Positions 1-56,661 of a DNA stretch of 56,661 nt are shown here, one piece after another (positions within the stretch are counted from its first letter, which is position 1; every line of letters starts with the position of its first letter). The notes under the pieces are model-generated. The model worked only from the letters and a program-made list of their open reading frames with translations, was not told where the DNA came from and did not search any database. The position numbers and the translations under genes were made by a program. Source of the DNA: a virus; IMG/VR virus record IMGVR_UViG_3300025131_000044, positions 1 to 56,661 of that record; one strand, 5' to 3'.

Positions 1-3000
1 TTGATAGTGTATAACATGCATTACTATTGTCATTCATTATAACTATTATTCTTGCTTCTGAATCAACTTTATAGTGACAGAAATCATCAGCTTCACCTCC
101 ACAAGGCATATTTTTATTTGGTCCTCCAGAACATATGTCACCAAGAGGTGGGCCTGCAGGATTTAAATTGTTTCCACCTATCACTAAGTATTCAACATCT
201 AGACAATGCCATCCTTCTAAAGCAGGAGCTCCTGTAGCGTAATCCACTGGTCCATAGGCACCAATACCTGGTATTATTCGTGTAAATGGATTCCCTCCAC
301 ATGGATGTGCTTCTTGTGCACTCCAATCTACATAGTCTACAATACTGTCATCACTTGCATCAATTAAATATATAGCATCGTCCTTGCCTAATTTAAATTC
401 TACTCTAATTACTGATAATGGATTTCCATTCAAATCTTGGTATAGTTGATTAGTGCCGTTTGCACCGTTATTTATCTGTATATTTGCTTCGTCTCCTAAC
501 CAATTAATTCCACTACTAATACAACCATCCGGGTCGTTTGTTTTGTCACAACAGTGATTAGCTGTGTTTCTTAACCAACCTTCTTCATCATTTGCATTCC
601 ATTCAACATTACACCCATCTGCAACAATTATTGCATATCCTCCATTCGGTATAATAAATGATTCGGTTAATTGTAACCATTCTCCACTTTCATGCCAAGC
701 TGCATCTGCAATTTTATAATCTTTTAAATCTATAGAATCACCACTGTTATTAAATATTTCTACCCAATCAGCTTTACCATACTCGTCACCAAGCGGATTT
801 GTTACAGTACTTGTGATACCATGACCTTTAGTAGCAAAACCGTTAATAAAAATTCCTTCTCCAGGAGGTATATCTTCAGACCCAGTCCAATAATCGTCAT
901 ACATATTTACACACTCAGGTGTTGGTATAGTCCAAGCAGCATCATAACCTCCAGTTCTTGGTTTATCTATAATTCTCCAATAACCGTCTGATAGATTTAT
1001 TGTGTCTGGGCTATTATTATATAATTCTATCCAATCATCAAACATTCCTGGAGTTGTTTCAGTATTATCATTAGAAGCCATCACTTCATTTATTAACAAA
1101 GTTTCAGGACCACTTGTTATCTCTCCTGATAAAAACGAGCTATGTAAAATTTCTTTTTTAGGTTGTAAAAAATAAATACCTCTATATTCTTTTTTAATAT
1201 CTGTTCCTGCATTATATTCTGGATATTCATCGCTGAAAAATAATTCAACATACAATCCTTTATTAGATGGATTAGTATTATTCATGGAATATAACAAATC
1301 ATTAGCAAAATCATCCTTTATAAATGTTTTGTCATTTATAACAGGTTTAAGAGTAAAAGTATCACCAGTAAGTGAAAAATAATCTAATTCTTGTAATGTT
1401 TTTATTGTACTATCACTGTAAGTAAATTGATATTCATTATGAGATATATATTGACTGTTATCTTCAAATGATTTTACATCTAAACTATCGTAATCTAAAT
1501 TTATTGTAAGGGAATTCCATTCTGATTCTGCATTTGTTATTCTATTTTTAACTCCTGCAGGTCTATTAAATACTTGTAATTTTGCTGTTCCTTCATCTTG
1601 GTCTGGATGTATGGTTAGATTTAATAATGGTAAATCTGATTCATTAAATATTTTTTCGTAATTATAAAAATAATCATATAACAAAGTAGTTATTTCAGGA
1701 TTAACTACTATTTCTCTCATTTCATTGTCTTGTATTATTGAGTCACCATCTATTTCTTGTAGGATATATTTATACTTTATCAGTGAATTAATAGTCATTC
1801 CGAATGATTCTAAATCACCTAAAGAAAAATAAAAATGAAAATAATCTTTATACATATCTTCATTAGTATACCCTTCATTGTTATCAATCAAACTATCTAT
1901 TTCACTAGTGTAAAAATCACTACTAAAATTATACATATTTACTCTCGATATTTCAGTGTCATTTTTATTATATAATATTAACTCTACATTATATGAGTTT
2001 CCATCTTCTTTTCTAAATATTTCGTTTCCAGTCGAATCAACCCAATTACTCTCTAGATTATTAAATTTATCTAAATTAAATATAATACCACCTCTATCCA
2101 GAGAATCTCTAATTGTAGTCAACCCACCAGTATCATCTATAACTGCATAAGTACATGTAGCACTAAAAACTGCACTAGGTGAATAATCTAATGCCTTATC
2201 ATCTTGGCATCCTTGCCCTTCAAATAAACATGCTCCATCATCATCAATCATATATTGTAAAACATTATCACCTGCCATGTTGTGCCCATAGTTTAATGCA
2301 TTTTCATAAGTACATCCACCAGTAAGTAAAGGTATATTATTTAAATTAAAGTCATTATAAGGCCCTAAATCAATAAGATTATATTTGTCTAAATCAGAAG
2401 TATTAAAATAATCTAAAAAAGATGTAAAATAAGGAAGTGTATATGGGGTAAAGTCTGTTCCACCAGGTACACTACAAAAATTACCTATAGTCTGTAGACC
2501 ATCACAAGTATTTGAATTTCCACCTAAAATTGTACTGTAACAAATTTTTCTTGTTGCAAAATCATAACACTTTTGACTATTAAGATTACTTTGATAACAA
2601 TGGTCTGAAGATGGTTCATCATAATAATGTACATCAGCACAATCATTGTTTTGCCCAGTTATTGCTTCCCAATTTTTTGTCCATCTACTTGCATCAGTAG
2701 CTTCTCCTTTATTATAAAATATGTCTTTATAATCCATTTCAAGAAGTCCAGTATTACAAAAACTTCTTAAATTATCATAACAAGCATCGCCAGGGTTACT
2801 ATAAGTGTGAGGAATATTGTTCCAATTATCATATCCGTCAAACATACAACCGTCTATATAATCATAAGCATATGCATTTATATCTTGACCACTATTAGTA
2901 TATCTTTTTTCTACTCTACTAGACTCTACTTGGTTACTAACATTATAAATTTCATTAGTATATATTGTAGGAACTCTATCCACCCATACACATGCTGAAT

Positions 3001-4192
3001 CTGTAGTACAATCTTCGGCTGTTAAATTTCCAACACACTGGTTATGCCAATAGTTATTAGTAAGGTCTTCTCGATTTGCTCCATGAGTTAAACCATTTGG
3101 ATTGCAATCCGAGGGTGGTGGTATATATCTTGGTAACCCATCTGCACCTTTATATGGAGTATCTTTATGAACACAATAACGAAGTGGTTCTACTTTAAAA
3201 CTTCTAAATTTAAATGTTGTAGTTCCACCCGAAGGTATATTATTGCAAGGGTCACAATAAGCCCTTCTCCATACCCATTTTGTAGTATTGAATGTATATT
3301 CATCAGTGTATGTATTACCAGGAGGATGCGGAATAGTAAGTGGCTCGTGAGGAGGTTTAGATGGTATCTTACCTGCAGGAAGTTCGTTGTCTATTTCATA
3401 TTGAAGAAACTGCAGCTCATCCCACGGTGGACCCAACGCATTTTGCAAATCGCTATGATATCTATATTGCCACGAAGTATGGTATTGATTAATAGGTGGA
3501 GTGTTAGCTCTCATTCTCCCTGTTTCTCTCCACGATGCATTTTGATTAGGAGGTGTCATGTCATCATCTGACTGGTAAAATACATTCACCATATCTAGAG
3601 GCGCTCTAAAGTTATGGTCATCATGAAGCTCATGAAATTTTCCCACAAAATTAGTGCTTCCTTCCCAGAAATCATCCGGAACTATAACATATGCACTTGG
3701 GTCTCTGAATAAATAAGGGATATCATATTCTAATGGGAATGGTGTTAAGAAATAAATTTCATTATTCCAAAAGACTGTAGTATTAGTAGTACCATTATAT
3801 ATACCATCTTTGGAAATCAAGTCAGCACTAGCATTTGAATTAATGTCAAAGCCTTGACATTGAAATTTTGGCCAGCCAGTAGCATTCGCTTGATGGTCAC
3901 CACTACCACCGTCAATTTGCCACATACCCCACGGATAATCTTTCCATGTATAATATTGGTCACCAGGAGAAGGTGCCTTTTCATTGAATGTTCTAGACCA
4001 AGGATACATTGTTATTGGTGCTGTATGACCGTCAGAAAAAGTATGTACATCTACCCATTTGTTCCATACCCAATAATTTAGTGAATAACCATTAAGGTAT
4101 TGTGAAGCTGGCCAATCATAAAAGTCTCCCTCACTATCTACAGAGTGTTCATTCCAGTGTCGAATTTGTCCGCATTTATTAATACCTGGCAT
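1..4192 (-). CDS. Giant tail-associated protein with lamin-tail domains, C-terminus off the window
   Basis: One open frame of about 1,397 codons runs leftward from an ATG behind an AAAAGGGG ribosome site and leaves the window without a stop, so the protein is C-terminally incomplete. Two tandem segments resemble lamin-tail (LTD) domains: about residues 1029-1075 (INEVMASN, DDWIELYNN) and about 1130-1195 (ADWVEIFNNSGDSIDL, then GGYAIIVADG). The middle, about residues 300-700, is rich in Cys, Trp and Tyr. It is the last gene seen of the baseplate operon, 12 nt after a LamG-like protein. Inference: a virion tail fibre or adhesin. LTD domains are known in nuclear lamins and in bacterial secreted proteins; I know of no phage tail role. 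No catalytic motif was recognised. Confidence 0.8.
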   Translation of the reverse strand, partial: MPGINKCGQIRHWNEHSVDSEGDFYDWPASQYLNGYSLNYWVWNKWVDVHTFSDGHTAPITMYPWSRTFNEKAPSPGDQYYTWKDYPWGMWQIDGGSGDHQANATGWPKFQCQGFDINSNASADLISKDGIYNGTTNTTVFWNNEIYFLTPFPLEYDIPYLFRDPSAYVIVPDDFWEGSTNFVGKFHELHDDHNFRAPLDMVNVFYQSDDDMTPPNQNASWRETGRMRANTPPINQYHTSWQYRYHSDLQNALGPPWDELQFLQYEIDNELPAGKIPSKPPHEPLTIPHPPGNTYTDEYTFNTTKWVWRRAYCDPCNNIPSGGTTTFKFRSFKVEPLRYCVHKDTPYKGADGLPRYIPPPSDCNPNGLTHGANREDLTNNYWHNQCVGNLTAEDCTTDSACVWVDRVPTIYTNEIYNVSNQVESSRVEKRYTNSGQDINAYAYDYIDGCMFDGYDNWNNIPHTYSNPGDACYDNLRSFCNTGLLEMDYKDIFYNKGEATDASRWTKNWEAITGQNNDCADVHYYDEPSSDHCYQSNLNSQKCYDFATRKICYSTILGGNSNTCDGLQTIGNFCSVPGGTDFTPYTLPYFTSFLDYFNTSDLDKYNLIDLGPYNDFNLNNIPLLTGGCTYENALNYGHNMAGDNVLQYMIDDDGACLFEGQGCQDDKALDYSPSAVFSATCTYAVIDDTGGLTTIRDSLDRGGIIFNLDKFNNLESNWVDSTGNEIFRKEDGNSYNVELILYNKNDTEISRVNMYNFSSDFYTSEIDSLIDNNEGYTNEDMYKDYFHFYFSLGDLESFGMTINSLIKYKYILQEIDGDSIIQDNEMREIVVNPEITTLLYDYFYNYEKIFNESDLPLLNLTIHPDQDEGTAKLQVFNRPAGVKNRITNAESEWNSLTINLDYDSLDVKSFEDNSQYISHNEYQFTYSDSTIKTLQELDYFSLTGDTFTLKPVINDKTFIKDDFANDLLYSMNNTNPSNKGLYVELFFSDEYPEYNAGTDIKKEYRGIYFLQPKKEILHSSFLSGEITSGPETLLINEVMASNDNTETTPGMFDDWIELYNNSPDTINLSDGYWRIIDKPRTGGYDAAWTIPTPECVNMYDDYWTGSEDIPPGEGIFINGFATKGHGITSTVTNPLGDEYGKADWVEIFNNSGDSIDLKDYKIADAAWHESGEWLQLTESFIIPNGGYAIIVADGCNVEWNANDEEGWLRNTANHCCDKTNDPDGCISSGINWLGDEANIQINNGANGTNQLYQDLNGNPLSVIRVEFKLGKDDAIYLIDASDDSIVDYVDWSAQEAHPCGGNPFTRIIPGIGAYGPVDYATGAPALEGWHCLDVEYLVIGGNNLNPAGPPLGDICSGGPNKNMPCGGEADDFCHYKVDSEARIIVIMNDNSNACYTLS

Positions 4193-4204
4193 TATCGACC
4201 CCTT

Positions 4205-5860
4205 TTAAGTTGATGATTTAAAACCGCGAGCTCGCAATAAATCTGATTTAGAAATAATTTCAACTTTTGCTTGAGTACCAAAACCTGAACGATGTGTATA
4301 ACCTGTAATCGTTTCATTTATATTTCCTCCCCACCAGTCATTATAAATATCACAAGTACCGGCTGAACCTCCAGAATCAGGACACAAATCTCCTGTTTTT
4401 GTATATGAATTATTTTCATCAATAGCAGGGTCGAATGTTGCAACAATAAAATACCACTCATCGAAATCTATCGGTACATTAGTGTAGGATAAAAATTGGC
4501 CTTCATATGCAGCGTCTATCGTATTTGTTTCACCTAATTCTGGTATAATACCTGGTGTACTATTTCCATAGTTTCTGGGAAAGGTTGTTGAAACTGCATT
4601 GTTTTTTAAACTTCTATGTGAACTTCTTAATTTTTGGTCTTTATCAAAAACTGTTAATCTTAAAAATCTTGCACTTTCATTTTCTGAAAAGTAATCTAAA
4701 TCGTATGTAGTTGCCAAGTCACCCCAAGTAGAACTACCTGCAGGGTCATTGCCGTTTAATATAACTGTATCTAAAGTAAATCCTTTTGGACTTTCTGCTC
4801 GTGTTGGATTTCCATAATTAAATAAAGTTCCAGAACTAACTTTATCTAGAAATTTTACCCACATTGTTACTGTAAAACCTTGATAAAGATAACTAGGACC
4901 AGTACCTAAAGCAGTCGTAACCTCCTTCTCTAACCCTACATCATCTGATTCTTCATTTCTAACAATTATTGCTTGATTTAAATTTCGTATTTTTAAATAA
5001 CCATTTGATATTTCTTGATACTCTGGTCTGTCATCAACAAACTCAACATTTTGAGCATCAACATCTAACAAATATCTATTTAAATCGTCCCTTAACCATT
5101 GTAATGTTCTTGTTTTATTTAAATTACTTGTTTGTGGAGTGCCATCTAATCTGTTATTTATTCTTGGTATATATCCCGCCTCTGGTGTAGATTGATACTC
5201 TACATTATATATATTACCATATTCTACCTGTTGGTCTGTTGTTAAATAATTTTCTAAGTTGTAATCCCATCCTGGTAGTTCTGGTGGTTTTAAATTTGCA
5301 TAATCTTGGAAAAATTTTTCTATTTTTGCTTGTTTAGTATCAGTTGCACCCAATAATTCATAAATTGTATTATCTAATATTTGGTCAGCTTGGTCCACAT
5401 CTACTTGTGTAAGTGTGTTTTCTAACGAAACAAATTGAGTAAAATTACCAACACCAGAAATTGCAGTATCATATGGTACAATCACAGTACATTCTGCGCT
5501 AAATTGGTCACTTACTGTATATGTAAATTGACCAGGATTAGGTACATTAACCCAAGTAATTGCACCTTGTGGATAACTATTATAAATCTCAGGGTTTACA
5601 GTAACTAAACATTGAGCTGCTTGAGTCATAAAATTATCAAAGACTGAATCTGTTTGTGCTGCAGTATCGTTATCAAAAACTACAACTGGTGCCGTACCTG
5701 GGTCTATTGTACCTGTTGCTTGACCACCTTGTATAATAGTTTGTACATTATCAACTGCATGTCCTATAGGAGTGCCATTTTGAAATGTATTTGTGGAATC
5801 TAAAAATACACTAACAAAATCTTCTATGATTGCTGTTTTTACCTCTTGAAATGTTGCCAT
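4205..5860 (-). CDS. Putative tail protein with LamG/concanavalin-like domain
   Basis: 551 residues. The N-terminal 200 residues are acidic and unrecognised. About residues 330-500 have the look of a laminin-G/concanavalin A jelly roll: FTVTMWVKF, GTLFNYG, a LRLTVFD strand and FDEWYFIVATFDP, the usual strand order of carbohydrate-binding LamG folds. It lies 8 nt after a DNRLRE-like gene and just before the giant LTD protein, downstream of gp6 and gp25. Inference: a virion surface protein for glycan or receptor binding. The LamG call is from pattern alone and could be another jelly-roll family. Confidence 0.75.
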   Translation of the reverse strand: MATFQEVKTAIIEDFVSVFLDSTNTFQNGTPIGHAVDNVQTIIQGGQATGTIDPGTAPVVVFDNDTAAQTDSVFDNFMTQAAQCLVTVNPEIYNSYPQGAITWVNVPNPGQFTYTVSDQFSAECTVIVPYDTAISGVGNFTQFVSLENTLTQVDVDQADQILDNTIYELLGATDTKQAKIEKFFQDYANLKPPELPGWDYNLENYLTTDQQVEYGNIYNVEYQSTPEAGYIPRINNRLDGTPQTSNLNKTRTLQWLRDDLNRYLLDVDAQNVEFVDDRPEYQEISNGYLKIRNLNQAIIVRNEESDDVGLEKEVTTALGTGPSYLYQGFTVTMWVKFLDKVSSGTLFNYGNPTRAESPKGFTLDTVILNGNDPAGSSTWGDLATTYDLDYFSENESARFLRLTVFDKDQKLRSSHRSLKNNAVSTTFPRNYGNSTPGIIPELGETNTIDAAYEGQFLSYTNVPIDFDEWYFIVATFDPAIDENNSYTKTGDLCPDSGGSAGTCDIYNDWWGGNINETITGYTHRSGFGTQAKVEIISKSDLLRARGFKSST

Positions 5861-5868
5861 AACCTAAC

Positions 5869-6993
5869 CTACCTTCTTACTTTAAATTCAAAATCATTAT
5901 CAAATATTCTTTCTTGGCCATCATCATATTTTAATTTTAATAATATTTTATATACTCTATCAGGTGTAAATGTGTCCATCCATTGTATAAAATATGGTGA
6001 TGTTGAATCACAACTCATTGAAGTATATGCACTAAATGGAACTATTGTTTCACCTGTAGCTATATCCATAATAGAATAAGAACCACTACCTTCAGGTATA
6101 TATGAACCTGATATAGTTTGTACAGAAGTTGAAAATGATTTTTGAATGTATTGTTTTCTTGCACCAAATCTAAATTTAACTTTTTCATTTTCTTTATAAC
6201 TTTCTGCCAAATATTTCGGATAAAGATATATATCTGAAGCACCTGTCAAGTCTAGTGCAGAAAGACTTCCTGTATTTGACCCTGTACAAGGTAAATGGTC
6301 GTCCCATCTGACTTCGAGTTTAGGAGCATAAATTGTATTCGTTTGTTTAGAAAAAAACTTGAACCCACCAAAAGTAGATTCATCTGTTTCTTGACTTCCA
6401 CTGAATCTTAATAAAAATCCATGATTATTACCACTATTAATAGTACCATCAAACCAACCATTTACAATATCAGTAACATTCATATTGATGTCAGGTGTCT
6501 CGTATGAAAATGACTGAGATTCTTCAAAAGTACTACCAGTTGCAATTGCACCACCATATAGTTGTACTCCTGCATTACTACTCCAAGTGACTGCATTACC
6601 ACTGTCAGGATAACTACGATTTTCCCAACTACAACCATTTGTTACTTTTGGATTATCACCAAACTTACCTCTTCCTTCGTCCCAAGATTGTGATATCGGG
6701 AATGCTGCAAGTTTATATTCTGTTGAAATGTTAGAGTTACCTTGTGCCTCATACAATCTTAAAAAATATTTAGGATTTGTAATACTACCTTTAACAACTG
6801 AAGCACTAACTTCAGATAAATCAAATTGTACAAGTACTCGGGTCTGATATTTAAAAGTATCATTTTCGAAAACTTTCTTTAGGTCTAATATTTCATCTTG
6901 GCCAAAGTTTTGGTCTAATTCAGTTATTCCAGTTATAGGATTTGAACCACTTGAAATCCAGCTGTCTTTTGATGGATAAATAAAATAATGCAT
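5869..6993 (-). CDS. Putative tail protein with DNRLRE-like domain
   Basis: 374 residues. Residues 1-235 follow the DNRLRE pattern: an N-terminal strand (IYPSKDSWI), RVLVQFDLS, KYFLRLYEA, SQSWDEGRGKFGD, a TWSS turn, NGWFDG, GFLLRF, and a closing PKLEVRWD. DNRLRE domains are beta-sandwiches found on extracellular and surface-anchored bacterial proteins. The C-terminal 130 residues form a second unrecognised beta-rich part. The start overlaps the gp6-like stop as TAATG, so the two are translationally coupled. The context, directly after the baseplate wedge, supports a structural role at the tail tip. Confidence 0.72.
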   Translation of the reverse strand: MHYFIYPSKDSWISSGSNPITGITELDQNFGQDEILDLKKVFENDTFKYQTRVLVQFDLSEVSASVVKGSITNPKYFLRLYEAQGNSNISTEYKLAAFPISQSWDEGRGKFGDNPKVTNGCSWENRSYPDSGNAVTWSSNAGVQLYGGAIATGSTFEESQSFSYETPDINMNVTDIVNGWFDGTINSGNNHGFLLRFSGSQETDESTFGGFKFFSKQTNTIYAPKLEVRWDDHLPCTGSNTGSLSALDLTGASDIYLYPKYLAESYKENEKVKFRFGARKQYIQKSFSTSVQTISGSYIPEGSGSYSIMDIATGETIVPFSAYTSMSCDSTSPYFIQWMDTFTPDRVYKILLKLKYDDGQERIFDNDFEFKVRR

Positions 6994-9182
6994 TATTTAA
7001 CTACTCCTATTATATTTTTATTAGGTTCTTTAAGTTCGAATACAGCAGGTTCAACGGATGGAAGCAATATACCATCATTAAATGCATCTTCAAAGTTATA
7101 TTTATATCCATACCCAGATTTACCACCACCTGTGGTGAATGTTCCACTACTATCGTCAAATTGAGTGTTCCATAATGGTGGTGTAAAATGCTGAGTACTA
7201 TCACCACTTCTGTAATCTGAATCTTGTGTAATAGTAATATGGTTTACACCTCTTACTCCATCTACATTCATCAACTCATATTCAATTTGACTTGTATATA
7301 AAGCTTGTCTGAATTGCATTTTATCTATATTAAAATATTCTCTAATTTTTTCAATACATCTTAATTTTATGTCTTCTTTATTTGCACCTCTACTTGCATA
7401 AACTTCAAATACTACACCAAAGTTAATAACTTTACCATTTTGTATTATAAGTTCATCTGTAAGTATTTTATATTGACTTAGATAATTTTGAATGTTGTTT
7501 TTTAACGGGTGTATAATTGTATTGTCAACAGCTGTTGTAAGTGTAGTTAAATTTTTATTTATATCATAAGTTAACAAATGAACTTTAAGTGTTCCCATAT
7601 CTACACTTGCTAAACCAGTACCTGATGAAAAAGCTCCTAAACTAGTCATGAGCTCACCCAAAGAATTAGCTATGTCTTGTAAAGTGAAACCGAGTAAATT
7701 ACCTTCTGTGTATGGTAAATCTGCACCTAGAGCTTTAAGATATCCAGCAGTAGACTCTAACTCAGTTATTTGTGCTCCTACACCAGAAGCAATATCAGCA
7801 ATACCTCCTGCAAATGCATCATCTAAAGATACTGAAAAAGAATCTTCTCGTTCAACATAAACTTTTGCTATAACACCAAATCTAGCATCCATATTCATTA
7901 TTCTTGCTTCATAGTCTTCTTTTGTAACTGCTCTATTTTGAGATGCAAAATGTGCTAGTGCTTTGTGTCTTATTTCTTCTATCGATTCACCGCTTGACCC
8001 ACCTTGTGCAGGAGTATTGTTAGTAACAGTTAGATTACCATCAACAACTGATGACAAGTCGCCTGAAGGTAGATTTGCTCCTATCCCTCCTCCAACTCTA
8101 TATGATACAGTCATAATAACATGTGCAGGAGCCTCTCCTAAAGTTGAAGTATTATCACCAAGTAATGGATTCACGGCCATATCCAATTCAGATGGGTTAC
8201 CAGGAATAGTATAACCTGCTTGTTCTATATTAGAATATGCACTACCTAAAATTTGTCCTGTTCTTAAAATACCGTTACCAAAAACTAAAGAAGTAGTATT
8301 ATCTTCATCTACTTCAACAACAAATCTTTTTGATGTTTGTAAATATGATAATGTATATGGTACTGGCATCTCTACTTCATCTGTTCCTGCTACACCACCT
8401 ATAGGTAAATATGCATTAGTACCTCGAGTTGGGTCATCTTGATAATGTGTATTGATTGGAACCTTATCTTGTGCTAAATAATCAACCGCATACCACTTAT
8501 TACCGTTAGAATCTGTACAACTTAAAATCTCTACTATATCATTATCTGGTAAATTTAGCTTTAAAAATTTTGTAGGTGTTCCTATATTAAATGTAGTTTC
8601 TTTTGTTTTACCAGATACTGCCCTAGTTTGTCTAGTTAAAATAAATTCATTAACAACACCATCAGAATCAAATCCAGATTGTACAGGTGGTAAAGAATTT
8701 GAACTGCTTATTGTAAAATCTACTACTCCTAAAGTTTCAAAAACTTGAGAGGGGTCTGATATAGAAGTAATTTGCGTTGAAGTAGGTACTATTGCTGTAC
8801 CTATGCTACTATAATTTGGTATCTTGTTTGTTATTGGTCCTGTTGCACCAACAGTTTGTGTAATAGTTATATTTGCAAAAGCAGGTGTATTTGGTTTTAC
8901 TTTATATCCCAACATTTTAGCAATGTTAATAACATTTCTTCTTTCTTCTGCTAATGGTAACAACATCTCTTTATATTGTTGGTCTATGTAAAATGAAAGA
9001 ACATCGCCTACATAAGCAGACATCTCTATCAACATCATACCAGGAGATGTTTCATTAAAATCTTTATAAGTATTTGGAAAATATGCTTTTGCATACTCAA
9101 CTAAAGTATTTTTTAAACTGTCGAAATCTTTATTTAAATAATTTACATTTGATATTTTAAATTCTTTTTCTGAATAAGGCAT
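6993..9182 (-). CDS. 6: Baseplate wedge protein, gp6/baseplate-J family
   Basis: 729 residues, close to the size of T4 gp6 (660). The N-terminus carries the family signature: YLNKDFDSLKNTLVEYAKAYFP, then DFNETSPGMMLIEMSAYVGDVLSFYIDQQ and LPLAEERRNVINIAKMLGYK (given here as separate landmarks near residues 15, 43 and 75). The centre has the SGESIEEIRHKA...NRAVTKEDYEAR segment typical of baseplate J-like proteins, near residues 395-430. gp6 dimers join neighbouring wedges around the hub. It follows the gp25-like gene by 12 nt, the same partner order as in other T4-like phages. The ribosome site is CGGAGAG. Confidence 0.95.
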   Translation of the reverse strand: MPYSEKEFKISNVNYLNKDFDSLKNTLVEYAKAYFPNTYKDFNETSPGMMLIEMSAYVGDVLSFYIDQQYKEMLLPLAEERRNVINIAKMLGYKVKPNTPAFANITITQTVGATGPITNKIPNYSSIGTAIVPTSTQITSISDPSQVFETLGVVDFTISSSNSLPPVQSGFDSDGVVNEFILTRQTRAVSGKTKETTFNIGTPTKFLKLNLPDNDIVEILSCTDSNGNKWYAVDYLAQDKVPINTHYQDDPTRGTNAYLPIGGVAGTDEVEMPVPYTLSYLQTSKRFVVEVDEDNTTSLVFGNGILRTGQILGSAYSNIEQAGYTIPGNPSELDMAVNPLLGDNTSTLGEAPAHVIMTVSYRVGGGIGANLPSGDLSSVVDGNLTVTNNTPAQGGSSGESIEEIRHKALAHFASQNRAVTKEDYEARIMNMDARFGVIAKVYVEREDSFSVSLDDAFAGGIADIASGVGAQITELESTAGYLKALGADLPYTEGNLLGFTLQDIANSLGELMTSLGAFSSGTGLASVDMGTLKVHLLTYDINKNLTTLTTAVDNTIIHPLKNNIQNYLSQYKILTDELIIQNGKVINFGVVFEVYASRGANKEDIKLRCIEKIREYFNIDKMQFRQALYTSQIEYELMNVDGVRGVNHITITQDSDYRSGDSTQHFTPPLWNTQFDDSSGTFTTGGGKSGYGYKYNFEDAFNDGILLPSVEPAVFELKEPNKNIIGVVK

Positions 9183-9194
9183 TTATACTCTCCG

Positions 9195-9641
9195 TTAAAG
9201 ATTTAAATTAACTGTTTCTAACATCGTGTCATTTTGTCGAATATTAAATGTAATTTTTACATTAATATTATTTTTTAAAGAGGATGAATCTGAACCTTCT
9301 TCTACTGCCGTAATTAATAATTGTTTTATATCAACGAAAGGAAGCCATAATTCAATCGTTTCTTTTATCCTTGACTCTATTTTAAATATTAAGTCATCAT
9401 CAATAGGTTCAAATAAATAGTCTTCTAACCCGATTCCTAAAACTGGTTGCATTAATCTTTCACCTCTTTTAGTTTTTAATAAATTTTTTATATTTTCTTT
9501 AACTGCTAAAAGTGTAGTTGATGTAGATTCAAAATATCCTTCCTGCCCACTTGATAGCTGTAAGGGTAATTTAAGACCAACAAAAATATTTTCATCTTTG
9601 TCGTTAAGAAATTTTGTTTTTTTTATATCTAATACTGCCAT
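9195..9641 (-). CDS. 25: Baseplate wedge protein, gp25-like
   Basis: 148 residues, close to T4 gp25 (132). The gpW/gp25 family landmark is present around residues 45-75: LLAVKENIKNLLKTKRGER followed by MQPVLGIGLEDYLFEP. The C-terminus ends in strands (INVKITFNI). gp25 sits at the baseplate edge and is thought to start sheath polymerisation. Despite an old name, the family is not expected to be a lysozyme. It lies between an unassigned 176-residue protein and gp6. Confidence 0.95.
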   Translation of the reverse strand: MAVLDIKKTKFLNDKDENIFVGLKLPLQLSSGQEGYFESTSTTLLAVKENIKNLLKTKRGERLMQPVLGIGLEDYLFEPIDDDLIFKIESRIKETIELWLPFVDIKQLLITAVEEGSDSSSLKNNINVKITFNIRQNDTMLETVNLNL

Positions 9642-9651
9642 TTTTTATCCC

Positions 9652-10182
9652 TTATAAATTTTTTACATCATTTAAGCCAACAGAAGAACTTTCAACACCA
9701 GTTTCTTTAGTTTTGCCTTGCACATTATGTTGGCCACAATATGTATAACCTTGAGCTTTTAACCCCTTTGATTTACTTAATTTAAAAGGTAAACTTGCTC
9801 CTGCAGAAGAAACTGCTTGCACAACCTTTTTTAATTTTCCTTCTATTGCAGATATTACGCCGCTGGCACCTGGTATCTTTTTTATCCCAGACAATAATGG
9901 GCCATATGGCCCTAATAAAGTATTTGGTGCTACATCTACTGGTAAATCCTTTTCTACACCGACCTCTTCCAGTTCAGTTACTGCTTTAAGTTTATTTATC
10001 TTTAAATCCTGATTTTGAATAAAAATTGCTATTGCTTTTGCCATATTTTTATGTTGTCTTTTCATTGCATCTTTATCCTTTACATCTTCTTCTTTTATTC
10101 CTAAACCATCTAGAGTGGCATTCATTAAATCTTCTGAAAGACTTTTTCCTTTTATTACTTTATCAGTAGGTATTTTTGCCAT
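9652..10182 (-). CDS. Unassigned protein of the baseplate operon
   Basis: 176 residues, basic overall. The first 70 residues look helical (SEDLMNATLDGLGIKEEDVK). A glycine/proline-rich stretch follows (NTLLGPYGPLLSGIKKIPG) and then a C-terminal piece with YTYCGQHNVQGKTKE. No family was recognised. Its position, 5 nt after one small gene and 10 nt before gp25, makes a minor tail or baseplate-assembly component likely, but that is context only. Confidence 0.7.
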   Translation of the reverse strand: MAKIPTDKVIKGKSLSEDLMNATLDGLGIKEEDVKDKDAMKRQHKNMAKAIAIFIQNQDLKINKLKAVTELEEVGVEKDLPVDVAPNTLLGPYGPLLSGIKKIPGASGVISAIEGKLKKVVQAVSSAGASLPFKLSKSKGLKAQGYTYCGQHNVQGKTKETGVESSSVGLNDVKNL

Positions 10183-10187
10183 TCTAT

Positions 10188-10619
10188 TTACCTACTAGAT
10201 GGTCTTTTTTCTTGACTTTTTTTGAGTATTAACCTATAATCCTTATTAAATAAATTTTTAACATCTGGTGACGCTTGAGGTGCTATAATATCACTATTGT
10301 CCATTTCTCCTTGCATCATATTACCATATTGTGATGACATAACTTCTTCCATTTTACTAGAATCATAAGTCCCTCCACCCATAGTTTTCCATTCATCACC
10401 AGCAGCTGTTTCATTTAAAACATCATTCAATACTGAATTATTTGAGAATTTTTTCTTCTCAACTATTTTCTTTTTTGATTTTGTTTTAGAAGTCTTACGC
10501 ATTGGTTGTGATGATAGTGATGGTTGTTTTAACTCATTCACCACTTCACTGATTGCCATAGCTACTTCTTCTCTAACTATTTTTCTTATCATTGTTTTTA
10601 ACTTACTTACTTTACTCAT
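10188..10619 (-). CDS. Unassigned small structural-operon protein
   Basis: 143 residues from the ATG behind GGAGGTCAT. An upstream in-frame ATG at 10658 would overlap the previous gene and has no ribosome site, so I reject it. The N-terminus is a basic amphipathic helix (KLKTMIRKIVREEVAMAI). The rest is Lys/Ser/Met-rich and probably disordered. This helix resembles the N-termini of small proteins common in marine T4-like structural operons. Function unknown. Confidence 0.65.
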   Translation of the reverse strand: MSKVSKLKTMIRKIVREEVAMAISEVVNELKQPSLSSQPMRKTSKTKSKKKIVEKKKFSNNSVLNDVLNETAAGDEWKTMGGGTYDSSKMEEVMSSQYGNMMQGEMDNSDIIAPQASPDVKNLFNKDYRLILKKSQEKRPSSR

Positions 10620-10629
10620 ATGACCTCCA

Positions 10630-11970
10630 TCATCTTGAATTTGGTTTATTATCTTCATTATTATTTTCTATGTAATGATATCTACTAACAAAATTATTCG
10701 CACCTGTTTGGTCCCAACTACCTTCTACCATTGCCCCTAAACTATCAATTAAAGGTTGTAATGCAAATCCTAAAGACCCTGGCATAGAACTATCTGGTAC
10801 AGTACCACCTCCTTCATCTGCAACTGCCATAGGCCCTGCTTGACTTACATATTTAGATTTACCAATTATTGTTAATGCTTCAGCTAAAAATTTAGCTATT
10901 TGATTACCTAACACTATTGGTTCTGCTCCTGTAGATGTCGTTGTACCATCATTTTTGTCTCTAGGTTTTGAAGCTTGTTTTCCTAAATAAATATTAGCAG
11001 ATTCAATTATTGTTTCATTTTCAGAAGTAATTAAAAGTTTATCTCCAGCTCCTATAAGTATATTTGTGCCTGCAGTAATTATATTATCTTGTCTAGAATC
11101 TGTTATTATCCTATCAGATATTTGTATATTTTGTGGTCCACTATATTCATATAAGTAGTTTTTAGTATTTAAAGATACAATGTTATTTACTCCCTGTGTT
11201 GCTTCAACTTCTAATTTAGCATGTTTAGCTAAACTTTCAATAGTTCTTACTGCAGGGTTTTCTAAAGTTTTATTTCTGTCTGATGAAAATTGATATGCAT
11301 ATGAATCAGCATTAAAAAATTCATTTAATTTACCGTTTTCTATATATGCAATTAAATTAGCATCAAGTAAACTTTCTTCTGCATTAGTAAAGCTTCTCCC
11401 ATTTGAAATAATAATATTGGGATTATCACTTCTGTATCCCAGTCTTATACTATTACCATATCTACCTTCTAATATAAAATCACCATTATTTTCTTTCATC
11501 ACATTAACAGGTATATTTTTTGATTTACCATAATCTAGTTGTGGCTTAGGGCTTTTTTGTAATCTTCCTATATTTGTATTAGGTATAAAAGTTTTTGATT
11601 TATATTGACTAGTACCTAAAGTATTAATATTAAAATTAGGACTATTCATAGTATTTATAGGTCCTATATAAAAATTTTCATTAAAAAAACTACACAATAA
11701 AACAGGGTCACCTATCACTGGTGTATCTGTTATACCTCTGAATAGTGGAAAATAAACCTTTGGTCCTGTAGCTCCATCACTACTATCTACAACATCAGGT
11801 ACAGCTAGTATAGAATTTATTCCGGTATAACTACCTTCTGATACTGCTGAAGTATTTACTTTTGCTACCGTACCAGGTACAAATTGTAACCAAACAGGTT
11901 GAGGTCTCTTTGCACCAAATACAGATGTTTGGTCCATATGACTTGGCATAAATGTAAAGCAAGAACCCAT
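10630..11970 (-). CDS. Baseplate hub protein, gp5/OB-fold type, without lysozyme domain
   Basis: 446 residues. The N-terminal 150 residues resemble the OB-fold of gp5/VgrG proteins: PVWLQFVPGTVAKVNTS, then VYFPLFRGITDTPVIGDPVLLCSF. The middle reads as repeating short strands (NIVSLNTKNYLYEYSG, DNIITAGTNILIGAGDKLLI), as expected of a beta-helix spike. I see no lysozyme-like segment, unlike T4 gp5, where a lysozyme domain sits between OB-fold and helix. The start is an ATG behind AGAGGAAAC. Likely role: central spike or hub. Confidence 0.75.
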   Translation of the reverse strand: MGSCFTFMPSHMDQTSVFGAKRPQPVWLQFVPGTVAKVNTSAVSEGSYTGINSILAVPDVVDSSDGATGPKVYFPLFRGITDTPVIGDPVLLCSFFNENFYIGPINTMNSPNFNINTLGTSQYKSKTFIPNTNIGRLQKSPKPQLDYGKSKNIPVNVMKENNGDFILEGRYGNSIRLGYRSDNPNIIISNGRSFTNAEESLLDANLIAYIENGKLNEFFNADSYAYQFSSDRNKTLENPAVRTIESLAKHAKLEVEATQGVNNIVSLNTKNYLYEYSGPQNIQISDRIITDSRQDNIITAGTNILIGAGDKLLITSENETIIESANIYLGKQASKPRDKNDGTTTSTGAEPIVLGNQIAKFLAEALTIIGKSKYVSQAGPMAVADEGGGTVPDSSMPGSLGFALQPLIDSLGAMVEGSWDQTGANNFVSRYHYIENNNEDNKPNSR

Positions 11971-11971
11971 A

Positions 11972-12373
11972 TTAAGTTTCCTCTATATTTATTTTTGATT
12001 TATTTTTGATTTTTTCAATCTTATCACTTTCTATTTGCAAATCAGAGGTAGTATCTTGTAATGCATTTAATAAATCTTCTTTTTCTTGTTCACTGAGCAA
12101 CATTGATTCATCTGAATCGCCTGTTGAGCGAGTTATAATTCTTTGTAATACACCAGCAAGCTTAACAAGATGTTCATCATTTTTAACTGATACTTCCATA
12201 TATTCTTTTATCAATGGAGCAACTAAAACTACATCATCAATTGTCGTGATAAACCCATGTATCTCTGATATTAATAAATCTATCTGTTTTTTCTTATTAA
12301 CAGCATTCTGATATATATCTTGAGTTAAATCTTGAAATGATTTTCCTTCAAATATTTCATTTTTATCTGCCAC
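11972..12373 (-). CDS. Small protein heading the baseplate operon, GTG start
   Basis: 133 residues, acidic and mostly helical, with likely coiled-coil stretches (residues 1-60 and 95-125). The start is GTG, supported by AAGGAG 6 nt upstream. It is the first gene downstream of the TATTTATA motif at 12402-12409 and of the terminator at 12441, so it appears to open the leftward baseplate operon. No family recognised. Confidence 0.7.
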   Translation of the reverse strand: MADKNEIFEGKSFQDLTQDIYQNAVNKKKQIDLLISEIHGFITTIDDVVLVAPLIKEYMEVSVKNDEHLVKLAGVLQRIITRSTGDSDESMLLSEQEKEDLLNALQDTTSDLQIESDKIEKIKNKSKINIEET

Positions 12374-12401
12374 AATTTCTCCTTAGGTGTACTTATTCAT
12401 A

Positions 12402-12409
12402 TATAAATA
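12402..12409 (-). promoter_or_regulatory. Candidate late promoter of baseplate operon
   Basis: TATTTATA on the coding strand inside TATATTTATATATG, 29 nt upstream of the GTG start at 12373. The same octamer in the same orientation precedes several other operons here, and a gp55-like sigma factor is encoded next door. The late-promoter role is inferred. Confidence 0.55.
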
Positions 12410-12440
12410 TAAATTTTGTTAGTTTTAGTTAAAAATAAAA

Positions 12441-12459
12441 AAGCCTCATATAGAGGCTT
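12441..12459 (-). terminator. Intrinsic terminator after the late sigma factor gene
   Basis: A perfect 7-bp stem (AAGCCTC/GAGGCTT) with a 5-nt loop is flanked by A-rich and T-rich runs on both sides, so it could work in either direction. It separates the sigma-factor operon from the baseplate operon. Confidence 0.85.
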
Positions 12460-12488
12460 TTTATTAATTTGTTATATTTCCGTTGTAT

Positions 12489-13241
12489 TTAGAAGAATGA
12501 GGATTTTTTAGTAGTCAAAGTACCTTGGCTTTCGTAAGTTTTAAGTATATTCCTATAATGTTTTTTAAATATATTAGTAACTTTAGTAATGTGTGTTGTT
12601 TCAACATTAGTCATTTCTCGAATCAATACATACAAAGCTTTTTTATTAAAGTTTTCTATCTCATCCTTCTTTTTTATTAATTCTAATATAGCATAAGCAA
12701 CATTTAAATCTTTCTTTTTCTTAAACATTGTAGGTATATTAGTTTCAAAATATTGAACTAATTCAAGAACAAAATCTTCTAAATCCTTATTCTTTTCTGG
12801 TAGAACTAATTGTAGAGTCGCTATATCTTTATGTGCCTTTAATTTTTTATAATTAGCATTATTATGTAATATCAAATAGTTTTTTGCTACGACTGAAAAA
12901 TAACTAAATGCTTTAGAACCTTTATTATGGTCATATTTATGCATATTCATTACCATGAAAGCAACAACTTCATGTTTAATATCCTCAAATCCATAATCAA
13001 AATAAGTAAACTTAAAAGTATTAATAATATTTTCTGCTAGTTTATCAAACGCTCTATGAATCTCTGCTTCATATATCCTATTTTTAATACCACTTTTTTC
13101 AGCTGTATTGTATCTCACAATTGCATCCTGAACATCCATTCCAAAATAAATTCTTTTATTTTTTTTCTTTTTAGCTACTTCAAGTTTAGCTGCAGCAAGT
13201 TTTGCAGCCGCGTCTTGATTTTTTTTATTATTTTGTCTCAT
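12489..13241 (-). CDS. 55: Late-transcription sigma factor, T4 gp55-like
   Basis: 250 residues from the ATG behind GAGGGGGAT. A farther ATG at 13274 lies deeper in the upstream gene and is not preferred. The core resembles gp55-like sigma factors: GFEDIKHEVVAFMVMNMHKY, then a KGSKAFSYFSVVAKNYLI segment corresponding to sigma region 2. The N-terminus is Ala/Lys-rich. gp55 replaces the host sigma factor and directs polymerase to short -10-only late promoters (TATAAATA in T4). The start overlaps the membrane-protein gene by 14 nt. The terminator at 12441 follows. Confidence 0.88.
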   Translation of the reverse strand: MRQNNKKNQDAAAKLAAAKLEVAKKKKNKRIYFGMDVQDAIVRYNTAEKSGIKNRIYEAEIHRAFDKLAENIINTFKFTYFDYGFEDIKHEVVAFMVMNMHKYDHNKGSKAFSYFSVVAKNYLILHNNANYKKLKAHKDIATLQLVLPEKNKDLEDFVLELVQYFETNIPTMFKKKKDLNVAYAILELIKKKDEIENFNKKALYVLIREMTNVETTHITKVTNIFKKHYRNILKTYESQGTLTTKKSSFF

Positions 13242-13506
13242 TGTTATCCCCCTCTTGTGTTTCGAAAATTTCATTTAATAGTTTTTGAAGATTTTTAACT
13301 TCTTCAAAAAAGAAACCTACTTCATCGTCAGATTCAAACGAACCTTTATTATCTAAAGCTTTTACTTTTAAATCAATAAACTGAACTAAATCAGATATAT
13401 TTATTATTAACCGTTCATAATTATTTATTCGTCTTAATGCATAAAATGTTATCACTGAAGAAAATATACTAACTAATAAAAATATTATAAATAAAAAAGT
13501 CCACAT
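13228..13506 (-). CDS. Small membrane protein with one N-terminal helix
   Basis: 92 residues. Residues 2-24 form a membrane helix (TFLFIIFLLVSIFSSVITFY) and the remainder is an acidic, probably coiled-coil tail. It lies 2 nt downstream of the HD hydrolase gene and overlaps the sigma factor. Function unknown. Confidence 0.75.
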   Translation of the reverse strand: MWTFLFIIFLLVSIFSSVITFYALRRINNYERLIINISDLVQFIDLKVKALDNKGSFESDDEVGFFFEEVKNLQKLLNEIFETQEGDNNETK

Positions 13507-13508
13507 AA

Positions 13509-14261
13509 TTAACTCGTAAAAAGTTCATCAAAAGCTTTTTGCATATTTTTTACTTTCGTAACTTCTTCTTTATTTTTAGGTTTAGATTTTTTAACAGTAG
13601 TACTTTGAGTTTCTTGGTTGTCATATTTCCAATTTTCATATTCTATTCTTGATGCTAACATATCAGCCTGATGTAATAAAATTGATAAATTACTTTTAAC
13701 TTTATTCTCATCTAAATATTGCATTAGATATGTTTTATTTGCTTCTTCATACATACCATCAGTCAGTCTTAGAGCTAAATATTCATTCTCTGACATTGTT
13801 AAACCAAAATGATTTAGTAAATAAATTGCTCTATCAGTAACAGTCATAAAATTTAAATCTTTACCTCTTTTATAAAACTTACCTTGATTTTCAATATGCC
13901 ATCTAGAATCATTCGGTTCATAATAATCATTTTCTAAATCTCCGACTTTACCTAAGTCGTGATGTAATGCAGCAAAAATAACCTCTTCTTCAGTATAGTC
14001 TATATGTGCTCCTAACTCTTTATAAAGTTTAAATAATTTTTGAGATATCTCAGTGATGTGTAAAACATGCGCTACATATCCACCGACAAAACAATTATGA
14101 AAATGTTCTGTTCCAGATGCTGGTGCAAACATCATTCTTTCTTCAAAATAATAATACATTTTCAATAGATTATCTTTCCTCAAACCTGAGAATGTATTAT
14201 TAACAATCGATATTAATTTATCCCAATTTTCTTTTAATGTTGTTTCATTTAATGTTTTCAT
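13509..14261 (-). CDS. HD-domain metal-dependent phosphohydrolase
   Basis: 250 residues. The HD motif is explicit at about residues 95-110: AALHHDLGKVGD, with an upstream conserved His in VAHVLHITE and a downstream HIENQGKFY segment. HD enzymes hydrolyse phosphoesters of nucleotides or cyclic nucleotides using two metal ions; the substrate cannot be told from sequence. Related HD proteins are common in marine T4-like phages near gp55 and phoH. The C-terminus is a Lys-rich tail. Ribosome site AGGAG. Confidence 0.88.
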   Translation of the reverse strand: MKTLNETTLKENWDKLISIVNNTFSGLRKDNLLKMYYYFEERMMFAPASGTEHFHNCFVGGYVAHVLHITEISQKLFKLYKELGAHIDYTEEEVIFAALHHDLGKVGDLENDYYEPNDSRWHIENQGKFYKRGKDLNFMTVTDRAIYLLNHFGLTMSENEYLALRLTDGMYEEANKTYLMQYLDENKVKSNLSILLHQADMLASRIEYENWKYDNQETQSTTVKKSKPKNKEEVTKVKNMQKAFDELFTS

Positions 14262-14307
14262 ATTTCTCCTATTTAATTATTATATTATATATTATATTAT
14301 TATTATA

Positions 14308-14640
14308 TTATATATTAATTATTAATATTAATATAGATAACAATATACTAATAATTGTTGTTGTATCTAATCCTTCATTTAAAACAAAGTAAGTTAAAAA
14401 TGGAAACACTAAGTAACTAACTGCATAAATAACCATTCTTACTGCCCATAAACTACCTAGACCTTCATAACCAAATTCAGTGACTTTAAAAAAGATGTAA
14501 CTTATTGGCATGCCTAACAAACATAGTAAAAAAATATAATCTTTCATTATTGGCCATCTTATCTGGCCGTTTAACTGGAACCATACTAAAATATTACCAA
14601 AAAATCCAAGTATTATACTATACAATACATACTTATTCAT
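14308..14640 (-). CDS. Polytopic membrane protein, about three to four helices
   Basis: 110 residues, very hydrophobic, with helices near residues 4-20, 35-52, 66-88 and 92-109. The intervening loops are short. It overlaps the preceding gene's stop at one base. The only feature downstream is a 60-nt pure A/T tract before the HD gene. Possibly a holin-like or superinfection protein, but nothing specific shows this. Confidence 0.72.
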   Translation of the reverse strand: MNKYVLYSIILGFFGNILVWFQLNGQIRWPIMKDYIFLLCLLGMPISYIFFKVTEFGYEGLGSLWAVRMVIYAVSYLVFPFLTYFVLNEGLDTTTIISILLSILILIINI

Positions 14641-14882
14641 TAGTTTTTTTTATTTTTCCTTAAATGTCTTTTTGTTGATTTAGACATCTTATTAGATTTT
14701 TTTTCTTTAAGTTCTAAATTACCTGTTTCTTGATTTACTTCGGGTTCTCTGTTTACATCACGAACTTGTTCCTTCCACATAGATTTAGGTACAAAATGAA
14801 ATCCTTCGTGCTGCATTATTTCAGCTTTTTCTTCACTGACACGAACTACTACAGATTCGTCTTGATTTGCCATTGTTTTCAT
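14640..14882 (-). CDS. Small soluble protein with Lys-rich C-terminus
   Basis: 80 residues behind AGGAAGGAAAG. The N-terminal half (VVVRVSEEKAEIMQHEGF) may fold; the C-terminal third is strongly basic. Coupled to the membrane protein downstream. No family recognised. Confidence 0.65.
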   Translation of the reverse strand: MKTMANQDESVVVRVSEEKAEIMQHEGFHFVPKSMWKEQVRDVNREPEVNQETGNLELKEKKSNKMSKSTKRHLRKNKKN

Positions 14883-14908
14883 ATAACTTTCCTTCCTATA
14901 TTTTATTT

Positions 14909-15421
14909 TTAATTAACTGAAGATATTATAAAATCATCAACATATTTATACATAGTAATATTGTTGTATTTAAATCTACTATCTGTTGTAAGTATATCTA
15001 CTCTATTAGTAAATCTTGGATTCATTGTATCTCTTACTTGATAGATACCATCCCATTTACCTGTACCTTCTATTATAATATAATCACCATAATCAAATGG
15101 TCCTCCCCAACGAGAAAGTAAATCTCTTGAAAGTGCAACATAACGATATTCAGTTGCTCTCCAAGTTTTTATCCTTGTACCATCTGCGGTAATGTTAGGT
15201 GTATCATCTGTTTGACTACGAGTTGGATTATAAGTAGTGACTGTTACTTTATATGATATTTTATTAGTATGTTCTATACCACATTGTTCTTCTAATTCCC
15301 AAATTTTTTCATGTAAAGACATTATTTCTTCTTGTCTTTCATCTAACATCTGGCTCGCATAGAAAGTTATTACAACAGCCGGTAAAATAACAACTATTAT
15401 TTGTAAGTAATCTTTTATCAT
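14909..15421 (-). CDS. Membrane-anchored 3D-domain protein, candidate cell-wall enzyme
   Basis: 170 residues from the ATG that has GGAG 6 nt upstream; an ATG 12 nt earlier overlaps that site. Residues 6-24 form a membrane anchor (IIVVILPAVVITFYAS). From about residue 60 the sequence fits the 3D (Asp-Asp-Asp) double-psi barrel seen in MltA/RpfB-type lytic transglycosylases: TVTTYNPTRSQTDDTPNITADG, ALSRDLL, IIEGTGKWDGIYQVRDTMN, then RVDILTTD (landmarks near 58, 92, 115 and 138). The three key acidic positions appear intact. Inference: peptidoglycan cleavage during lysis or entry. It has its own early-type promoter. Confidence 0.78.
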   Translation of the reverse strand: MIKDYLQIIVVILPAVVITFYASQMLDERQEEIMSLHEKIWELEEQCGIEHTNKISYKVTVTTYNPTRSQTDDTPNITADGTRIKTWRATEYRYVALSRDLLSRWGGPFDYGDYIIIEGTGKWDGIYQVRDTMNPRFTNRVDILTTDSRFKYNNITMYKYVDDFIISSVN

Positions 15422-15445
15422 ATTATTCTCCATTATATACTATAT

Positions 15446-15475
15446 AATATACAACTTCCTTGATATATAAGTCAA
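15446..15475 (-). promoter_or_regulatory. Early-type promoter of 3D-domain gene
   Basis: TTGACT at 15470-15475, an 18-nt spacer, and TATATT at 15446-15451, preceded by the A-tract and AAGC of the repeated promoter family. Confidence 0.85.
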
Positions 15476-15484
15476 GCTTTTTTT

Positions 15485-16345
15485 TTATTTTTTTATATAA
15501 ATGTATTTTTCAGAACTTAAAGAACCATCAGTTGGTGAATCCAACCCCTCTTCATGTATCCACATTGAGATAGTTTTCTCAGCTGAGATTTCATCTATTA
15601 TATTAAATGATTCTCTATATCTTTTAAGTAATCGTTTAACTAGTGAATGTCTAACAATATCTTTTTCTTTAAATGATGCTAAACCTACACCATGAACACC
15701 AGCGAATCTTTTAATAGCATCTTCTAAACCACTTTGATGTCTCTTAATATCAGATTGTTCCAAGTCACCAGTGATAATATATTTACTATTCTGACCGATT
15801 CTTGTTACGAACATCTTGATTTGTTCAGGTGTTGCATTTTGTGCTTCATCAAGTATGACGAATTTATTGGCTAGAGTAATACCTCTCATAAATGCTAGAG
15901 GTATAACTTGAATTGTATTACCTTCCTTTAGGACTTGTAACCTTTGTTTACCAATAATCTGTTCCATATTATAATAAAACGACATCATAAATGGTGCTGT
16001 CTTTTCTTCTACATCACCTGGTAGATATCCTAACTTTTCACCAGCAGCTTCTACGAGAGGTTTGACGATAACGATACCATCTATTTTGGATTCTTTATCA
16101 CCTAACTCTCTTAAAGCTCTATGAACTGATAGATATGTTTTACCACATCCAGCAGGACCAATACAAAATGTTATATCTTTTTTTGATATAGTTTTGTAAA
16201 ATCTTCGTTGTGCTGGATTCTTATATTGTAATTCATCAAAGTTTAACATCTTTAAATCCTTTAATGCTTGTCGTTTATTACTTATAGAATGATTATTTAA
16301 CTCGGAAAGGGTAACCTTTTTTTGAGAACTTTTTATTTTACTCAT
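15485..16345 (-). CDS. phoH: PhoH-like ATPase
   Basis: 286 residues. P-loop CIGPAGCGKTYLS near residue 60, KPLVEAAGEKLGYLPGD near 98, Walker B FVILDEAQNATPEQ near 168 and TGDLEQSD near 198 are the standard PhoH landmarks. PhoH is a cytoplasmic ATPase linked to RNA metabolism; it is widespread in marine phages and its phage role is unsettled. A TATTTATA motif lies 44 nt upstream, and a terminator separates it from the glycine-rich gene. Ribosome site AGGAG, 10 nt from ATG. Confidence 0.95.
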   Translation of the reverse strand: MSKIKSSQKKVTLSELNNHSISNKRQALKDLKMLNFDELQYKNPAQRRFYKTISKKDITFCIGPAGCGKTYLSVHRALRELGDKESKIDGIVIVKPLVEAAGEKLGYLPGDVEEKTAPFMMSFYYNMEQIIGKQRLQVLKEGNTIQVIPLAFMRGITLANKFVILDEAQNATPEQIKMFVTRIGQNSKYIITGDLEQSDIKRHQSGLEDAIKRFAGVHGVGLASFKEKDIVRHSLVKRLLKRYRESFNIIDEISAEKTISMWIHEEGLDSPTDGSLSSEKYIYIKK

Positions 16346-16388
16346 AGTAACTATTCTCCTATATTAACCTAAAATGATAACGGTTTAC

Positions 16389-16396
16389 TATAAATA
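16389..16396 (-). promoter_or_regulatory. Candidate late promoter of phoH
   Basis: TATTTATA on the coding strand (within TATATTATATTTATAG), 44 nt before the phoH ATG and downstream of a terminator, as expected of a fresh transcription start. Confidence 0.5.
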
Positions 16397-16435
16397 TAAT
16401 ATATATTTTGGTTTCCTTAGAATTAAATATAAAAA

Positions 16436-16461
16436 AATGGAGCTGCCGAAACAGCTCCATT
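16436..16461 (-). terminator. Strong intrinsic terminator after glycine-rich gene
   Basis: A perfect 10-bp stem (AATGGAGCTG/CAGCTCCATT) with a 6-nt loop (TTTCGG on the coding strand) is followed leftward by seven T residues. It ends the porin and glycine-rich transcript. Confidence 0.93.
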
Positions 16462-16481
16462 TACTATTGTGATTTAAATCA

Positions 16482-16712
16482 CTACTTATTGCCCCATAAT
16501 CCACATAGAACAACAAGCGTAATCAATCCAGTTAGTCCAGCACCTAGAAAGCCATTAACGATACCGGTAATATTACCAATAACATCAATACCTAACCAAC
16601 CTGAACCAAATACGATTTGTGATAGTACACCAACAGATACTAGACCACCTAGTACACCTGCTAGTCCACCTAAAACATCACCAATCTGTCCGAAAATGCT
16701 CTTAATATTCAT
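16482..16712 (-). CDS. Glycine-rich hydrophobic small protein
   Basis: 76 residues with an excellent AGGAGGAG site. It is almost entirely Gly/Val/Leu/Ile in composition, with likely membrane helices at residues 12-32, 38-55 and 58-73 separated by a few polar residues. It follows the porin-like gene by 29 nt and is closed by a strong terminator, so the two form a short operon. Candidate roles are a holin-like membrane protein or a partner of the porin; neither is shown. Base composition is less AT-rich than the neighbours, as for the porin. Confidence 0.78.
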   Translation of the reverse strand: MNIKSIFGQIGDVLGGLAGVLGGLVSVGVLSQIVFGSGWLGIDVIGNITGIVNGFLGAGLTGLITLVVLCGLWGNK

Positions 16713-16741
16713 AAGATATCTCCTCCTAGTTTAAGTGTTAA

Positions 16742-17614
16742 TTAGAATGAATAACTTGCTCTGAATGAAATACTACTTCCTTCTTCATCATCAGATGAGA
16801 ACTCTGTAATAACTTTCATATTATCAGAACATTTATACCCAACTCCGTATAGCACTTCTTCATCGGAGTTATATCCGAATAAAAGATAAGCGCCTTTAGC
16901 AAACTCCGGCGATACAGAACTTCTTAACCAATAAGAAGCTTCCTTTTCACCCTCATCATTCTCAGCTGCTAAATCATACTCAAATGATACATCATATGGA
17001 AATCCTAAAACACTTCCACCTGATGATACATCAATAAGTTGAGCCTCGTTACTATTTAATGATAGTCCAATCTCAGAATCTACCCCAAACAGAGATAGTC
17101 CATAAGATACTCTTGTTGCCCAATGTTGTGAACCTTCTTCAGTTACAACACCTTCGTCATCAAGAACATCTTCTGTGCTACCACCATAAAAGAAATTAGC
17201 TCCAACACCGTATTTATTTACACTCACTCCAAGACCATTCGTAACTGTATGCTCTCTTGGTGATGAAACAAATGAGTTGTTAGATGGTCTATGTAAGCCC
17301 CACGCCAATCCATATGGTTCTGCTTGACTACCAAATGTTAAAGCAACATCGTCTGTAATCGACCAGCTATATTTAGCTTCTTCGATGTTAACCATACCAT
17401 CTGATAGGTTTGTACTTAATACCCAACCATCTCCACTTAATGTAAGACCAGAATATGGACTTTCAAAAGTTACAGCATCTCCAAAAGTGATATCAGTACT
17501 GAACTCACCAGAGATAGTGGTAACACTTTCTTCAGAAGCTACTGCTTCCTGCCCAAAAGTAATTCCACATAGTAACATAGTAGTAATCATTAGATTTCTC
17601 ATACTATTCTTCAT
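16742..17614 (-). CDS. Outer-membrane porin-like beta-barrel protein
   Basis: 290 residues. A signal peptide spans residues 1-26 (basic start, LMITTMLLCGITFGQ, then a small-residue site). The mature part is made of alternating hydrophobic/polar strands with aromatic ends, and it finishes SISFRASYSF, the terminal Phe being the classic outer-membrane barrel insertion signal. The size suggests about 12-16 strands. GSQAEPYGLAWGLHRPSNN is reminiscent of the substrate loop in specific porins. Ribosome site GAGGAG. The codon use is visibly less AT-rich than the surrounding phage genes, suggesting acquisition from a host. Inference: remodels host outer-membrane uptake or shields it from other phages. 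Confidence 0.82.
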   Translation of the reverse strand: MKNSMRNLMITTMLLCGITFGQEAVASEESVTTISGEFSTDITFGDAVTFESPYSGLTLSGDGWVLSTNLSDGMVNIEEAKYSWSITDDVALTFGSQAEPYGLAWGLHRPSNNSFVSSPREHTVTNGLGVSVNKYGVGANFFYGGSTEDVLDDEGVVTEEGSQHWATRVSYGLSLFGVDSEIGLSLNSNEAQLIDVSSGGSVLGFPYDVSFEYDLAAENDEGEKEASYWLRSSVSPEFAKGAYLLFGYNSDEEVLYGVGYKCSDNMKVITEFSSDDEEGSSISFRASYSF

Positions 17615-17888
17615 TTAGTTTTCTCCTCAAGTATTAACTTGCTCGTTTTGTTTTGTTTTAACTACATAAAAAAATACACAATTATCCCTAAGGATTTAAA
17701 ATAACATCTATAGTAACTTGGGGATTTTAGAGTCGAGAACCGATTCTATTTTTGTGTATTTTCTTTATATAATTTCTTGTAACCATTTTATATAAGTATA
17801 AAAGTATCCTATAAAACCATCATTTTTTTATTATGATGTCTATAACTCCTTTATTATAATCTATTAAAATTTTTATTTAAAGTAATTT
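17615..17888 (-). other. Non-coding stretch upstream of porin gene
   Basis: No supported gene. On the coding strand it is AT-rich with scattered TATA-like words but no clear match to either of the two promoter classes of this genome. It presumably holds the start of the porin transcript. Confidence 0.5.
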
Positions 17889-17951
17889 CTAAGTATTCCT
17901 ATAAAACAAAATTAATAAAACCACTATTATTAACCATGTTAAGTCTTCCAT
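17889..17951 (-). CDS. 20-residue membrane micro-peptide
   Basis: ATG behind GGAG with 6-nt spacing, 23 nt downstream of the tmRNA 3' end. The product is a short acidic start followed by one hydrophobic helix (TWLIIVVLLILFY) and a polar tail ending RNT. Too short for usual gene callers. The ribosome site and the clean transmembrane pattern support it, but no homology can be claimed. Confidence 0.5.
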   Translation of the reverse strand: MEDLTWLIIVVLLILFYRNT

Positions 17952-17974
17952 AGTGATACTCCGATTATATGTTG

Positions 17975-18274
17975 TGGAGATGGCGGGAGTCGAACCCGCG
18001 TCCTAACAGTTTCAATATAAAGTCATTCACAAGTTTAGTTGATTTCTTTCCTATCAACAAAGTCCGTATTCTTAAATTGTTTTACATCCAATTATGATTT
18101 ACCAATCACGATGGTTCTTTCCGATTATGACACCACCTTATCTTCTATCGGAGTCAAAGGGTGATGAACCTACGCGTTACGCGTAGGCTATTTGTGTATT
18201 ATAATTGTCAGTTAACAATTATGAGTTACTTGCACTCCATATTAAAGGTCTACTAGTCGAAACCAAGCATCCCC
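17975..18274 (-). ncRNA. ssrA: tmRNA (SsrA), one-piece, CCA not encoded
   Basis: About 300 nt. The 5' end GGGGATGCTTGGTTTCGAC and the 3' end GCGGGTTCGACTCCCGC plus CATCTCCA are tmRNA hallmarks. GGGGAUG pairs with CAUCUCC, including the G3-U pair that alanyl-tRNA synthetase reads. After discriminator A the genome reads CAA, so CCA must be added. A hairpin CCTACGCG/CGCGTAGG holds TAA in its loop, as helix P5 holds the tag stop in E. coli. The frame into it reads ...DNYNTQIAYA stop. The resume codon is uncertain. tmRNA rescues stalled ribosomes and tags the product for proteolysis. It starts 3 nt after an upstream gene, so it is probably processed from a longer transcript. Confidence 0.96.
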
Positions 18275-18277
18275 ATA

Positions 18278-18628
18278 TTACGCTTCACCTATCATACCAG
18301 GTGTAATTTTATCTTTCAGTTTTCTTATTTCTTTTTCAAACTGCAATAAATCTGATTTATTAGTCATATATTCTTCTATTAACTCATTAAGTTTTTTTAT
18401 TTTGTCTGAGTTAGTTTCATTAATATCTGGTAATATAGATAATCCTCCAGTAAAATCATCAGTCATATCTTCAACATCAATTTGTTGTAGAAAATTCACT
18501 ACTTGATTAGACTGCTTTACAAGTTTAACTAATATCTCTCTATGGTCTAAAATTGCGTCTTCTATATGTTTTAATCTAAAATCTAAATCTTCTAGAAGTC
18601 GTGACATTTTTAACTTATCTTTTGACAT
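18278..18628 (-). CDS. Small coiled-coil protein upstream of tmRNA
   Basis: 116 residues, helical with heptad-like Leu/Ile spacing in residues 8-50 and 75-110. Ribosome site AAGGA. Its stop lies 3 nt before the tmRNA 5' end and a TATTTATA motif lies 24 nt before its ATG, so gene and tmRNA probably share a transcript. Function unknown. Confidence 0.72.
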   Translation of the reverse strand: MSKDKLKMSRLLEDLDFRLKHIEDAILDHREILVKLVKQSNQVVNFLQQIDVEDMTDDFTGGLSILPDINETNSDKIKKLNELIEEYMTNKSDLLQFEKEIRKLKDKITPGMIGEA

Positions 18629-18786
18629 AATTTTTCCTTGGTTATCTTACCTATAAATATCATTGAACTTGTTATTTTTAGTACTAAAAAACAAATTATC
18701 ATGGTAAAGGACATAAATAAAATACATATGATGTAAGGCATAATAAAAATATAATCATATATCTTCAGTATATAATTATTCAGCAT
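18610..18786 (-). CDS. Small hydrophobic membrane protein
   Basis: 58 residues from the ATG behind GGAGG; a farther ATG at 18810 lies deep in the deformylase gene. Two membrane helices near residues 13-30 and 31-45 (PYIICILFMSFTMIICFLVL). It overlaps the deformylase end by 11 nt and the next gene's start by 19 nt. The overlap with a promoter motif makes it less certain. Confidence 0.5.
   Translation of the reverse strand: MLNNYILKIYDYIFIMPYIICILFMSFTMIICFLVLKITSSMIFIGKITKEKLCQKIS
18652..18659 (-). promoter_or_regulatory. Candidate late promoter of tmRNA operon
   Basis: TATTTATA on the coding strand (GATATTTATAGG), 24 nt before the ATG at 18628. It lies inside the 3' part of the small membrane gene. 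Confidence 0.5.
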
Positions 18787-19393
18787 ATGCCTCCAGTTGC
18801 CATTCACCACTTACTATAAGTGGCTCTGCTTTTTTATATTTAAGTGTTTTACTTTCTGTACCATTAGTTATCTGTACTTTATCATTCCTACCTATTTTTG
18901 GATTTCTACGAACAGCAGGTTTTTGTTTTAATTCTCTTTCAAACATTGTAATACCATCAAGATGGTCTATTTCATGCTGTACGCATGCACACTCATATAT
19001 ATGTGACAAATCTGAATCCTTACCTACAGGTTTTGACGCTTCAAAATATAATTTTCCAGTATGATTATCAGCTTCTACCGTAACAGATTTATGTCTCATT
19101 GTCTTTACTAGTCTACCTGGAAATGAAAGACAACCTTCCATAAATCCAAACATTTCTTCAGAACTTTCCACTATTTTTGGATTAATTAAAATAATAGGTT
19201 CGGTATTATTTGTAGTTGGTACATTAATTACACAAACTTGTTTATTAATGCCTATTTGTGGAGCAGCTATCCCTATCCCGTTTTGAGAATTTGTTAATTC
19301 TTTTAACAGTCTTGCTGCAATTTCTTCACCTTCTTCTACTGAAGAACAAGGTTCACACTTTTGTTTTAACTCTGTTTTATCTGTTATTATCAT
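18776..19393 (-). CDS. def: Peptide deformylase
   Basis: 205 residues. All three family motifs are intact: GIGIAAPQIG (residues 41-50), EGCLSFPG (about 87) and QHEIDHLDG (about 137), giving the Cys and two His metal ligands and the catalytic Glu. The C-terminus is about 30 residues longer than compact phage versions. The enzyme removes the formyl group from nascent proteins on the ribosome. Phage deformylases are known from marine myoviruses. It is coupled (ATGA) to the zinc-ribbon gene upstream. Confidence 0.97.
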   Translation of the reverse strand: MIITDKTELKQKCEPCSSVEEGEEIAARLLKELTNSQNGIGIAAPQIGINKQVCVINVPTTNNTEPIILINPKIVESSEEMFGFMEGCLSFPGRLVKTMRHKSVTVEADNHTGKLYFEASKPVGKDSDLSHIYECACVQHEIDHLDGITMFERELKQKPAVRRNPKIGRNDKVQITNGTESKTLKYKKAEPLIVSGEWQLEAYAE

Positions 19394-19803
19394 TTATGCT
19401 TCCTTTTAGCTTTTAATCTTTTTTTATGGGCTTTAACTCTTTTAAATAATTTCTCATCTGCTGATAACTTCTTTTTCTTTTTTCTTGGTTTCACTTTAGT
19501 AGGTTTAAGAGTTCCCTTTAATTCAGGTTGTTCTTTTCCTTTGTGAAACACATTACCATCTTTATCAACATATTCTGCCATCCAATGCCAACCAGCAGGT
19601 CTACCAGTTTTTTTATGTTTTTTAGCGAAAAACTCATCCATTGGTTTTAATGCTAAAGTTTTTTTAATAACACACCCAGAACAAGTAACTGCTCGAATAC
19701 CAGTATCTACCTCAACATATTCAGATTGGCATATTTTACATATCATAAATGTTTTACCATTCTCTTTATATGTCATCCATTCTTTTTTTTGTTTTTTTGA
19801 CAT
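19390..19803 (-). CDS. Zinc-ribbon protein with basic tail
   Basis: 137 residues. CKIC at residue 22 and CSGC at about 42 form a likely Cys4 zinc ribbon; RPAGWHWMAEYVDKDGNVF follows; the last 40 residues are extremely Lys-rich. The basic tail suggests nucleic-acid or ribosome contact. It is driven by the promoter at 19818-19847 and is coupled to the deformylase. Confidence 0.72.
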   Translation of the reverse strand: MSKKQKKEWMTYKENGKTFMICKICQSEYVEVDTGIRAVTCSGCVIKKTLALKPMDEFFAKKHKKTGRPAGWHWMAEYVDKDGNVFHKGKEQPELKGTLKPTKVKPRKKKKKLSADEKLFKRVKAHKKRLKAKRKHK

Positions 19804-19817
19804 TTTCCTTACCGTTT

Positions 19818-19847
19818 AATTTAAGTATTTTCCTATATATATGTCAA
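19818..19847 (-). promoter_or_regulatory. Early-type promoter of zinc-ribbon/deformylase operon
   Basis: AAGCTTGACA with -35 at 19842-19847, 18-nt spacer and a weaker -10 (TAAATT, 19818-19823), from the same repeated promoter family. Confidence 0.65.
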
Positions 19848-19850
19848 GCT

Positions 19851-20105
19851 TTATTTTTTTCTTTTGGGTTTTTTTGTTTTTATTTTTTTACCGAGTAGAG
19901 ATTTCTCTATAACTATACCATTTGTATGAGAGTTAAAGTAAACAAAGTGTGGATGATTTATCTCACAATATTTTGGGCATTGATATTTTTTATAAACATT
20001 TACTATAGAACCTTCATAATGATAAAGACGAGGTCCTGTGGCATCATCAATGTAACCGATAGCAAAGGCTAAAACTACCATTATCAAATCCGATTGCGAA
20101 ATCAT
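19851..20105 (-). CDS. Small membrane-anchored or exported protein
   Basis: 84 residues behind AAAGGAG. Residues 5-18 (SDLIMVVLAFAIGY) form a short anchor; CPKYC is a possible metal or disulfide pair; the tail is Lys-rich. The first 59 nt overlap the YfiM-like gene in a different frame, unusually long for this genome. Function unknown. Confidence 0.62.
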   Translation of the reverse strand: MISQSDLIMVVLAFAIGYIDDATGPRLYHYEGSIVNVYKKYQCPKYCEINHPHFVYFNSHTNGIVIEKSLLGKKIKTKKPKRKK

Positions 20106-20457
20106 TATTCTTCTCCTTTGGTTTCCACAACTTATCTATTAAAAAAGCTACTCCTATTCCTGCCATATCGTAGTATAAATCATATTTAGAAAATCCATCT
20201 CCACCCCATCTACCATATTTTTCGTAGGGTAATATTGCGTCTATACATTCTTTTCCTAATCCTAAATAAAAAGAGTATAATACAGATTCTTTATCTGTAT
20301 AACCCTTATGTTTAAAAAAGAAATAAGCCCCACCACTTCCTACGAAGTGAGCTTCCTTGTCCATTGTAAATTCTGATGTGTCATCTGCCCATCTCCATTT
20401 ACCAAACTCTTGAGTAAAACCGATTGACAAAACCATTAACATTATTAAGTAATACAT
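20047..20457 (-). CDS. YfiM/DUF2279-like exported protein
   Basis: 136 residues. A signal peptide occupies residues 1-16 (LIMLMVLSIGFTQ). The body has KEAHFVGSGGAYFFFK, a LGLGKECIDAILP stretch and FSKYDLYYDMAGIGVAFLID, a pattern like small periplasmic proteins of the YfiM type, whose function is not known. It is part of an operon of exported proteins with the protease upstream. The family call is from memory of motif spacing and is moderate. Confidence 0.6.
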   Translation of the reverse strand: MYYLIMLMVLSIGFTQEFGKWRWADDTSEFTMDKEAHFVGSGGAYFFFKHKGYTDKESVLYSFYLGLGKECIDAILPYEKYGRWGGDGFSKYDLYYDMAGIGVAFLIDKLWKPKEKNNDFAIGFDNGSFSLCYRLH

Positions 20458-20480
20458 TTGTCATCTCCATACCCCTGCTA

Positions 20481-21311
20481 TTAATTTTCTTCTTTTTCTT
20501 TTTTTGGTTTTTGTTTTTTATCACGAGCCTTTTTACACTCTTCAATCGAAAATTTAGAATCATAAATAAACTGAAAATCATTATCTTCAAGTAATTGATA
20601 AACTCTATCGATTGGAATAAAGTATCCCATGTGAGTTATAGCATCAGCTGAAAATCCCATTGGTTGAATTGATATCCGTGATGGTATTCCAATGTATTCA
20701 TACCTTTTTCTATTATCAGACCATCTATAAACTGCTCCTCCACTATTACCAAAGATAGTTGGAGCCGATGACATCCAATACTTAAAATGTTCTATCTCAT
20801 CATCCATATAAGTAATCATTCCTTCAGAAGCAACTGGAGGGTGACCTAGTGACGCACCAACTGCATATGTCTGGTCAAAAATATGAACATTATCTATATC
20901 TTTAAGTGGAAACATATTGGCCACATAATCTGCACAATTCTCTTTATCTCTAACTCGTAGTAGTGCCCAATCTTGGCCACCTTGAACTTCAGAGTAAGCT
21001 ACTATATCAGCTTCAACAGCAAATGAACCAACTGTATGTGAATAATTATTAAATTTGAAGAACTCTACATTAACTGTATCAAGAATTTCTTTATCAGCTT
21101 TTCGTTTAAGTACCGGGTCCCATTTCTTTTCCAGATGAACACTATCTTGAATAACATGGTGATTAGTTATAACATATGTGTAAACTTCTTTTTTATATTT
21201 TTTTGAATATACTACTGTACCACTTCCACCAGCTTTTTTAGTTCTAACCCTAACTGTAGGATAGAACATCTGTTCATGTTTTTGTATTATTTCTTTACTT
21301 GCTTTTGCCAT
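20481..21311 (-). CDS. Trypsin-like serine protease
   Basis: 276 residues from ATG at 21311 (GGGAGG, 7 nt). The chymotrypsin-fold triad is visible: His in VITNHHVI (about residue 51), Asp in QDWALLRVRD (about 115) and Ser in IFGNSGGAVYRW (about 192). The C-terminus is a Lys-rich tail. No convincing signal peptide is seen, so it may act in the cytoplasm or in the particle. It is coupled by TGATG to a secreted protein gene. Such proteases are unusual in T4-like phages, whose prohead protease is of another fold. Confidence 0.87.
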   Translation of the reverse strand: MAKASKEIIQKHEQMFYPTVRVRTKKAGGSGTVVYSKKYKKEVYTYVITNHHVIQDSVHLEKKWDPVLKRKADKEILDTVNVEFFKFNNYSHTVGSFAVEADIVAYSEVQGGQDWALLRVRDKENCADYVANMFPLKDIDNVHIFDQTYAVGASLGHPPVASEGMITYMDDEIEHFKYWMSSAPTIFGNSGGAVYRWSDNRKRYEYIGIPSRISIQPMGFSADAITHMGYFIPIDRVYQLLEDNDFQFIYDSKFSIEECKKARDKKQKPKKEKEEN

Positions 21312-21637
21312 CACTGACCTCCCACTTGGTTTATGTTTCTAAATAAATTTTTTGGATTGGTATATTGTTGGTTCATTCTTTTGAAGTTATCTGCTCTCCA
21401 ATTACCATATGGAAATGAAATAACCATTTCAATTCCAGTCTTTCTATCCACTACCACTAAATGAACAAAGTTATAATCTGCAAATGCAACTCCTTGACTC
21501 ATATCTAATTCTTGTATTTGACCTATTGTTTTAAATTCAGTAGAAACTCTAAACCAAATATTTTCATGATGTTTACATACGCATTCTTCAGAGAAGATGA
21601 AACTAAATAAAGTAACAAGTAGTAAAATAAATTTCAT
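21311..21637 (-). CDS. Small exported protein upstream of protease
   Basis: 108 residues with a signal peptide (residues 2-17, FILLLVTLFSFIFS) and then CVC, possibly a disulfide or lipidation site. The mature part contains VVVDRKTGIEMVISFPYG. No family recognised. It is the first gene after the TATTTATA motif at 21655-21662. Confidence 0.7.
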   Translation of the reverse strand: MKFILLLVTLFSFIFSEECVCKHHENIWFRVSTEFKTIGQIQELDMSQGVAFADYNFVHLVVVDRKTGIEMVISFPYGNWRADNFKRMNQQYTNPKNLFRNINQVGGQ

Positions 21638-21654
21638 AATAAATCTCCTCTATA

Positions 21655-21662
21655 TATAAATA
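21655..21662 (-). promoter_or_regulatory. Candidate late promoter of exported-protein operon
   Basis: TATTTATA on the coding strand, within ATATATTTATATATAG, 18 nt before the ATG at 21637 and just after a T-run. Confidence 0.55.
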
Positions 21663-21673
21663 TATAATTTTTC

Positions 21674-21733
21674 AAAAAATCAGAGAGGAGTATGAGTCAG
21701 CGGGATTAACTCATATCCCTTGTTCTCTGACTC
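21674..21733 (-). ncRNA. Candidate free-standing small structured RNA with pseudoknot
   Basis: On the minus strand TCAGAGA (21730-21724) pairs with TCTCTGA (21686-21680) and is followed at once by six T residues. Inside, GGGAT (21719-21715) pairs with ATCCC (21706-21702), and ATGAGT (21714-21709), in the loop of that helix, pairs with ACTCAT (21697-21692), giving an H-type pseudoknot. A TATTTATA motif at 21746-21739 is correctly placed to start it, and a terminator at 21767-21796 isolates it from upstream. No known family recognised. Confidence 0.6.
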
Positions 21734-21738
21734 TTTAT

Positions 21739-21746
21739 TATAAATA
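21739..21746 (-). promoter_or_regulatory. Candidate promoter of small RNA
   Basis: TATTTATA on the coding strand, 8 nt before the first base of the outer helix of the structured RNA. Confidence 0.5.
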
Positions 21747-21766
21747 CTTTGCATGCAACAGAAACA

Positions 21767-21796
21767 AAAAAGGTTTCGTAAACACGAAACCTTTTT
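21767..21796 (-). terminator. Bidirectional terminator after 59-residue gene
   Basis: A 12-bp stem (AAAAAGGTTTCG/CGAAACCTTTTT) with a 6-nt loop. It ends the Hsp20 operon leftward. Confidence 0.9.
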
Positions 21797-21824
21797 GTGA
21801 TGAAGATAACATAATATAACCTAT

Positions 21825-22004
21825 TTAAATGTCTTCAAATTCTGCATCTATTATTTCATCTAAAATAAAATAAATATTTTGAGAACTTTTTATAACCATA
21901 TCTGCACCATAATTTTCTTTTAAGGAGTTTGGGTCCTCAACGCGTTTCCCCTCAATCTTGCTGAGAACCCTCCACTTCTTATTTTGAAAATCAATTATTT
22001 CCAT
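21825..22004 (-). CDS. 59-residue protein coupled to Hsp20
   Basis: ATG overlaps the Hsp20 stop (TAATG). The product is acidic at the C-terminus (IIDAEFEDI) with WRVLSKIEGKRVEDPNSL in the middle; it looks like a small mixed alpha/beta domain. Tight coupling and following terminator make it real. Function unknown. Confidence 0.72.
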   Translation of the reverse strand: MEIIDFQNKKWRVLSKIEGKRVEDPNSLKENYGADMVIKSSQNIYFILDEIIDAEFEDI

Positions 22005-22465
22005 TAAGTTATTTTAATAGAATGTTTTTTAGGTTGTTCTGGTTCTTTCTTGGGAATAGATATCGATAACATACCATCTTTAAATTTAGCTGATACATTA
22101 TCACCATCTAAATATTCTCCAAGATTGAAAGACCTTTTGAAGGCTGATTGTTTTAATTCCCGTGTGATACATTTACCACCATCTGAATCAAATCCATGTT
22201 TATCACCTGATATAATAAGAACTTGCTCTTCTACATCAACAGTTACATTCTTCTTATCCAATCCTGGAATTTCAGCGACGATACCAATTTTGTCATCGTA
22301 CTCATAGACATTCACTTTAGGATAAGCTCCTTGATTGAAAGATACTCCAGTTTCCTCTTTAAAGTTTGGAAACGATTTATCTATCAATTGGTCAAAGATT
22401 TTATCGAATGGTGTTAAAAATTCATCTCGGTTGAGATGTGCTGGGTTTACAAATATTTTTGTCAT
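22004..22465 (-). CDS. Small heat-shock protein, Hsp20 family
   Basis: 153 residues. The alpha-crystallin domain spans about 50-143: YPKVNVYEYDDKIGIVAEIPG, VTVDVEEQVLIISGDK, FKRSFNLGE and FKDGMLSISIPK (A/G-x-L replaced by GML), all typical. It is an ATP-independent holdase chaperone. Marine T4-like phages often carry one, perhaps for virion assembly. The upstream region contains nested palindromes (see 22510-22563). Confidence 0.95.
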   Translation of the reverse strand: MTKIFVNPAHLNRDEFLTPFDKIFDQLIDKSFPNFKEETGVSFNQGAYPKVNVYEYDDKIGIVAEIPGLDKKNVTVDVEEQVLIISGDKHGFDSDGGKCITRELKQSAFKRSFNLGEYLDGDNVSAKFKDGMLSISIPKKEPEQPKKHSIKIT

Positions 22466-22509
22466 TTTATTTCTCCGTTGTTTAATTAACTATTTAGTCT
22501 AACTAATTT

Positions 22510-22563
22510 GATTGTCCTCAGTTGAGCGACAATCTCTACTATATATAGTACAATAATCGTACT
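22510..22563 (-). promoter_or_regulatory. Nested palindromes upstream of Hsp20 gene
   Basis: GATTGTC/GACAATC (22510-22516 and 22528-22534), the 14-nt palindrome TACTATATATAGTA (22537-22550) and AGTAC/GTACT (22547-22551, 22559-22563) stand in the 105-nt gap before the Hsp20 gene. They may form an operator/promoter plus a leader hairpin. It is not a CIRCE element. Confidence 0.45.
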
Positions 22564-22570
22564 ACGGAGA

Positions 22571-23134
22571 TTAACCGAATACTTTTGTCATAATATCTGA
22601 CAATCTGTCTATAGATACTGAATTTTCCTGACACTGTTGATTCCAAGATTGTTTATAACAAACAGCAGAGCCATAATTAACGCTTCTATCAGAAAATTTT
22701 TCTAATTTTTCTGGAGAGTCATCAATCAATACATCAACATCAACTAATTGTTTATATTTAGTATAATGTTTTTCATCAAAATCAAAACCATATTTTTCTA
22801 ACCACGCATCTGTTGGCTCTTCACAATGTGGTCGTTGAGCTGAAACTAAAACTAATTCGTGGTCATTCTCGATAGCCCAGGCTTTTAGTTTCTTCCAATC
22901 CTCAACTGATTCTTTTATTGGTGGACATTCAGGTCCAAAGAAATCTAAATAGTTATCTTCGAAAACATATTTCTCCGTTTCTTCTTCCGTCCAGAATGGT
23001 AACCATTGTTCCCAATCCCAAGATGTTGGTTCAAGAATTTTATCCGCATGTTCTGGATGAGTTTCTTTAATACTATCTATAAGTGCTGGAATAAAATCTC
23101 TTAATACTCCATCACAATCAATTCCTATTCTCAT
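22571..23134 (-). CDS. 5'(3')-deoxyribonucleotidase-like HAD phosphatase
   Basis: 187 residues. It begins MRIGIDCDGVLRDF, the HAD motif I with the NT5C-type DxDGVL signature; LVSAQRP is motif II and DVLIDDSPEKLEKF is motif IV. The size matches 5' nucleotidase, deoxy (cytosolic C) type enzymes, which dephosphorylate deoxynucleotides. Likely nucleotide-pool control. Coupled by TAATG to the membrane peptide gene upstream. Confidence 0.82.
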   Translation of the reverse strand: MRIGIDCDGVLRDFIPALIDSIKETHPEHADKILEPTSWDWEQWLPFWTEEETEKYVFEDNYLDFFGPECPPIKESVEDWKKLKAWAIENDHELVLVSAQRPHCEEPTDAWLEKYGFDFDEKHYTKYKQLVDVDVLIDDSPEKLEKFSDRSVNYGSAVCYKQSWNQQCQENSVSIDRLSDIMTKVFG

Positions 23135-23274
23135 TAGTGACCTACCTTATCTCTTATCTCTGTCATTTTAATTTTCATAAAATGATAACATAATCCCAAT
23201 AAAGGTACTAACACCATAGAACATAAACCTATAGCTATTATAAAAGCCCACATCCAAGTTATTATATCATTCAT
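23134..23274 (-). CDS. 46-residue single-pass membrane protein
   Basis: ATG to a stop that overlaps the nucleotidase start (TAATG). A helix spans residues 5-32 (TWMWAFIIAIGLCSMVLVPL...), followed by a charged tail (KIKMTEIRDKVGH). Spacing and coupling support expression; the ribosome site is weak. Confidence 0.6.
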   Translation of the reverse strand: MNDIITWMWAFIIAIGLCSMVLVPLLGLCYHFMKIKMTEIRDKVGH

Positions 23275-23283
23275 ATTTTATCC

Positions 23284-23430
23284 TTATTTATTTTTACAAT
23301 TACAACATGTTTCTCTTTCCAATCCTATCGTTGGAAAATCAGAATATTGAATTATTGTTTTACCACCATCCATCTCATAAACTGTCTCACAATTTAAACA
23401 ATATTTTACTGGAAAATTTTCTTGTTCCAT
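23284..23430 (-). CDS. 48-residue zinc-ribbon protein
   Basis: Two Cys pairs, YCLNCE near residue 11 and TCCNCK near 43, frame a short beta-rich core (GGKTIIQYSDFP). This is the layout of a minimal Cys4 zinc ribbon. Nine nt separate it from the membrane peptide gene. Ribosome site AAGGAG. Confidence 0.68.
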   Translation of the reverse strand: MEQENFPVKYCLNCETVYEMDGGKTIIQYSDFPTIGLERETCCNCKNK

Positions 23431-23440
23431 ATTAACTCCT

Positions 23441-23689
23441 TTACGCATTAATGTTACTGTTATATTTTTTCCACAACGAATTTGCTTTTAACATCTCGTT
23501 TTTATTTAAAATTCTATCATCGGTTTGCCAATACTCTACTCTAGCTGAAACAAATCTCAAATCTAAATCATCAATATTAGGATTAGTTGATTCAATTTTA
23601 GTGAGTAACATACTCATCCTACTAAACATCTTATTCCAAAATTCTATAGTCTTGTTATCCATTTTTTCTCTGTTTTCACTACTCTTCAT
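23441..23689 (-). CDS. Unassigned small helical protein
   Basis: 82 residues behind GGGGAG. Helical, charged, with FWNKMFSRMSMLLTKIEST and VSARVEYWQTDDRIL. No family recognised. It sits between other small genes of the VWA operon. Confidence 0.62.
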   Translation of the reverse strand: MKSSENREKMDNKTIEFWNKMFSRMSMLLTKIESTNPNIDDLDLRFVSARVEYWQTDDRILNKNEMLKANSLWKKYNSNINA

Positions 23690-23914
23690 TTATACATCTC
23701 CCCTTTCGTGATGAAATTCATATCCATCCCACTCATCATACTCAACCCTAACAGAATTTATATAGCGTGATAAATGTTCAGTTATAAAATCAGATGCATC
23801 TTGAACATTCATTTTATTTTCATCTATATCAAAGAGCAATTCTCTTTTCATCTTACGAATTAATTCTTTCTGTTTATCTGTTACTGGAGAATTTGGATAT
23901 TTAAATTTAATCAT
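23690..23914 (-). CDS. Unassigned small protein coupled to VWA gene
   Basis: 74 residues. DKQKELIRKMKRELLFDID is similar in style to a short helical domain seen in phage proteins, and DASDFITEHLSRYI follows. Its start overlaps the VWA protein's stop. Function unknown. Confidence 0.65.
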   Translation of the reverse strand: MIKFKYPNSPVTDKQKELIRKMKRELLFDIDENKMNVQDASDFITEHLSRYINSVRVEYDEWDGYEFHHERGDV

Positions 23915-26034
23915 TACTTACTTAAAAACTTTTCATTCATTGTCTTAGCAACCTGCATCATATTAGTTGGGTTAATGAACTCAGCATCTTTCCCATACAT
24001 ATTTGTGAAAGCCTCATTATATCTATCAGAACCATAGTCACTAATAAAGTAGCTTAAAACACTGATTCCCATAGCTCTCATGTTTGAAACCATTTTGTTA
24101 GTATGTCTCTCAGCGTCTCTACCTTGATAACTAATTTCTTTATTACCAAAGTAAGGTTGACCGTCAGAGTAATTCACAAAGTAACTATCTTGATTAGAGT
24201 TACCTGGAATCAATTCTTTTTGAATCGCCTCAAAACACAAACCCTCTGGAGTAGTTCCACTCACATCAAGAGCTGGAAAAAGATTTTTTACTTTTTGAAG
24301 TTTATCAACTCTCGAATCATAACAAACCACAATCAAAGGAACATCAACACTACCTCTTGAATTACCATGAGTAGTTCTGATTGAAACAACAACATCAATG
24401 TTACCAGCCATATCACAAGCTTTAATCATTGCAACTGCTGATGTCATTGCCTTGTTCCAAGGTTTCCCACACATAGAACCAGAAGCATCAATTGAAATAT
24501 GTAAGTAAGCTTTATTATATCTTTCAGTAAAAGTAGTTTGAAAAACATTAGAATTACCAAAACCTAATTCAGAAATCAATCTCTTGTCAATCTTACCACT
24601 ATCTTGTCTTGTAAATTTAAGTTGAGACTCCTCACCTCTAACTTGAAGTTTTCTACCCAACACAGTTCCAAGTCTTAAACCTTCTTCAACAAAGTTATAA
24701 TTTCTACCTCTATAAGAATCTTTATTACTATAACTTTCTTGATTCCAACTTGAAGCACAGCTAAATTGGTCTGAATCAATAAGTGATTGAGTTAGTTTTC
24801 TAACAACCAAGCATTTAGTACCTTTACCAACTAAAGCACCATCCCAAGAATATTTAGGAATATCTTTACCAACAGTTTCATAACTAGCACCTGACTCTTC
24901 AATAGATTGAATATCTTTTGATTCTTTTTTATTTAATTTAGTTTTTTGAACATCACCATCAAGAAACTTTTCTTGTTTCTCAAAATGTTTTTTCAACATA
25001 TTTTTTTGTCTATCTGAAAGTTCAACACAATCTGAACCATCATCGTTACCTAAGTTTTCATCAGGAGTAGTTGGAGATTCAAGTGAATCAGAATCAATCA
25101 TATCTTGAAGTTCTTCATCAGAGATAGTATTACTACTACCAGAACTATTTTCCTCTTTAGAATCATCATTTCCAGAAGAATTATTACTATTCTGTGATTG
25201 AGTTTCTTTATCATCTTCGACTTTAATAGGGTCGATAGATTTAAGAATAACATTCATAACATTACAAGCCACTTTAAAACAATCTTCTGTATTTTTTAAT
25301 CTTGGTATCGAACCTAAATTAATTAAAGAATAAATTTCTTTAAGCCCTTTAAGAGAACCTAACTGTCTATTTTTATTATGAAGATTAATAATTCTAAACA
25401 TATAAGACTCGATAGTTTCAGTTCTGAACTCCGATGACAATAAACCTTTATCTACATTCTTTGAGTAGAAATACTTGTCATACATAGAGTGGTAATAAGA
25501 TTTATATCCGGGAGAAGTTCTGAAAATATATGAATCAATTCTTCTGTCTTCTACATAATTTAATAAATTCTTCACAGTTGAAAGAACTTCGTTTCTATTA
25601 ATACCAACACCCTCAGCCAAAACATAAAGTTCAGCGGGAATGTTAGTTTCTAAATGTCTTAAAAAATCAAAATCAGAAAGTTTAATATGTGACCCTTCGT
25701 GAAGAGCTAAACCAACCGCCACATCAAATTTCTTATCATCAATACTAGAACCGATAACAACTTTCTTACCATCAGTATAACTTTCATCATTACTATTAAA
25801 CACAACAGGTATATTTTGTTCAGTAACAATATTAACAAAGTTACTTATAGCTCTTTTATAACCAGCCAAAGCAACTAAATCTTTTCCTTTTTTAGTATCG
25901 GTATCTAAACCTAAAAACTCATCAACATCTGTATCATCATTATTCATCCAGAAGTGAGAATTTTGTTTGACTTGTGATTTAGCAGGACCAGAACGAAAAG
26001 TAAACCCTTTCCAATCTTTCGAATTAAAACTCAT
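23914..26034 (-). CDS. CobT-like VWA protein with N-terminal metallopeptidase-like domain
   Basis: 706 residues from ATG at 26034 (AAGGAG); the frame extends upstream through the promoter, which excludes an earlier start. GLALHEGSHIKLSDF near residue 113 is an HExxH-type zinc site with ENRRID-like YVEDRRIDSY downstream (about 172). Residues 285-345 are a Ser/Asp/Glu-rich linker. A VWA domain follows near 500-700 with MIDAS motif DASGSMCG and a later conserved TPEGLCFEA. Proteins of this kind work with a MoxR AAA+ ATPase, and one is encoded at 34885-36081 under a matching operator. Often labelled CobT in phages, though cobalamin synthesis is not implied. Confidence 0.87.
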   Translation of the reverse strand: MSFNSKDWKGFTFRSGPAKSQVKQNSHFWMNNDDTDVDEFLGLDTDTKKGKDLVALAGYKRAISNFVNIVTEQNIPVVFNSNDESYTDGKKVVIGSSIDDKKFDVAVGLALHEGSHIKLSDFDFLRHLETNIPAELYVLAEGVGINRNEVLSTVKNLLNYVEDRRIDSYIFRTSPGYKSYYHSMYDKYFYSKNVDKGLLSSEFRTETIESYMFRIINLHNKNRQLGSLKGLKEIYSLINLGSIPRLKNTEDCFKVACNVMNVILKSIDPIKVEDDKETQSQNSNNSSGNDDSKEENSSGSSNTISDEELQDMIDSDSLESPTTPDENLGNDDGSDCVELSDRQKNMLKKHFEKQEKFLDGDVQKTKLNKKESKDIQSIEESGASYETVGKDIPKYSWDGALVGKGTKCLVVRKLTQSLIDSDQFSCASSWNQESYSNKDSYRGRNYNFVEEGLRLGTVLGRKLQVRGEESQLKFTRQDSGKIDKRLISELGFGNSNVFQTTFTERYNKAYLHISIDASGSMCGKPWNKAMTSAVAMIKACDMAGNIDVVVSIRTTHGNSRGSVDVPLIVVCYDSRVDKLQKVKNLFPALDVSGTTPEGLCFEAIQKELIPGNSNQDSYFVNYSDGQPYFGNKEISYQGRDAERHTNKMVSNMRAMGISVLSYFISDYGSDRYNEAFTNMYGKDAEFINPTNMMQVAKTMNEKFLSK

Positions 26035-26069
26035 AAAACTCCTTTTTTTATCATTTCTCATTACACTAT

Positions 26070-26099
26070 AATATAAGGAGGATTTTGTTATAAAGTCAA
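26070..26099 (-). promoter_or_regulatory. Early-type promoter of VWA gene
   Basis: AAGCTTGACT with -35 at 26094-26099, 18-nt spacer and TATATT at 26070-26075, followed by ATAGTG. Confidence 0.9.
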
Positions 26100-26118
26100 G
26101 CTTTTTCTTTAATTTAAT

Positions 26119-26135
26119 TGTAACAGTATGTAACA
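26119..26135 (-). promoter_or_regulatory. Tandem TGTTACA operator
   Basis: Two TGTTACA copies (26119-26125, 26129-26135) spaced exactly 10 bp, 19 nt upstream of the -35. The same arrangement at the same distance precedes the MoxR gene; a third copy precedes the ParB-like gene. Confidence 0.65.
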
Positions 26136-26161
26136 AGTATTAAAGTAATACTTTAAGTAGA

Positions 26162-26767
26162 TTATTTTTTAGGGTCGGATTTATCGGGAAAATCTATATT
26201 CAAATCTTTCATTATCTGGTCTAAGGGTTTTGCTCCCTTTGCCTGTTTTGCTAGTTCTTTTCTTTTTTTGATTCTTTCTCGCTCATCATAATACAATTCA
26301 AATCGTTCATAATCTGTTAGTCCAGGGTCATCCTTTAGAAATTCTTCTATTTCACCAAGATTCATATATTCGGCAACATCATCTATATGAGGTTTATTAA
26401 AAGTATCTTTTCGTGGTTCTTTTTTTATTTTTCTATTAGGATGTTTTTTTAGGTATTCTTGCTCCCAGCTGCGTAAGAAAGCATCAAACTGGTCTACAAG
26501 TTTTTCATACTCTTCATCATTCATTTCAGGTAGATTCCAATCCATAAATGTTTCATCTACATAATCTTCTCTTTTTTTCTTTTTTGGTTCTTCCTTTAGA
26601 TAACCATCATATGAATTAAGTAACTCACTTATAGCCCAATTACAAAAATTAATTTTTTGCATTGACTCTGCGTTACTACTATCAGTTGCTGCATCAAATT
26701 GTATTTCATCTAAAAACTCGATTAGATTTTTCTGTAAATCTTTCGATATGATTTTATACTTTTTCAT
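26162..26767 (-). CDS. Unassigned acidic/charged protein
   Basis: 201 residues from ATG at 26767; an ATG 15 nt earlier is part of the ribosome site TGAGGAGA. Rich in Glu, Lys and Asp with NLPEMNDEEYEKLVDQFDAF and NLGEIEEFLKDDPGLTDYERF, predicted helical. A TATTTATA motif lies 29 nt upstream. No family recognised; possibly a head or tail chaperone or scaffold, without direct evidence. Confidence 0.68.
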   Translation of the reverse strand: MKKYKIISKDLQKNLIEFLDEIQFDAATDSSNAESMQKINFCNWAISELLNSYDGYLKEEPKKKKREDYVDETFMDWNLPEMNDEEYEKLVDQFDAFLRSWEQEYLKKHPNRKIKKEPRKDTFNKPHIDDVAEYMNLGEIEEFLKDDPGLTDYERFELYYDERERIKKRKELAKQAKGAKPLDQIMKDLNIDFPDKSDPKK

Positions 26768-26795
26768 AATTGTTCTCCTCATAACTTACTCTATA

Positions 26796-26803
26796 TATAA
26801 ATA
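26796..26803 (-). promoter_or_regulatory. Candidate late promoter
   Basis: TATTTATA on the coding strand inside AATATTTATATATAG, 29 nt before the ATG at 26767. Confidence 0.5.
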
Positions 26804-26821
26804 TTAATTAAACTTGCAAAA

Positions 26822-27193
26822 CTAACCATTATTCTTGCTCATCCAACCATGACCTTTAGGTAAACCATATTTATTCACTCGAACATAAACAATCTTATCG
26901 ATTGTTAATACAACCTTATCTGCATGAAGACTTCTTACTTCACATGCTAAAGTCACTGATGATTTACCTATCTCCAATGTCTGTATTCCTATTTCTACTA
27001 CATCACCAAGTATAACAGGAAACTTAAAGTTAATCTCTGACATCATCTTCGTTACTATAAGTCCTGTATTCAATTCTAACCCAGCGTGTATCCCACCTTC
27101 TTCATCAATCCATTTAAGTAGCTGTCCACCATGTAAATAACCCCTTGGGTTTAAATCTTCATGTGTAACTAATTTTCTTGTTAAGAACTTCAT
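26822..27193 (-). CDS. Acyl-CoA thioesterase, hotdog fold (YciA-like)
   Basis: 123 residues. DLNPRGYLHGGQLLKWIDE at residues 12-30 is the hotdog signature of YciA/BACH-type acyl-CoA thioesterases (conserved N, HGG and the D after the helix), followed by MMSEINFKFPVILGDVVEI and SVTLACEVRS. The family hydrolyses acyl-CoA thioesters in the cytoplasm. A phage copy could shift fatty-acid pools during infection. The start overlaps the RimK-like stop (ATGA). Short length suggests a single hotdog domain. Confidence 0.83.
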   Translation of the reverse strand: MKFLTRKLVTHEDLNPRGYLHGGQLLKWIDEEGGIHAGLELNTGLIVTKMMSEINFKFPVILGDVVEIGIQTLEIGKSSVTLACEVRSLHADKVVLTIDKIVYVRVNKYGLPKGHGWMSKNNG

Positions 27194-28089
27194 TCATATT
27201 TCCCTATTTTAAAATTAATAAAACTTATAATTTCTTCTGCTACATTTTTCTTTGTATAATTTTCCATTCCCTCAAATCCTGGATTAGAATTAACTTCACA
27301 TATTTTGTATCCATCACCACTAAATAATAAGTCAACACCAGCTATATCCAGATTTAGTGCTTTAGAAGCTTCAGTTGCTAACCATTCTATTTGTTCATTC
27401 ACCTCATATGGAAATCCCTCACCACCACGAGATATGTTTGCTCTGAAATCATCATCTTGTGATTGTCGCATCATACAACCAACTACTTTATTATTTACAA
27501 CTAATACTCTCAAATCTTTTCCCCAAGTATCTTTGATAAATTCTTGTATAATAATATTGTAACTTGGTTTAGTTAATTCTGCCATTGTTAGTAGTTGTTT
27601 AAATTGTTTTTTAGTTTCTGCTAAGAATACACCTCTACCATAACTACCACTTATTGTTTTTACGATGGCTGGAAATCCAATATGTTTTGCTACAAACTCT
27701 ATATCAATTGGATGTTTTAATAACATTGTTTTTGGAATATCAAGATTTGATTGTGCAAGTATTTGATGTGAATATAACTTATCTTTTGTATTATCTATAG
27801 CTTCACTACTATTAATAACAACTACACCCATTCTCTCAAAGTGTCTGATAACTGCTTTGATGTGATATGTTGTTCCACTACCTGTTCTTGGAAATACAAA
27901 TTTAGGTAATGGTAGTGATTCTCCATTAACTAATATAGATTGTCTATTTTCTTTATTAACAAAAATATCTATTAGATTTGGGTCAATTAGTTCAATACTA
28001 ATATCATGATTTTTAAACTCTTCACATAATCTATTAGTTTCATAAGACTCATGAAATTTTGGTTTTACTAATATCCAACCCTTATTCAT
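27190..28089 (-). CDS. RimK-like ATP-grasp ligase
   Basis: 299 residues. ATP-grasp landmarks: KDKLYSHQILAQSNLDIPKT near residue 102, IVKTISGSYGRGVFLAE near 142, IIQEFIKDTWGKDLRVLVV near 174, and the metal-binding CEVNSNPGFEGMENYT near 264. This matches RimK, which adds glutamates to the C-terminus of ribosomal protein S6, and related peptide-tailing ligases. The substrate of the phage enzyme is unknown. It is coupled to the thioesterase downstream and to a 65-residue protein upstream, all under the Smr promoter. Confidence 0.88.
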   Translation of the reverse strand: MNKGWILVKPKFHESYETNRLCEEFKNHDISIELIDPNLIDIFVNKENRQSILVNGESLPLPKFVFPRTGSGTTYHIKAVIRHFERMGVVVINSSEAIDNTKDKLYSHQILAQSNLDIPKTMLLKHPIDIEFVAKHIGFPAIVKTISGSYGRGVFLAETKKQFKQLLTMAELTKPSYNIIIQEFIKDTWGKDLRVLVVNNKVVGCMMRQSQDDDFRANISRGGEGFPYEVNEQIEWLATEASKALNLDIAGVDLLFSGDGYKICEVNSNPGFEGMENYTKKNVAEEIISFINFKIGKYE

Positions 28090-28279
28090 TAAAACCCTTT
28101 TTCAATTCTTGATAATATTTTAATCCTGCAATAGATAATACTTTCAGTACATCGTCTGATAATTGTTCTATAGCATTCAGATTATTTAAATTTTTATCTT
28201 TATATTTTTCAATTAACATTTCCACCAATTTAAATTTGGTATAGTTATGTACTGATTCGTATATGTTATCTTCACTCAT
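28082..28279 (-). CDS. Small helical protein before RimK-like gene
   Basis: 65 residues, acidic helical (YTKFKLVEMLIEKYKDK, AIEQLSDDVLKVLSIAG). Overlaps both neighbours by 8 nt. No family recognised. Confidence 0.68.
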   Translation of the reverse strand: MSEDNIYESVHNYTKFKLVEMLIEKYKDKNLNNLNAIEQLSDDVLKVLSIAGLKYYQELKKGFNE

Positions 28280-28490
28280 TATTTCTCCAACTTAAAAATC
28301 CATATACATTCATACCCAACACAAACAAACTCATAGCAATTTGTGGTGGTGCACTTATCATTAATGCATAAACCATAAATAATATATTACCTAATCCCCA
28401 TATAAAAAAACAATTTATGTTTTGTTTAGCATTAAGATAATATCCTAAAAGTATAAAAATAAAACCTATCCAACCTATCATTTCAATCAT
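28272..28490 (-). CDS. Small three-helix membrane protein
   Basis: 72 residues. Three hydrophobic segments (about 3-18, 27-44, 49-67) with conserved-looking LGYYLNAKQN and a terminal YGFLSWRNN. This layout resembles half-transporter folds such as PnuC or SWEET/PQ-loop proteins, which also have a short aromatic-Trp tail, but the match is loose. Coupled to Smr and to the next gene. Confidence 0.7.
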   Translation of the reverse strand: MIEMIGWIGFIFILLGYYLNAKQNINCFFIWGLGNILFMVYALMISAPPQIAMSLFVLGMNVYGFLSWRNNE

Positions 28491-28702
28491 TTGTCAATCT
28501 CCTCTATTATAGTTATTTGAGATGGTTTAAAACTTTCATAGTTTATATTATGTCTATCTAAAACTTTTATCACAATCTCTCTCATTCTGTCTGAGTTTCC
28601 TGTTATTATACGAAGAGGTGGATTATTAAGTAGAACAAAGTTTTCTACTAATCTATCCACTTCCCCATGTCTTATTCCGTGTAAGTCTAATTTATTAATC
28701 AT
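28487..28702 (-). CDS. Smr-domain protein
   Basis: 71 residues, essentially one Smr (small MutS-related) domain: KLDLHGIRHGEVDRLVENF at the N-terminus and LRIITGNSDRMREIVIKVL in the middle match the LDLHG and TGxG-like motifs. Smr domains nick DNA or cleave RNA, including mRNA on stalled ribosomes. This version has TGNS instead of TGxG. First gene after the promoter at 28773-28802; its ribosome site is weak. Confidence 0.82.
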   Translation of the reverse strand: MINKLDLHGIRHGEVDRLVENFVLLNNPPLRIITGNSDRMREIVIKVLDRHNINYESFKPSQITIIEEIDK

Positions 28703-28772
28703 ATTTCGTGTTAAAGAATTTTTTTTTTTGCAAAACCTCTAGCAGTTGTTAAGTCGTTTCGTCATAGTATAT

Positions 28773-28802
28773 AACTTACAACATATTCTGTATTAATGTC
28801 AA
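28773..28802 (-). promoter_or_regulatory. Early-type promoter of Smr/RimK/thioesterase operon
   Basis: AAGCTTGACA with -35 at 28797-28802, 18-nt spacer, -10 TAAGTT followed by ATATAC. It aligns base for base with the family except for the -10 centre. Confidence 0.75.
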
Positions 28803-28806
28803 GCTT

Positions 28807-28995
28807 TTATTTACCAGTCATTCTGAAAATACACATTATCCACAATACAAACCATACATTATTTATAACCATCCCATTGGATGAAAATAAACCTATTGAA
28901 CATAGTATCAATAAACCACTATCTACAGCACCTTTTAAAAATGCTAAAAATCTATCTATTCTAGAATCTTGTGTCATATCAAATTGTTTGTCCAT
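28807..28995 (-). CDS. Small two-helix membrane protein
   Basis: 62 residues from the second ATG (AAGGAG 6 nt upstream). Polar N-terminus, then helices near residues 27-40 and 46-58. No family recognised. Confidence 0.6.
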   Translation of the reverse strand: MDKQFDMTQDSRIDRFLAFLKGAVDSGLLILCSIGLFSSNGMVINNVWFVLWIMCIFRMTGK

Positions 28996-29011
28996 TGTCA
29001 TTCTCCTTATT

Positions 29012-29086
29012 TTAGTTATTATATATTTTAAATAAACATATGAATGAAATTATTACTACTGTAAACCATATATAATCCAACCACAT
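29012..29086 (-). CDS. 24-residue membrane micro-peptide
   Basis: ATG 2 nt after the preceding stop, one helix (WFTVVIISFICLF) and a short polar tail. Ribosome site is only AAGG at 12 nt, so confidence is limited. Confidence 0.35.
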   Translation of the reverse strand: MWLDYIWFTVVIISFICLFKIYNN

Positions 29087-29087
29087 G

Positions 29088-29363
29088 CTATCGTAACCTT
29101 GCTAAATTTCCTATTTCTCTTTCTTCCCAATACTTATCTCTAGCTCGCTTCTCAAAGTAATTGTCATCTTTACAATCTTTCTTTAGTCTGTAGCTCATCA
29201 TACCATTATTGTTAGTATAGTATTCATAATCATCTCCGGCCCAATTACATACTAAATGCATATCTTCATTGTCTCCGGTCAATGGTATATTGTTACAATG
29301 ATATATTTCATCTATCGTATGTAATGGTATTATTAATGCCAAATATATTTCTATCGGTATCAT
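29088..29363 (-). CDS. Small exported or membrane-attached protein
   Basis: 91 residues with a hydrophobic start (IEIYLALIIPLHTI), two Cys (YHCNN, LVCNW) that could form a disulfide, and a charged tail. It directly follows the ParB-like gene. No family recognised. Confidence 0.6.
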   Translation of the reverse strand: MIPIEIYLALIIPLHTIDEIYHCNNIPLTGDNEDMHLVCNWAGDDYEYYTNNNGMMSYRLKKDCKDDNYFEKRARDKYWEEREIGNLARLR

Positions 29364-29364
29364 A

Positions 29365-30642
29365 TTATTCCCCTCTTACTGATTCTCTAAATATTTCAAG
29401 TTTACCTTCTTTATTAGTTATTAAACTACCGTGTAATACTTTTACATCTAGTCCTTGCAAGGCACTTAAATGTAGTTTTTTAGGACCGTGTGCTCCTAAT
29501 GTCCAAGTATTCTCTGGAATGTAAACGAATCCGACCCAAAACATTTCAAAGGTATCATTACTTGATACTAGTATATGATATCCAATTTTCTCAGAACCAG
29601 ATGTCCAGTATGTACTACCGATGTTATGTTTAGTTTCAATATCAAAAGGTTTAAAGTTAGTAGCATCTTGAGCTGGAGATTTTATATCCATATGAGAATT
29701 ATCATCTGGAGCTTCAGCTTTTATACCTCCTAATTTTAACATGCCTGCAGGTAAAACTTTGGTCACATAATTGTGACACAGAGTAGATAATGCTGCAGCA
29801 TCAAATGTCTTACCAGGATATATATCACCACTATTAAATGGGTCAACTGAAATATTCAGCATTTTATTCATCCAACCTTTCATAGTACCTAGAATTGGTT
29901 TAACCATATCAGTAGTAATCAAGTTATCGTGACATGGTAGTTTAGGCAATACAAGTCCTAAATCTCTGTTAGCATCACTCTTCTGAGTCTTAGAAGCCCA
30001 TGCTAAACTTTTGTTACCTTTTACAATATCATTCCAAAGTTCTGGTCTTGGTGGTAAATTTCTAGATGGGTCACCATCTACTAAAGTTTTATACTTACAA
30101 TATTTCTTATAAGAAAACCCTGCAGTACTACCATACACTTTTAAACCATAAGAACCGTTCACCGGCACAGTATCTACATTAAATTGTGACTTATGACTTT
30201 TTATAAATGCTTGTAATGCACAAAATTTGTCATACTCTGTTTCTTCAGGCCTCATATTATCATTAGCCATAATCTTCATTAATTCTACTGGTTTGTCTTT
30301 AAAGTCTTCCCAGGTATAATCTTTATCGTGAACTCTAACAGGTACATGCGACACACCTAAATGTTTAAGGGAACGCTTTCTATGATGACCACCTATCAAT
30401 AATAGAACATCACTAAAAACAATAGGAACTTTTTGTAATCCTTCTCCTTCTATTAAACTAGCTAATTCATTAATGTAATTACCGTGGTACTTACTCCAGT
30501 TTTTATATAATGTAAGATTATATTTGTTTTCATGCAATTCATCAATTGGTACGAGGGCGTCATATCTTAACCCCTTGTATATTTTTTGAGAAAGACTACA
30601 AGTATCTTTCAATGTTATGTTTGTATAATGTGTAATATCCAT
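29365..30642 (-). CDS. ParB-like domain fused to a putative nuclease-like domain
   Basis: 425 residues from the ATG behind AAAGGAG; a GTG/ATG 27 nt upstream lacks a site. Residues 30-150 look like a ParB/sulfiredoxin-type N-terminal domain: VPIDELHENKYN, VPIVFSDVLLLIGGHHRKRSLKHLG (GHHRK equals the GxHR motif). The C-terminal half includes DATNFKPFDIETKHN, which fits the E-x-K end of PD-(D/E)XK nucleases, then YWTSGSEKIGYHILVSS. Such fusions occur in DNA-modification and defence proteins. The nuclease reading is tentative. A TGTTACA operator and a structured element lie upstream. Confidence 0.7.
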   Translation of the reverse strand: MDITHYTNITLKDTCSLSQKIYKGLRYDALVPIDELHENKYNLTLYKNWSKYHGNYINELASLIEGEGLQKVPIVFSDVLLLIGGHHRKRSLKHLGVSHVPVRVHDKDYTWEDFKDKPVELMKIMANDNMRPEETEYDKFCALQAFIKSHKSQFNVDTVPVNGSYGLKVYGSTAGFSYKKYCKYKTLVDGDPSRNLPPRPELWNDIVKGNKSLAWASKTQKSDANRDLGLVLPKLPCHDNLITTDMVKPILGTMKGWMNKMLNISVDPFNSGDIYPGKTFDAAALSTLCHNYVTKVLPAGMLKLGGIKAEAPDDNSHMDIKSPAQDATNFKPFDIETKHNIGSTYWTSGSEKIGYHILVSSNDTFEMFWVGFVYIPENTWTLGAHGPKKLHLSALQGLDVKVLHGSLITNKEGKLEIFRESVRGE

Positions 30643-30756
30643 TACCACTCCTTTGTTTGCGGTTGACATCCAAACTATTTGTTTGGGTTTCCCACATGGG
30701 AAATTTATCTTACTCTTTAATGTAAGGACTATTTGACAGAATTACAATACCTAAAT

Positions 30757-30773
30757 TGTAACAGTTTGTAACA
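30757..30773 (-). promoter_or_regulatory. Tandem TGTTACA operator before ParB-like gene
   Basis: Two TGTTACA copies (30757-30763, 30767-30773) with a 10-bp period. A weak promoter follows (TTGTAA at 30742-30747, 17 nt, TACATT at 30719-30724), at a different spacing from the VWA and MoxR loci. Confidence 0.55.
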
Positions 30774-30889
30774 GAATAGGGATACTGGTCAACCACTCGC
30801 TACCCACCACTTATCTTGATGTCTTTTTTCCAGATTCTTTCGAATCAACATCGAAGTGCCTAAGCCTTGTCCGTTGTGTATCCCTATTC
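30774..30889 (-). ncRNA. Candidate structured RNA closed by a 12-bp stem
   Basis: A perfect 12-bp inverted repeat (30774-30785 with 30878-30889) encloses about 92 nt. On the minus strand a nested arm reads CACTT/AAGTG, GATGT/ACATC and GATTC with a GAAA tetraloop and GAATC. No known RNA class recognised. It sits between a gene end and the TGTTACA operator. Confidence 0.5.
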
Positions 30890-30908
30890 ATATTAGGGGT
30901 GCAACTCC

Positions 30909-31229
30909 CTAATTATTAAATGTTCCATTAACATATTCATACCAATTTGGTCCTTTAACATACCAACATTTTTTATAAGCACCCATCCACTCACTTTGTA
31001 ATTCTACTATTCCAGATTGTCTGATGGCTGAAAAAAATGTAGAGTTGTGACCAGGTGAGTAATCTTTTTTTATAATCTTATAAAATCCTCTTTTAGTAGC
31101 TTTCATATTATATTGTTCCGCTGACCTAATATATTTCATAAATAACTTAGTTAAATAGCCTGCTTTATTAATATCACTAAATGTCATATTACCTGCAAAA
31201 TATCTTTTTTTCTTTTTAGTTGGTTTCAT
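30909..31229 (-). CDS. Unassigned basic protein, possible winged helix
   Basis: 106 residues, basic start (KPTKKKKRYFAG), then a helix-turn pattern (DINKAGYLTKLFMKYIRSAEQ) and SAIRQSGIVELQSEW. It could be a small DNA-binding protein. No family assigned. Confidence 0.6.
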   Translation of the reverse strand: MKPTKKKKRYFAGNMTFSDINKAGYLTKLFMKYIRSAEQYNMKATKRGFYKIIKKDYSPGHNSTFFSAIRQSGIVELQSEWMGAYKKCWYVKGPNWYEYVNGTFNN

Positions 31230-31237
31230 ACCACCCC

Positions 31238-31456
31238 TTATCTCTCTAAATCTATTACATCACCAAATGCTTCATCAAACACCTTGATTAAATTTTCATA
31301 ATTACCAGACTTCATATCTGGTAATATCATATCTACATCTAAATCTAATTGTCCACATAACTTACTCGCTAAACCTAATAGATAAAATGCATTACCTTGA
31401 GGACCTGTTAAATCTATTACTTGTTTTCTTGTTGTATCTTTACTTATTATAGCCAT
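31238..31456 (-). CDS. Small acidic protein coupled to HAD phosphatase
   Basis: 72 residues from ATG at 31456 behind AAAGGAG; the longer upstream frame runs inside the neighbouring gene. FYLLGLASKLCGQLDLDVD and NLIKVFDEAFGDVIDLE are helical. Similar short proteins are common in marine T4-like phages, but I cannot name a function. Confidence 0.68.
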   Translation of the reverse strand: MAIISKDTTRKQVIDLTGPQGNAFYLLGLASKLCGQLDLDVDMILPDMKSGNYENLIKVFDEAFGDVIDLER

Positions 31457-31902
31457 TAAAAATCTCCTTTTGCTACTTGAAATGTGGTAAGACCATTTTG
31501 TCTCCACATATCAACTACTTGATTTCTGTCATCAAATACCATATCAATATTATCTTTACCAATACTATCTAACCACATTTTTTTTAAATCTGAATCTTTC
31601 ATATAAAGATGATTTTTTGGTCTCATAATTAGATGGTCAAACCATATATCGTGTTTATTTAACCAATCAATCGTAGCTTGATGTGTTACATCAGAACGAC
31701 CTGATAGTATCCATATTGAATGTGTAGTACTTAGTAATTTTGCCACTTGAACAACAGCATCATTAGGTATATCTAAATCAATATTATCAGGATTAAAGAA
31801 AACATCCCAATCCATTTTACCATTCTTAGTAGCTAAATCTCTTCGTTTATCTATAAGAGCTAGTGTACCATCTAAATCAAATATAACTGTTTTTTTGTTC
31901 AA
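31456..31902 (-). CDS. HAD phosphatase, PseT 3'-phosphatase-like, TTG start
   Basis: 148 residues. The ATG at 31920 precedes the AAAGGAG site, so TTG at 31902 is the likely start. Motif I is VIFDLDGTLA, motif II ILSGRSD, motif IV MVFDDRNQVVDMW. The final RQNGLTTFQVAKGDF matches the C-terminus of T4 polynucleotide kinase 3'-phosphatase domains. No kinase P-loop is present, so only phosphatase activity on nucleic-acid ends or nucleotides is expected. Coupled by TAATG to the next gene. Confidence 0.83.
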   Translation of the reverse strand: MNKKTVIFDLDGTLALIDKRRDLATKNGKMDWDVFFNPDNIDLDIPNDAVVQVAKLLSTTHSIWILSGRSDVTHQATIDWLNKHDIWFDHLIMRPKNHLYMKDSDLKKMWLDSIGKDNIDMVFDDRNQVVDMWRQNGLTTFQVAKGDF

Positions 31903-31925
31903 AATAACTCCTTTATTCATATCTT

Positions 31926-31954
31926 AATATACGACGCTTTTATCTTATTGTCAA
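31926..31954 (-). promoter_or_regulatory. Early-type promoter of HAD phosphatase
   Basis: AAGCTTGACA with -35 at 31949-31954, 17-nt spacer, TATATT at 31926-31931. Confidence 0.87.
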
Positions 31955-31990
31955 GCTTTTTTTTAATTATTTTAAAGTTTTTTTCTCTTA

Positions 31991-31998
31991 TATTTATA
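31991..31998 (+). promoter_or_regulatory. Candidate late promoter of rightward island
   Basis: TATTTATA on the plus strand, only 6 nt before the ATG at 32005. It is the only plus-strand exact copy placed before genes. Used as a -10 it would give an almost leaderless transcript. Confidence 0.45.
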
Positions 31999-32004
31999 TG
32001 TGAT

Positions 32005-32166
32005 ATGATATATAAAATTCTAAAGAAAATACTTAATAGATTATTCGGATATAAATGGATATGTGAACATTGTGCTCGTATTGAATATTGTTCTCAACAA
32101 CCATTTTGTAAACATTGTTGTCATATACATAGAGCTAATGTAAAAATGTTTAGGATTAAAAAGTGA
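32005..32166 (+). CDS. Small zinc-ribbon protein with hydrophobic start
   Basis: 53 residues. An amphipathic start (YKILKKILNRLFGYKW) is followed by CEHC near residue 20, then a Cys in IEYC and CKHCCHIH, a likely zinc-binding cluster. No ribosome site is seen. It is one of the few rightward genes and overlaps the zincin start as GTGA. Confidence 0.55.
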   Translation: MIYKILKKILNRLFGYKWICEHCARIEYCSQQPFCKHCCHIHRANVKMFRIKK

Positions 32167-32522
32167 TTAAATTAAAAGACTTATTAATAGAAGCTGATTA
32201 CTTAAAAGATGCTATGAATAATGGTAAAAAAATATTCAAGCAATTACAGAAGATGTATCCAGATATACCAAAGTTTCCATTAGTATTTAAAAATTTAAAA
32301 GGTAGAGGAACTGGATTTATAACTACAAGAAGAATTGGTGATAAAGATATTCCAATAAAGATGACAGTTGATAGTTCTGGTATGTCATCATATGATGCTG
32401 ATTATGGAGTATGTCACGAATTTGCTCACGCAATATTAGGATATACAAAAGGAAATTTAGGTCATAATAGAGCACACGATAATTTAACATATAAATTAGC
32501 AAAAAAGTTTGGATTGGCATAA
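32163..32522 (+). CDS. Minimal zincin metallopeptidase-like protein, GTG start
   Basis: 119 residues. HEFAHAILGYTKG near residue 85 is an HExxH site, with GHNRAHD 14 residues later supplying a possible third ligand. The start is GTG overlapping the previous stop. The N-terminus (IKLKDLLIEAD) is a leader-like sequence shared in style with the next gene. Function in the phage is unknown. Two other zincins occur at 43 kb. Confidence 0.7.
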   Translation: MIKLKDLLIEADYLKDAMNNGKKIFKQLQKMYPDIPKFPLVFKNLKGRGTGFITTRRIGDKDIPIKMTVDSSGMSSYDADYGVCHEFAHAILGYTKGNLGHNRAHDNLTYKLAKKFGLA

Positions 32523-32523
32523 G

Positions 32524-33633
32524 ATGATACATCTAACTACATTACTAGCAGAATCTAAACTCAAACTTAACATACCTTCCGATATAAAAAAACTCTATAA
32601 ATTATTTAAGAAGAATCGAAAACAACTATTCGTAGTTGGTGGTGCAGTTCGTGATGCTATATTAGGTAAGTCACCAAAGGACTTTGACTTAGCAACCGAT
32701 GCTAAGCCAGAAGAGGTAGAAGCTATAGCTAAACAGGGTGGATTTAAAACAGTTGATGTTGGTAAATCATTTGGTGTGGTTATAGTTAATGGTCACGAAA
32801 TAGCTACATTCAGAAAAGATATTGGTAAAGGTAGAAGACCTGACTCTGTAGATTACACTGATATTAAAGGTGATGTGATGAGAAGAGATTTAACTATTAA
32901 TGCTTTATTCTATGATTTAGGTAAAGGTGAAATTGTAGATTTAGTTGGTGGTATAGCGGACTTAAAGAAAAAGAAAATTAGAACTGTAGGTTCCCCATCT
33001 CAGAGGTTTGATGAAGACCCGCTCCGCAAGCTCCGGGCCGTTAGGTTCGCTGGTAGTGTTGGTGGTAAGATGACTAAAGATACATGGGCCGCATTAAAAA
33101 AAAATTCTGATATATCAGGTGTTAGTGGTGAAAGGATAAGAGATGAGTTTATAAAAGGTATTAAGAAAGCTAAATCAGTTCCAAACTATTTTAAAATGTT
33201 AAAAACATTAGGAATGTTCAAACAAATATTTCCTGGTTTGAGTGTTCTACATGGAAGTCTAAAAACAAATGATTATAAATTACAGATAGCTTATATGTTA
33301 CAAACTAATGGTGCTGATAAAGTTAAAAAGAAATTAAATAGTTTGAAGTATACCAATCAAGAAAATAATGACATATGGTTCTTAATTAAAATATCAAATG
33401 TAAGAGAAGTAATTGATAACTTACCTTCGATTAAAAATCTACAAAAGAATACTAAGTTAACTACATCACAAATTAAAGAATGGGCAAAGATAAACTCTAG
33501 TAAACATATTCTTAAAGTATGGAATTGGAAATTATCTGTTACTGCAGCTGATGCTAAAGCTGAAGGTTGGGTAGGTCAAGGTATTGGAAAATATATGAGA
33601 GAGAAAGAAGAAGAGTTGTTTAATAAGTCTTAA
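32524..33633 (+). CDS. cca: CCA-adding enzyme/poly(A) polymerase family nucleotidyltransferase
   Basis: 369 residues from ATG at 32524, 1 nt after the zincin stop. Class II head domain: LFVVGGAVRDAILGKSPKDFDLATDA (GG, RD, DxD near residues 38-58), RRPDSVDYTD, then RRDLTINALFYD and the neck RFDEDPLRKLRAVRFAG near residue 160. The enzyme adds CCA to tRNA 3' ends. Here a plausible substrate is the phage tmRNA, whose gene stops before CCA. A poly(A) polymerase role cannot be excluded. The C-terminal third is unlike the usual tail domain. Confidence 0.93.
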   Translation: MIHLTTLLAESKLKLNIPSDIKKLYKLFKKNRKQLFVVGGAVRDAILGKSPKDFDLATDAKPEEVEAIAKQGGFKTVDVGKSFGVVIVNGHEIATFRKDIGKGRRPDSVDYTDIKGDVMRRDLTINALFYDLGKGEIVDLVGGIADLKKKKIRTVGSPSQRFDEDPLRKLRAVRFAGSVGGKMTKDTWAALKKNSDISGVSGERIRDEFIKGIKKAKSVPNYFKMLKTLGMFKQIFPGLSVLHGSLKTNDYKLQIAYMLQTNGADKVKKKLNSLKYTNQENNDIWFLIKISNVREVIDNLPSIKNLQKNTKLTTSQIKEWAKINSSKHILKVWNWKLSVTAADAKAEGWVGQGIGKYMREKEEELFNKS

Positions 33634-33881
33634 TACGAATCTCTCTTAGACATAAAATCAGCAAATAAAAAAATCAGTAACAATAGTATTACTGATATAC
33701 CTATTGATATACCTATTGATATACTTAATCTTATCCACAATACATATTCTAAAAAACTTGACAATACATATATCATATAAGTAATACCTATAGGACTCAT
33801 AATCATAACGAATTTCTCAATGTAACTCATACCAGAAAAGAAAGGCACTTTTTTAGATGTATCGTTATGTCTTTTTATCAT
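33630..33881 (-). CDS. Small membrane protein with internal repeat
   Basis: 83 residues, two or three helices. ISIGISIGIS comes from a direct DNA repeat of GATATACCTATT-type units at about 33697-33725. Convergent with the CCA enzyme, overlapping 4 nt. Function unknown. Confidence 0.6.
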   Translation of the reverse strand: MIKRHNDTSKKVPFFSGMSYIEKFVMIMSPIGITYMIYVLSSFLEYVLWIRLSISIGISIGISVILLLLIFLFADFMSKRDSY

Positions 33882-33893
33882 TTTGTTCTCCTA

Positions 33894-34103
33894 TCACTCC
33901 TCTATTTTATCATCATTTTTAAAGTAATCAGCCATATCTAATAGTCCTGAAAAACAAGTTGGACAAAAAGATACAGGTATCATACCAATCATACCTACTT
34001 GTAGCCCACCCTCCTGTTCACTAAATGTACAATCACAAATACTACATTTGAATTGAGGTATTTCTGATTCTTTTCCTGTATGTATGTCTATTATAGTAGC
34101 CAT
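33894..34103 (-). CDS. Small zinc-ribbon protein
   Basis: 69 residues with CSIC near residue 20 and CPTC near 47, a Cys4 zinc ribbon around a Gly/Met-rich turn. Coupled to the lipoprotein gene by one-base overlap. Confidence 0.7.
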   Translation of the reverse strand: MATIIDIHTGKESEIPQFKCSICDCTFSEQEGGLQVGMIGMIPVSFCPTCFSGLLDMADYFKNDDKIEE

Positions 34104-34525
34104 TAGTTTACGATAAAGTTTATTGTTGAATTGATTTCTTCGTTAACATATCCTGTAATACTTAATGTATCACCTAAAAAATCCTGATATAAATAAATAA
34201 ATGTCTGACCAGTAGAATCAGCTCTCGTGTATGTAGAAAAGTTAACAATAGGTTCAGTAACAGGGAAACCCATATGATATACAGTAAACGAATCAACACT
34301 AGTCCAATACACACGCGTCCACGGTAAAGACTCATAGTATATAGCCGTGTACGAATTGCTTTCTAAGTCGGGATAATCAATTAAATAATAGCCATTAGAG
34401 TCTTGTGTAGTATCCATATACAAAGTCAGGAAGTTGTTATCAATCGTATTATCTGTATTATATAGTATACTATCAGAACAACCACATAACAATAACAACA
34501 ATAACAACAATATAAGTATTCTCAT
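34103..34525 (-). CDS. Putative lipoprotein
   Basis: 140 residues from ATG at 34525 (AGGAG at 8 nt). The signal peptide MRILILLLLLLLLCGC ends in a lipobox (LCGC), so the mature protein begins at Cys16 and is acylated. The mature part is acidic, Thr/Tyr-rich and beta-like, perhaps a small Ig-like domain (LSITGYVNEEIN). Likely displayed at a membrane surface; a superinfection-exclusion role is possible but unproven. Confidence 0.77.
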   Translation of the reverse strand: MRILILLLLLLLLCGCSDSILYNTDNTIDNNFLTLYMDTTQDSNGYYLIDYPDLESNSYTAIYYESLPWTRVYWTSVDSFTVYHMGFPVTEPIVNFSTYTRADSTGQTFIYLYQDFLGDTLSITGYVNEEINSTINFIVN

Positions 34526-34536
34526 ATATAACACTC

Positions 34537-34707
34537 CTATATTAAGTTAAGATGACTATAATTAAACTTATTAATTAGCCTGTTAGCTTCTGTAACATTA
34601 TACTCTATATATAAGTAGGTATAGATAAACAATAACTTAGTGGATTCTCGTGTATTGCCTTCGTGTTCCAACTCATCTATATAGTTCCATAAATCTATAT
34701 CATTCAT
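34537..34707 (-). CDS. 56-residue unassigned protein
   Basis: ATG behind AAGGAG, helical acidic product (IDLWNYIDELEHEG, ANRLINKFNY). A GATAGC/GCTATC hairpin (34721-34739) lies just upstream of the ribosome site. Its stop is 11 nt before the lipoprotein start. Confidence 0.65.
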   Translation of the reverse strand: MNDIDLWNYIDELEHEGNTRESTKLLFIYTYLYIEYNVTEANRLINKFNYSHLNLI

Positions 34708-34844
34708 TTACATACTCCTTGCTATCTCGACTGGATAGCGTTTATTACTCTTATAGTGAAAAAGCCTGCTGCAATTCGGCTGTCACTCCGAGCTCGATAA
34801 ACCATTTTTTTTAAAGCATGATTAACCGTTTCAAGTCATCAAAA

Positions 34845-34870
34845 TAGAGGGGCCGGTTAAGACCCCTCTA
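34845..34870 (-). terminator. Intrinsic terminator after MoxR gene
   Basis: 8-bp stem (TAGAGGGG/CCCCTCTA), 10-nt loop, then TTTT on the coding strand. Confidence 0.8.
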
Positions 34871-34884
34871 GTACCACACTCTCC

Positions 34885-36081
34885 CTAACTCGCTGACTCA
34901 GCCGCCTCTGCCATCTCTTCTTCATTAAATAAATCATCAGTTGACCCATCATCACAGAACTTCTGGACAATCTGCTTCACAAAAGTTCTCTCAGAGTCAA
35001 CACCACCAGTAGCGTCATACTGTGGATAGATACTAACCTCACTAGCCTCTTCTAATGAGAAGCCATCAAATAATAGTCCACACAATTCAACAGTTGTTCT
35101 TGTGGAAATACCACTACTAATCCTAGCAGTTTCACTATTAGACTCTGTTCTAGTTAATGTCGCTATCTTAGCCACACTACTAATAACACCACTATCGACA
35201 TTAGGAAACATATATGTAAGTAAGGAGTTTTCGTCTTCCTCTGATAGTATGTCCATCTCTACTATAGTGAATCTATCCATTAGAGCCTTATCCATCACTC
35301 TTGTTGATGTATACTCATTTCCAATGTTTGCAGTTGCTACGAAAGTAACACCATCAGCTACTTTAATAGTCTTCTGTTCATTCTGTTCATCTAACCTCAA
35401 GTATCTCTGACCATAGTCTAATACTGTCATTAAGATGTTCCAAGCATCTGGATGCGCTCTAGATAACTCATCTAGTAGTATCACTGCATTTGGAGTCTGG
35501 ATAGCTTTAACAAAAAGGGACTCAGAGAAATAAGTACCACTTTCACTATTAAAGTGAGTGTTACCGATTAAAGTAGCTCGTGGGTCTTGAGTCGCACCTA
35601 AGTTAAAGTAGTAGTCAGGTCTATCTAAAGCATTAACACAACACTTCGCTGCCATTGTCTTACCACAACCAGCAGCTCCTGTCATCATTATATTCTTACC
35701 TCGAACAGCAGACCTAACAAGGTATTTCCACTTCAATTCTTTCATCATCAAACCCTTAGGCTTTAGACTATATGAAGAATGTATAAAATTTAAAACCTCT
35801 TGATGCCCAGTGGGAACATCAACAGTAGGGGTAGAAGTAGTCTTATCTTCTGAAACTATGTTTGCAGTATCAAATAGAGAAGCATCTACTAGTGTTAAGC
35901 CACCATCAGTGGTAACTGCGATACATTGACCAGTATCAAAAGCTTTTTGACGAAGTGGTTTGGGAATGAACTTCGCAGGAACTTTGTTTCCAGTCCTGTC
36001 GAAAGCTGTGTATATAGTTGACATCTTGCCGAAGAGATTCTTCTCTGACGATTCAACCCTAAATATATTTTTGTAATTCAT
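34885..36081 (-). CDS. MoxR/CobS-like AAA+ ATPase
   Basis: 398 residues. The first 60 residues form a small N-terminal domain (PAKFIPKPLRQKAFDTGQ). Walker A MMTGAAGCGKTMAAKC near 132, sensor/Walker B NAVILLDELSRAHPDAWN near 195, FVATANIGNEYTSTRVMD near 252 and ALMDRF near 268 define the MoxR clade. Such ATPases remodel targets together with VWA proteins; its partner is probably the protein at 23914-26034. The gene is less AT-rich than its neighbours. Promoter and tandem operator match those of the VWA gene. Confidence 0.92.
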   Translation of the reverse strand: MNYKNIFRVESSEKNLFGKMSTIYTAFDRTGNKVPAKFIPKPLRQKAFDTGQCIAVTTDGGLTLVDASLFDTANIVSEDKTTSTPTVDVPTGHQEVLNFIHSSYSLKPKGLMMKELKWKYLVRSAVRGKNIMMTGAAGCGKTMAAKCCVNALDRPDYYFNLGATQDPRATLIGNTHFNSESGTYFSESLFVKAIQTPNAVILLDELSRAHPDAWNILMTVLDYGQRYLRLDEQNEQKTIKVADGVTFVATANIGNEYTSTRVMDKALMDRFTIVEMDILSEEDENSLLTYMFPNVDSGVISSVAKIATLTRTESNSETARISSGISTRTTVELCGLLFDGFSLEEASEVSIYPQYDATGGVDSERTFVKQIVQKFCDDGSTDDLFNEEEMAEAAESAS

Positions 36082-36115
36082 AAAAACTCCTTTTTATCAT
36101 TTTTTCTTACATTAT

Positions 36116-36145
36116 AATATAAGGAAGAAAACCCATATAAGTCAA
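36116..36145 (-). promoter_or_regulatory. Early-type promoter of MoxR gene
   Basis: AAGCTTGACT with -35 at 36140-36145, 18-nt spacer, TATATT at 36116-36121, then ATAATG. Confidence 0.9.
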
Positions 36146-36164
36146 GCTTTTTCTTAGAAAAAAT

Positions 36165-36181
36165 TGTAACAATATGTAACA
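36165..36181 (-). promoter_or_regulatory. Tandem TGTTACA operator before MoxR gene
   Basis: TGTTACA at 36165-36171 and 36175-36181, 10-bp period, 19 nt upstream of the -35 exactly as at the VWA gene. Confidence 0.65.
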
Positions 36182-36214
36182 AGAGTTAAAGTCCAATACA
36201 TTATATAAAGCAGA

Positions 36215-36270
36215 CCCCGCGAGAAAGGAGTAATGAAAAACGCGGGGCCTACATAGTGTACATACACTAT
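36215..36270. repeat. GC-rich hairpin and adjacent palindrome
   Basis: CCCCGCG (36215-36221) pairs with CGCGGGG (36241-36247); ATAGTGTA (36253-36260) pairs with TACACTAT (36263-36270). The first loop happens to hold AAAGGAGTAATG on the plus strand. Such GC-rich blocks are rare in this genome. Confidence 0.6.
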
Positions 36271-36296
36271 TTATCTGTAACCATTAAAATCGTGAG

Positions 36297-36377
36297 GAGA
36301 GAACCGGGAGGGACTGAACTATTATACCATACACCCGGAGGGAATCGTGGTACAAGTTAAGTATGCCGGTTGCTCTC
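36297..36377. repeat. Long imperfect inverted repeat, candidate structured RNA
   Basis: GAGAG-AACCGG (36297-36307) pairs with CCGGTT-CTCTC (36366-36377) with one bulged G. Inside, CCGGG (36304-36308) can instead pair with CCCGG (36333-36337), so two folds compete. It directly follows the 35-residue gene on the minus strand. Confidence 0.5.
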
Positions 36378-36382
36378 AGTTC

Positions 36383-36490
36383 TTATTCTACAAAATCATC
36401 AAAATCAAACTCTTCTATACTGTTCTCTATAGAGGCCAATTCTTCATCAGTAGGCTCTATATCTATTTTATCATTTGGGTCAAATATCAT
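36383..36490 (-). CDS. 35-residue highly acidic protein
   Basis: ATG behind AAGGAAAG. About half the residues are Asp or Glu, ending IEEFDFDDFVE. It may act as a DNA-mimic or a short binding peptide, but that is only suggested by charge. It follows the 32-residue membrane peptide by 9 nt. Confidence 0.6.
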   Translation of the reverse strand: MIFDPNDKIDIEPTDEELASIENSIEEFDFDDFVE

Positions 36491-36499
36491 ATACTTTCC

Positions 36500-36598
36500 T
36501 TATTTACAAAATTTCATATCTATCCAGGCCCATAGTGCTATACCTAGAAAGAAGTAAGTTACCCAAGCAAACGGATTCAAAACAAAAAATTCATACAT
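36500..36598 (-). CDS. 32-residue membrane peptide
   Basis: ATG behind GGGAG. One hydrophobic helix (FAWVTYFFLGIALWAWI) and a short tail ending KFCK. It is the first gene after the promoter at 36626-36655. Confidence 0.65.
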   Translation of the reverse strand: MYEFFVLNPFAWVTYFFLGIALWAWIDMKFCK

Positions 36599-36625
36599 AA
36601 AAACTCCCTTTTTTAATTACACTAT

Positions 36626-36655
36626 AATATACGACGCTTTAGCTATATAAGTCAA
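36626..36655 (-). promoter_or_regulatory. Early-type promoter of micro-protein pair
   Basis: -35 TTGACT (36650-36655), 18-nt spacer, TATATT (36626-36631), A-tract upstream. Confidence 0.9.
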
Positions 36656-36727
36656 GCTTTTTTTTCAATTATTTTAACTTTTTTTACTCTTTTGGCCGGC
36701 CATGCTAGGGTAACCGGCTCTCTATAT

Positions 36728-36757
36728 AATATACGACGCTTTTACCATACAAGTCAA
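36728..36757 (-). promoter_or_regulatory. Early-type promoter with hairpin leader, copy 2
   Basis: -35 TTGACT (36752-36757), 18-nt spacer, TATATT (36728-36733). The predicted transcript opens with a GCCGG/CCGGC hairpin and meets no gene before the next promoter. Confidence 0.85.
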
Positions 36758-36827
36758 GTAAAATCGGCAAATATATCATAACTATTTTGTAACATTCTTG
36801 GGCCCCGCGGTATCCAGCCCACTATAT

Positions 36828-36857
36828 AATATACACACGCTTACCCATATAAATCAA
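36828..36857 (-). promoter_or_regulatory. Early-type promoter with hairpin leader, copy 3
   Basis: -35 TTGATT (36852-36857), 18-nt spacer, TATATT (36828-36833). The predicted transcript opens with TGGGC...GCCCA around CCGCGG. Confidence 0.8.
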
Positions 36858-37000
36858 GTCTTTTATGTGTTTATTTATAGCAAAAATCTTTTTTCTTGAT
36901 ATGTATGTGTAGTATATTGCTATCCCCCAAATACATTATATCCTTGTCGGCAAACACTCCATATAGTATCAAATCCCGTACATTCCAGGGAAAGGTATAA
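36858..37000. other. Non-coding spacer upstream of promoter array
   Basis: AT-rich spacer between the end of the membrane-protein gene at 37001 and the tandem promoters. I see no gene and no clear terminator. Confidence 0.4.
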
Positions 37001-37249
37001 CTAGGACTTGTCCTTGTGTGTATCAGTGTTAAACAAAGTATCACGAAGTTCTCCGTACTCTCGCTTATTAGTAACTAGTCGTATCATACCACTGCTTACA
37101 CCTCTAACTTGACTTATTGCACTTAATATCAGTACTAATGCAATCAATATTGCTGTCTTCCACCATTGTATTCCCATACCACATAACATAAACACTATAA
37201 TACCCCAAGTAACAGTTTGTGCTATTTGTAACCATTTATCTGCTTTCAT
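37001..37249 (-). CDS. Small two-helix membrane protein
   Basis: 82 residues, helices near 12-27 and 31-47, then a charged C-terminal tail. Overlaps the gene upstream by 14 nt. Function unknown. Confidence 0.68.
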   Translation of the reverse strand: MKADKWLQIAQTVTWGIIVFMLCGMGIQWWKTAILIALVLILSAISQVRGVSSGMIRLVTNKREYGELRDTLFNTDTHKDKS

Positions 37250-37484
37250 CTATCACTCCCATACTTGACTTAACACTTGTTTCAACACTTGTTTCATTCA
37301 CATCATTCTGTATCTTATCTGCTATCATCTGTTTAGCTTCCATCTCTATCTGTTGTGTTATTGCTAGTTTAGATATCATTCTTCTCTTATTACTACCGGC
37401 TCTCCATGCAGAATCGCTTACAATCATCTTAGGTTGATTTAACCCTTTTCTTTTTTTGAACTTGTGATGTTTACTTCTTGCCAT
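37236..37484 (-). CDS. Small basic protein downstream of HNH gene
   Basis: 82 residues from the second ATG (GAGGAG at 10 nt). The basic N-terminus (RSKHHKFKKRKGLNQPK) could bind nucleic acid; a helix with QQIEMEAKQMIADKIQ follows. Unassigned. Confidence 0.6.
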   Translation of the reverse strand: MARSKHHKFKKRKGLNQPKMIVSDSAWRAGSNKRRMISKLAITQQIEMEAKQMIADKIQNDVNETSVETSVKSSMGVIDESR

Positions 37485-37851
37485 TTGTATCATTCTCCTC
37501 TATAAATTGTTTAACATACTTATCTTCTTTACTTACCCACTCTAACAACAACTCTGGTCGTTCAAGGGCATCCCATTTGTATTTGTAGTGAAATCCATCG
37601 TGACACCATTTACACAATACAACTCCGTTATTTCTATCATATCGCTTGTTCTTAAACTTATCCCATGAAGCAATATGATGAGCGTGGAGGACTCGTGTTG
37701 TCTTTCTTTTCTTCCCACACTTTACACACACATAGTACCGCCCGACTCCGTACCTTATCCGATTCAACTCAAATACATTCTTTCTCCAAGACTTGTATCT
37801 GACTTTTCCCCTACTACTCTTCCAACGAGGTGTGTTTTTGAATCTCTTCAT
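37471..37851 (-). CDS. HNH endonuclease
   Basis: 126 residues. Zinc-binding CVKC near residue 42, HAHHIASWD near 56, and CKWCHDGFH near 80 form the HNH (beta-beta-alpha metal) motif. The basic first 30 residues suggest DNA binding. Free-standing HNH enzymes are common in T4-like phages, either as homing nucleases or helpers of terminase. ATG at 37851 is preferred to the TTG 3 nt earlier. Confidence 0.88.
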   Translation of the reverse strand: MKRFKNTPRWKSSRGKVRYKSWRKNVFELNRIRYGVGRYYVCVKCGKKRKTTRVLHAHHIASWDKFKNKRYDRNNGVVLCKWCHDGFHYKYKWDALERPELLLEWVSKEDKYVKQFIEENDTNGKK

Positions 37852-38020
37852 CAAACAAGTCCATTATTTCATTTACCGCAGTGTCGTGCATTCCTTCCCA
37901 AGGTACTTGGATTTTTACACATTCGTGACCCTCTCTAACAATCTTTCGGATTTTACTCTTGAGTTCATCTCGTTCTGCTTGTTCTGTCACATCAACTATT
38001 TCTAATCCCGGACCACACAT
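37814..38020 (-). CDS. Small acidic helical protein before HNH gene
   Basis: 68 residues behind GAGGAAC. Helical and charged (EQAERDELKSKIRKIVREG, DLFDEEIQKHTSLEE). Overlaps the HNH start by 38 nt. Unassigned. Confidence 0.62.
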   Translation of the reverse strand: MCGPGLEIVDVTEQAERDELKSKIRKIVREGHECVKIQVPWEGMHDTAVNEIMDLFDEEIQKHTSLEE

Positions 38021-38021
38021 T

Positions 38022-38273
38022 TTATTGTTCCTCTTTTTTTGGATTCATCACAATAAAAGGTGGTGACTCCAAGAAAATCTTTTCTTCCTCATGATGATGT
38101 TTTATGGCAACCATTTTTGCAACATCAATGGATTGTAAATGGTCTGTCTGTTTCACTTCTATCTTGTATTCCCGCACTTTCACACCTGATGTTAATGAGT
38201 ATTTACCCATAACATATTTGGTCATTTTAGTGTCGTGGAGTATAGCTTTTGGTATTCTTTTTCCTCTCGGCAT
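38022..38273 (-). CDS. Small unassigned protein
   Basis: 83 residues, basic start (PRGKRIPKAILHD), a His-rich segment (AIKHHHEEEKIF) and an acidic end. Its stop is 1 nt from the next start. No family recognised. Confidence 0.62.
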   Translation of the reverse strand: MPRGKRIPKAILHDTKMTKYVMGKYSLTSGVKVREYKIEVKQTDHLQSIDVAKMVAIKHHHEEEKIFLESPPFIVMNPKKEEQ

Positions 38274-38283
38274 GTTTATCCCC

Positions 38284-38493
38284 CTATACCATTACATTTT
38301 TTGCGACTGGACCTCTGTCACTTTCTCCAACTTCATAACTAACTTTTTGATTATCTGTAAGAGTTTTGTAACCTTCCATCATTATACTACTCATATGTAC
38401 GAATAAATCTTTATCACCGTTTTCTGGTGTTATGAATCCGTAACCTTTTTTATTGTCGAACCATTTAACGGTTCCTGTTTGTGTCTGTGTCAT
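38284..38493 (-). CDS. Cold-shock domain protein, CspA family
   Basis: 69 residues, full-length CSD: GTVKWFDNKKGYGFITPENG (RNP1 KGYGFI), DLFVHMSSI (RNP2) and GPVAKNV at the end. It binds single-stranded RNA/DNA and melts structure, which could matter with so many structured leaders here. Upstream gap of about 100 nt holds a possible -10 (TATAAT near 38579) and no good -35. Confidence 0.95.
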   Translation of the reverse strand: MTQTQTGTVKWFDNKKGYGFITPENGDKDLFVHMSSIMMEGYKTLTDNQKVSYEVGESDRGPVAKNVMV

Positions 38494-38593
38494 TTTACTT
38501 TTTTACCTTTTGTTGTTTGTTTATCTTGTGTCATCGTATGTCTGTCACACGACCTCTTAAAATTTTCCTACACGAATCATTATAAAATTTTTT

Positions 38594-38992
38594 TCACGAA
38601 ATCGTCCATTGGTTCTCTAACATTTCCTGTCTACTATCAACTGCATTTTTTGCTTCTTTAAGACTACAATTATGTTTTGCTCTGTATTCTTTGATAGCAT
38701 TTATCTTCTTACCTTCTTTTATAAGGACATCTATACCGTCCCATTCACTAATTATCACGCCATCTTTTTTATACTTATTGTAAGTCCTCCACACTCTGTT
38801 TAAACTAGTCATATTGTGACTATCTATCTCATCGTAATCAGTTGTAGCAAATCTCACCATCATACCCCAATCAGAATCAAACAAATTGATTTGTTCAAAT
38901 TCCTCTATGTGTTTTTCCTGTAAGTCAAAATATAGTTTGCATACTTTTTCTATTTTGTGTTTTACTATAATATCAAATGTTTTTTTATCCAT
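38594..38992 (-). CDS. Protein with L7/L12 C-terminal-like segment
   Basis: 132 residues from ATG that overlaps the upstream stop (TAATG). The last 45 residues, KKINAIKEYRAKHNCSLKEA then KNAVD, match the pattern of the ribosomal L7/L12 C-terminal domain (KI-x-IK-x-R-x(4)-L-x-EAK-x-V), the part that recruits translation factors. The first 90 residues are unrecognised. Confidence 0.68.
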   Translation of the reverse strand: MDKKTFDIIVKHKIEKVCKLYFDLQEKHIEEFEQINLFDSDWGMMVRFATTDYDEIDSHNMTSLNRVWRTYNKYKKDGVIISEWDGIDVLIKEGKKINAIKEYRAKHNCSLKEAKNAVDSRQEMLENQWTIS

Positions 38993-39111
38993 TACCCGAC
39001 CAACTTCCATATCCAATATAATATTATGATTACAATCATAATTAACATACTACCACCTACCATCTTCTCACTAAATTCTATTTGGTCTTTTCTTTTACCT
39101 TGCCAACTCAT
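38992..39111 (-). CDS. 39-residue single-pass membrane protein
   Basis: ATG overlaps the phosphoribosyltransferase stop (ATGA) and its own stop overlaps the next ATG (TAATG), so it is fully coupled. Polar first 18 residues, then one helix (MLIMIVIIILYWIWKLV). Confidence 0.65.
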   Translation of the reverse strand: MSWQGKRKDQIEFSEKMVGGSMLIMIVIIILYWIWKLVG

Positions 39112-39518
39112 TTTAAATAATCCTGAATCTCTTCACTCTCTTGTGTCTCCCAAGGATATACTATCCACTCATCTGTTTTTTCATAGCAGAAAAATTCTGG
39201 TTTTACGATTGAATCCTTGTGATAATGCATGGTACATATTATGTTGTGTGGACTATCAAAATCTTTCAATGTATGTCCAGTATCAGCTATATCATCTACA
39301 ACCAATATTTTCTTTCTCGTTACTACTTTTCTATCATAGTAATTCATCAATAATGGCAGTCCTAAACTATGTGATAATGATACTGCTATCGGTAATCCAC
39401 CTCTTGGTAATCCATAGATAGCTCCTATTTCTTCCGTATTTATGTGCTTGACATAGACTGCTATCTTATTAATCATATCATCGTATTCGTCCCAAGATAT
39501 AAATTTTTTATTTACCAT
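39108..39518 (-). CDS. Phosphoribosyltransferase
   Basis: 136 residues. The PRPP-binding motif KILVVDDIADTGHTL (residues 69-83) and the N-terminal IYGLPRGGLPIAV loop identify a type I PRTase, close in layout to xanthine/hypoxanthine salvage enzymes. Base specificity is not visible. Likely nucleotide salvage during infection. Confidence 0.88.
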   Translation of the reverse strand: MVNKKFISWDEYDDMINKIAVYVKHINTEEIGAIYGLPRGGLPIAVSLSHSLGLPLLMNYYDRKVVTRKKILVVDDIADTGHTLKDFDSPHNIICTMHYHKDSIVKPEFFCYEKTDEWIVYPWETQESEEIQDYLK

Positions 39519-39781
39519 TATTTTTTCCTTTTTTCCCTTTTTTTCAGTTCGTCTATAACTCTTCCTATTCTATCTTTTTCTAACTGTGCCAGTACCAGTC
39601 CCCACCTTACACCTAATATTCTTTGAGTTATTCCAATTATGTATAGACATACACTAACAGCAAATAAAGCTCTCCAATTTAAATATTGATATGTAATAAT
39701 AAAAATAAGTATACATGCTAACACTTGTAGTCCATATAAGTTCCAATGATTAGATAAAAAGTCTTCCATGAACCTACTCAT
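39518..39781 (-). CDS. Small two-helix membrane protein
   Basis: 87 residues from ATG at 39781 (GAGGA). Helices near residues 17-34 and 38-58, then a basic tail (LKKREKRKK). Coupled on both sides. Confidence 0.65.
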   Translation of the reverse strand: MSRFMEDFLSNHWNLYGLQVLACILIFIITYQYLNWRALFAVSVCLYIIGITQRILGVRWGLVLAQLEKDRIGRVIDELKKREKRKK

Positions 39782-40052
39782 AACTGTTATCCTCAAATAA
39801 ATCTATCTGTCTTGAATTTTCATACTTCATTCTACTTGTTTCTCCAGCGCGTCTCCTGTAAACAGTTTTACCTCCATCTGGTGATTCATATATCCAAGGT
39901 TGTTCACCATAGTCCTCTGGATTACCAACCTCTAATCCATCCGTTGGTGTCCCGAATGTTAATTTTAATTTTAATTGTTCAATCTCTTTTTCTAAATCAG
40001 AGATTTTAGTAATGGCTTTACCTAATTCTATTTTATAAAATTCATTATTCAT
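39774..40052 (-). CDS. Small coiled-coil protein
   Basis: 92 residues. A coiled coil at residues 8-32 (ITKISDLEKEIEQLKLKL) and a GEQPWIYESPDGGKTVYRR segment, common in marine T4-like phage small proteins of unknown role. Confidence 0.68.
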   Translation of the reverse strand: MNNEFYKIELGKAITKISDLEKEIEQLKLKLTFGTPTDGLEVGNPEDYGEQPWIYESPDGGKTVYRRRAGETSRMKYENSRQIDLFEDNSYE

Positions 40053-40302
40053 TCATATCTCCTTTTTGTGATAAATCACGAATGTCTTTCCAGTACAAAT
40101 GTCTTATTTTACTACCTAACTGCATATCATTTGGATATTCTTTTACTAACTTTGACATTTTTTCTAATTCAGCTTCTAACAAATTTATCTTGTCTTCTAA
40201 CTCTTTGTGTCTTTCCATAAATTTTTCTAATTGACTGTCAACCCATAAAAATTTATCATTTTTGTTGTATTTTGATTTTAAATCATTTGGTATTCTGCTC
40301 AT
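40045..40302 (-). CDS. Small coiled-coil protein
   Basis: 85 residues with a coiled coil around residues 25-55 (ELEDKINLLEAELEKMSKL). Overlaps the next gene by 8 nt. Unassigned. Confidence 0.66.
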   Translation of the reverse strand: MSRIPNDLKSKYNKNDKFLWVDSQLEKFMERHKELEDKINLLEAELEKMSKLVKEYPNDMQLGSKIRHLYWKDIRDLSQKGDMNE

Positions 40303-40320
40303 ATATCCTCCACTTGTTTA

Positions 40321-40503
40321 TTAAGAATAATCTCTCATAGAAAAATTATCTAAACTGTCATCACTAAAATTATAAGGTGTTTCATCCTCTATCTCAATAA
40401 TTATATCATCCAATCTTTCTACTACTGCACTAGTAGTTAGTTCTTCAACCTCTATATCATCCTTTAATGATTTTATCCTACTTACAATTTCACCAATACT
40501 CAT
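40321..40503 (-). CDS. 60-residue acidic protein
   Basis: Helical N-terminus (EIVSRIKSLKDDIEVEEL) and an acidic tail. ATG overlaps the upstream stop (ATGA). Unassigned. Confidence 0.6.
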   Translation of the reverse strand: MSIGEIVSRIKSLKDDIEVEELTTSAVVERLDDIIIEIEDETPYNFSDDSLDNFSMRDYS

Positions 40504-40640
40504 TTAATCTCCTGTTCTTTCATTTTAGGTTTACCTGCTAAAATCCAACATATGTAATTCCAAACTACTGTTCTGAATGGTATTCCTACACAACTTATCA
40601 GATTTTTTTTCTTAAATAAAAATGTTTTTCTACATTTCAT
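40500..40640 (-). CDS. 46-residue basic hydrophobic protein
   Basis: Starts MKCRKTFLFKKKN; a hydrophobic central part (VVWNYICWILAG) may touch the membrane. Both ends overlap or abut neighbours, which supports it. Confidence 0.55.
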   Translation of the reverse strand: MKCRKTFLFKKKNLISCVGIPFRTVVWNYICWILAGKPKMKEQEIK

Positions 40641-40643
40641 TAA

Positions 40644-40715
40644 TTATTTTCCCCACAATTTATACATTACACACATACAAAATATTACTAAAAATAACCA
40701 TATCATATCAATCAT
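40644..40715 (-). CDS. 23-residue membrane micro-peptide
   Basis: One helix (IDMIWLFLVIFCMCVMY) with KLWGK tail, between two coupled genes, 2 nt after a stop. Confidence 0.45.
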   Translation of the reverse strand: MIDMIWLFLVIFCMCVMYKLWGK

Positions 40716-40717
40716 AT

Positions 40718-40900
40718 TTATCCACTCTCTCTGTTAAATTGTTCTTTGATTTTGTCCTCTGCTCGCCTACCATAGTTAATTTTATTTTCTATTATGTCAT
40801 TTTCTAAATCGTGTCGTAGTAAATCTAAATCTTGTGATTCAGTATCTACATCTTGATACAGAACATTCTGTATTCTATCTAATATTTCTTGTTTAGTCAT
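40718..40900 (-). CDS. 60-residue charged helical protein
   Basis: Charged, helical (KQEILDRIQNVLYQ, LRHDLENDIIENKI). Preceded by 66 nt without recognisable promoter. Unassigned. Confidence 0.6.
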   Translation of the reverse strand: MTKQEILDRIQNVLYQDVDTESQDLDLLRHDLENDIIENKINYGRRAEDKIKEQFNRESG

Positions 40901-40966
40901 ATTTTTTGCTCCTTAAATAACGAAACAATTCTAATGTAAGGATTTTATTATATATCCATCTTATTA

Positions 40967-41350
40967 TCATAAATAATTTGGTCCGGTCCAAGAGAAACTC
41001 TTATGAAACTCCGAATCAAAGATACTACCTCTACTATGTTTAGCAACTGCTCTCCAACTCTCAGCTTTCATAATATCACCAACCTTAATTGGAGCACCTT
41101 TATGTTCACCATCAACTAATGATATAAATCCCCATACACTATTATCGTGTATTACCTTAATAAATTTTCTACCTGGTTTAAGTGATAAGTCAAGTGTTTT
41201 GCTCATCCTATTACCACACCAAGAATCATAATTCTCTTGTATCTTAACAAGTAAATTATCCATAGCTTCATCAAACGATAAACCATTCGTTGAAGGTTTC
41301 TTCGGTGTTGGTGTTTTATCTGATACTATCGGTTTAATTCCATTTATCAT
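40967..41350 (-). CDS. Unassigned phage protein
   Basis: 127 residues from the ATG 9 nt after GGAG. SLKPGRKFIKVIHDNSVWGF and GAPIKVGDIMKAESWRAVAK look like a small conserved beta-rich domain seen in T4-like phages. Overlaps the upstream gene by 17 nt. Confidence 0.66.
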   Translation of the reverse strand: MINGIKPIVSDKTPTPKKPSTNGLSFDEAMDNLLVKIQENYDSWCGNRMSKTLDLSLKPGRKFIKVIHDNSVWGFISLVDGEHKGAPIKVGDIMKAESWRAVAKHSRGSIFDSEFHKSFSWTGPNYL

Positions 41351-41726
41351 ATGATGGGTCTCCTTTTTTTCCATATCTGTAACCTTCTTTATAAGACTTG
41401 ATATCCTTCGGAACTATAACCCAACCAGTTCGTTGCATTTTATCATTAACATCAAGATAACTGAACACTCTTCGAGCCATATCCCAATACGACTCTTTTA
41501 CAATTTCCATGTGCATTTCTTCTAATCGTGAACATACAATATCATAGTCTTCTATTTGTTCTCGAATACACTCAGCAATCAATTCACGCTGATTTGATGT
41601 AACAACCTGTCGTGTAACAGACTTGTTATACTTTTTAGTTCCTGGATTATAATAAGAGTCTTTGTAGACAATACCACCGTCAACTGAAAAACTCTTAATT
41701 TTACTGAAATCTAATCCTTTACTCAT
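41334..41726 (-). CDS. Unassigned phage protein
   Basis: 130 residues, mixed alpha/beta with AECIREQIEDYDIVCSRLEE and GWVIVPKDIKSYKEGYRYG. Downstream of and abutting the zinc-ribbon gene. No family recognised. Confidence 0.66.
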   Translation of the reverse strand: MSKGLDFSKIKSFSVDGGIVYKDSYYNPGTKKYNKSVTRQVVTSNQRELIAECIREQIEDYDIVCSRLEEMHMEIVKESYWDMARRVFSYLDVNDKMQRTGWVIVPKDIKSYKEGYRYGKKGDPSYDKWN

Positions 41727-41855
41727 TTATAATACCTCTACTTCCAGTTGTGGAATGTCTATCATACTACACCTCCAACAAGTTACCGCTGTAACATCGT
41801 CATCACAACCGATAACTTCGTCACAACCTTCTGTTTTACAATTTAATTCATTCAT
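41727..41855 (-). CDS. 42-residue zinc-ribbon protein
   Basis: NCKTEGCDEVIGC and TCWRC give at least four Cys in a ribbon-like spacing. First gene after the promoter at 41883-41912, and 0 nt before the next ATG. Confidence 0.65.
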   Translation of the reverse strand: MNELNCKTEGCDEVIGCDDDVTAVTCWRCSMIDIPQLEVEVL

Positions 41856-41882
41856 ATTTATTTCTCCTTTTATTTACTTTAT

Positions 41883-41912
41883 AATATACGAAACTTTTTA
41901 TATTAATGTCAA
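41883..41912 (-). promoter_or_regulatory. Early-type promoter of zinc-ribbon operon
   Basis: -35 TTGACA (41907-41912), 18-nt spacer, TATATT (41883-41888), A-tract upstream. It overlaps the end of the gene at 41909. Confidence 0.9.
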
Positions 41913-42370
41913 GCTTTTTTTTCATCTTTTTTAAATAAATCTTCACTTACCCTTTTATATACCTTATTGAGTGCATCCATCTGTTTTTTAGTAATTCTTA
42001 AATTTTCTCTGACATATTCTTTTACTTTCTTTACAAAATCAACTGCTCTGTCATTTTTTTGTTCTGCTAACATAAGTACCATATTTATCTTTTCAACTAT
42101 AGGAGTTAATGTTTCCATCCTTTCTTTTCTCTTAGATTCATCATAACGAGGGTCATTATTCATTGCATTACGAACTGATTGAATCATTTTATCTGACATC
42201 CTACGACTACCTGTTATTAATATCTGATACATATCTACTAAAAATTTGTTGTTTTTGATTACATCAAGATTTTCTTTTAACCATTGTATTTCTTTTGAAT
42301 AGAGGTTTTTGTTTGTGTCTCTATTAAGTTTCATAGTTTCTGGTTTTGGTTTACGATAGAATTTATTCAT
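41909..42370 (-). CDS. Unassigned helical protein
   Basis: 153 residues from ATG at 42370, which overlaps the upstream stop. Lys/Glu/Asn-rich, all helical (ERMETLTPIVEKINMVLML, ITKKQMDALNKVYKRVSEDL). A longer frame to 42445 runs inside the neighbour and is rejected. Confidence 0.64.
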   Translation of the reverse strand: MNKFYRKPKPETMKLNRDTNKNLYSKEIQWLKENLDVIKNNKFLVDMYQILITGSRRMSDKMIQSVRNAMNNDPRYDESKRKERMETLTPIVEKINMVLMLAEQKNDRAVDFVKKVKEYVRENLRITKKQMDALNKVYKRVSEDLFKKDEKKA

Positions 42371-42602
42371 ATTTTTTCCACAACCCATTACAACAATGAC
42401 CATCTTCAGGTGCCAATGTTTTAAACTCATGTTTTCTGATATCATTTATCAAAGTCATAACATAATCCTTATCAGTTTTTGTATCATGATAATTATAACT
42501 TCCATCACCACGAAAAGCATCATTTATGCGATACTTTAATTTTAATAATTTTTCAATTATAGGATTTTTGATTTTTGCTGGTTTCTCTTCAGTTGGTTTC
42601 AT
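42363..42602 (-). CDS. Small unassigned protein
   Basis: 79 residues; KEKPAKIKNPIIEKLLKLK-like basic start and GHCCNGLWKKYE end. Coupled by TAATG to the membrane protein upstream. Confidence 0.62.
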   Translation of the reverse strand: MKPTEEKPAKIKNPIIEKLLKLKYRINDAFRGDGSYNYHDTKTDKDYVMTLINDIRKHEFKTLAPEDGHCCNGLWKKYE

Positions 42603-42721
42603 TATTTATACCTCTTTTTGTTGAATACATTTCTGTCTAACCACCTTACAACTATTGCTACTACAACAAAAAATAAAAGTGTAAGACCTACATTTACAAA
42701 TTCGTTAACTACTATTTCCAT
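42602..42721 (-). CDS. 39-residue single-pass membrane protein
   Basis: ATG behind AGGGGA, overlapping the upstream stop by 10 nt. Helix LTLLFFVVVAIVVRW followed by a basic tail. Confidence 0.65.
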   Translation of the reverse strand: MEIVVNEFVNVGLTLLFFVVVAIVVRWLDRNVFNKKRYK

Positions 42722-42897
42722 TTATTTCCCCTTATACTTATTGAAGTTAATCTTAAACCCTCTTCACCAGAAGCTTTATCGTCTAAGTCGTCTAATTTTT
42801 CTAATTCTTTACAATTATATCGTTGCGTTTCACAAGCATAACAATCTTTATCTCCACAATGTACTCCATAAATATGTCCTTCTTTTATTGAACTCAT
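42712..42897 (-). CDS. Small Cys-rich protein
   Basis: 61 residues; the frame extends to the promoter, so the ATG at 42897 is chosen. HCGDKDCYACETQRYNC near residue 14 has four closely spaced Cys that may bind a metal. First gene after the promoter at 42940. Confidence 0.66.
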   Translation of the reverse strand: MSSIKEGHIYGVHCGDKDCYACETQRYNCKELEKLDDLDDKASGEEGLRLTSISIRGNKWK

Positions 42898-42939
42898 ATT
42901 TTCTCCTTTTTTAATATTTATTCTCTCAATCACTACTAT

Positions 42940-42969
42940 AATATAAGAAGGTTTATACCACAATGTCAA
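42940..42969 (-). promoter_or_regulatory. Early-type promoter
   Basis: -35 TTGACA (42964-42969), 18-nt spacer, TATATT (42940-42945), A-tract upstream. Confidence 0.9.
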
Positions 42970-43027
42970 GCTTTTTTTTCACTTTTTTTATCTTTTTTTT
43001 AAATATTTATTAACAAAGAGAGATATT

Positions 43028-43438
43028 ATGGCAAATCAACAAAGAACACGATTAATTGAACAAATGTTAGATTATTATGACCTTGACACTGAGGTTATAT
43101 TTTTACCTTCAATACCTCGTCTATTAAATAATATCAACCGTTCTAAAAGAATTAGAAACACTGAGGGAAGTATAACATATGCTGAATATTTATTTGATAA
43201 CGATGTCATATATTTAAATGAAAGTGCTGTGAACTCTAACAGACAATTTATTTTAACTGTACTTCATGAAATTGACCATGCTATAGAAGCTGACGAAAGA
43301 AGTGCTGAACAATTTGAACAAGAATACTTTAATGAGACTGCAACAACTGGATACTATAACAATATATATGAAATTCAAGCTGAAAGATTTGCTGAACAAA
43401 ACTATAATTTCTGGTCAGAAAAACTTAAAAGACTTTAA
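43028..43438 (+). CDS. Minimal zincin, rightward paralogue
   Basis: 136 residues. LHEIDHAIEAD near residue 79 is an HExxH site; EIQAERFAEQNYNFW at the end matches the C-terminus of the convergent gene. A TATTTATT word (43004-43011) precedes it, with a weak GAGAG ribosome site. Function unknown; its pairing with the leftward relative is striking. Confidence 0.72.
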   Translation: MANQQRTRLIEQMLDYYDLDTEVIFLPSIPRLLNNINRSKRIRNTEGSITYAEYLFDNDVIYLNESAVNSNRQFILTVLHEIDHAIEADERSAEQFEQEYFNETATTGYYNNIYEIQAERFAEQNYNFWSEKLKRL

Positions 43439-43845
43439 AACAATTCCATTTTTTTAAATTTATTATACCATTTCTTCCAATTCTGCTGCCCAAACTCTTC
43501 AGCCTCTATCTCATACTTATTATCTTTATACTCATGTTTATTTTGAGATATTTGATAATTCATTTCCCATTCATACATAGCCTTGAATCTTCTCCAGCCA
43601 TATTTCTTTGAATCCATAGCGTGTCTTATTTCGTGAATTATTGTGATTAGAAAGTCTTTTGTTTGACTTTTCTTTATTACTTTATACCGTGTAGATAATT
43701 CCAATGTTCCGGCATCAACATTGTAATGTGCATGGTCTTTCATTGATTTCTGTTTTACTTTGACACTACTTACTTTGTAATGTTTAAATAAAATTGAAAC
43801 CATTTGCCATTTATTTGATTCTGATATAAATTCTTTAATCAACAT
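43435..43845 (-). CDS. Minimal zincin, leftward paralogue
   Basis: 136 residues, same length as its convergent partner. IIHEIRHAMDSKKYG near residue 68 is the HExxH site, and EIEAEEFGQQNWKKW near 111 matches EIQAERFAEQNYNFW of the partner. The genes overlap by 4 nt at their ends. SprT-like or antirestriction-type roles are possible for such domains, but neither is shown here. Confidence 0.74.
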   Translation of the reverse strand: MLIKEFISESNKWQMVSILFKHYKVSSVKVKQKSMKDHAHYNVDAGTLELSTRYKVIKKSQTKDFLITIIHEIRHAMDSKKYGWRRFKAMYEWEMNYQISQNKHEYKDNKYEIEAEEFGQQNWKKWYNKFKKMELF

Positions 43846-44074
43846 CTTTTTTTATTTTTAATTTAGGTGGTGGGGGGTTATTGATGATGACTTGTTTCCA
43901 CCCGTTACCCTCTGGTATTCTATCATCTATAAATGGACTATCCTCATGTACTACAATTGTACTACCACTTATTTCAGATGGATTTTCCTGATACTCTTCT
44001 AGAACATCTTTAGCGGACTTAATCATATCATCTGCCAATTTTTGTAACTCTTTATTTATTTTTTTTTCTGACAT
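43835..44074 (-). CDS. Small unassigned protein
   Basis: 79 residues. Helical start (INKELQKLADDMIKSAKDVL) and a NPPPPKLKIKKD tail. Overlaps the zincin start by 11 nt. Confidence 0.62.
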   Translation of the reverse strand: MSEKKINKELQKLADDMIKSAKDVLEEYQENPSEISGSTIVVHEDSPFIDDRIPEGNGWKQVIINNPPPPKLKIKKDVD

Positions 44075-44135
44075 TTCTTTTTTTCTTTTTAGGTGCTTCT
44101 ATATGTGTTGGATATTCTGAATCCCAATAATCCAT
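44052..44135 (-). CDS. 27-residue basic peptide
   Basis: ATG overlaps the upstream stop (TAATG), and the product is DYWDSEYPTHIEAPKKKK-like with a Lys-rich end. It overlaps the next gene by 23 nt, so it is uncertain. Confidence 0.42.
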   Translation of the reverse strand: MDYWDSEYPTHIEAPKKKKRNVRKKNK

Positions 44136-44389
44136 TATTTTTTCTCCCTAAATTCACCAGCTTTTTTCATAGCTCTATCCAAAGCATTTCGTTCTTTCTT
44201 ACTCATCACATTTTTCTTTGGTGCTTTACCACCTACCCAAGCTTCATTAAAATCTTTAGTAGATTTATCATCTGCTCTATATCTACCTTTTGTTCTTGCT
44301 CGCTTTGGTTTAGGTCTTCGTTCTGTTCCGAATATCATTTCCCATATATCATCAACTAATTCGTTAAATCTTTCTAAATCCTTATTCAT
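44135..44389 (-). CDS. Small basic protein
   Basis: 84 residues, acidic helix first (LERFNELVDDIWEMIFG), then an Arg/Lys-rich tail (RRPKPKRARTKGRYRADD). Possibly binds nucleic acid. Unassigned. Confidence 0.62.
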   Translation of the reverse strand: MNKDLERFNELVDDIWEMIFGTERRPKPKRARTKGRYRADDKSTKDFNEAWVGGKAPKKNVMSKKERNALDRAMKKAGEFREKK

Positions 44390-44398
44390 GTTTTGTCT

Positions 44399-44608
44399 CT
44401 ATTGTAATTTTATGTCATATTCATTTACATACCAAATAGTATCATTTTCATCAATGACTCTATAATCTTTATCTGGAAAACCTACTGCACCAATCTTGAC
44501 AACAGTATCTTTATAAAGTATTCCTTCTTTAGTCTGTAAATTTGCTAAGACTTTTGCTTTTTTTCCTCTTAACTCTTCTGGCTTTTGGAGGTGTTGATTT
44601 TTTTTCAA
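44399..44608 (-). CDS. Small SH3-like protein, TTG start
   Basis: 69 residues from TTG behind AAGGAA; it overlaps the upstream gene by 80 nt in another frame. GKKAKVLANLQTKEGILYKD, then VVKIGAVGFPDKDYRVIDEN and IWYVNEYDIKL read as a small beta-barrel. The start is the weak point. Confidence 0.5.
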   Translation of the reverse strand: MKKNQHLQKPEELRGKKAKVLANLQTKEGILYKDTVVKIGAVGFPDKDYRVIDENDTIWYVNEYDIKLQ

Positions 44609-44849
44609 TGTTTATTCCTTCTTCTTCATTTTTTTCAACATTATGTTGAGCAACTATTCTTTTGTTTCTTTCATCTACAGTTTCCTGTATTTTTGCACAC
44701 TCTTCTTTACTGAAAACATTGTCATAACCCTCATCCAGACAAATTCTTTCTGTTATATCAGAAATTATTTTATCTCTGACTTCTTTTGCATATAAGTTTA
44801 GACCACCACTTGATTCTAAAACTATATCTATTATGTCTTTAATATTCAT
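44529..44849 (-). CDS. Small helical protein with basic tail
   Basis: 106 residues behind GGAGAAA. Helical N-terminal 70 residues and a strongly basic Ser/Lys tail (RRVKRKKSKSL). Unassigned. Confidence 0.62.
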   Translation of the reverse strand: MNIKDIIDIVLESSGGLNLYAKEVRDKIISDITERICLDEGYDNVFSKEECAKIQETVDERNKRIVAQHNVEKNEEEGINIEKKSTPPKARRVKRKKSKSLSKFTD

Positions 44850-44858
44850 TTTTTTCTC

Positions 44859-45353
44859 CTATTTACAAAATGTTTTTGATGATGTGAAACTTCCATTAAA
44901 AGATAAATAACAATTTGGACAAAGTAATCTTAAATTTTCGTATTTATTGTTTTTATTATCCCCGTCCACGAAGTCTACCGTTAAACAAACTTTTTCAGTT
45001 AAAAGATTTGCTTCATTATAATTACAATTGGAACATTCTTCTTGAAAATATCCTTCTTCTATCAATCTCTTTTTAAACATTCCTAAACTGTACTTAGATT
45101 CTATTTTCCCTGAAAAAATATCTTCTAACGATATTTTATAAGTTGCCCAGCCTTTCTTAACTCCTACACCTGACTGATTCTTATGTCCTTCAAATAAGTT
45201 ATACATCTTAGCATATTTTTTATATGTATTATAACTCACTCCTAACCATCTGGATGCTTCTGCATTAGATTTAGTATTTTCAATAGCATTTTCTACCATT
45301 TTTTTAGTAAGTACAAATCTTCTACCTGGTATATGAAGTGGTCTGTTAATCAT
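44859..45353 (-). CDS. HNH homing-type endonuclease with helix-turn-helix
   Basis: 164 residues. The N-terminus has a helix-turn-helix (SNAEASRWLGVSYNTYKKYAK), the C-terminus a zinc-bound HNH-like fold: CSNCNYNEA near residue 108, VDFVDGDNKNNKYENLRLLC with the conserved D and N, then CPNC. This is the pattern of phage homing endonucleases. It suggests a mobile gene inside the early cluster. Confidence 0.83.
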   Translation of the reverse strand: MINRPLHIPGRRFVLTKKMVENAIENTKSNAEASRWLGVSYNTYKKYAKMYNLFEGHKNQSGVGVKKGWATYKISLEDIFSGKIESKYSLGMFKKRLIEEGYFQEECSNCNYNEANLLTEKVCLTVDFVDGDNKNNKYENLRLLCPNCYLSFNGSFTSSKTFCK

Positions 45354-45565
45354 TGGTCTTTTATATAGACTTCCCTTGTAGAACTTATTTCTACATACTG
45401 TTTAGCCACTAGATTCAGGGCCTTTTTTTCATCAATTTTTCGATGTACTGGATTGAGTTCACTACCATACTTTTTATTTAACCAAAATAAATCATCACCA
45501 TCTATTTCATGAAATCTGTACATTGTCCACTCAATTGAACGAGCATCTATCGGTGTATCAGCCAT
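45350..45565 (-). CDS. Small unassigned protein
   Basis: 71 residues, start overlaps the upstream stop (TAATG) and its stop overlaps the HNH start (ATGA). EWTMYRFHEIDGDDLFWL is the most distinctive part. Unassigned. Confidence 0.63.
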   Translation of the reverse strand: MADTPIDARSIEWTMYRFHEIDGDDLFWLNKKYGSELNPVHRKIDEKKALNLVAKQYVEISSTREVYIKDQ

Positions 45566-45702
45566 TATTTTTTCTTTCCACTTTTTGAATTATTGTTTAA
45601 ATTACTTATTGAACTTTTAATTTCATTTAAAGATGTAAATATGTTCTCTAATAGATTTAACATTGTGTCATCTCTTTTGATTTCATTCTCTGTTCTTGCC
45701 AT
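45565..45702 (-). CDS. 45-residue protein
   Basis: ATG behind AGGAGG, strong. Asn/Ser/Lys-rich helix (NLLENIFTSLNEIKSSISNL). Coupled on both sides. Confidence 0.68.
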   Translation of the reverse strand: MARTENEIKRDDTMLNLLENIFTSLNEIKSSISNLNNNSKSGKKK

Positions 45703-45907
45703 TTTTTGTTTCCTCCTGTAATAAAGTTTTTATTGTTTTTTCACTTTCTTTAGCATCATTGTCAGATGCATGTTTACGGACAAATTCTTCAATGTCCATA
45801 TTTAATCTTCTTAGTTCTGATAATGCTAAGTCTCTTACAAAACCTTCTTCCTCAGAATCAACGACAGTTGTCATTAATTTCTCTATGTACGAACCTAATT
45901 TGGTCAT
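45683..45907 (-). CDS. Small acidic protein
   Basis: 74 residues behind GAGGAG, helical (DLALSELRRLNMDIEEFVRK). First gene after the TATTTATA motif at 45932-45939. Unassigned. Confidence 0.65.
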   Translation of the reverse strand: MTKLGSYIEKLMTTVVDSEEEGFVRDLALSELRRLNMDIEEFVRKHASDNDAKESEKTIKTLLQEETKNGKNRE

Positions 45908-45931
45908 AATTAAAGTCTCCTCTTATACATA

Positions 45932-45939
45932 TATAAATA
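45932..45939 (-). promoter_or_regulatory. Candidate late promoter
   Basis: TATTTATA on the coding strand, inside GTATATTTATATATG, 25 nt before the ATG at 45907. Confidence 0.5.
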
Positions 45940-45953
45940 TACATATATATTTA

Positions 45954-46091
45954 TTACCACTTGTTTTTTTTACTTTTTCTTTGTTTTTTTAATTTTTCTT
46001 TAAGTTGTTTTTTCTTCTTCAGTCTTTTATTTTTTTTTCTTTCAGTTCTCTCTTCAAAATCGTTCCAACTCTTTGGGTCTATTTTAGACAT
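45954..46091 (-). CDS. 45-residue very basic peptide
   Basis: ATG behind GAGGAG. DPKSWNDFEERTERKKNKR opens a Lys-rich helical peptide ending KNKW. It resembles short basic phage peptides that may bind RNA. Three nt after the dehydrogenase stop. Confidence 0.6.
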   Translation of the reverse strand: MSKIDPKSWNDFEERTERKKNKRLKKKKQLKEKLKKQRKSKKNKW

Positions 46092-46094
46092 TCT

Positions 46095-46952
46095 TTATTT
46101 CTCCTCTTCTACTACAGCTCTACCCTTTAAATCTTTCCAATCTTGTTCTGGTCTTACTTGTAAATTAGTTTTCCAAGCCCCATTAATTGTATTGGTTTTT
46201 ACACCAACACTTTTACAAAAAGACATAAAGGCATTGATATCTTTCGGGAAACAACTACCACCGAAACCCATTTTCCCATCAGGTCCTGGTACATTTAAGT
46301 GTGAATCTCCGATACGCCCATCCGCAACAAATCCTTCTAGTGCTTTTTCCCAGTCAGCACCAATAGTGTCACAAATCAATTTCATTTCGTTTGCAAATGA
46401 AACTTTTACTGAAAAGAATATGTTACAGAAATATTTAATCATTTCTGATGTTTTATAATCTGTCTGGATTATATGACAATATTTAAATCTTTCATTAAAT
46501 AATTCTGCTACCTGTGATGTATGTATTTTATTACCACCTAATACTATTCTTGTTTGATTGATAAAATCTAACCTAGCTGACTTTTCAGTTAAAAACTCTG
46601 GATTAAATACTATATTCAAGTTAGGAAATTTTGTTTGTAATTTTTCTGTCGTTCCTGGAACAACTGTTGATTTTAATATGATAACATTGTTATCATTTTT
46701 GTTTACATCATCAATCTGTTTAAAAGCTTCATTGATAAACTTTAAGTTTATAGAACCATTTTTATTCATCGGTGTAGGTACAGAAACAAACACAAAATCT
46801 GATTCATTTACTGTTTCTTCCAATGTATTCATTGACCTCTCAGGTAAAATATCATAAACTTTTACATCACATGTTCCTGTGGCTGCCGGTGAAAATCCGT
46901 GTGCTATAGCCCCACCAACATATCCATTACCTACTATTCCTATTCTATACAT
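46095..46952 (-). CDS. UDP-glucose/GDP-mannose dehydrogenase-type enzyme, short form
   Basis: 285 residues. The Rossmann start IGIVGNGYVGGAIAHG, VSVPTPMNKNG, the STVVPGTTEKL segment and catalytic-Cys motif GFGGSCFPKDINAF (near residue 231) identify the UDP-sugar 6-dehydrogenase family. The usual C-terminal UDP-binding domain (about 100 residues) is largely missing, as in other phage copies, so activity is uncertain. Product would be a uronic acid donor. Overlaps the epimerase by 8 nt. Confidence 0.87.
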   Translation of the reverse strand: MYRIGIVGNGYVGGAIAHGFSPAATGTCDVKVYDILPERSMNTLEETVNESDFVFVSVPTPMNKNGSINLKFINEAFKQIDDVNKNDNNVIILKSTVVPGTTEKLQTKFPNLNIVFNPEFLTEKSARLDFINQTRIVLGGNKIHTSQVAELFNERFKYCHIIQTDYKTSEMIKYFCNIFFSVKVSFANEMKLICDTIGADWEKALEGFVADGRIGDSHLNVPGPDGKMGFGGSCFPKDINAFMSFCKSVGVKTNTINGAWKTNLQVRPEQDWKDLKGRAVVEEEK

Positions 46953-47832
46953 CTTTACCTCTCCTATTTTCCTTCACCCAGGCCTGTACATAATCTTTTA
47001 CATTTTTTGTAGGTATCCATCCTAAATCGTTTTTAATCTTTGAATAATCACATAATGTCATTTCGTACTCTCCAGGTCTAGCAGGTATATATGTGGTATC
47101 AGTTTCAAACATGTTTGCTATTTCATTTATAGAAAAGTTTTCTCCTCTACCTAATTCATATATTTCACCAGCAAATCTCATATCAACTTCACCGTGCATA
47201 GCTCTCATACATCTAACTAAACCGTCAACTATATCATCTACATGTGTAAAATCTCGTCTTTGTTCTCCATCACCAGTTATTGTTAATGGATTGTCATCCA
47301 TGTACTGTTGTTCAAATATTCCTAAAACTGTAGCATAGTTTCCTGTTCTAATGTGATGTTGTCCGTAAACATTATAGAATCTACAAATTATAGTATTTAA
47401 ATCATAAACTTTACCATACAATTTACACAACTCTTCACCACCATATTTAGACCAAGCATAAGGACTACCATATAATCCGTGATGCACTGAACTTGAACCT
47501 GCATATACAACAGGAATGTTATCATTTTTACGAGCATATTCAAGTACATTCATAGTTCCCATTACATTTGTCTCTAATGCAGGACCAGGATTTTTTATTG
47601 ATGGTTGTATTCTAGCTAATGCAGCTAAATGAAATATTATATCAACATCCTCATTCCAATTTCTAAAATTATCTCTAACATCTATATCTCCATATCGACA
47701 TCCTTCTACTTGATTTTCTCTAAAACCTGTACTATAATTATCAAAAACAACAACTTCATGACCATCATTTAATAATCTTTTGACTAAATTTGTACCTACA
47801 AATCCGACACCCCCTGTTACTAACGCTCGCAT
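46945..47832 (-). CDS. Nucleotide-sugar epimerase/dehydratase (extended SDR)
   Basis: 295 residues. NAD-binding ALVTGGVGFVGTNLVKRLL, catalytic YxxxK in GSPYAWSKYGGEEL (near residue 124), a RFYNVYGQHHIRTG and DFTHVDDIVDG are all typical of UDP-glucose 4-epimerase-like enzymes. Substrate not determined. It sits between a glycosyltransferase and the dehydrogenase. Confidence 0.92.
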   Translation of the reverse strand: MRALVTGGVGFVGTNLVKRLLNDGHEVVVFDNYSTGFRENQVEGCRYGDIDVRDNFRNWNEDVDIIFHLAALARIQPSIKNPGPALETNVMGTMNVLEYARKNDNIPVVYAGSSSVHHGLYGSPYAWSKYGGEELCKLYGKVYDLNTIICRFYNVYGQHHIRTGNYATVLGIFEQQYMDDNPLTITGDGEQRRDFTHVDDIVDGLVRCMRAMHGEVDMRFAGEIYELGRGENFSINEIANMFETDTTYIPARPGEYEMTLCDYSKIKNDLGWIPTKNVKDYVQAWVKENRRGKDV

Positions 47833-49019
47833 TTAATTAGTTCCTCCTCATATGTTTTTATTTTATTAATTCTTATTTTAAATATTCCTATTTCAAAGTC
47901 ACCATCTTCAAGTTCTACATCATTAGCAAGTATTTCCGGCAATTGAGATATGATGTTAAAATGTTCTTGTGTCAGTTCTTTTGCATCAAATTCAACTACT
48001 ATATCATTATCAGGTTTGTTTCCTAACGATGACTTAATTCTTTTAGTTAAATCATAAATAGTATTTTCTTTTTCTGTCTCAATATAAGCTTTCCAACCCC
48101 AATCAGAATATAGTGTTGAACACCAAGGTTCTAAAATATGATTTAGCTCATGAGTACAGTTCTTGACAACAAAACCTATATTATATTTTGGCGGTATAAT
48201 CGGTTTCATTAACTCGTCATGTTTTACTGGGTGACCCCATTTACGGATGAAGTTTCTCATATTCTTTGTGGTAGTATGTAACCATTCAGGTGAATCTTTA
48301 CCCGGTGCACCTCCTGCCATTGGATTAAATCTACTACCACGACTTGTCATATGATACACAAACCCTCTCCAAGTCTGAACAAACTTACAACCATTCAATT
48401 GTAGTCTGTTAAATATATCTGAATCTTCTTTTGATTGTGGAGCGAATAACTTATCGTGGCCACCTACTGCCCAATAATCATCCTTGTATATAGCCCATGG
48501 TGCGAATATACCTTCTGTTGTTTCTTTACCTAACTTTGAATGTGTAAGTTCAGGAAATGAACTTAACCAATTTAATAGTTCTTGTTCTTTAAATTCTTCA
48601 GGCTCAATACCATAATCCATTAGTATCTTTTCAGGACCGTCTGGATGTAACGATGGTTCTATTCTTGTAGCACTGACCACTACACCTGGCTTTATATGTT
48701 TTAATATTTCTTCATCTAAACCAGGAGTAACATACATATCAGCATGTAAAAACATAACTATTTCATTTGATGATTGCTCACATAAATAATCATACCAATA
48801 AACAATACCTTTTCTTTCATTAGTGTTGTTTTTAAATATTTTTACATTTGGGTCGGCCTTCTGAATCTCTTGTAACCATTCCCAAGTACCATCCTGAGAA
48901 CAATCATCTGCCAAAAGTATTTCATGTCTGTAACCTACATTCTTTCTGATAGAATTATACATCCATTTTAAATAAGATATATTGTTTCTACTTGGTGAGA
49001 TAAAACTAATTGTTTTCAT
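47820..49019 (-). CDS. Glycosyltransferase family 2
   Basis: 399 residues. The GT-A start ISFISPSRNNISYLKWMYNS, LLADDCSQDGTWEWL and the DxD-type motif FLHADMYVTPG (near residue 92) are clear; EDSDIFNRLQLNGCKF follows. The last 120 residues form an unassigned domain. It transfers a sugar from a nucleotide donor. Overlaps both neighbours. Confidence 0.88.
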   Translation of the reverse strand: MKTISFISPSRNNISYLKWMYNSIRKNVGYRHEILLADDCSQDGTWEWLQEIQKADPNVKIFKNNTNERKGIVYWYDYLCEQSSNEIVMFLHADMYVTPGLDEEILKHIKPGVVVSATRIEPSLHPDGPEKILMDYGIEPEEFKEQELLNWLSSFPELTHSKLGKETTEGIFAPWAIYKDDYWAVGGHDKLFAPQSKEDSDIFNRLQLNGCKFVQTWRGFVYHMTSRGSRFNPMAGGAPGKDSPEWLHTTTKNMRNFIRKWGHPVKHDELMKPIIPPKYNIGFVVKNCTHELNHILEPWCSTLYSDWGWKAYIETEKENTIYDLTKRIKSSLGNKPDNDIVVEFDAKELTQEHFNIISQLPEILANDVELEDGDFEIGIFKIRINKIKTYEEELIKCER

Positions 49020-49974
49020 TTATAACCTTTTTTATTATTTCATTCATTCTATAAATATATTCTTTTTCACTAAAAAATACATTAAAGTTATTCTTAGCAG
49101 TTGCACTCTGTGTTTCATAAAAACCGCTATCATTCTTTAATTTATTTGCTAACTCTCTAGCGTGCCGTAAGTCATTCATCTCAATTGTTAATTGTGGATG
49201 ACAATGTTGTTGTGTATCTAACCCTTCATAACCAATACAAGGTATTCCGTGATAAGCACAATTCAATGCAAATGTACCGGCCGCATGTGTTGGCATTAAA
49301 TGAACAGCGTATTTAAATCTTGATAAATTATTTACCCACTGTACCCAATTCATGTAAGGTAAGTGATTAATATCCATCTCATCTTCTCTTTCTATCTTCC
49401 TGCCCATTGAAGGGGCATAAATACTTTCATCAAACTCCTGAGCTACAATATAAGAATCAAATCCACCATACCATCTTACCATATTACCACCAATAAGAAC
49501 ACCACTTCTATCTACAGGTTTGGTAGTTGGTTTTATCTCATCTGTAATCATCAAAGACCTGTTTTGATAAACATGTTGTTTTTGAGTAAGTCCTTTGAAA
49601 TATTCTACATCAGCTTTGTTATGACCAAATATCACATCCATTTCCATTAGTGCATTGTAATACCATATCTGCTGTTCCATTGGATAATCTTGAAAGTACC
49701 AATACGGACCTTCTTGCATATAACCTATTTTCTTACAGACTCTTTTCATTTCTTCAATCATAGGAAATTTCATTAACTGGTCTATTTTTGTTTTAGGTAT
49801 GATAACTATACCTAAGTCATATTTTTTATCCTTTAATTCTGGTAATTTACCTATATGATGATGTGTAGAATTAAGTGCAACATACCAAGCATATTCTGTT
49901 CTCATGTTTTCAAAATTTCTTGATATTTTACCCTCAAAACCAGACTCACTGAAAAAAGCTATTTTATGACTCAT
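49006..49974 (-). CDS. Putative glycosyltransferase, GT-B-like
   Basis: 322 residues from ATG behind GGGAGG; the longer frame to 50085 lies inside the upstream gene. Two-lobe look: N-terminal YDLGIVIIPKTKIDQ, a middle GVLIGGNMVRWYGGFDSYIV, and C-terminal GTFALNCAYHGIPCIGYEG, which resembles the donor-binding loop of GT-B enzymes. Family not assigned. Confidence 0.66.
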   Translation of the reverse strand: MSHKIAFFSESGFEGKISRNFENMRTEYAWYVALNSTHHHIGKLPELKDKKYDLGIVIIPKTKIDQLMKFPMIEEMKRVCKKIGYMQEGPYWYFQDYPMEQQIWYYNALMEMDVIFGHNKADVEYFKGLTQKQHVYQNRSLMITDEIKPTTKPVDRSGVLIGGNMVRWYGGFDSYIVAQEFDESIYAPSMGRKIEREDEMDINHLPYMNWVQWVNNLSRFKYAVHLMPTHAAGTFALNCAYHGIPCIGYEGLDTQQHCHPQLTIEMNDLRHARELANKLKNDSGFYETQSATAKNNFNVFFSEKEYIYRMNEIIKKVINENN

Positions 49975-50980
49975 CAAATACATCCTCCCAAGTAAATATT
50001 TTAGACTGATTAAACATATTATAAGCATTGTGTTCACACGCTTTATTAGCGCGTTCATACCAATCATTACTTCTTCTCTTTTCATTCATGGTACCATCTT
50101 TTTGTTCACCTTTAATATACATTCTTTTCTTTGGATGATTTCTATTGTGTACAAGTAAGATATTCTTAATTACATATTGTGGTACTGAATTATCAAATAA
50201 TTTAATCATACTATTTTGAAATGCAGTATCTTCATGCACAAAAAATACAGATTTTGGTATGTTAGCTCCAGATTTTATGACATCTGATGATATTACTAAT
50301 CCACAACCGTTAAATTTAAAGTTGTTTAAAGTAACAATTTCTAATTCTTCAACCTTTTCATTTATCTCATACATTTCATCTGCAGTCATTGTATATTTTA
50401 AACTCCACCAATTATCGTAATCATTTTCAATAAAAGGTTTATCTGTAAAGTCAGTATGTTCTACAGGTTTCCAAGACTCATCCCACATCTTACAGGTACC
50501 AAAGAAAGATACATATTTAGGTGTTGTTTCTTTTACACCACTGTGTAAACTATCTAGTATCTGAAATGTTTGTTTAGGTAGAATAGAATCTGTTTCTCCC
50601 CACATTAAGACATCAACCTTTTCACAATATTTATCATTAAACTCTCTACGATAATCTGCTATAGTATATGGTTTAATCTTTTTATTTGTTGCAGCTTCAT
50701 CTATGGATGCAGGATAAAAAATTACATTATGTCTAATGCCAAGTGTCGTTAAATTTCTTTTGATATCAAGGAATCTTTGAAATATTTCTTTAAGTTCTAT
50801 CTGTTCTTCATCTACTTGTTCTAGACTCTGTGACATATTGACGACTACATCTACCAATACATTGTTTCTATCTATATCAACCAATGCCTTTTTTAAACTT
50901 TCAAAATATTCTTCTATTATTTCAATTTCATACCATTGAACTAAACATCCTATTGCAAATGTATTATTTAATTTAACCAT
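49964..50980 (-). CDS. Putative glycosyltransferase, GT-A-like
   Basis: 338 residues behind GGAGGA. VLMWGETDSILPKQTFQIL (near residue 123) may hold a DxD-like metal site and FFVHEDTAFQNSM (near 247) an acidic acceptor site, as in GT2-like enzymes. No family assigned. Overlaps GT genes on both sides. Confidence 0.62.
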   Translation of the reverse strand: MVKLNNTFAIGCLVQWYEIEIIEEYFESLKKALVDIDRNNVLVDVVVNMSQSLEQVDEEQIELKEIFQRFLDIKRNLTTLGIRHNVIFYPASIDEAATNKKIKPYTIADYRREFNDKYCEKVDVLMWGETDSILPKQTFQILDSLHSGVKETTPKYVSFFGTCKMWDESWKPVEHTDFTDKPFIENDYDNWWSLKYTMTADEMYEINEKVEELEIVTLNNFKFNGCGLVISSDVIKSGANIPKSVFFVHEDTAFQNSMIKLFDNSVPQYVIKNILLVHNRNHPKKRMYIKGEQKDGTMNEKRRSNDWYERANKACEHNAYNMFNQSKIFTWEDVFDES

Positions 50981-51746
50981 CTAATCCTCCATAAAAGTGT
51001 TCGTATGTTTTTTTCATCCAATGTAAAGTCATCACTGATTTTTCATTGTTAGGTATACAATTATAATGATAAATCCATCCTATCTTTGTCATAGTCAGTT
51101 CTTCATCCAGTATTTCTTTTCTTGGCATATCAACCATATTAAATTCATATGGTAAAAGTTTAATATCAATGTTATGAGTCTTTAACAAGAAGTTTAAGGG
51201 TGTTTGGTCTGTACCTGTGTGAAATGTATTTTGCATTTCCTTGAGATGATTTTCATTCTGAAAATAGAATCCTACAACATCTTGAAAAAACTGTTTGTGT
51301 TTGCCATTAACTATCTGAAAACCACCATTAATATATTTCCACCATTCAATTGTTTCACCATCAAAAATGTATTTAGAATAATTTTCAATACTTCGTAATA
51401 CCCAATCATAGCTACCTTCATTATGTACACCTACATACTTATGTTCAGTCTTCTCAAAAAAATTAGGACACTCTGGGTGTACTATCGTATCAGAATCTAC
51501 CATAAGAACTTGGTCATAGTCTATTCCATTAGATTCTAATATATCAAACAAATAATATCTTTGCCAACAAATTGACATTCTCTCTTTTTCAATAACTAAA
51601 TCATTAAGTACAAAAAGTTCACAATTATTTTTATCGCACCATTTTTTCCAACTATCTATTGAATACTTATAAGGTAATCTCCTATCACTGGAATATCTAC
51701 CGTCACCTTTTAAATCTATGTCACTCATAAAAACTATATTTTTCAT
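50973..51746 (-). CDS. Glycosyltransferase with DxD motif
   Basis: 257 residues. DQVLMVDSDTIVHPECPNFF (near residue 79) is a DxD donor-metal site of GT8/GT34-type transferases; YINGGFQIVNGKHKQFF and GTDQTPLNFLLKTHNI follow. Strongly similar in pattern to the first 260 residues of the fused protein at 52214-54298 (DQIALVDSSFMIRWDAPNFF, YVNSGFMIFNEQHKELF, GTEQTPMNYWLQVNDV), so the two are paralogous. Confidence 0.84.
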   Translation of the reverse strand: MKNIVFMSDIDLKGDGRYSSDRRLPYKYSIDSWKKWCDKNNCELFVLNDLVIEKERMSICWQRYYLFDILESNGIDYDQVLMVDSDTIVHPECPNFFEKTEHKYVGVHNEGSYDWVLRSIENYSKYIFDGETIEWWKYINGGFQIVNGKHKQFFQDVVGFYFQNENHLKEMQNTFHTGTDQTPLNFLLKTHNIDIKLLPYEFNMVDMPRKEILDEELTMTKIGWIYHYNCIPNNEKSVMTLHWMKKTYEHFYGGLDG

Positions 51747-52213
51747 TTATTATCCTCCCATATACTATTACTAGAGTCATACTGTTGTATAAAATCACTA
51801 CATATTCCTGCACTACCATGTGCACTCTGCTTACGCCAGTCAGGTAAAAGTTCTGGTAATACACAAATTGATTTATGAGTTAAGGGCTTTCCTGGATAAG
51901 TCCAAATATATCCTTTTGAAGTCAATGTGTGTTCATCTTCCTGATGCCAGAAACAATTTATTTCTTCATTTTGAATCATTTCCCTCAAAGCTGCAACATT
52001 TTTTGTTTGACACCAAAAACCATCTCTCAACAGATATTCAAACTCTATGGAAAACTGAGGTTTTTCATTACCTAAGAACCAACCTTTATCAGTTAACCAA
52101 ACATCTATTTTTACATCATAACCCATATGTCTTACATCATCACACGCCATAGGATTATTTTCCATTAAAGGATTTTTACCATTTAGATTTCCGTTATTTG
52201 ATATTAAAAACAT
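51743..52213 (-). CDS. GDPD-like protein with degraded active site
   Basis: 156 residues, same layout as the protein at 56079-56522: GYDVKIDVWLTDKGWFLG matches GYDVEIDVRYINNKFWLG, and SAGICSDFIQQYD matches VYGVCSDYIG. But the catalytic HRGN of GDPD enzymes reads NNGN and LGHD reads LGNE. It is therefore probably inactive as a phosphodiesterase and may only bind a ligand. 4-nt overlap with the GT gene downstream. Confidence 0.72.
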   Translation of the reverse strand: MFLISNNGNLNGKNPLMENNPMACDDVRHMGYDVKIDVWLTDKGWFLGNEKPQFSIEFEYLLRDGFWCQTKNVAALREMIQNEEINCFWHQEDEHTLTSKGYIWTYPGKPLTHKSICVLPELLPDWRKQSAHGSAGICSDFIQQYDSSNSIWEDNK

Positions 52214-54298
52214 TTATTTTTGTTCCTCTACTATTTGTTTTATGTCTTCAACAAGTTTTTCGTCTTGCCATTTTTTTGCTTTAAAATGTAAAATTTTAGA
52301 TTTATGATTTCTTATTAAATCCATCCATGCACCATTATGTGTATGTTCACAATTATAAACTCTACCATCTAAAGGCATTATCTTGTACTGATTAGGACCA
52401 TTTATATCTTGCATAGTTAAATCGTGTAATGAAGTCTGGTCATATGCTACACCCCAATGGTCAGCTGACCAATCTTTATTTACTCTGTGGTCTTCTTGAA
52501 GATTTTTCCAATCATTTAAAAATCTTTTAGATATTTTGTTTTTAGTTACAAATACATTACCTGCACTGACCGTTTTACCTTGCATATCAATACGAGTTAA
52601 TCCTAGTGTTTTATTTTTTTCAAATATTTCTGATATATCTGAAGTTATGTAGTTATCAACATCTAAAAAACAAAAATTACTAACAGATTCATCTCTATCC
52701 CAATAATCTAATATGCAATCTAGTTTTTTACCTACATTATTTATCCAGCTAGTATCTTTTTCTGTAATATCTATAAATTCTATTCTGCCATCCCTTGTAT
52801 CATCTTCCCAACCATCAGTGTAAATATAAATTTTTCTAGCTTTAGTTGCCAACCAAGATTCAATTGAAAAATCATAGCAAGCTTTATAATTTTCTGAACA
52901 AAATCCTAAAATGTCATACTGTGTATTTTTATTCATATTGCAAATAACACCTTCCATATCAAAAAATTTAGTTCCTGCTGCATGTACTAAGTCTTCTGGT
53001 TTTTCTCCAATAAATTTATCTATCGTTAACACACCTTCTTTCACTTTTTCATCAATTGCATTTTTTACTGCACCTGGTGGTAAACCATAGTCATCAAATA
53101 CAAATATAGGTTTGTCAAAGTGTTTTACACAATTTTCTATGTCACTCTTAACATTATCGTAGGTATGTCCAGCGTCTATGAATACCACATCAGGTTCAGG
53201 TAAATTCCATTCTTCTCCATATAAATCTGTTTTTATAAATTCTATATTATCTCTACCTTCACAATGTTTCTTTGCTTGTTCTATGTTCCAATCGTCCCAT
53301 TCTACAGTTACAACTTTCTTAAACACATAACTTAACATCCTTGTACTCATTCCTTGTGATGTACCTAGTTCTAGTATTGTTTTATCCTTGTAATCATCAT
53401 TTAAAAATGTTTCTAAAATATCTGTTTTAAACTTTCTACTTGTTGTATATTTTGCCGTATCTTTGTGTTTTACTTCGTTTAATATATCTTCATACATTAT
53501 TTTTTTATCTTTATAATTATCTTTAATAAAGTCCCATGTTTGTTGCATTAATTGAGTCCTTTGGTCTTTTGGTATACCATTAAAACTATAATTGTAACCG
53601 TATTTTATTATAAATGGTGTTTTGTCCTCATTTAATTGCCAGTTGTAACTAAACATATCTTTCCTGTGAAGATGTGTCAATTTAAAAGGTAATGGTAAAT
53701 CTATTTTTACATCTACATCATTAACTTGTAACCAGTAATTCATAGGTGTCTGCTCAGTACCTTTTTTCACTACCTCATCTTGTAATTTACAAAGCTCTGC
53801 TATATTATCCAAGTAAAATCTTTTAAACCCTTGAAATAATTCTTTGTGTTGTTCATTAAATATCATGAATCCAGAATTAACATATTTACCTATGTCTAAT
53901 TTAAAATCATCAAATATATTCTTATATCCTTGAACACTGTCATACACCCATTTCAAATTATCCGTGTCTCTAAATGCCGTAAATCTTCTATCTGTTAATT
54001 CAAAAAAGTTTGGAGCATCCCATCTAATCATAAATGAACTATCAACTAAAGCTATTTGGTCATATTCTATTCCCATCCTCTCCAACTCATCAAATAAAAA
54101 TATAGCTTTTTGCCAATTAACTCTATATGTTTTTAAATCTTCTTCGACTGGCACTTCAAAAGGCACAAATAAACAATCATTTTTTCTACACCAGTATTCC
54201 CAAGTATTTCTTGAATACTGAAAATATTCATAACTACCATATTTGTCTTTATGTGCTTCATTGATTACTGCTGGCCACCATATTACATTTTTTTTCAT
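52214..54298 (-). CDS. Three-domain glycosyltransferase-methyltransferase-glycosyltransferase fusion
   Basis: 694 residues. Domain 1 (1-265) is a GT paralogous to 50973-51746, though its DxD position reads VDSS. Domain 2 (about 285-440) is a class I SAM methyltransferase: TILELGTSQGMSTRMLSYVF, VVTVEWDDWNIEQAKKHC and DVVFIDAGHTYDNVKSDI. Domain 3 (about 450-690) is another GT-A-like unit with FCFLDVDNYITSDI as DxD and a SADHWGVAYDQTSL segment. Such a fusion could add a sugar and cap it by methylation. Ribosome site AAGGG. Confidence 0.85.
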   Translation of the reverse strand: MKKNVIWWPAVINEAHKDKYGSYEYFQYSRNTWEYWCRKNDCLFVPFEVPVEEDLKTYRVNWQKAIFLFDELERMGIEYDQIALVDSSFMIRWDAPNFFELTDRRFTAFRDTDNLKWVYDSVQGYKNIFDDFKLDIGKYVNSGFMIFNEQHKELFQGFKRFYLDNIAELCKLQDEVVKKGTEQTPMNYWLQVNDVDVKIDLPLPFKLTHLHRKDMFSYNWQLNEDKTPFIIKYGYNYSFNGIPKDQRTQLMQQTWDFIKDNYKDKKIMYEDILNEVKHKDTAKYTTSRKFKTDILETFLNDDYKDKTILELGTSQGMSTRMLSYVFKKVVTVEWDDWNIEQAKKHCEGRDNIEFIKTDLYGEEWNLPEPDVVFIDAGHTYDNVKSDIENCVKHFDKPIFVFDDYGLPPGAVKNAIDEKVKEGVLTIDKFIGEKPEDLVHAAGTKFFDMEGVICNMNKNTQYDILGFCSENYKACYDFSIESWLATKARKIYIYTDGWEDDTRDGRIEFIDITEKDTSWINNVGKKLDCILDYWDRDESVSNFCFLDVDNYITSDISEIFEKNKTLGLTRIDMQGKTVSAGNVFVTKNKISKRFLNDWKNLQEDHRVNKDWSADHWGVAYDQTSLHDLTMQDINGPNQYKIMPLDGRVYNCEHTHNGAWMDLIRNHKSKILHFKAKKWQDEKLVEDIKQIVEEQK

Positions 54299-54300
54299 TC

Positions 54301-55374
54301 TTATCCCTTCTTTAAAATATTTTTTAATTCTTTTATATCAACTTCCCAAGTTGAGTTCATACCACCAGATATAGATAGTGCATTATCACTAGTAACAACT
54401 CCACTTCTTTTATTTACAAATTCAGTATGATTAAACATATTAAGATTTGTATGATTAAGTGAGTGTTTTAATCTATCATTGATAGGAAAAAACTCTGGAC
54501 TATTTATAGAAATAACTTTTGTATCTGGTGAACAAAATAAAACATTTGACATTCCACCACCAATACAACCTGCAACATATTTGGCAGACCTAAATAATCC
54601 TACCTTTTCTCTCATTGACAGATTTTCACAAAAGACTTCCTTATATCCATAACTTTTGAAAAGTTCAACAACCTCATCCTCATTCATACACATTCTTTCT
54701 TTTGTATAATCAGTTCCAATATTATCAGATTTAGTTTGTGTCCAAGTTCGTCTTGAAACATATATCTTTTCTTCTTTGATAGAATCATCACCATCCATAG
54801 AATCAATTAAAGAAAATACTCCGCTATGTGGAGATTCTAATGTCATTCTATTATGTGTTAATGATGATGCTACAATAATAGTTTCATATTTAGTTTTTGA
54901 ATCAAGAAACACTAAATCTTCCTTCGTGATTCCTAATAACTCTAAAGTCTCATATACAAATGGATACAAATCATCTTTACCCTCTGGTACATTTATTAAT
55001 ATTTTTAAATCATTGGTTTTCTTTTTTAATTCAAAATATGAGTATAGATATGGAACTGTATCGTAAATCCAATGAAAATAATTTGCACAATTATATACAA
55101 AATAAAACACTGGAGTAGTTTCTACTTTAGTTGTATTTATATTTTTACAATCCCACTGCATAGTTTCTTCATATAGTGTCCCTCTATCAAGAGACATAAA
55201 TCTTTCTATTGTAGGAAGAAGTAGCTCATCATTTGACTTAATAAGTGGTTGTGGATAATGAGTATTGATACCTTCAATCACACAATCTTTAAAATAACCA
55301 ACATTTATATTTCTTTCATCTGAAATATTATAAATTTCAGCTTTATCTGATTTATCCCAGTATTTAATTTTCAT
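54301..55374 (-). CDS. Glycosyltransferase family 61 (DUF563)
   Basis: 357 residues. NCANYFHWIYDTVPYLYSY (near residue 95), KIYVSRRTWTQ (near 202), NEDEVVELFKSYGYKEVF and VGLFRSAKYVAGCIGGGMSN (near 265-290) follow the GT61 signature of xylosyl/GlcNAc transferases. GT-B fold expected. 2-nt gap to the fusion gene. Confidence 0.87.
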   Translation of the reverse strand: MKIKYWDKSDKAEIYNISDERNINVGYFKDCVIEGINTHYPQPLIKSNDELLLPTIERFMSLDRGTLYEETMQWDCKNINTTKVETTPVFYFVYNCANYFHWIYDTVPYLYSYFELKKKTNDLKILINVPEGKDDLYPFVYETLELLGITKEDLVFLDSKTKYETIIVASSLTHNRMTLESPHSGVFSLIDSMDGDDSIKEEKIYVSRRTWTQTKSDNIGTDYTKERMCMNEDEVVELFKSYGYKEVFCENLSMREKVGLFRSAKYVAGCIGGGMSNVLFCSPDTKVISINSPEFFPINDRLKHSLNHTNLNMFNHTEFVNKRSGVVTSDNALSISGGMNSTWEVDIKELKNILKKG

Positions 55375-56086
55375 AATTCTTTAAATCCTTTGGTGTTCCC
55401 CAACAATGATATTTGTCTACATCAAATATTTTTATATCTAAATTTGTTAATGTATTGAAAATGTTATCAATATAAAATTCACCATTACTTCTTATATCAT
55501 CTTCATATATTTTTTTAACTCCATCTACAAAATACTTTGCTTTTTTGAAATAAAAAGTTCCAACTATAGCGTGATTGTTATAAGAATCTTCAAACACTTC
55601 TTGTTTAACATATGTTTTCAATAACTTATCACCGTCGACATCTAACCAACTATAAGAACTTGGATTACTTGAAAAAGCTTCATTATGTATTGTAGTCCAA
55701 ACTATTACATCAGCATCTAACGAATCATATTTATCTCTATCCCATTCAAGACCATAATCACAAGAACTAATCAGTAGAGGTTTTTCTAAATTAATTGTAT
55801 TTGAACTTGTTATTCCATACTCTGCCGTACATGCTTGCCCTTCAGTAACTTCGTCTAAGTAAATAATTTCAGAATTTGGATGTTTTTCAAATAATATATC
55901 ATCAATTTTATATTTGTCGACATGCTCTCTAAGACATACAAAAACATATTTATCTGATGGTGGTAAACACTTTATAGCCTCTTCGAACATATAATTACCA
56001 TTAACTCTAATTAATGGTTTCGGTGTATCATAACCCTCTTTTGAAAAACGATGCCCTTTACCTGCCAATGTTATCAAATTAATCAT
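55364..56086 (-). CDS. Sugar-phosphate nucleotidyltransferase
   Basis: 240 residues. NLITLAGKGHRFSKEGYDTP plus KPLIRVNG is the GxGxRF...PKPL signature of NDP-sugar pyrophosphorylase-type enzymes; LLISSCDYGLEWD carries the metal Asp and the C-terminus has YHCWGTPKDL. It would make the activated sugar for the cluster's transferases. Confidence 0.87.
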   Translation of the reverse strand: MINLITLAGKGHRFSKEGYDTPKPLIRVNGNYMFEEAIKCLPPSDKYVFVCLREHVDKYKIDDILFEKHPNSEIIYLDEVTEGQACTAEYGITSSNTINLEKPLLISSCDYGLEWDRDKYDSLDADVIVWTTIHNEAFSSNPSSYSWLDVDGDKLLKTYVKQEVFEDSYNNHAIVGTFYFKKAKYFVDGVKKIYEDDIRSNGEFYIDNIFNTLTNLDIKIFDVDKYHCWGTPKDLKNYEN

Positions 56087-56522
56087 TTAGTAATCCTATA
56101 TAATCTGAACATACACCATAAACTTGTGTTGGTGTCCAATTCATAATATCATTTTTATCTATCAATGGGATAATACATTTTTTATTTACATTTTCTAAAT
56201 TGTGTGCCCAAATATGTTTATCACTTATTATAGTATAATCTTCCTGTAAATGATAAAACACTTTTAAATCAGTATCTACCAATTCAGATAGTGATTCAAA
56301 ATTCTTACAATGTATCCATAAATTATCTTTTCTGTCGTGTAACCAATCAAATTCAACTTCATAATCAGGACCATCGTGTCCTAACCAAAATTTATTATTA
56401 ATATAACGAACATCAATCTCTACATCATAACCTAAATCAATGGCCTGTTGGATATATGATTTAGTATTTTCTTTTTCAAGATTAACACCATCTACATTTC
56501 CTCTATGTGATATTAAAATCAT
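56079..56522 (-). CDS. Glycerophosphodiester phosphodiesterase-like protein
   Basis: 147 residues, about half a GDPD barrel. ILISHRGNVDGVN (HR active-site pair), KENTKSYIQQAIDLGYDVEIDVR and FWLGHDGPDYEV keep the GDPD catalytic His, Glu/Asp and second His. In phage and capsule clusters such proteins are found next to glycan enzymes. Coupled (ATGA) to the HAD gene upstream and overlapping the nucleotidyltransferase. Confidence 0.78.
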   Translation of the reverse strand: MILISHRGNVDGVNLEKENTKSYIQQAIDLGYDVEIDVRYINNKFWLGHDGPDYEVEFDWLHDRKDNLWIHCKNFESLSELVDTDLKVFYHLQEDYTIISDKHIWAHNLENVNKKCIIPLIDKNDIMNWTPTQVYGVCSDYIGLLND

Positions 56523-56661
56523 AATTCTTCTATCCGTTTAGCTCTGTCATCTATTATTAAATCATATAATGGTTTTTCACCAACACTCACATAATGATAT
56601 TTACAACCCCACTCATCTAATTGTTTTGTTGTCATTTCTGAATAATCTTCTCCCGACAGAG
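56519..56661 (-). CDS. HAD-type phosphatase, partial, N-terminus off the window
   Basis: Only the last 47 codons are inside the window: SGEDYSEMTTKQLDEWGCKY then GEKPLYDLIIDDRAKRIEEL and stop. The LIIDDRA block is HAD motif IV with its Asp pair, and the TTKQLDEWGCKYH pattern is common in small HAD proteins of capsule clusters. Confidence 0.72.
   Translation of the reverse strand, partial: LSGEDYSEMTTKQLDEWGCKYHYVSVGEKPLYDLIIDDRAKRIEEL

Follow-up and report, generated by a model that had tools for sequence, protein, structure and literature searches.

What is a CCA-adding enzyme doing in the genome of a T4-type myovirus, and for which RNA would it be made? The question is raised by the stretch of DNA analysed here in full (56,661 nt, henceforth "the window"), a 56.7-kb fragment of a phage genome that was assigned to the T4 type from its baseplate genes, and in which a tmRNA gene lacking CCA and a gene for a CCA-adding enzyme are both found (Table 1). 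An earlier note on this DNA had taken the tmRNA for the main client of the enzyme, within a ribosome-rescue and translation-takeover toolkit; the evidence gathered here points to the phage head.

Table 1. Features of the window discussed in the text (a slash within a peptide marks the putative cleavage site).
Feature	Position	Strand	Remarks
tmRNA gene (ssrA), one-piece	17972..18274	minus	3' end is discriminator A (17975), then CAA (17974-17972)
tmRNA tag reading frame, DNYNTQIAYA and stop	18177..18209	minus	stop codon within CCTACGCGTAACGCGTAGG hairpin
HAD phosphatase, PNKP family (end-healing type)	31456..31920	minus	89.9 bits; divergent neighbour of the peptidase/CCA pair
Small SprT-like HEFAH metallopeptidase, leader MIKLKDLLIE/A	32163..32522	plus	GTG start; directly upstream of CCA gene
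N-terminal MIHLTTLLAE, putative capsid-targeting peptide ending in L-X-E prohead-protease site	32524..32553	plus	from sequence; specificity per PMC9026906
Class II CCA-adding enzyme (tRNA nucleotidyltransferase), 369 aa	32524..33633	plus	catalytic motifs intact
Small HEIRH metallopeptidase-like protein, start MLIKEFISE/S	43435..43845	minus	weaker candidate for targeting peptide
Protein starting MNIKDIIDIVLE, then S after the site	44529..44849	minus	weak candidate for targeting peptide

That the tmRNA is present and ends on a discriminator A followed by CAA, as had been claimed, was confirmed by ARAGORN (17974-18274, minus strand, with the tag listed in Table 1), by Rfam (a full-length RF00023 match of 105.6 bits, E=2.6e-40, the cut-off being 47) and by folding (z-score -3.4, with 0/100 shuffles being equally stable); a tRNA-like domain with G3.U70 (acceptor stem GGGGATG/CATCTCC) and A73, along with the tag reading frame, places the gene in the RF00023 family. 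CCA is not encoded, and the claim that it has to be added holds insofar as some enzyme must add it. The CAA may be a sequencing error for CCA, although CCA is likewise absent from 42 of the 119 other viral tmRNA-type 3' ends (about a third; CAA in 5 of the 42), these ends being pattern sites, some of which may not be whole tmRNAs. The tag terminates in -IAYA and not in the usual -LAA, and an -AYAA tag end is seen in two relatives (G025 and G026). Calling tmRNA genes rare in phages was fair, yet they are unremarkable, being known from 402 of 18,146 phage genomes (PMC9004378); the ones described from Melnitz (PMC9004378) and from Stenotrophomonas, Streptomyces and other phages resemble the present one in being ssrA genes of tailed phages, whereas the Melnitz tmRNA is two-piece and that of the window is one-piece and without an encoded CCA, a common state among viral tmRNA-type 3' ends. 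No further tRNA or tmRNA was predicted by ARAGORN across the 56.7-kb window, in agreement with what had been noticed before, and since the window is but a fragment, the absence of visible tRNA genes carries little weight.

The second gene is, judging by its homology and motifs, a class II CCA-adding enzyme, for which the addition of C, C and A to tRNA (not poly(A)) is predicted, and the previous assignment to the class II nucleotidyltransferases is thereby upheld. Pfam (PolyA_pol, 110 bits; PolyA_pol_RNAbd, 39 bits), the PHROG tRNA nucleotidyltransferase family (203.6 bits) and PDB profiles (CCA-adding enzymes, E~1e-40) all agree, and the head-domain motifs GGxxRD, DxD, RRD and EDxxRxxR are accompanied by the neck domain, with the motif cores (GGAVRD, DFD, RRDLT and ED.LR..R) being invariant across 14 relatives that show 54-82% identity to the window protein. 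The AlphaFold (AF2) model has a pLDDT of 77, falling below 50 for residues 1-12, and its sole significant foldseek matches are CCA-adding and related tRNA nucleotidyltransferases (E~1e-11, with low TM-scores). The ATG at 32524 is backed as the start codon by the sequences of relatives.

Two things escaped the earlier note: the polyprotein relatives described below, and the N-terminus of the enzyme (MIHLTTLLAE/SKLKLNIP), which resembles a capsid-targeting peptide. The gene directly upstream starts similarly (MIKLKDLLIE/ADYL), and both starts have the layout of the T4 capsid-targeting peptide with its terminal L/I-X-E site of the prohead protease; gp21 of T4 cleaves after L/I-X-E (PMC9026906), and the T4 capsid-targeting sequence (CTS) brings foreign proteins into the head (PMC9026906; PMC9958956; PMC3012670). 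Proteins of unlike sequence in related contigs begin with MIKLKxLLxE, and the strict leader motif occurs 10 times each in G004, G006 and G012, against 1.1, 0.6 and 0.5 expected, respectively; in the window it is found in 2 genes against 0.42 expected, which alone is not significant. An L/I-X-E leader common to unlike cargo, as in internal head proteins, is seen as an enrichment in relatives and as two genes in the window. The domain of the upstream HEFAH peptidase is preceded in relatives by VIKLMDILNE/A or MLTFKEYLKE/A, i.e., three different leaders are known for it, each ending in hydrophobic-X-E and mostly standing before alanine. The residues before the GGxxRD motif number 26 (median) in the genome-contig homologues among the matches listed versus 38 in the window's clade, a difference of about one leader in length, and a relaxed form of the N-terminal pattern is matched by 16/70 genome-contig homologues, one of which is a phage-type polyprotein. 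Not every relative has a leader: in L245, L256 and L257, the CCA module begins directly at the methionine, although L245 still has the C-terminal hydrophobic-X-E borders. The T4 late promoter TATAAATA was not used as evidence because its 22 occurrences lie on both strands of an AT-rich window.

Two side observations concern other leader-bearing or peptidase genes. A 299-aa protein of G004 (38325-39224, minus strand; L147 18325-19224) carries the leader MIKLKDLLLE/F, resembles by eye modules of the polyproteins in L228 and L254, and looks, again by eye, ADP-ribosyltransferase-like. In the window, adjacent small zinc-peptidase-like genes lie on opposite strands at 43028-43438 and 43435-43845, the former having weak MPTase-PolyVal and SprT-like matches.

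More distant relatives carry the CCA module as part of polyproteins of about 530 to 2463 aa, its partners being P-loop kinase (AAA_33/zeta-toxin-like), HD, CTP_transf-like (nucleotidyltransferase-like), HAD and ligase-like modules, and the borders between them bear the same kind of site as the leader. Of 46 dereplicated CCA modules, 42/44 have hydrophobic-X-E in the last 10 aa ahead of the module, and all fused cases (42/42) have it in the 12 aa that follow, against a background of 12.6% of 12-aa windows in the same proteins; the 42-case count overstates independence, as the junction sequences are homologous, and when the modules are grouped into 24 looser clusters, no fused case lacks the site at its C border, shuffled junction residues giving one in 43%. 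Standalone CCA enzymes terminate just at the point at which the site stands in fused ones (EELFNKS-stop and AQLFISS-stop versus KFLNE/ and NFLGE/). The same border is seen for the kinase, for the module with PRKPRKKGQHR and for most ligase-like modules, some of the latter being preceded by LLLM instead; the first two are found not only within polyproteins but also as single genes with a leader. The "ligase" has a KxDG motif, and its identity is only tentative since its best fold match, T4 RNA ligase, has E=0.28; a comparison with PDB sequences gave no convincing match for it and none for the NMNAT-like module, whose Pfam CTP_transf_like matches are weak. A 407-aa ligase-like module with an EKLDGQ motif (L191 13020-14240 and the 80 loci L287-L366), often following (L/I)xE/GGAYGH, is very widespread, accounting for 585/600 pattern stretches in viral contigs among the matches listed. 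One contig with a phage-type polyprotein (L367, NZWA01000031.1) has been placed in the bin of a Flavobacteriales MAG, which may hint at a host of the relatives.

The neighbourhood of the CCA module in relatives is that of head morphogenesis. A terminase gene lies downstream in 49/79 loci, always on the same strand, and a portal gene is next in 35; in the clade to which the window belongs, the standalone genes are not adjacent to terminase. The isolate Microcystis phage Mel-JY01 encodes, upstream of its terminase, a related protein that combines a cytidylyltransferase-like and a ligase-like part. In G022, the portal gene is followed by a small core-like gene, the CCA polyprotein, another core-like gene, the S77 protease, a scaffold-like gene and the major capsid protein (the portal, core, scaffold and capsid labels being assigned from sequence and gene order). 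The polyprotein there holds, in one chain with the CCA enzyme, a prohead core segment of gp67 type (L170, 11758-14061; phrog_1064 "prohead", E=4e-5), and the major capsid protein has an LSE site in its N-terminal part. The S77 prohead protease was found in 8/17 and 22/27 searched records, and none was found in the 56.7-kb window fragment.

Taken together, homology, motifs, the common leader, the border sites and head-gene synteny indicate that the window's enzyme bears a head-targeting layout, and we infer that it is probably a head-packaged, protease-released tRNA-repair enzyme of a T4-type myovirus that is injected at the start of infection. Its first ~10 residues would direct it to the prohead core, the leader would be cut after LAE by an S77 prohead protease of the gp21 type, and the mature enzyme would ride in the capsid and enter the cell alongside the DNA, where, from minute zero, it could rebuild or protect the 3'-CCA ends of host tRNAs and of any CCA-less phage tRNA or tmRNA, with CCA ends lost to host nucleases being restored by the enzyme alone or with kinase, phosphatase and ligase-like modules. 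The tmRNA would be a separate gene and one possible client. Since G035 carries 25 tRNA genes without encoded CCA, the enzyme may also have a late role in maturing phage tRNAs. In the relatives, the prohead protease would cut the polyproteins at hydrophobic-X-E into CCA-adding, P-loop kinase, HD, nucleotidyltransferase-like, ligase-like and HAD phosphatase enzymes. The chances seem about even that this amounts to a polyprotein system of tailed phages, wherein the prohead protease doubles as a polyprotein processor that frees RNA/nucleotide-repair enzymes in the capsid, to be co-injected with the genome and to repair tRNA damage before phage gene expression, with the window phage having the split version.

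The best-surviving alternative, albeit an unlikely one, is a CCA enzyme of the ordinary intracellular sort, which would complete the CCA-less tRNAs (and tmRNA) made by the phage during infection, the leader being incidental. Relatives of the enzyme are common among phages, with 460 records, and tRNA maturation or repair is the role usually assigned to phage CCA enzymes (PMC3622015; PMC7824862), as proposed for members of the same family in jumbo and T4-like phages (RaK2 gp031, Aeromonas and Vibrio phages); in the isolates Aeromonas P19 and Vibrio Va1, the enzyme is without the N-terminal extension and surrounded by mostly hypothetical genes, with no annotated head genes adjacent. Some relatives do carry tRNA genes, e.g., the close relatives G004 (Ala and Pro) and G005 (Ala), and CCA is missing from 25/25 tRNAs in G035, from 1/2 in G004 and from one in G005. 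G035 is a 174.75-kb viral contig with these 25 CCA-less tRNA genes and a CCA-less tmRNA (L271, G035:131000-139000) and with the CCA polyprotein elsewhere. Intracellular maturation, however, leaves unexplained the leader common to unlike neighbours, the L/I-X-E border sites, the terminase/portal synteny and the gp67-like fusion, and the first 23 relative loci yielded no tRNA gene.

That the phage produces the enzyme during infection mainly in order to complete the CCA-less tmRNA, within a ribosome-rescue toolkit, is considerably less probable still, in spite of the window tmRNA being CCA-less, the enzyme being intact, and one further record (G089) combining a 3' end of tmRNA type that carries CAA with a CCA enzyme whose N-terminus is similar. 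When relatives of the enzyme were drawn from IMG/VR and their whole records (about 69 distinct ones, mostly fragments) were searched for tmRNA, matches above the cut-off were found in 0/22 records of the first set (about 22-23 records, of which short G007-type fragments are uninformative) and in 4/47 of the second, i.e., 4/69 overall, and two of these four tmRNAs encode CCA, those of G041 and G035 being CCA-less; no tmRNA was found in G004 and G005. Conversely, the PolyA_pol family is encoded in 3/38 viral records chosen by the tmRNA 3'-end pattern and in 1/12 of those with a CCA-less tmRNA end. As co-occurrence is rare both ways, the tmRNA and CCA enzyme of the window do not form a conserved pair, and the tmRNA was rejected as the main client; with this pairing unconserved and CCA-less tRNAs present in some relatives, tRNAs are at least as likely to be the clients. 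The gene context of the enzyme in relatives, being that of head morphogenesis, does not favour a tmRNA-finishing role either, and bacterial hosts possess a CCA enzyme of their own. As regards the toolkit, deformylase (118.9 bits) and a RimK-type ligase (181.7 bits) were recovered, while Smr (16.2 bits against a cut-off of 25.7) and L7/L12 (24.3 against 25.9) fell below their family cut-offs and were dropped. That the modules are structural or scaffold head material, retaining the enzyme fold only as a core protein without enzymatic use, would suit the fusion to the gp67-like core piece and the head-operon position, but is scarcely credible given the invariance of all catalytic motif cores in the 14 relatives and the further enzyme modules that accompany the CCA module.

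CCA enzymes in phages, phage tmRNA, T4 internal proteins and polyvalent proteins are already known. A head-packaged CCA enzyme would come closest to the T4 internal head proteins (IPI, IPII, IPIII and Alt), which likewise bear a short N-terminal L/I-X-E peptide on unlike proteins in a T4-type phage, an S77-family prohead protease being found in relatives; the cargo here, in contrast, would be a CCA-adding enzyme, and the relatives join several enzymes with internal sites. Polyvalent proteins of phages and conjugative elements (Iyer et al. 2017, PMC5512222) are similarly large, multidomain, equipped with conflict-related enzymes and thought to be injected, but it is the CCA polyproteins whose module borders have prohead-protease-type sites, and the window gene itself is standalone, with several domains in one polypeptide being a feature of its relatives. 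Text searches found no mention of CCA in Iyer et al. 2017 (PMC5512222), and neither CCA nor tRNA nucleotidyltransferase in the 2022 follow-up. No report of a virion-packaged CCA enzyme was found in the openly licensed literature, nor one of a phage polyprotein of repair enzymes with prohead-protease-type borders in the literature searched.

If the proposed packaging and injection are true, a widespread and mostly uncultured group of T4-type phages carries tRNA-repair enzymes as virion cargo, and such a phage could withstand tRNA-damaging defences from the onset of infection, ahead of phage gene expression. The hydrophobic-X-E borders would, moreover, provide a sequence rule by which many unannotated head-cargo genes become predictable.
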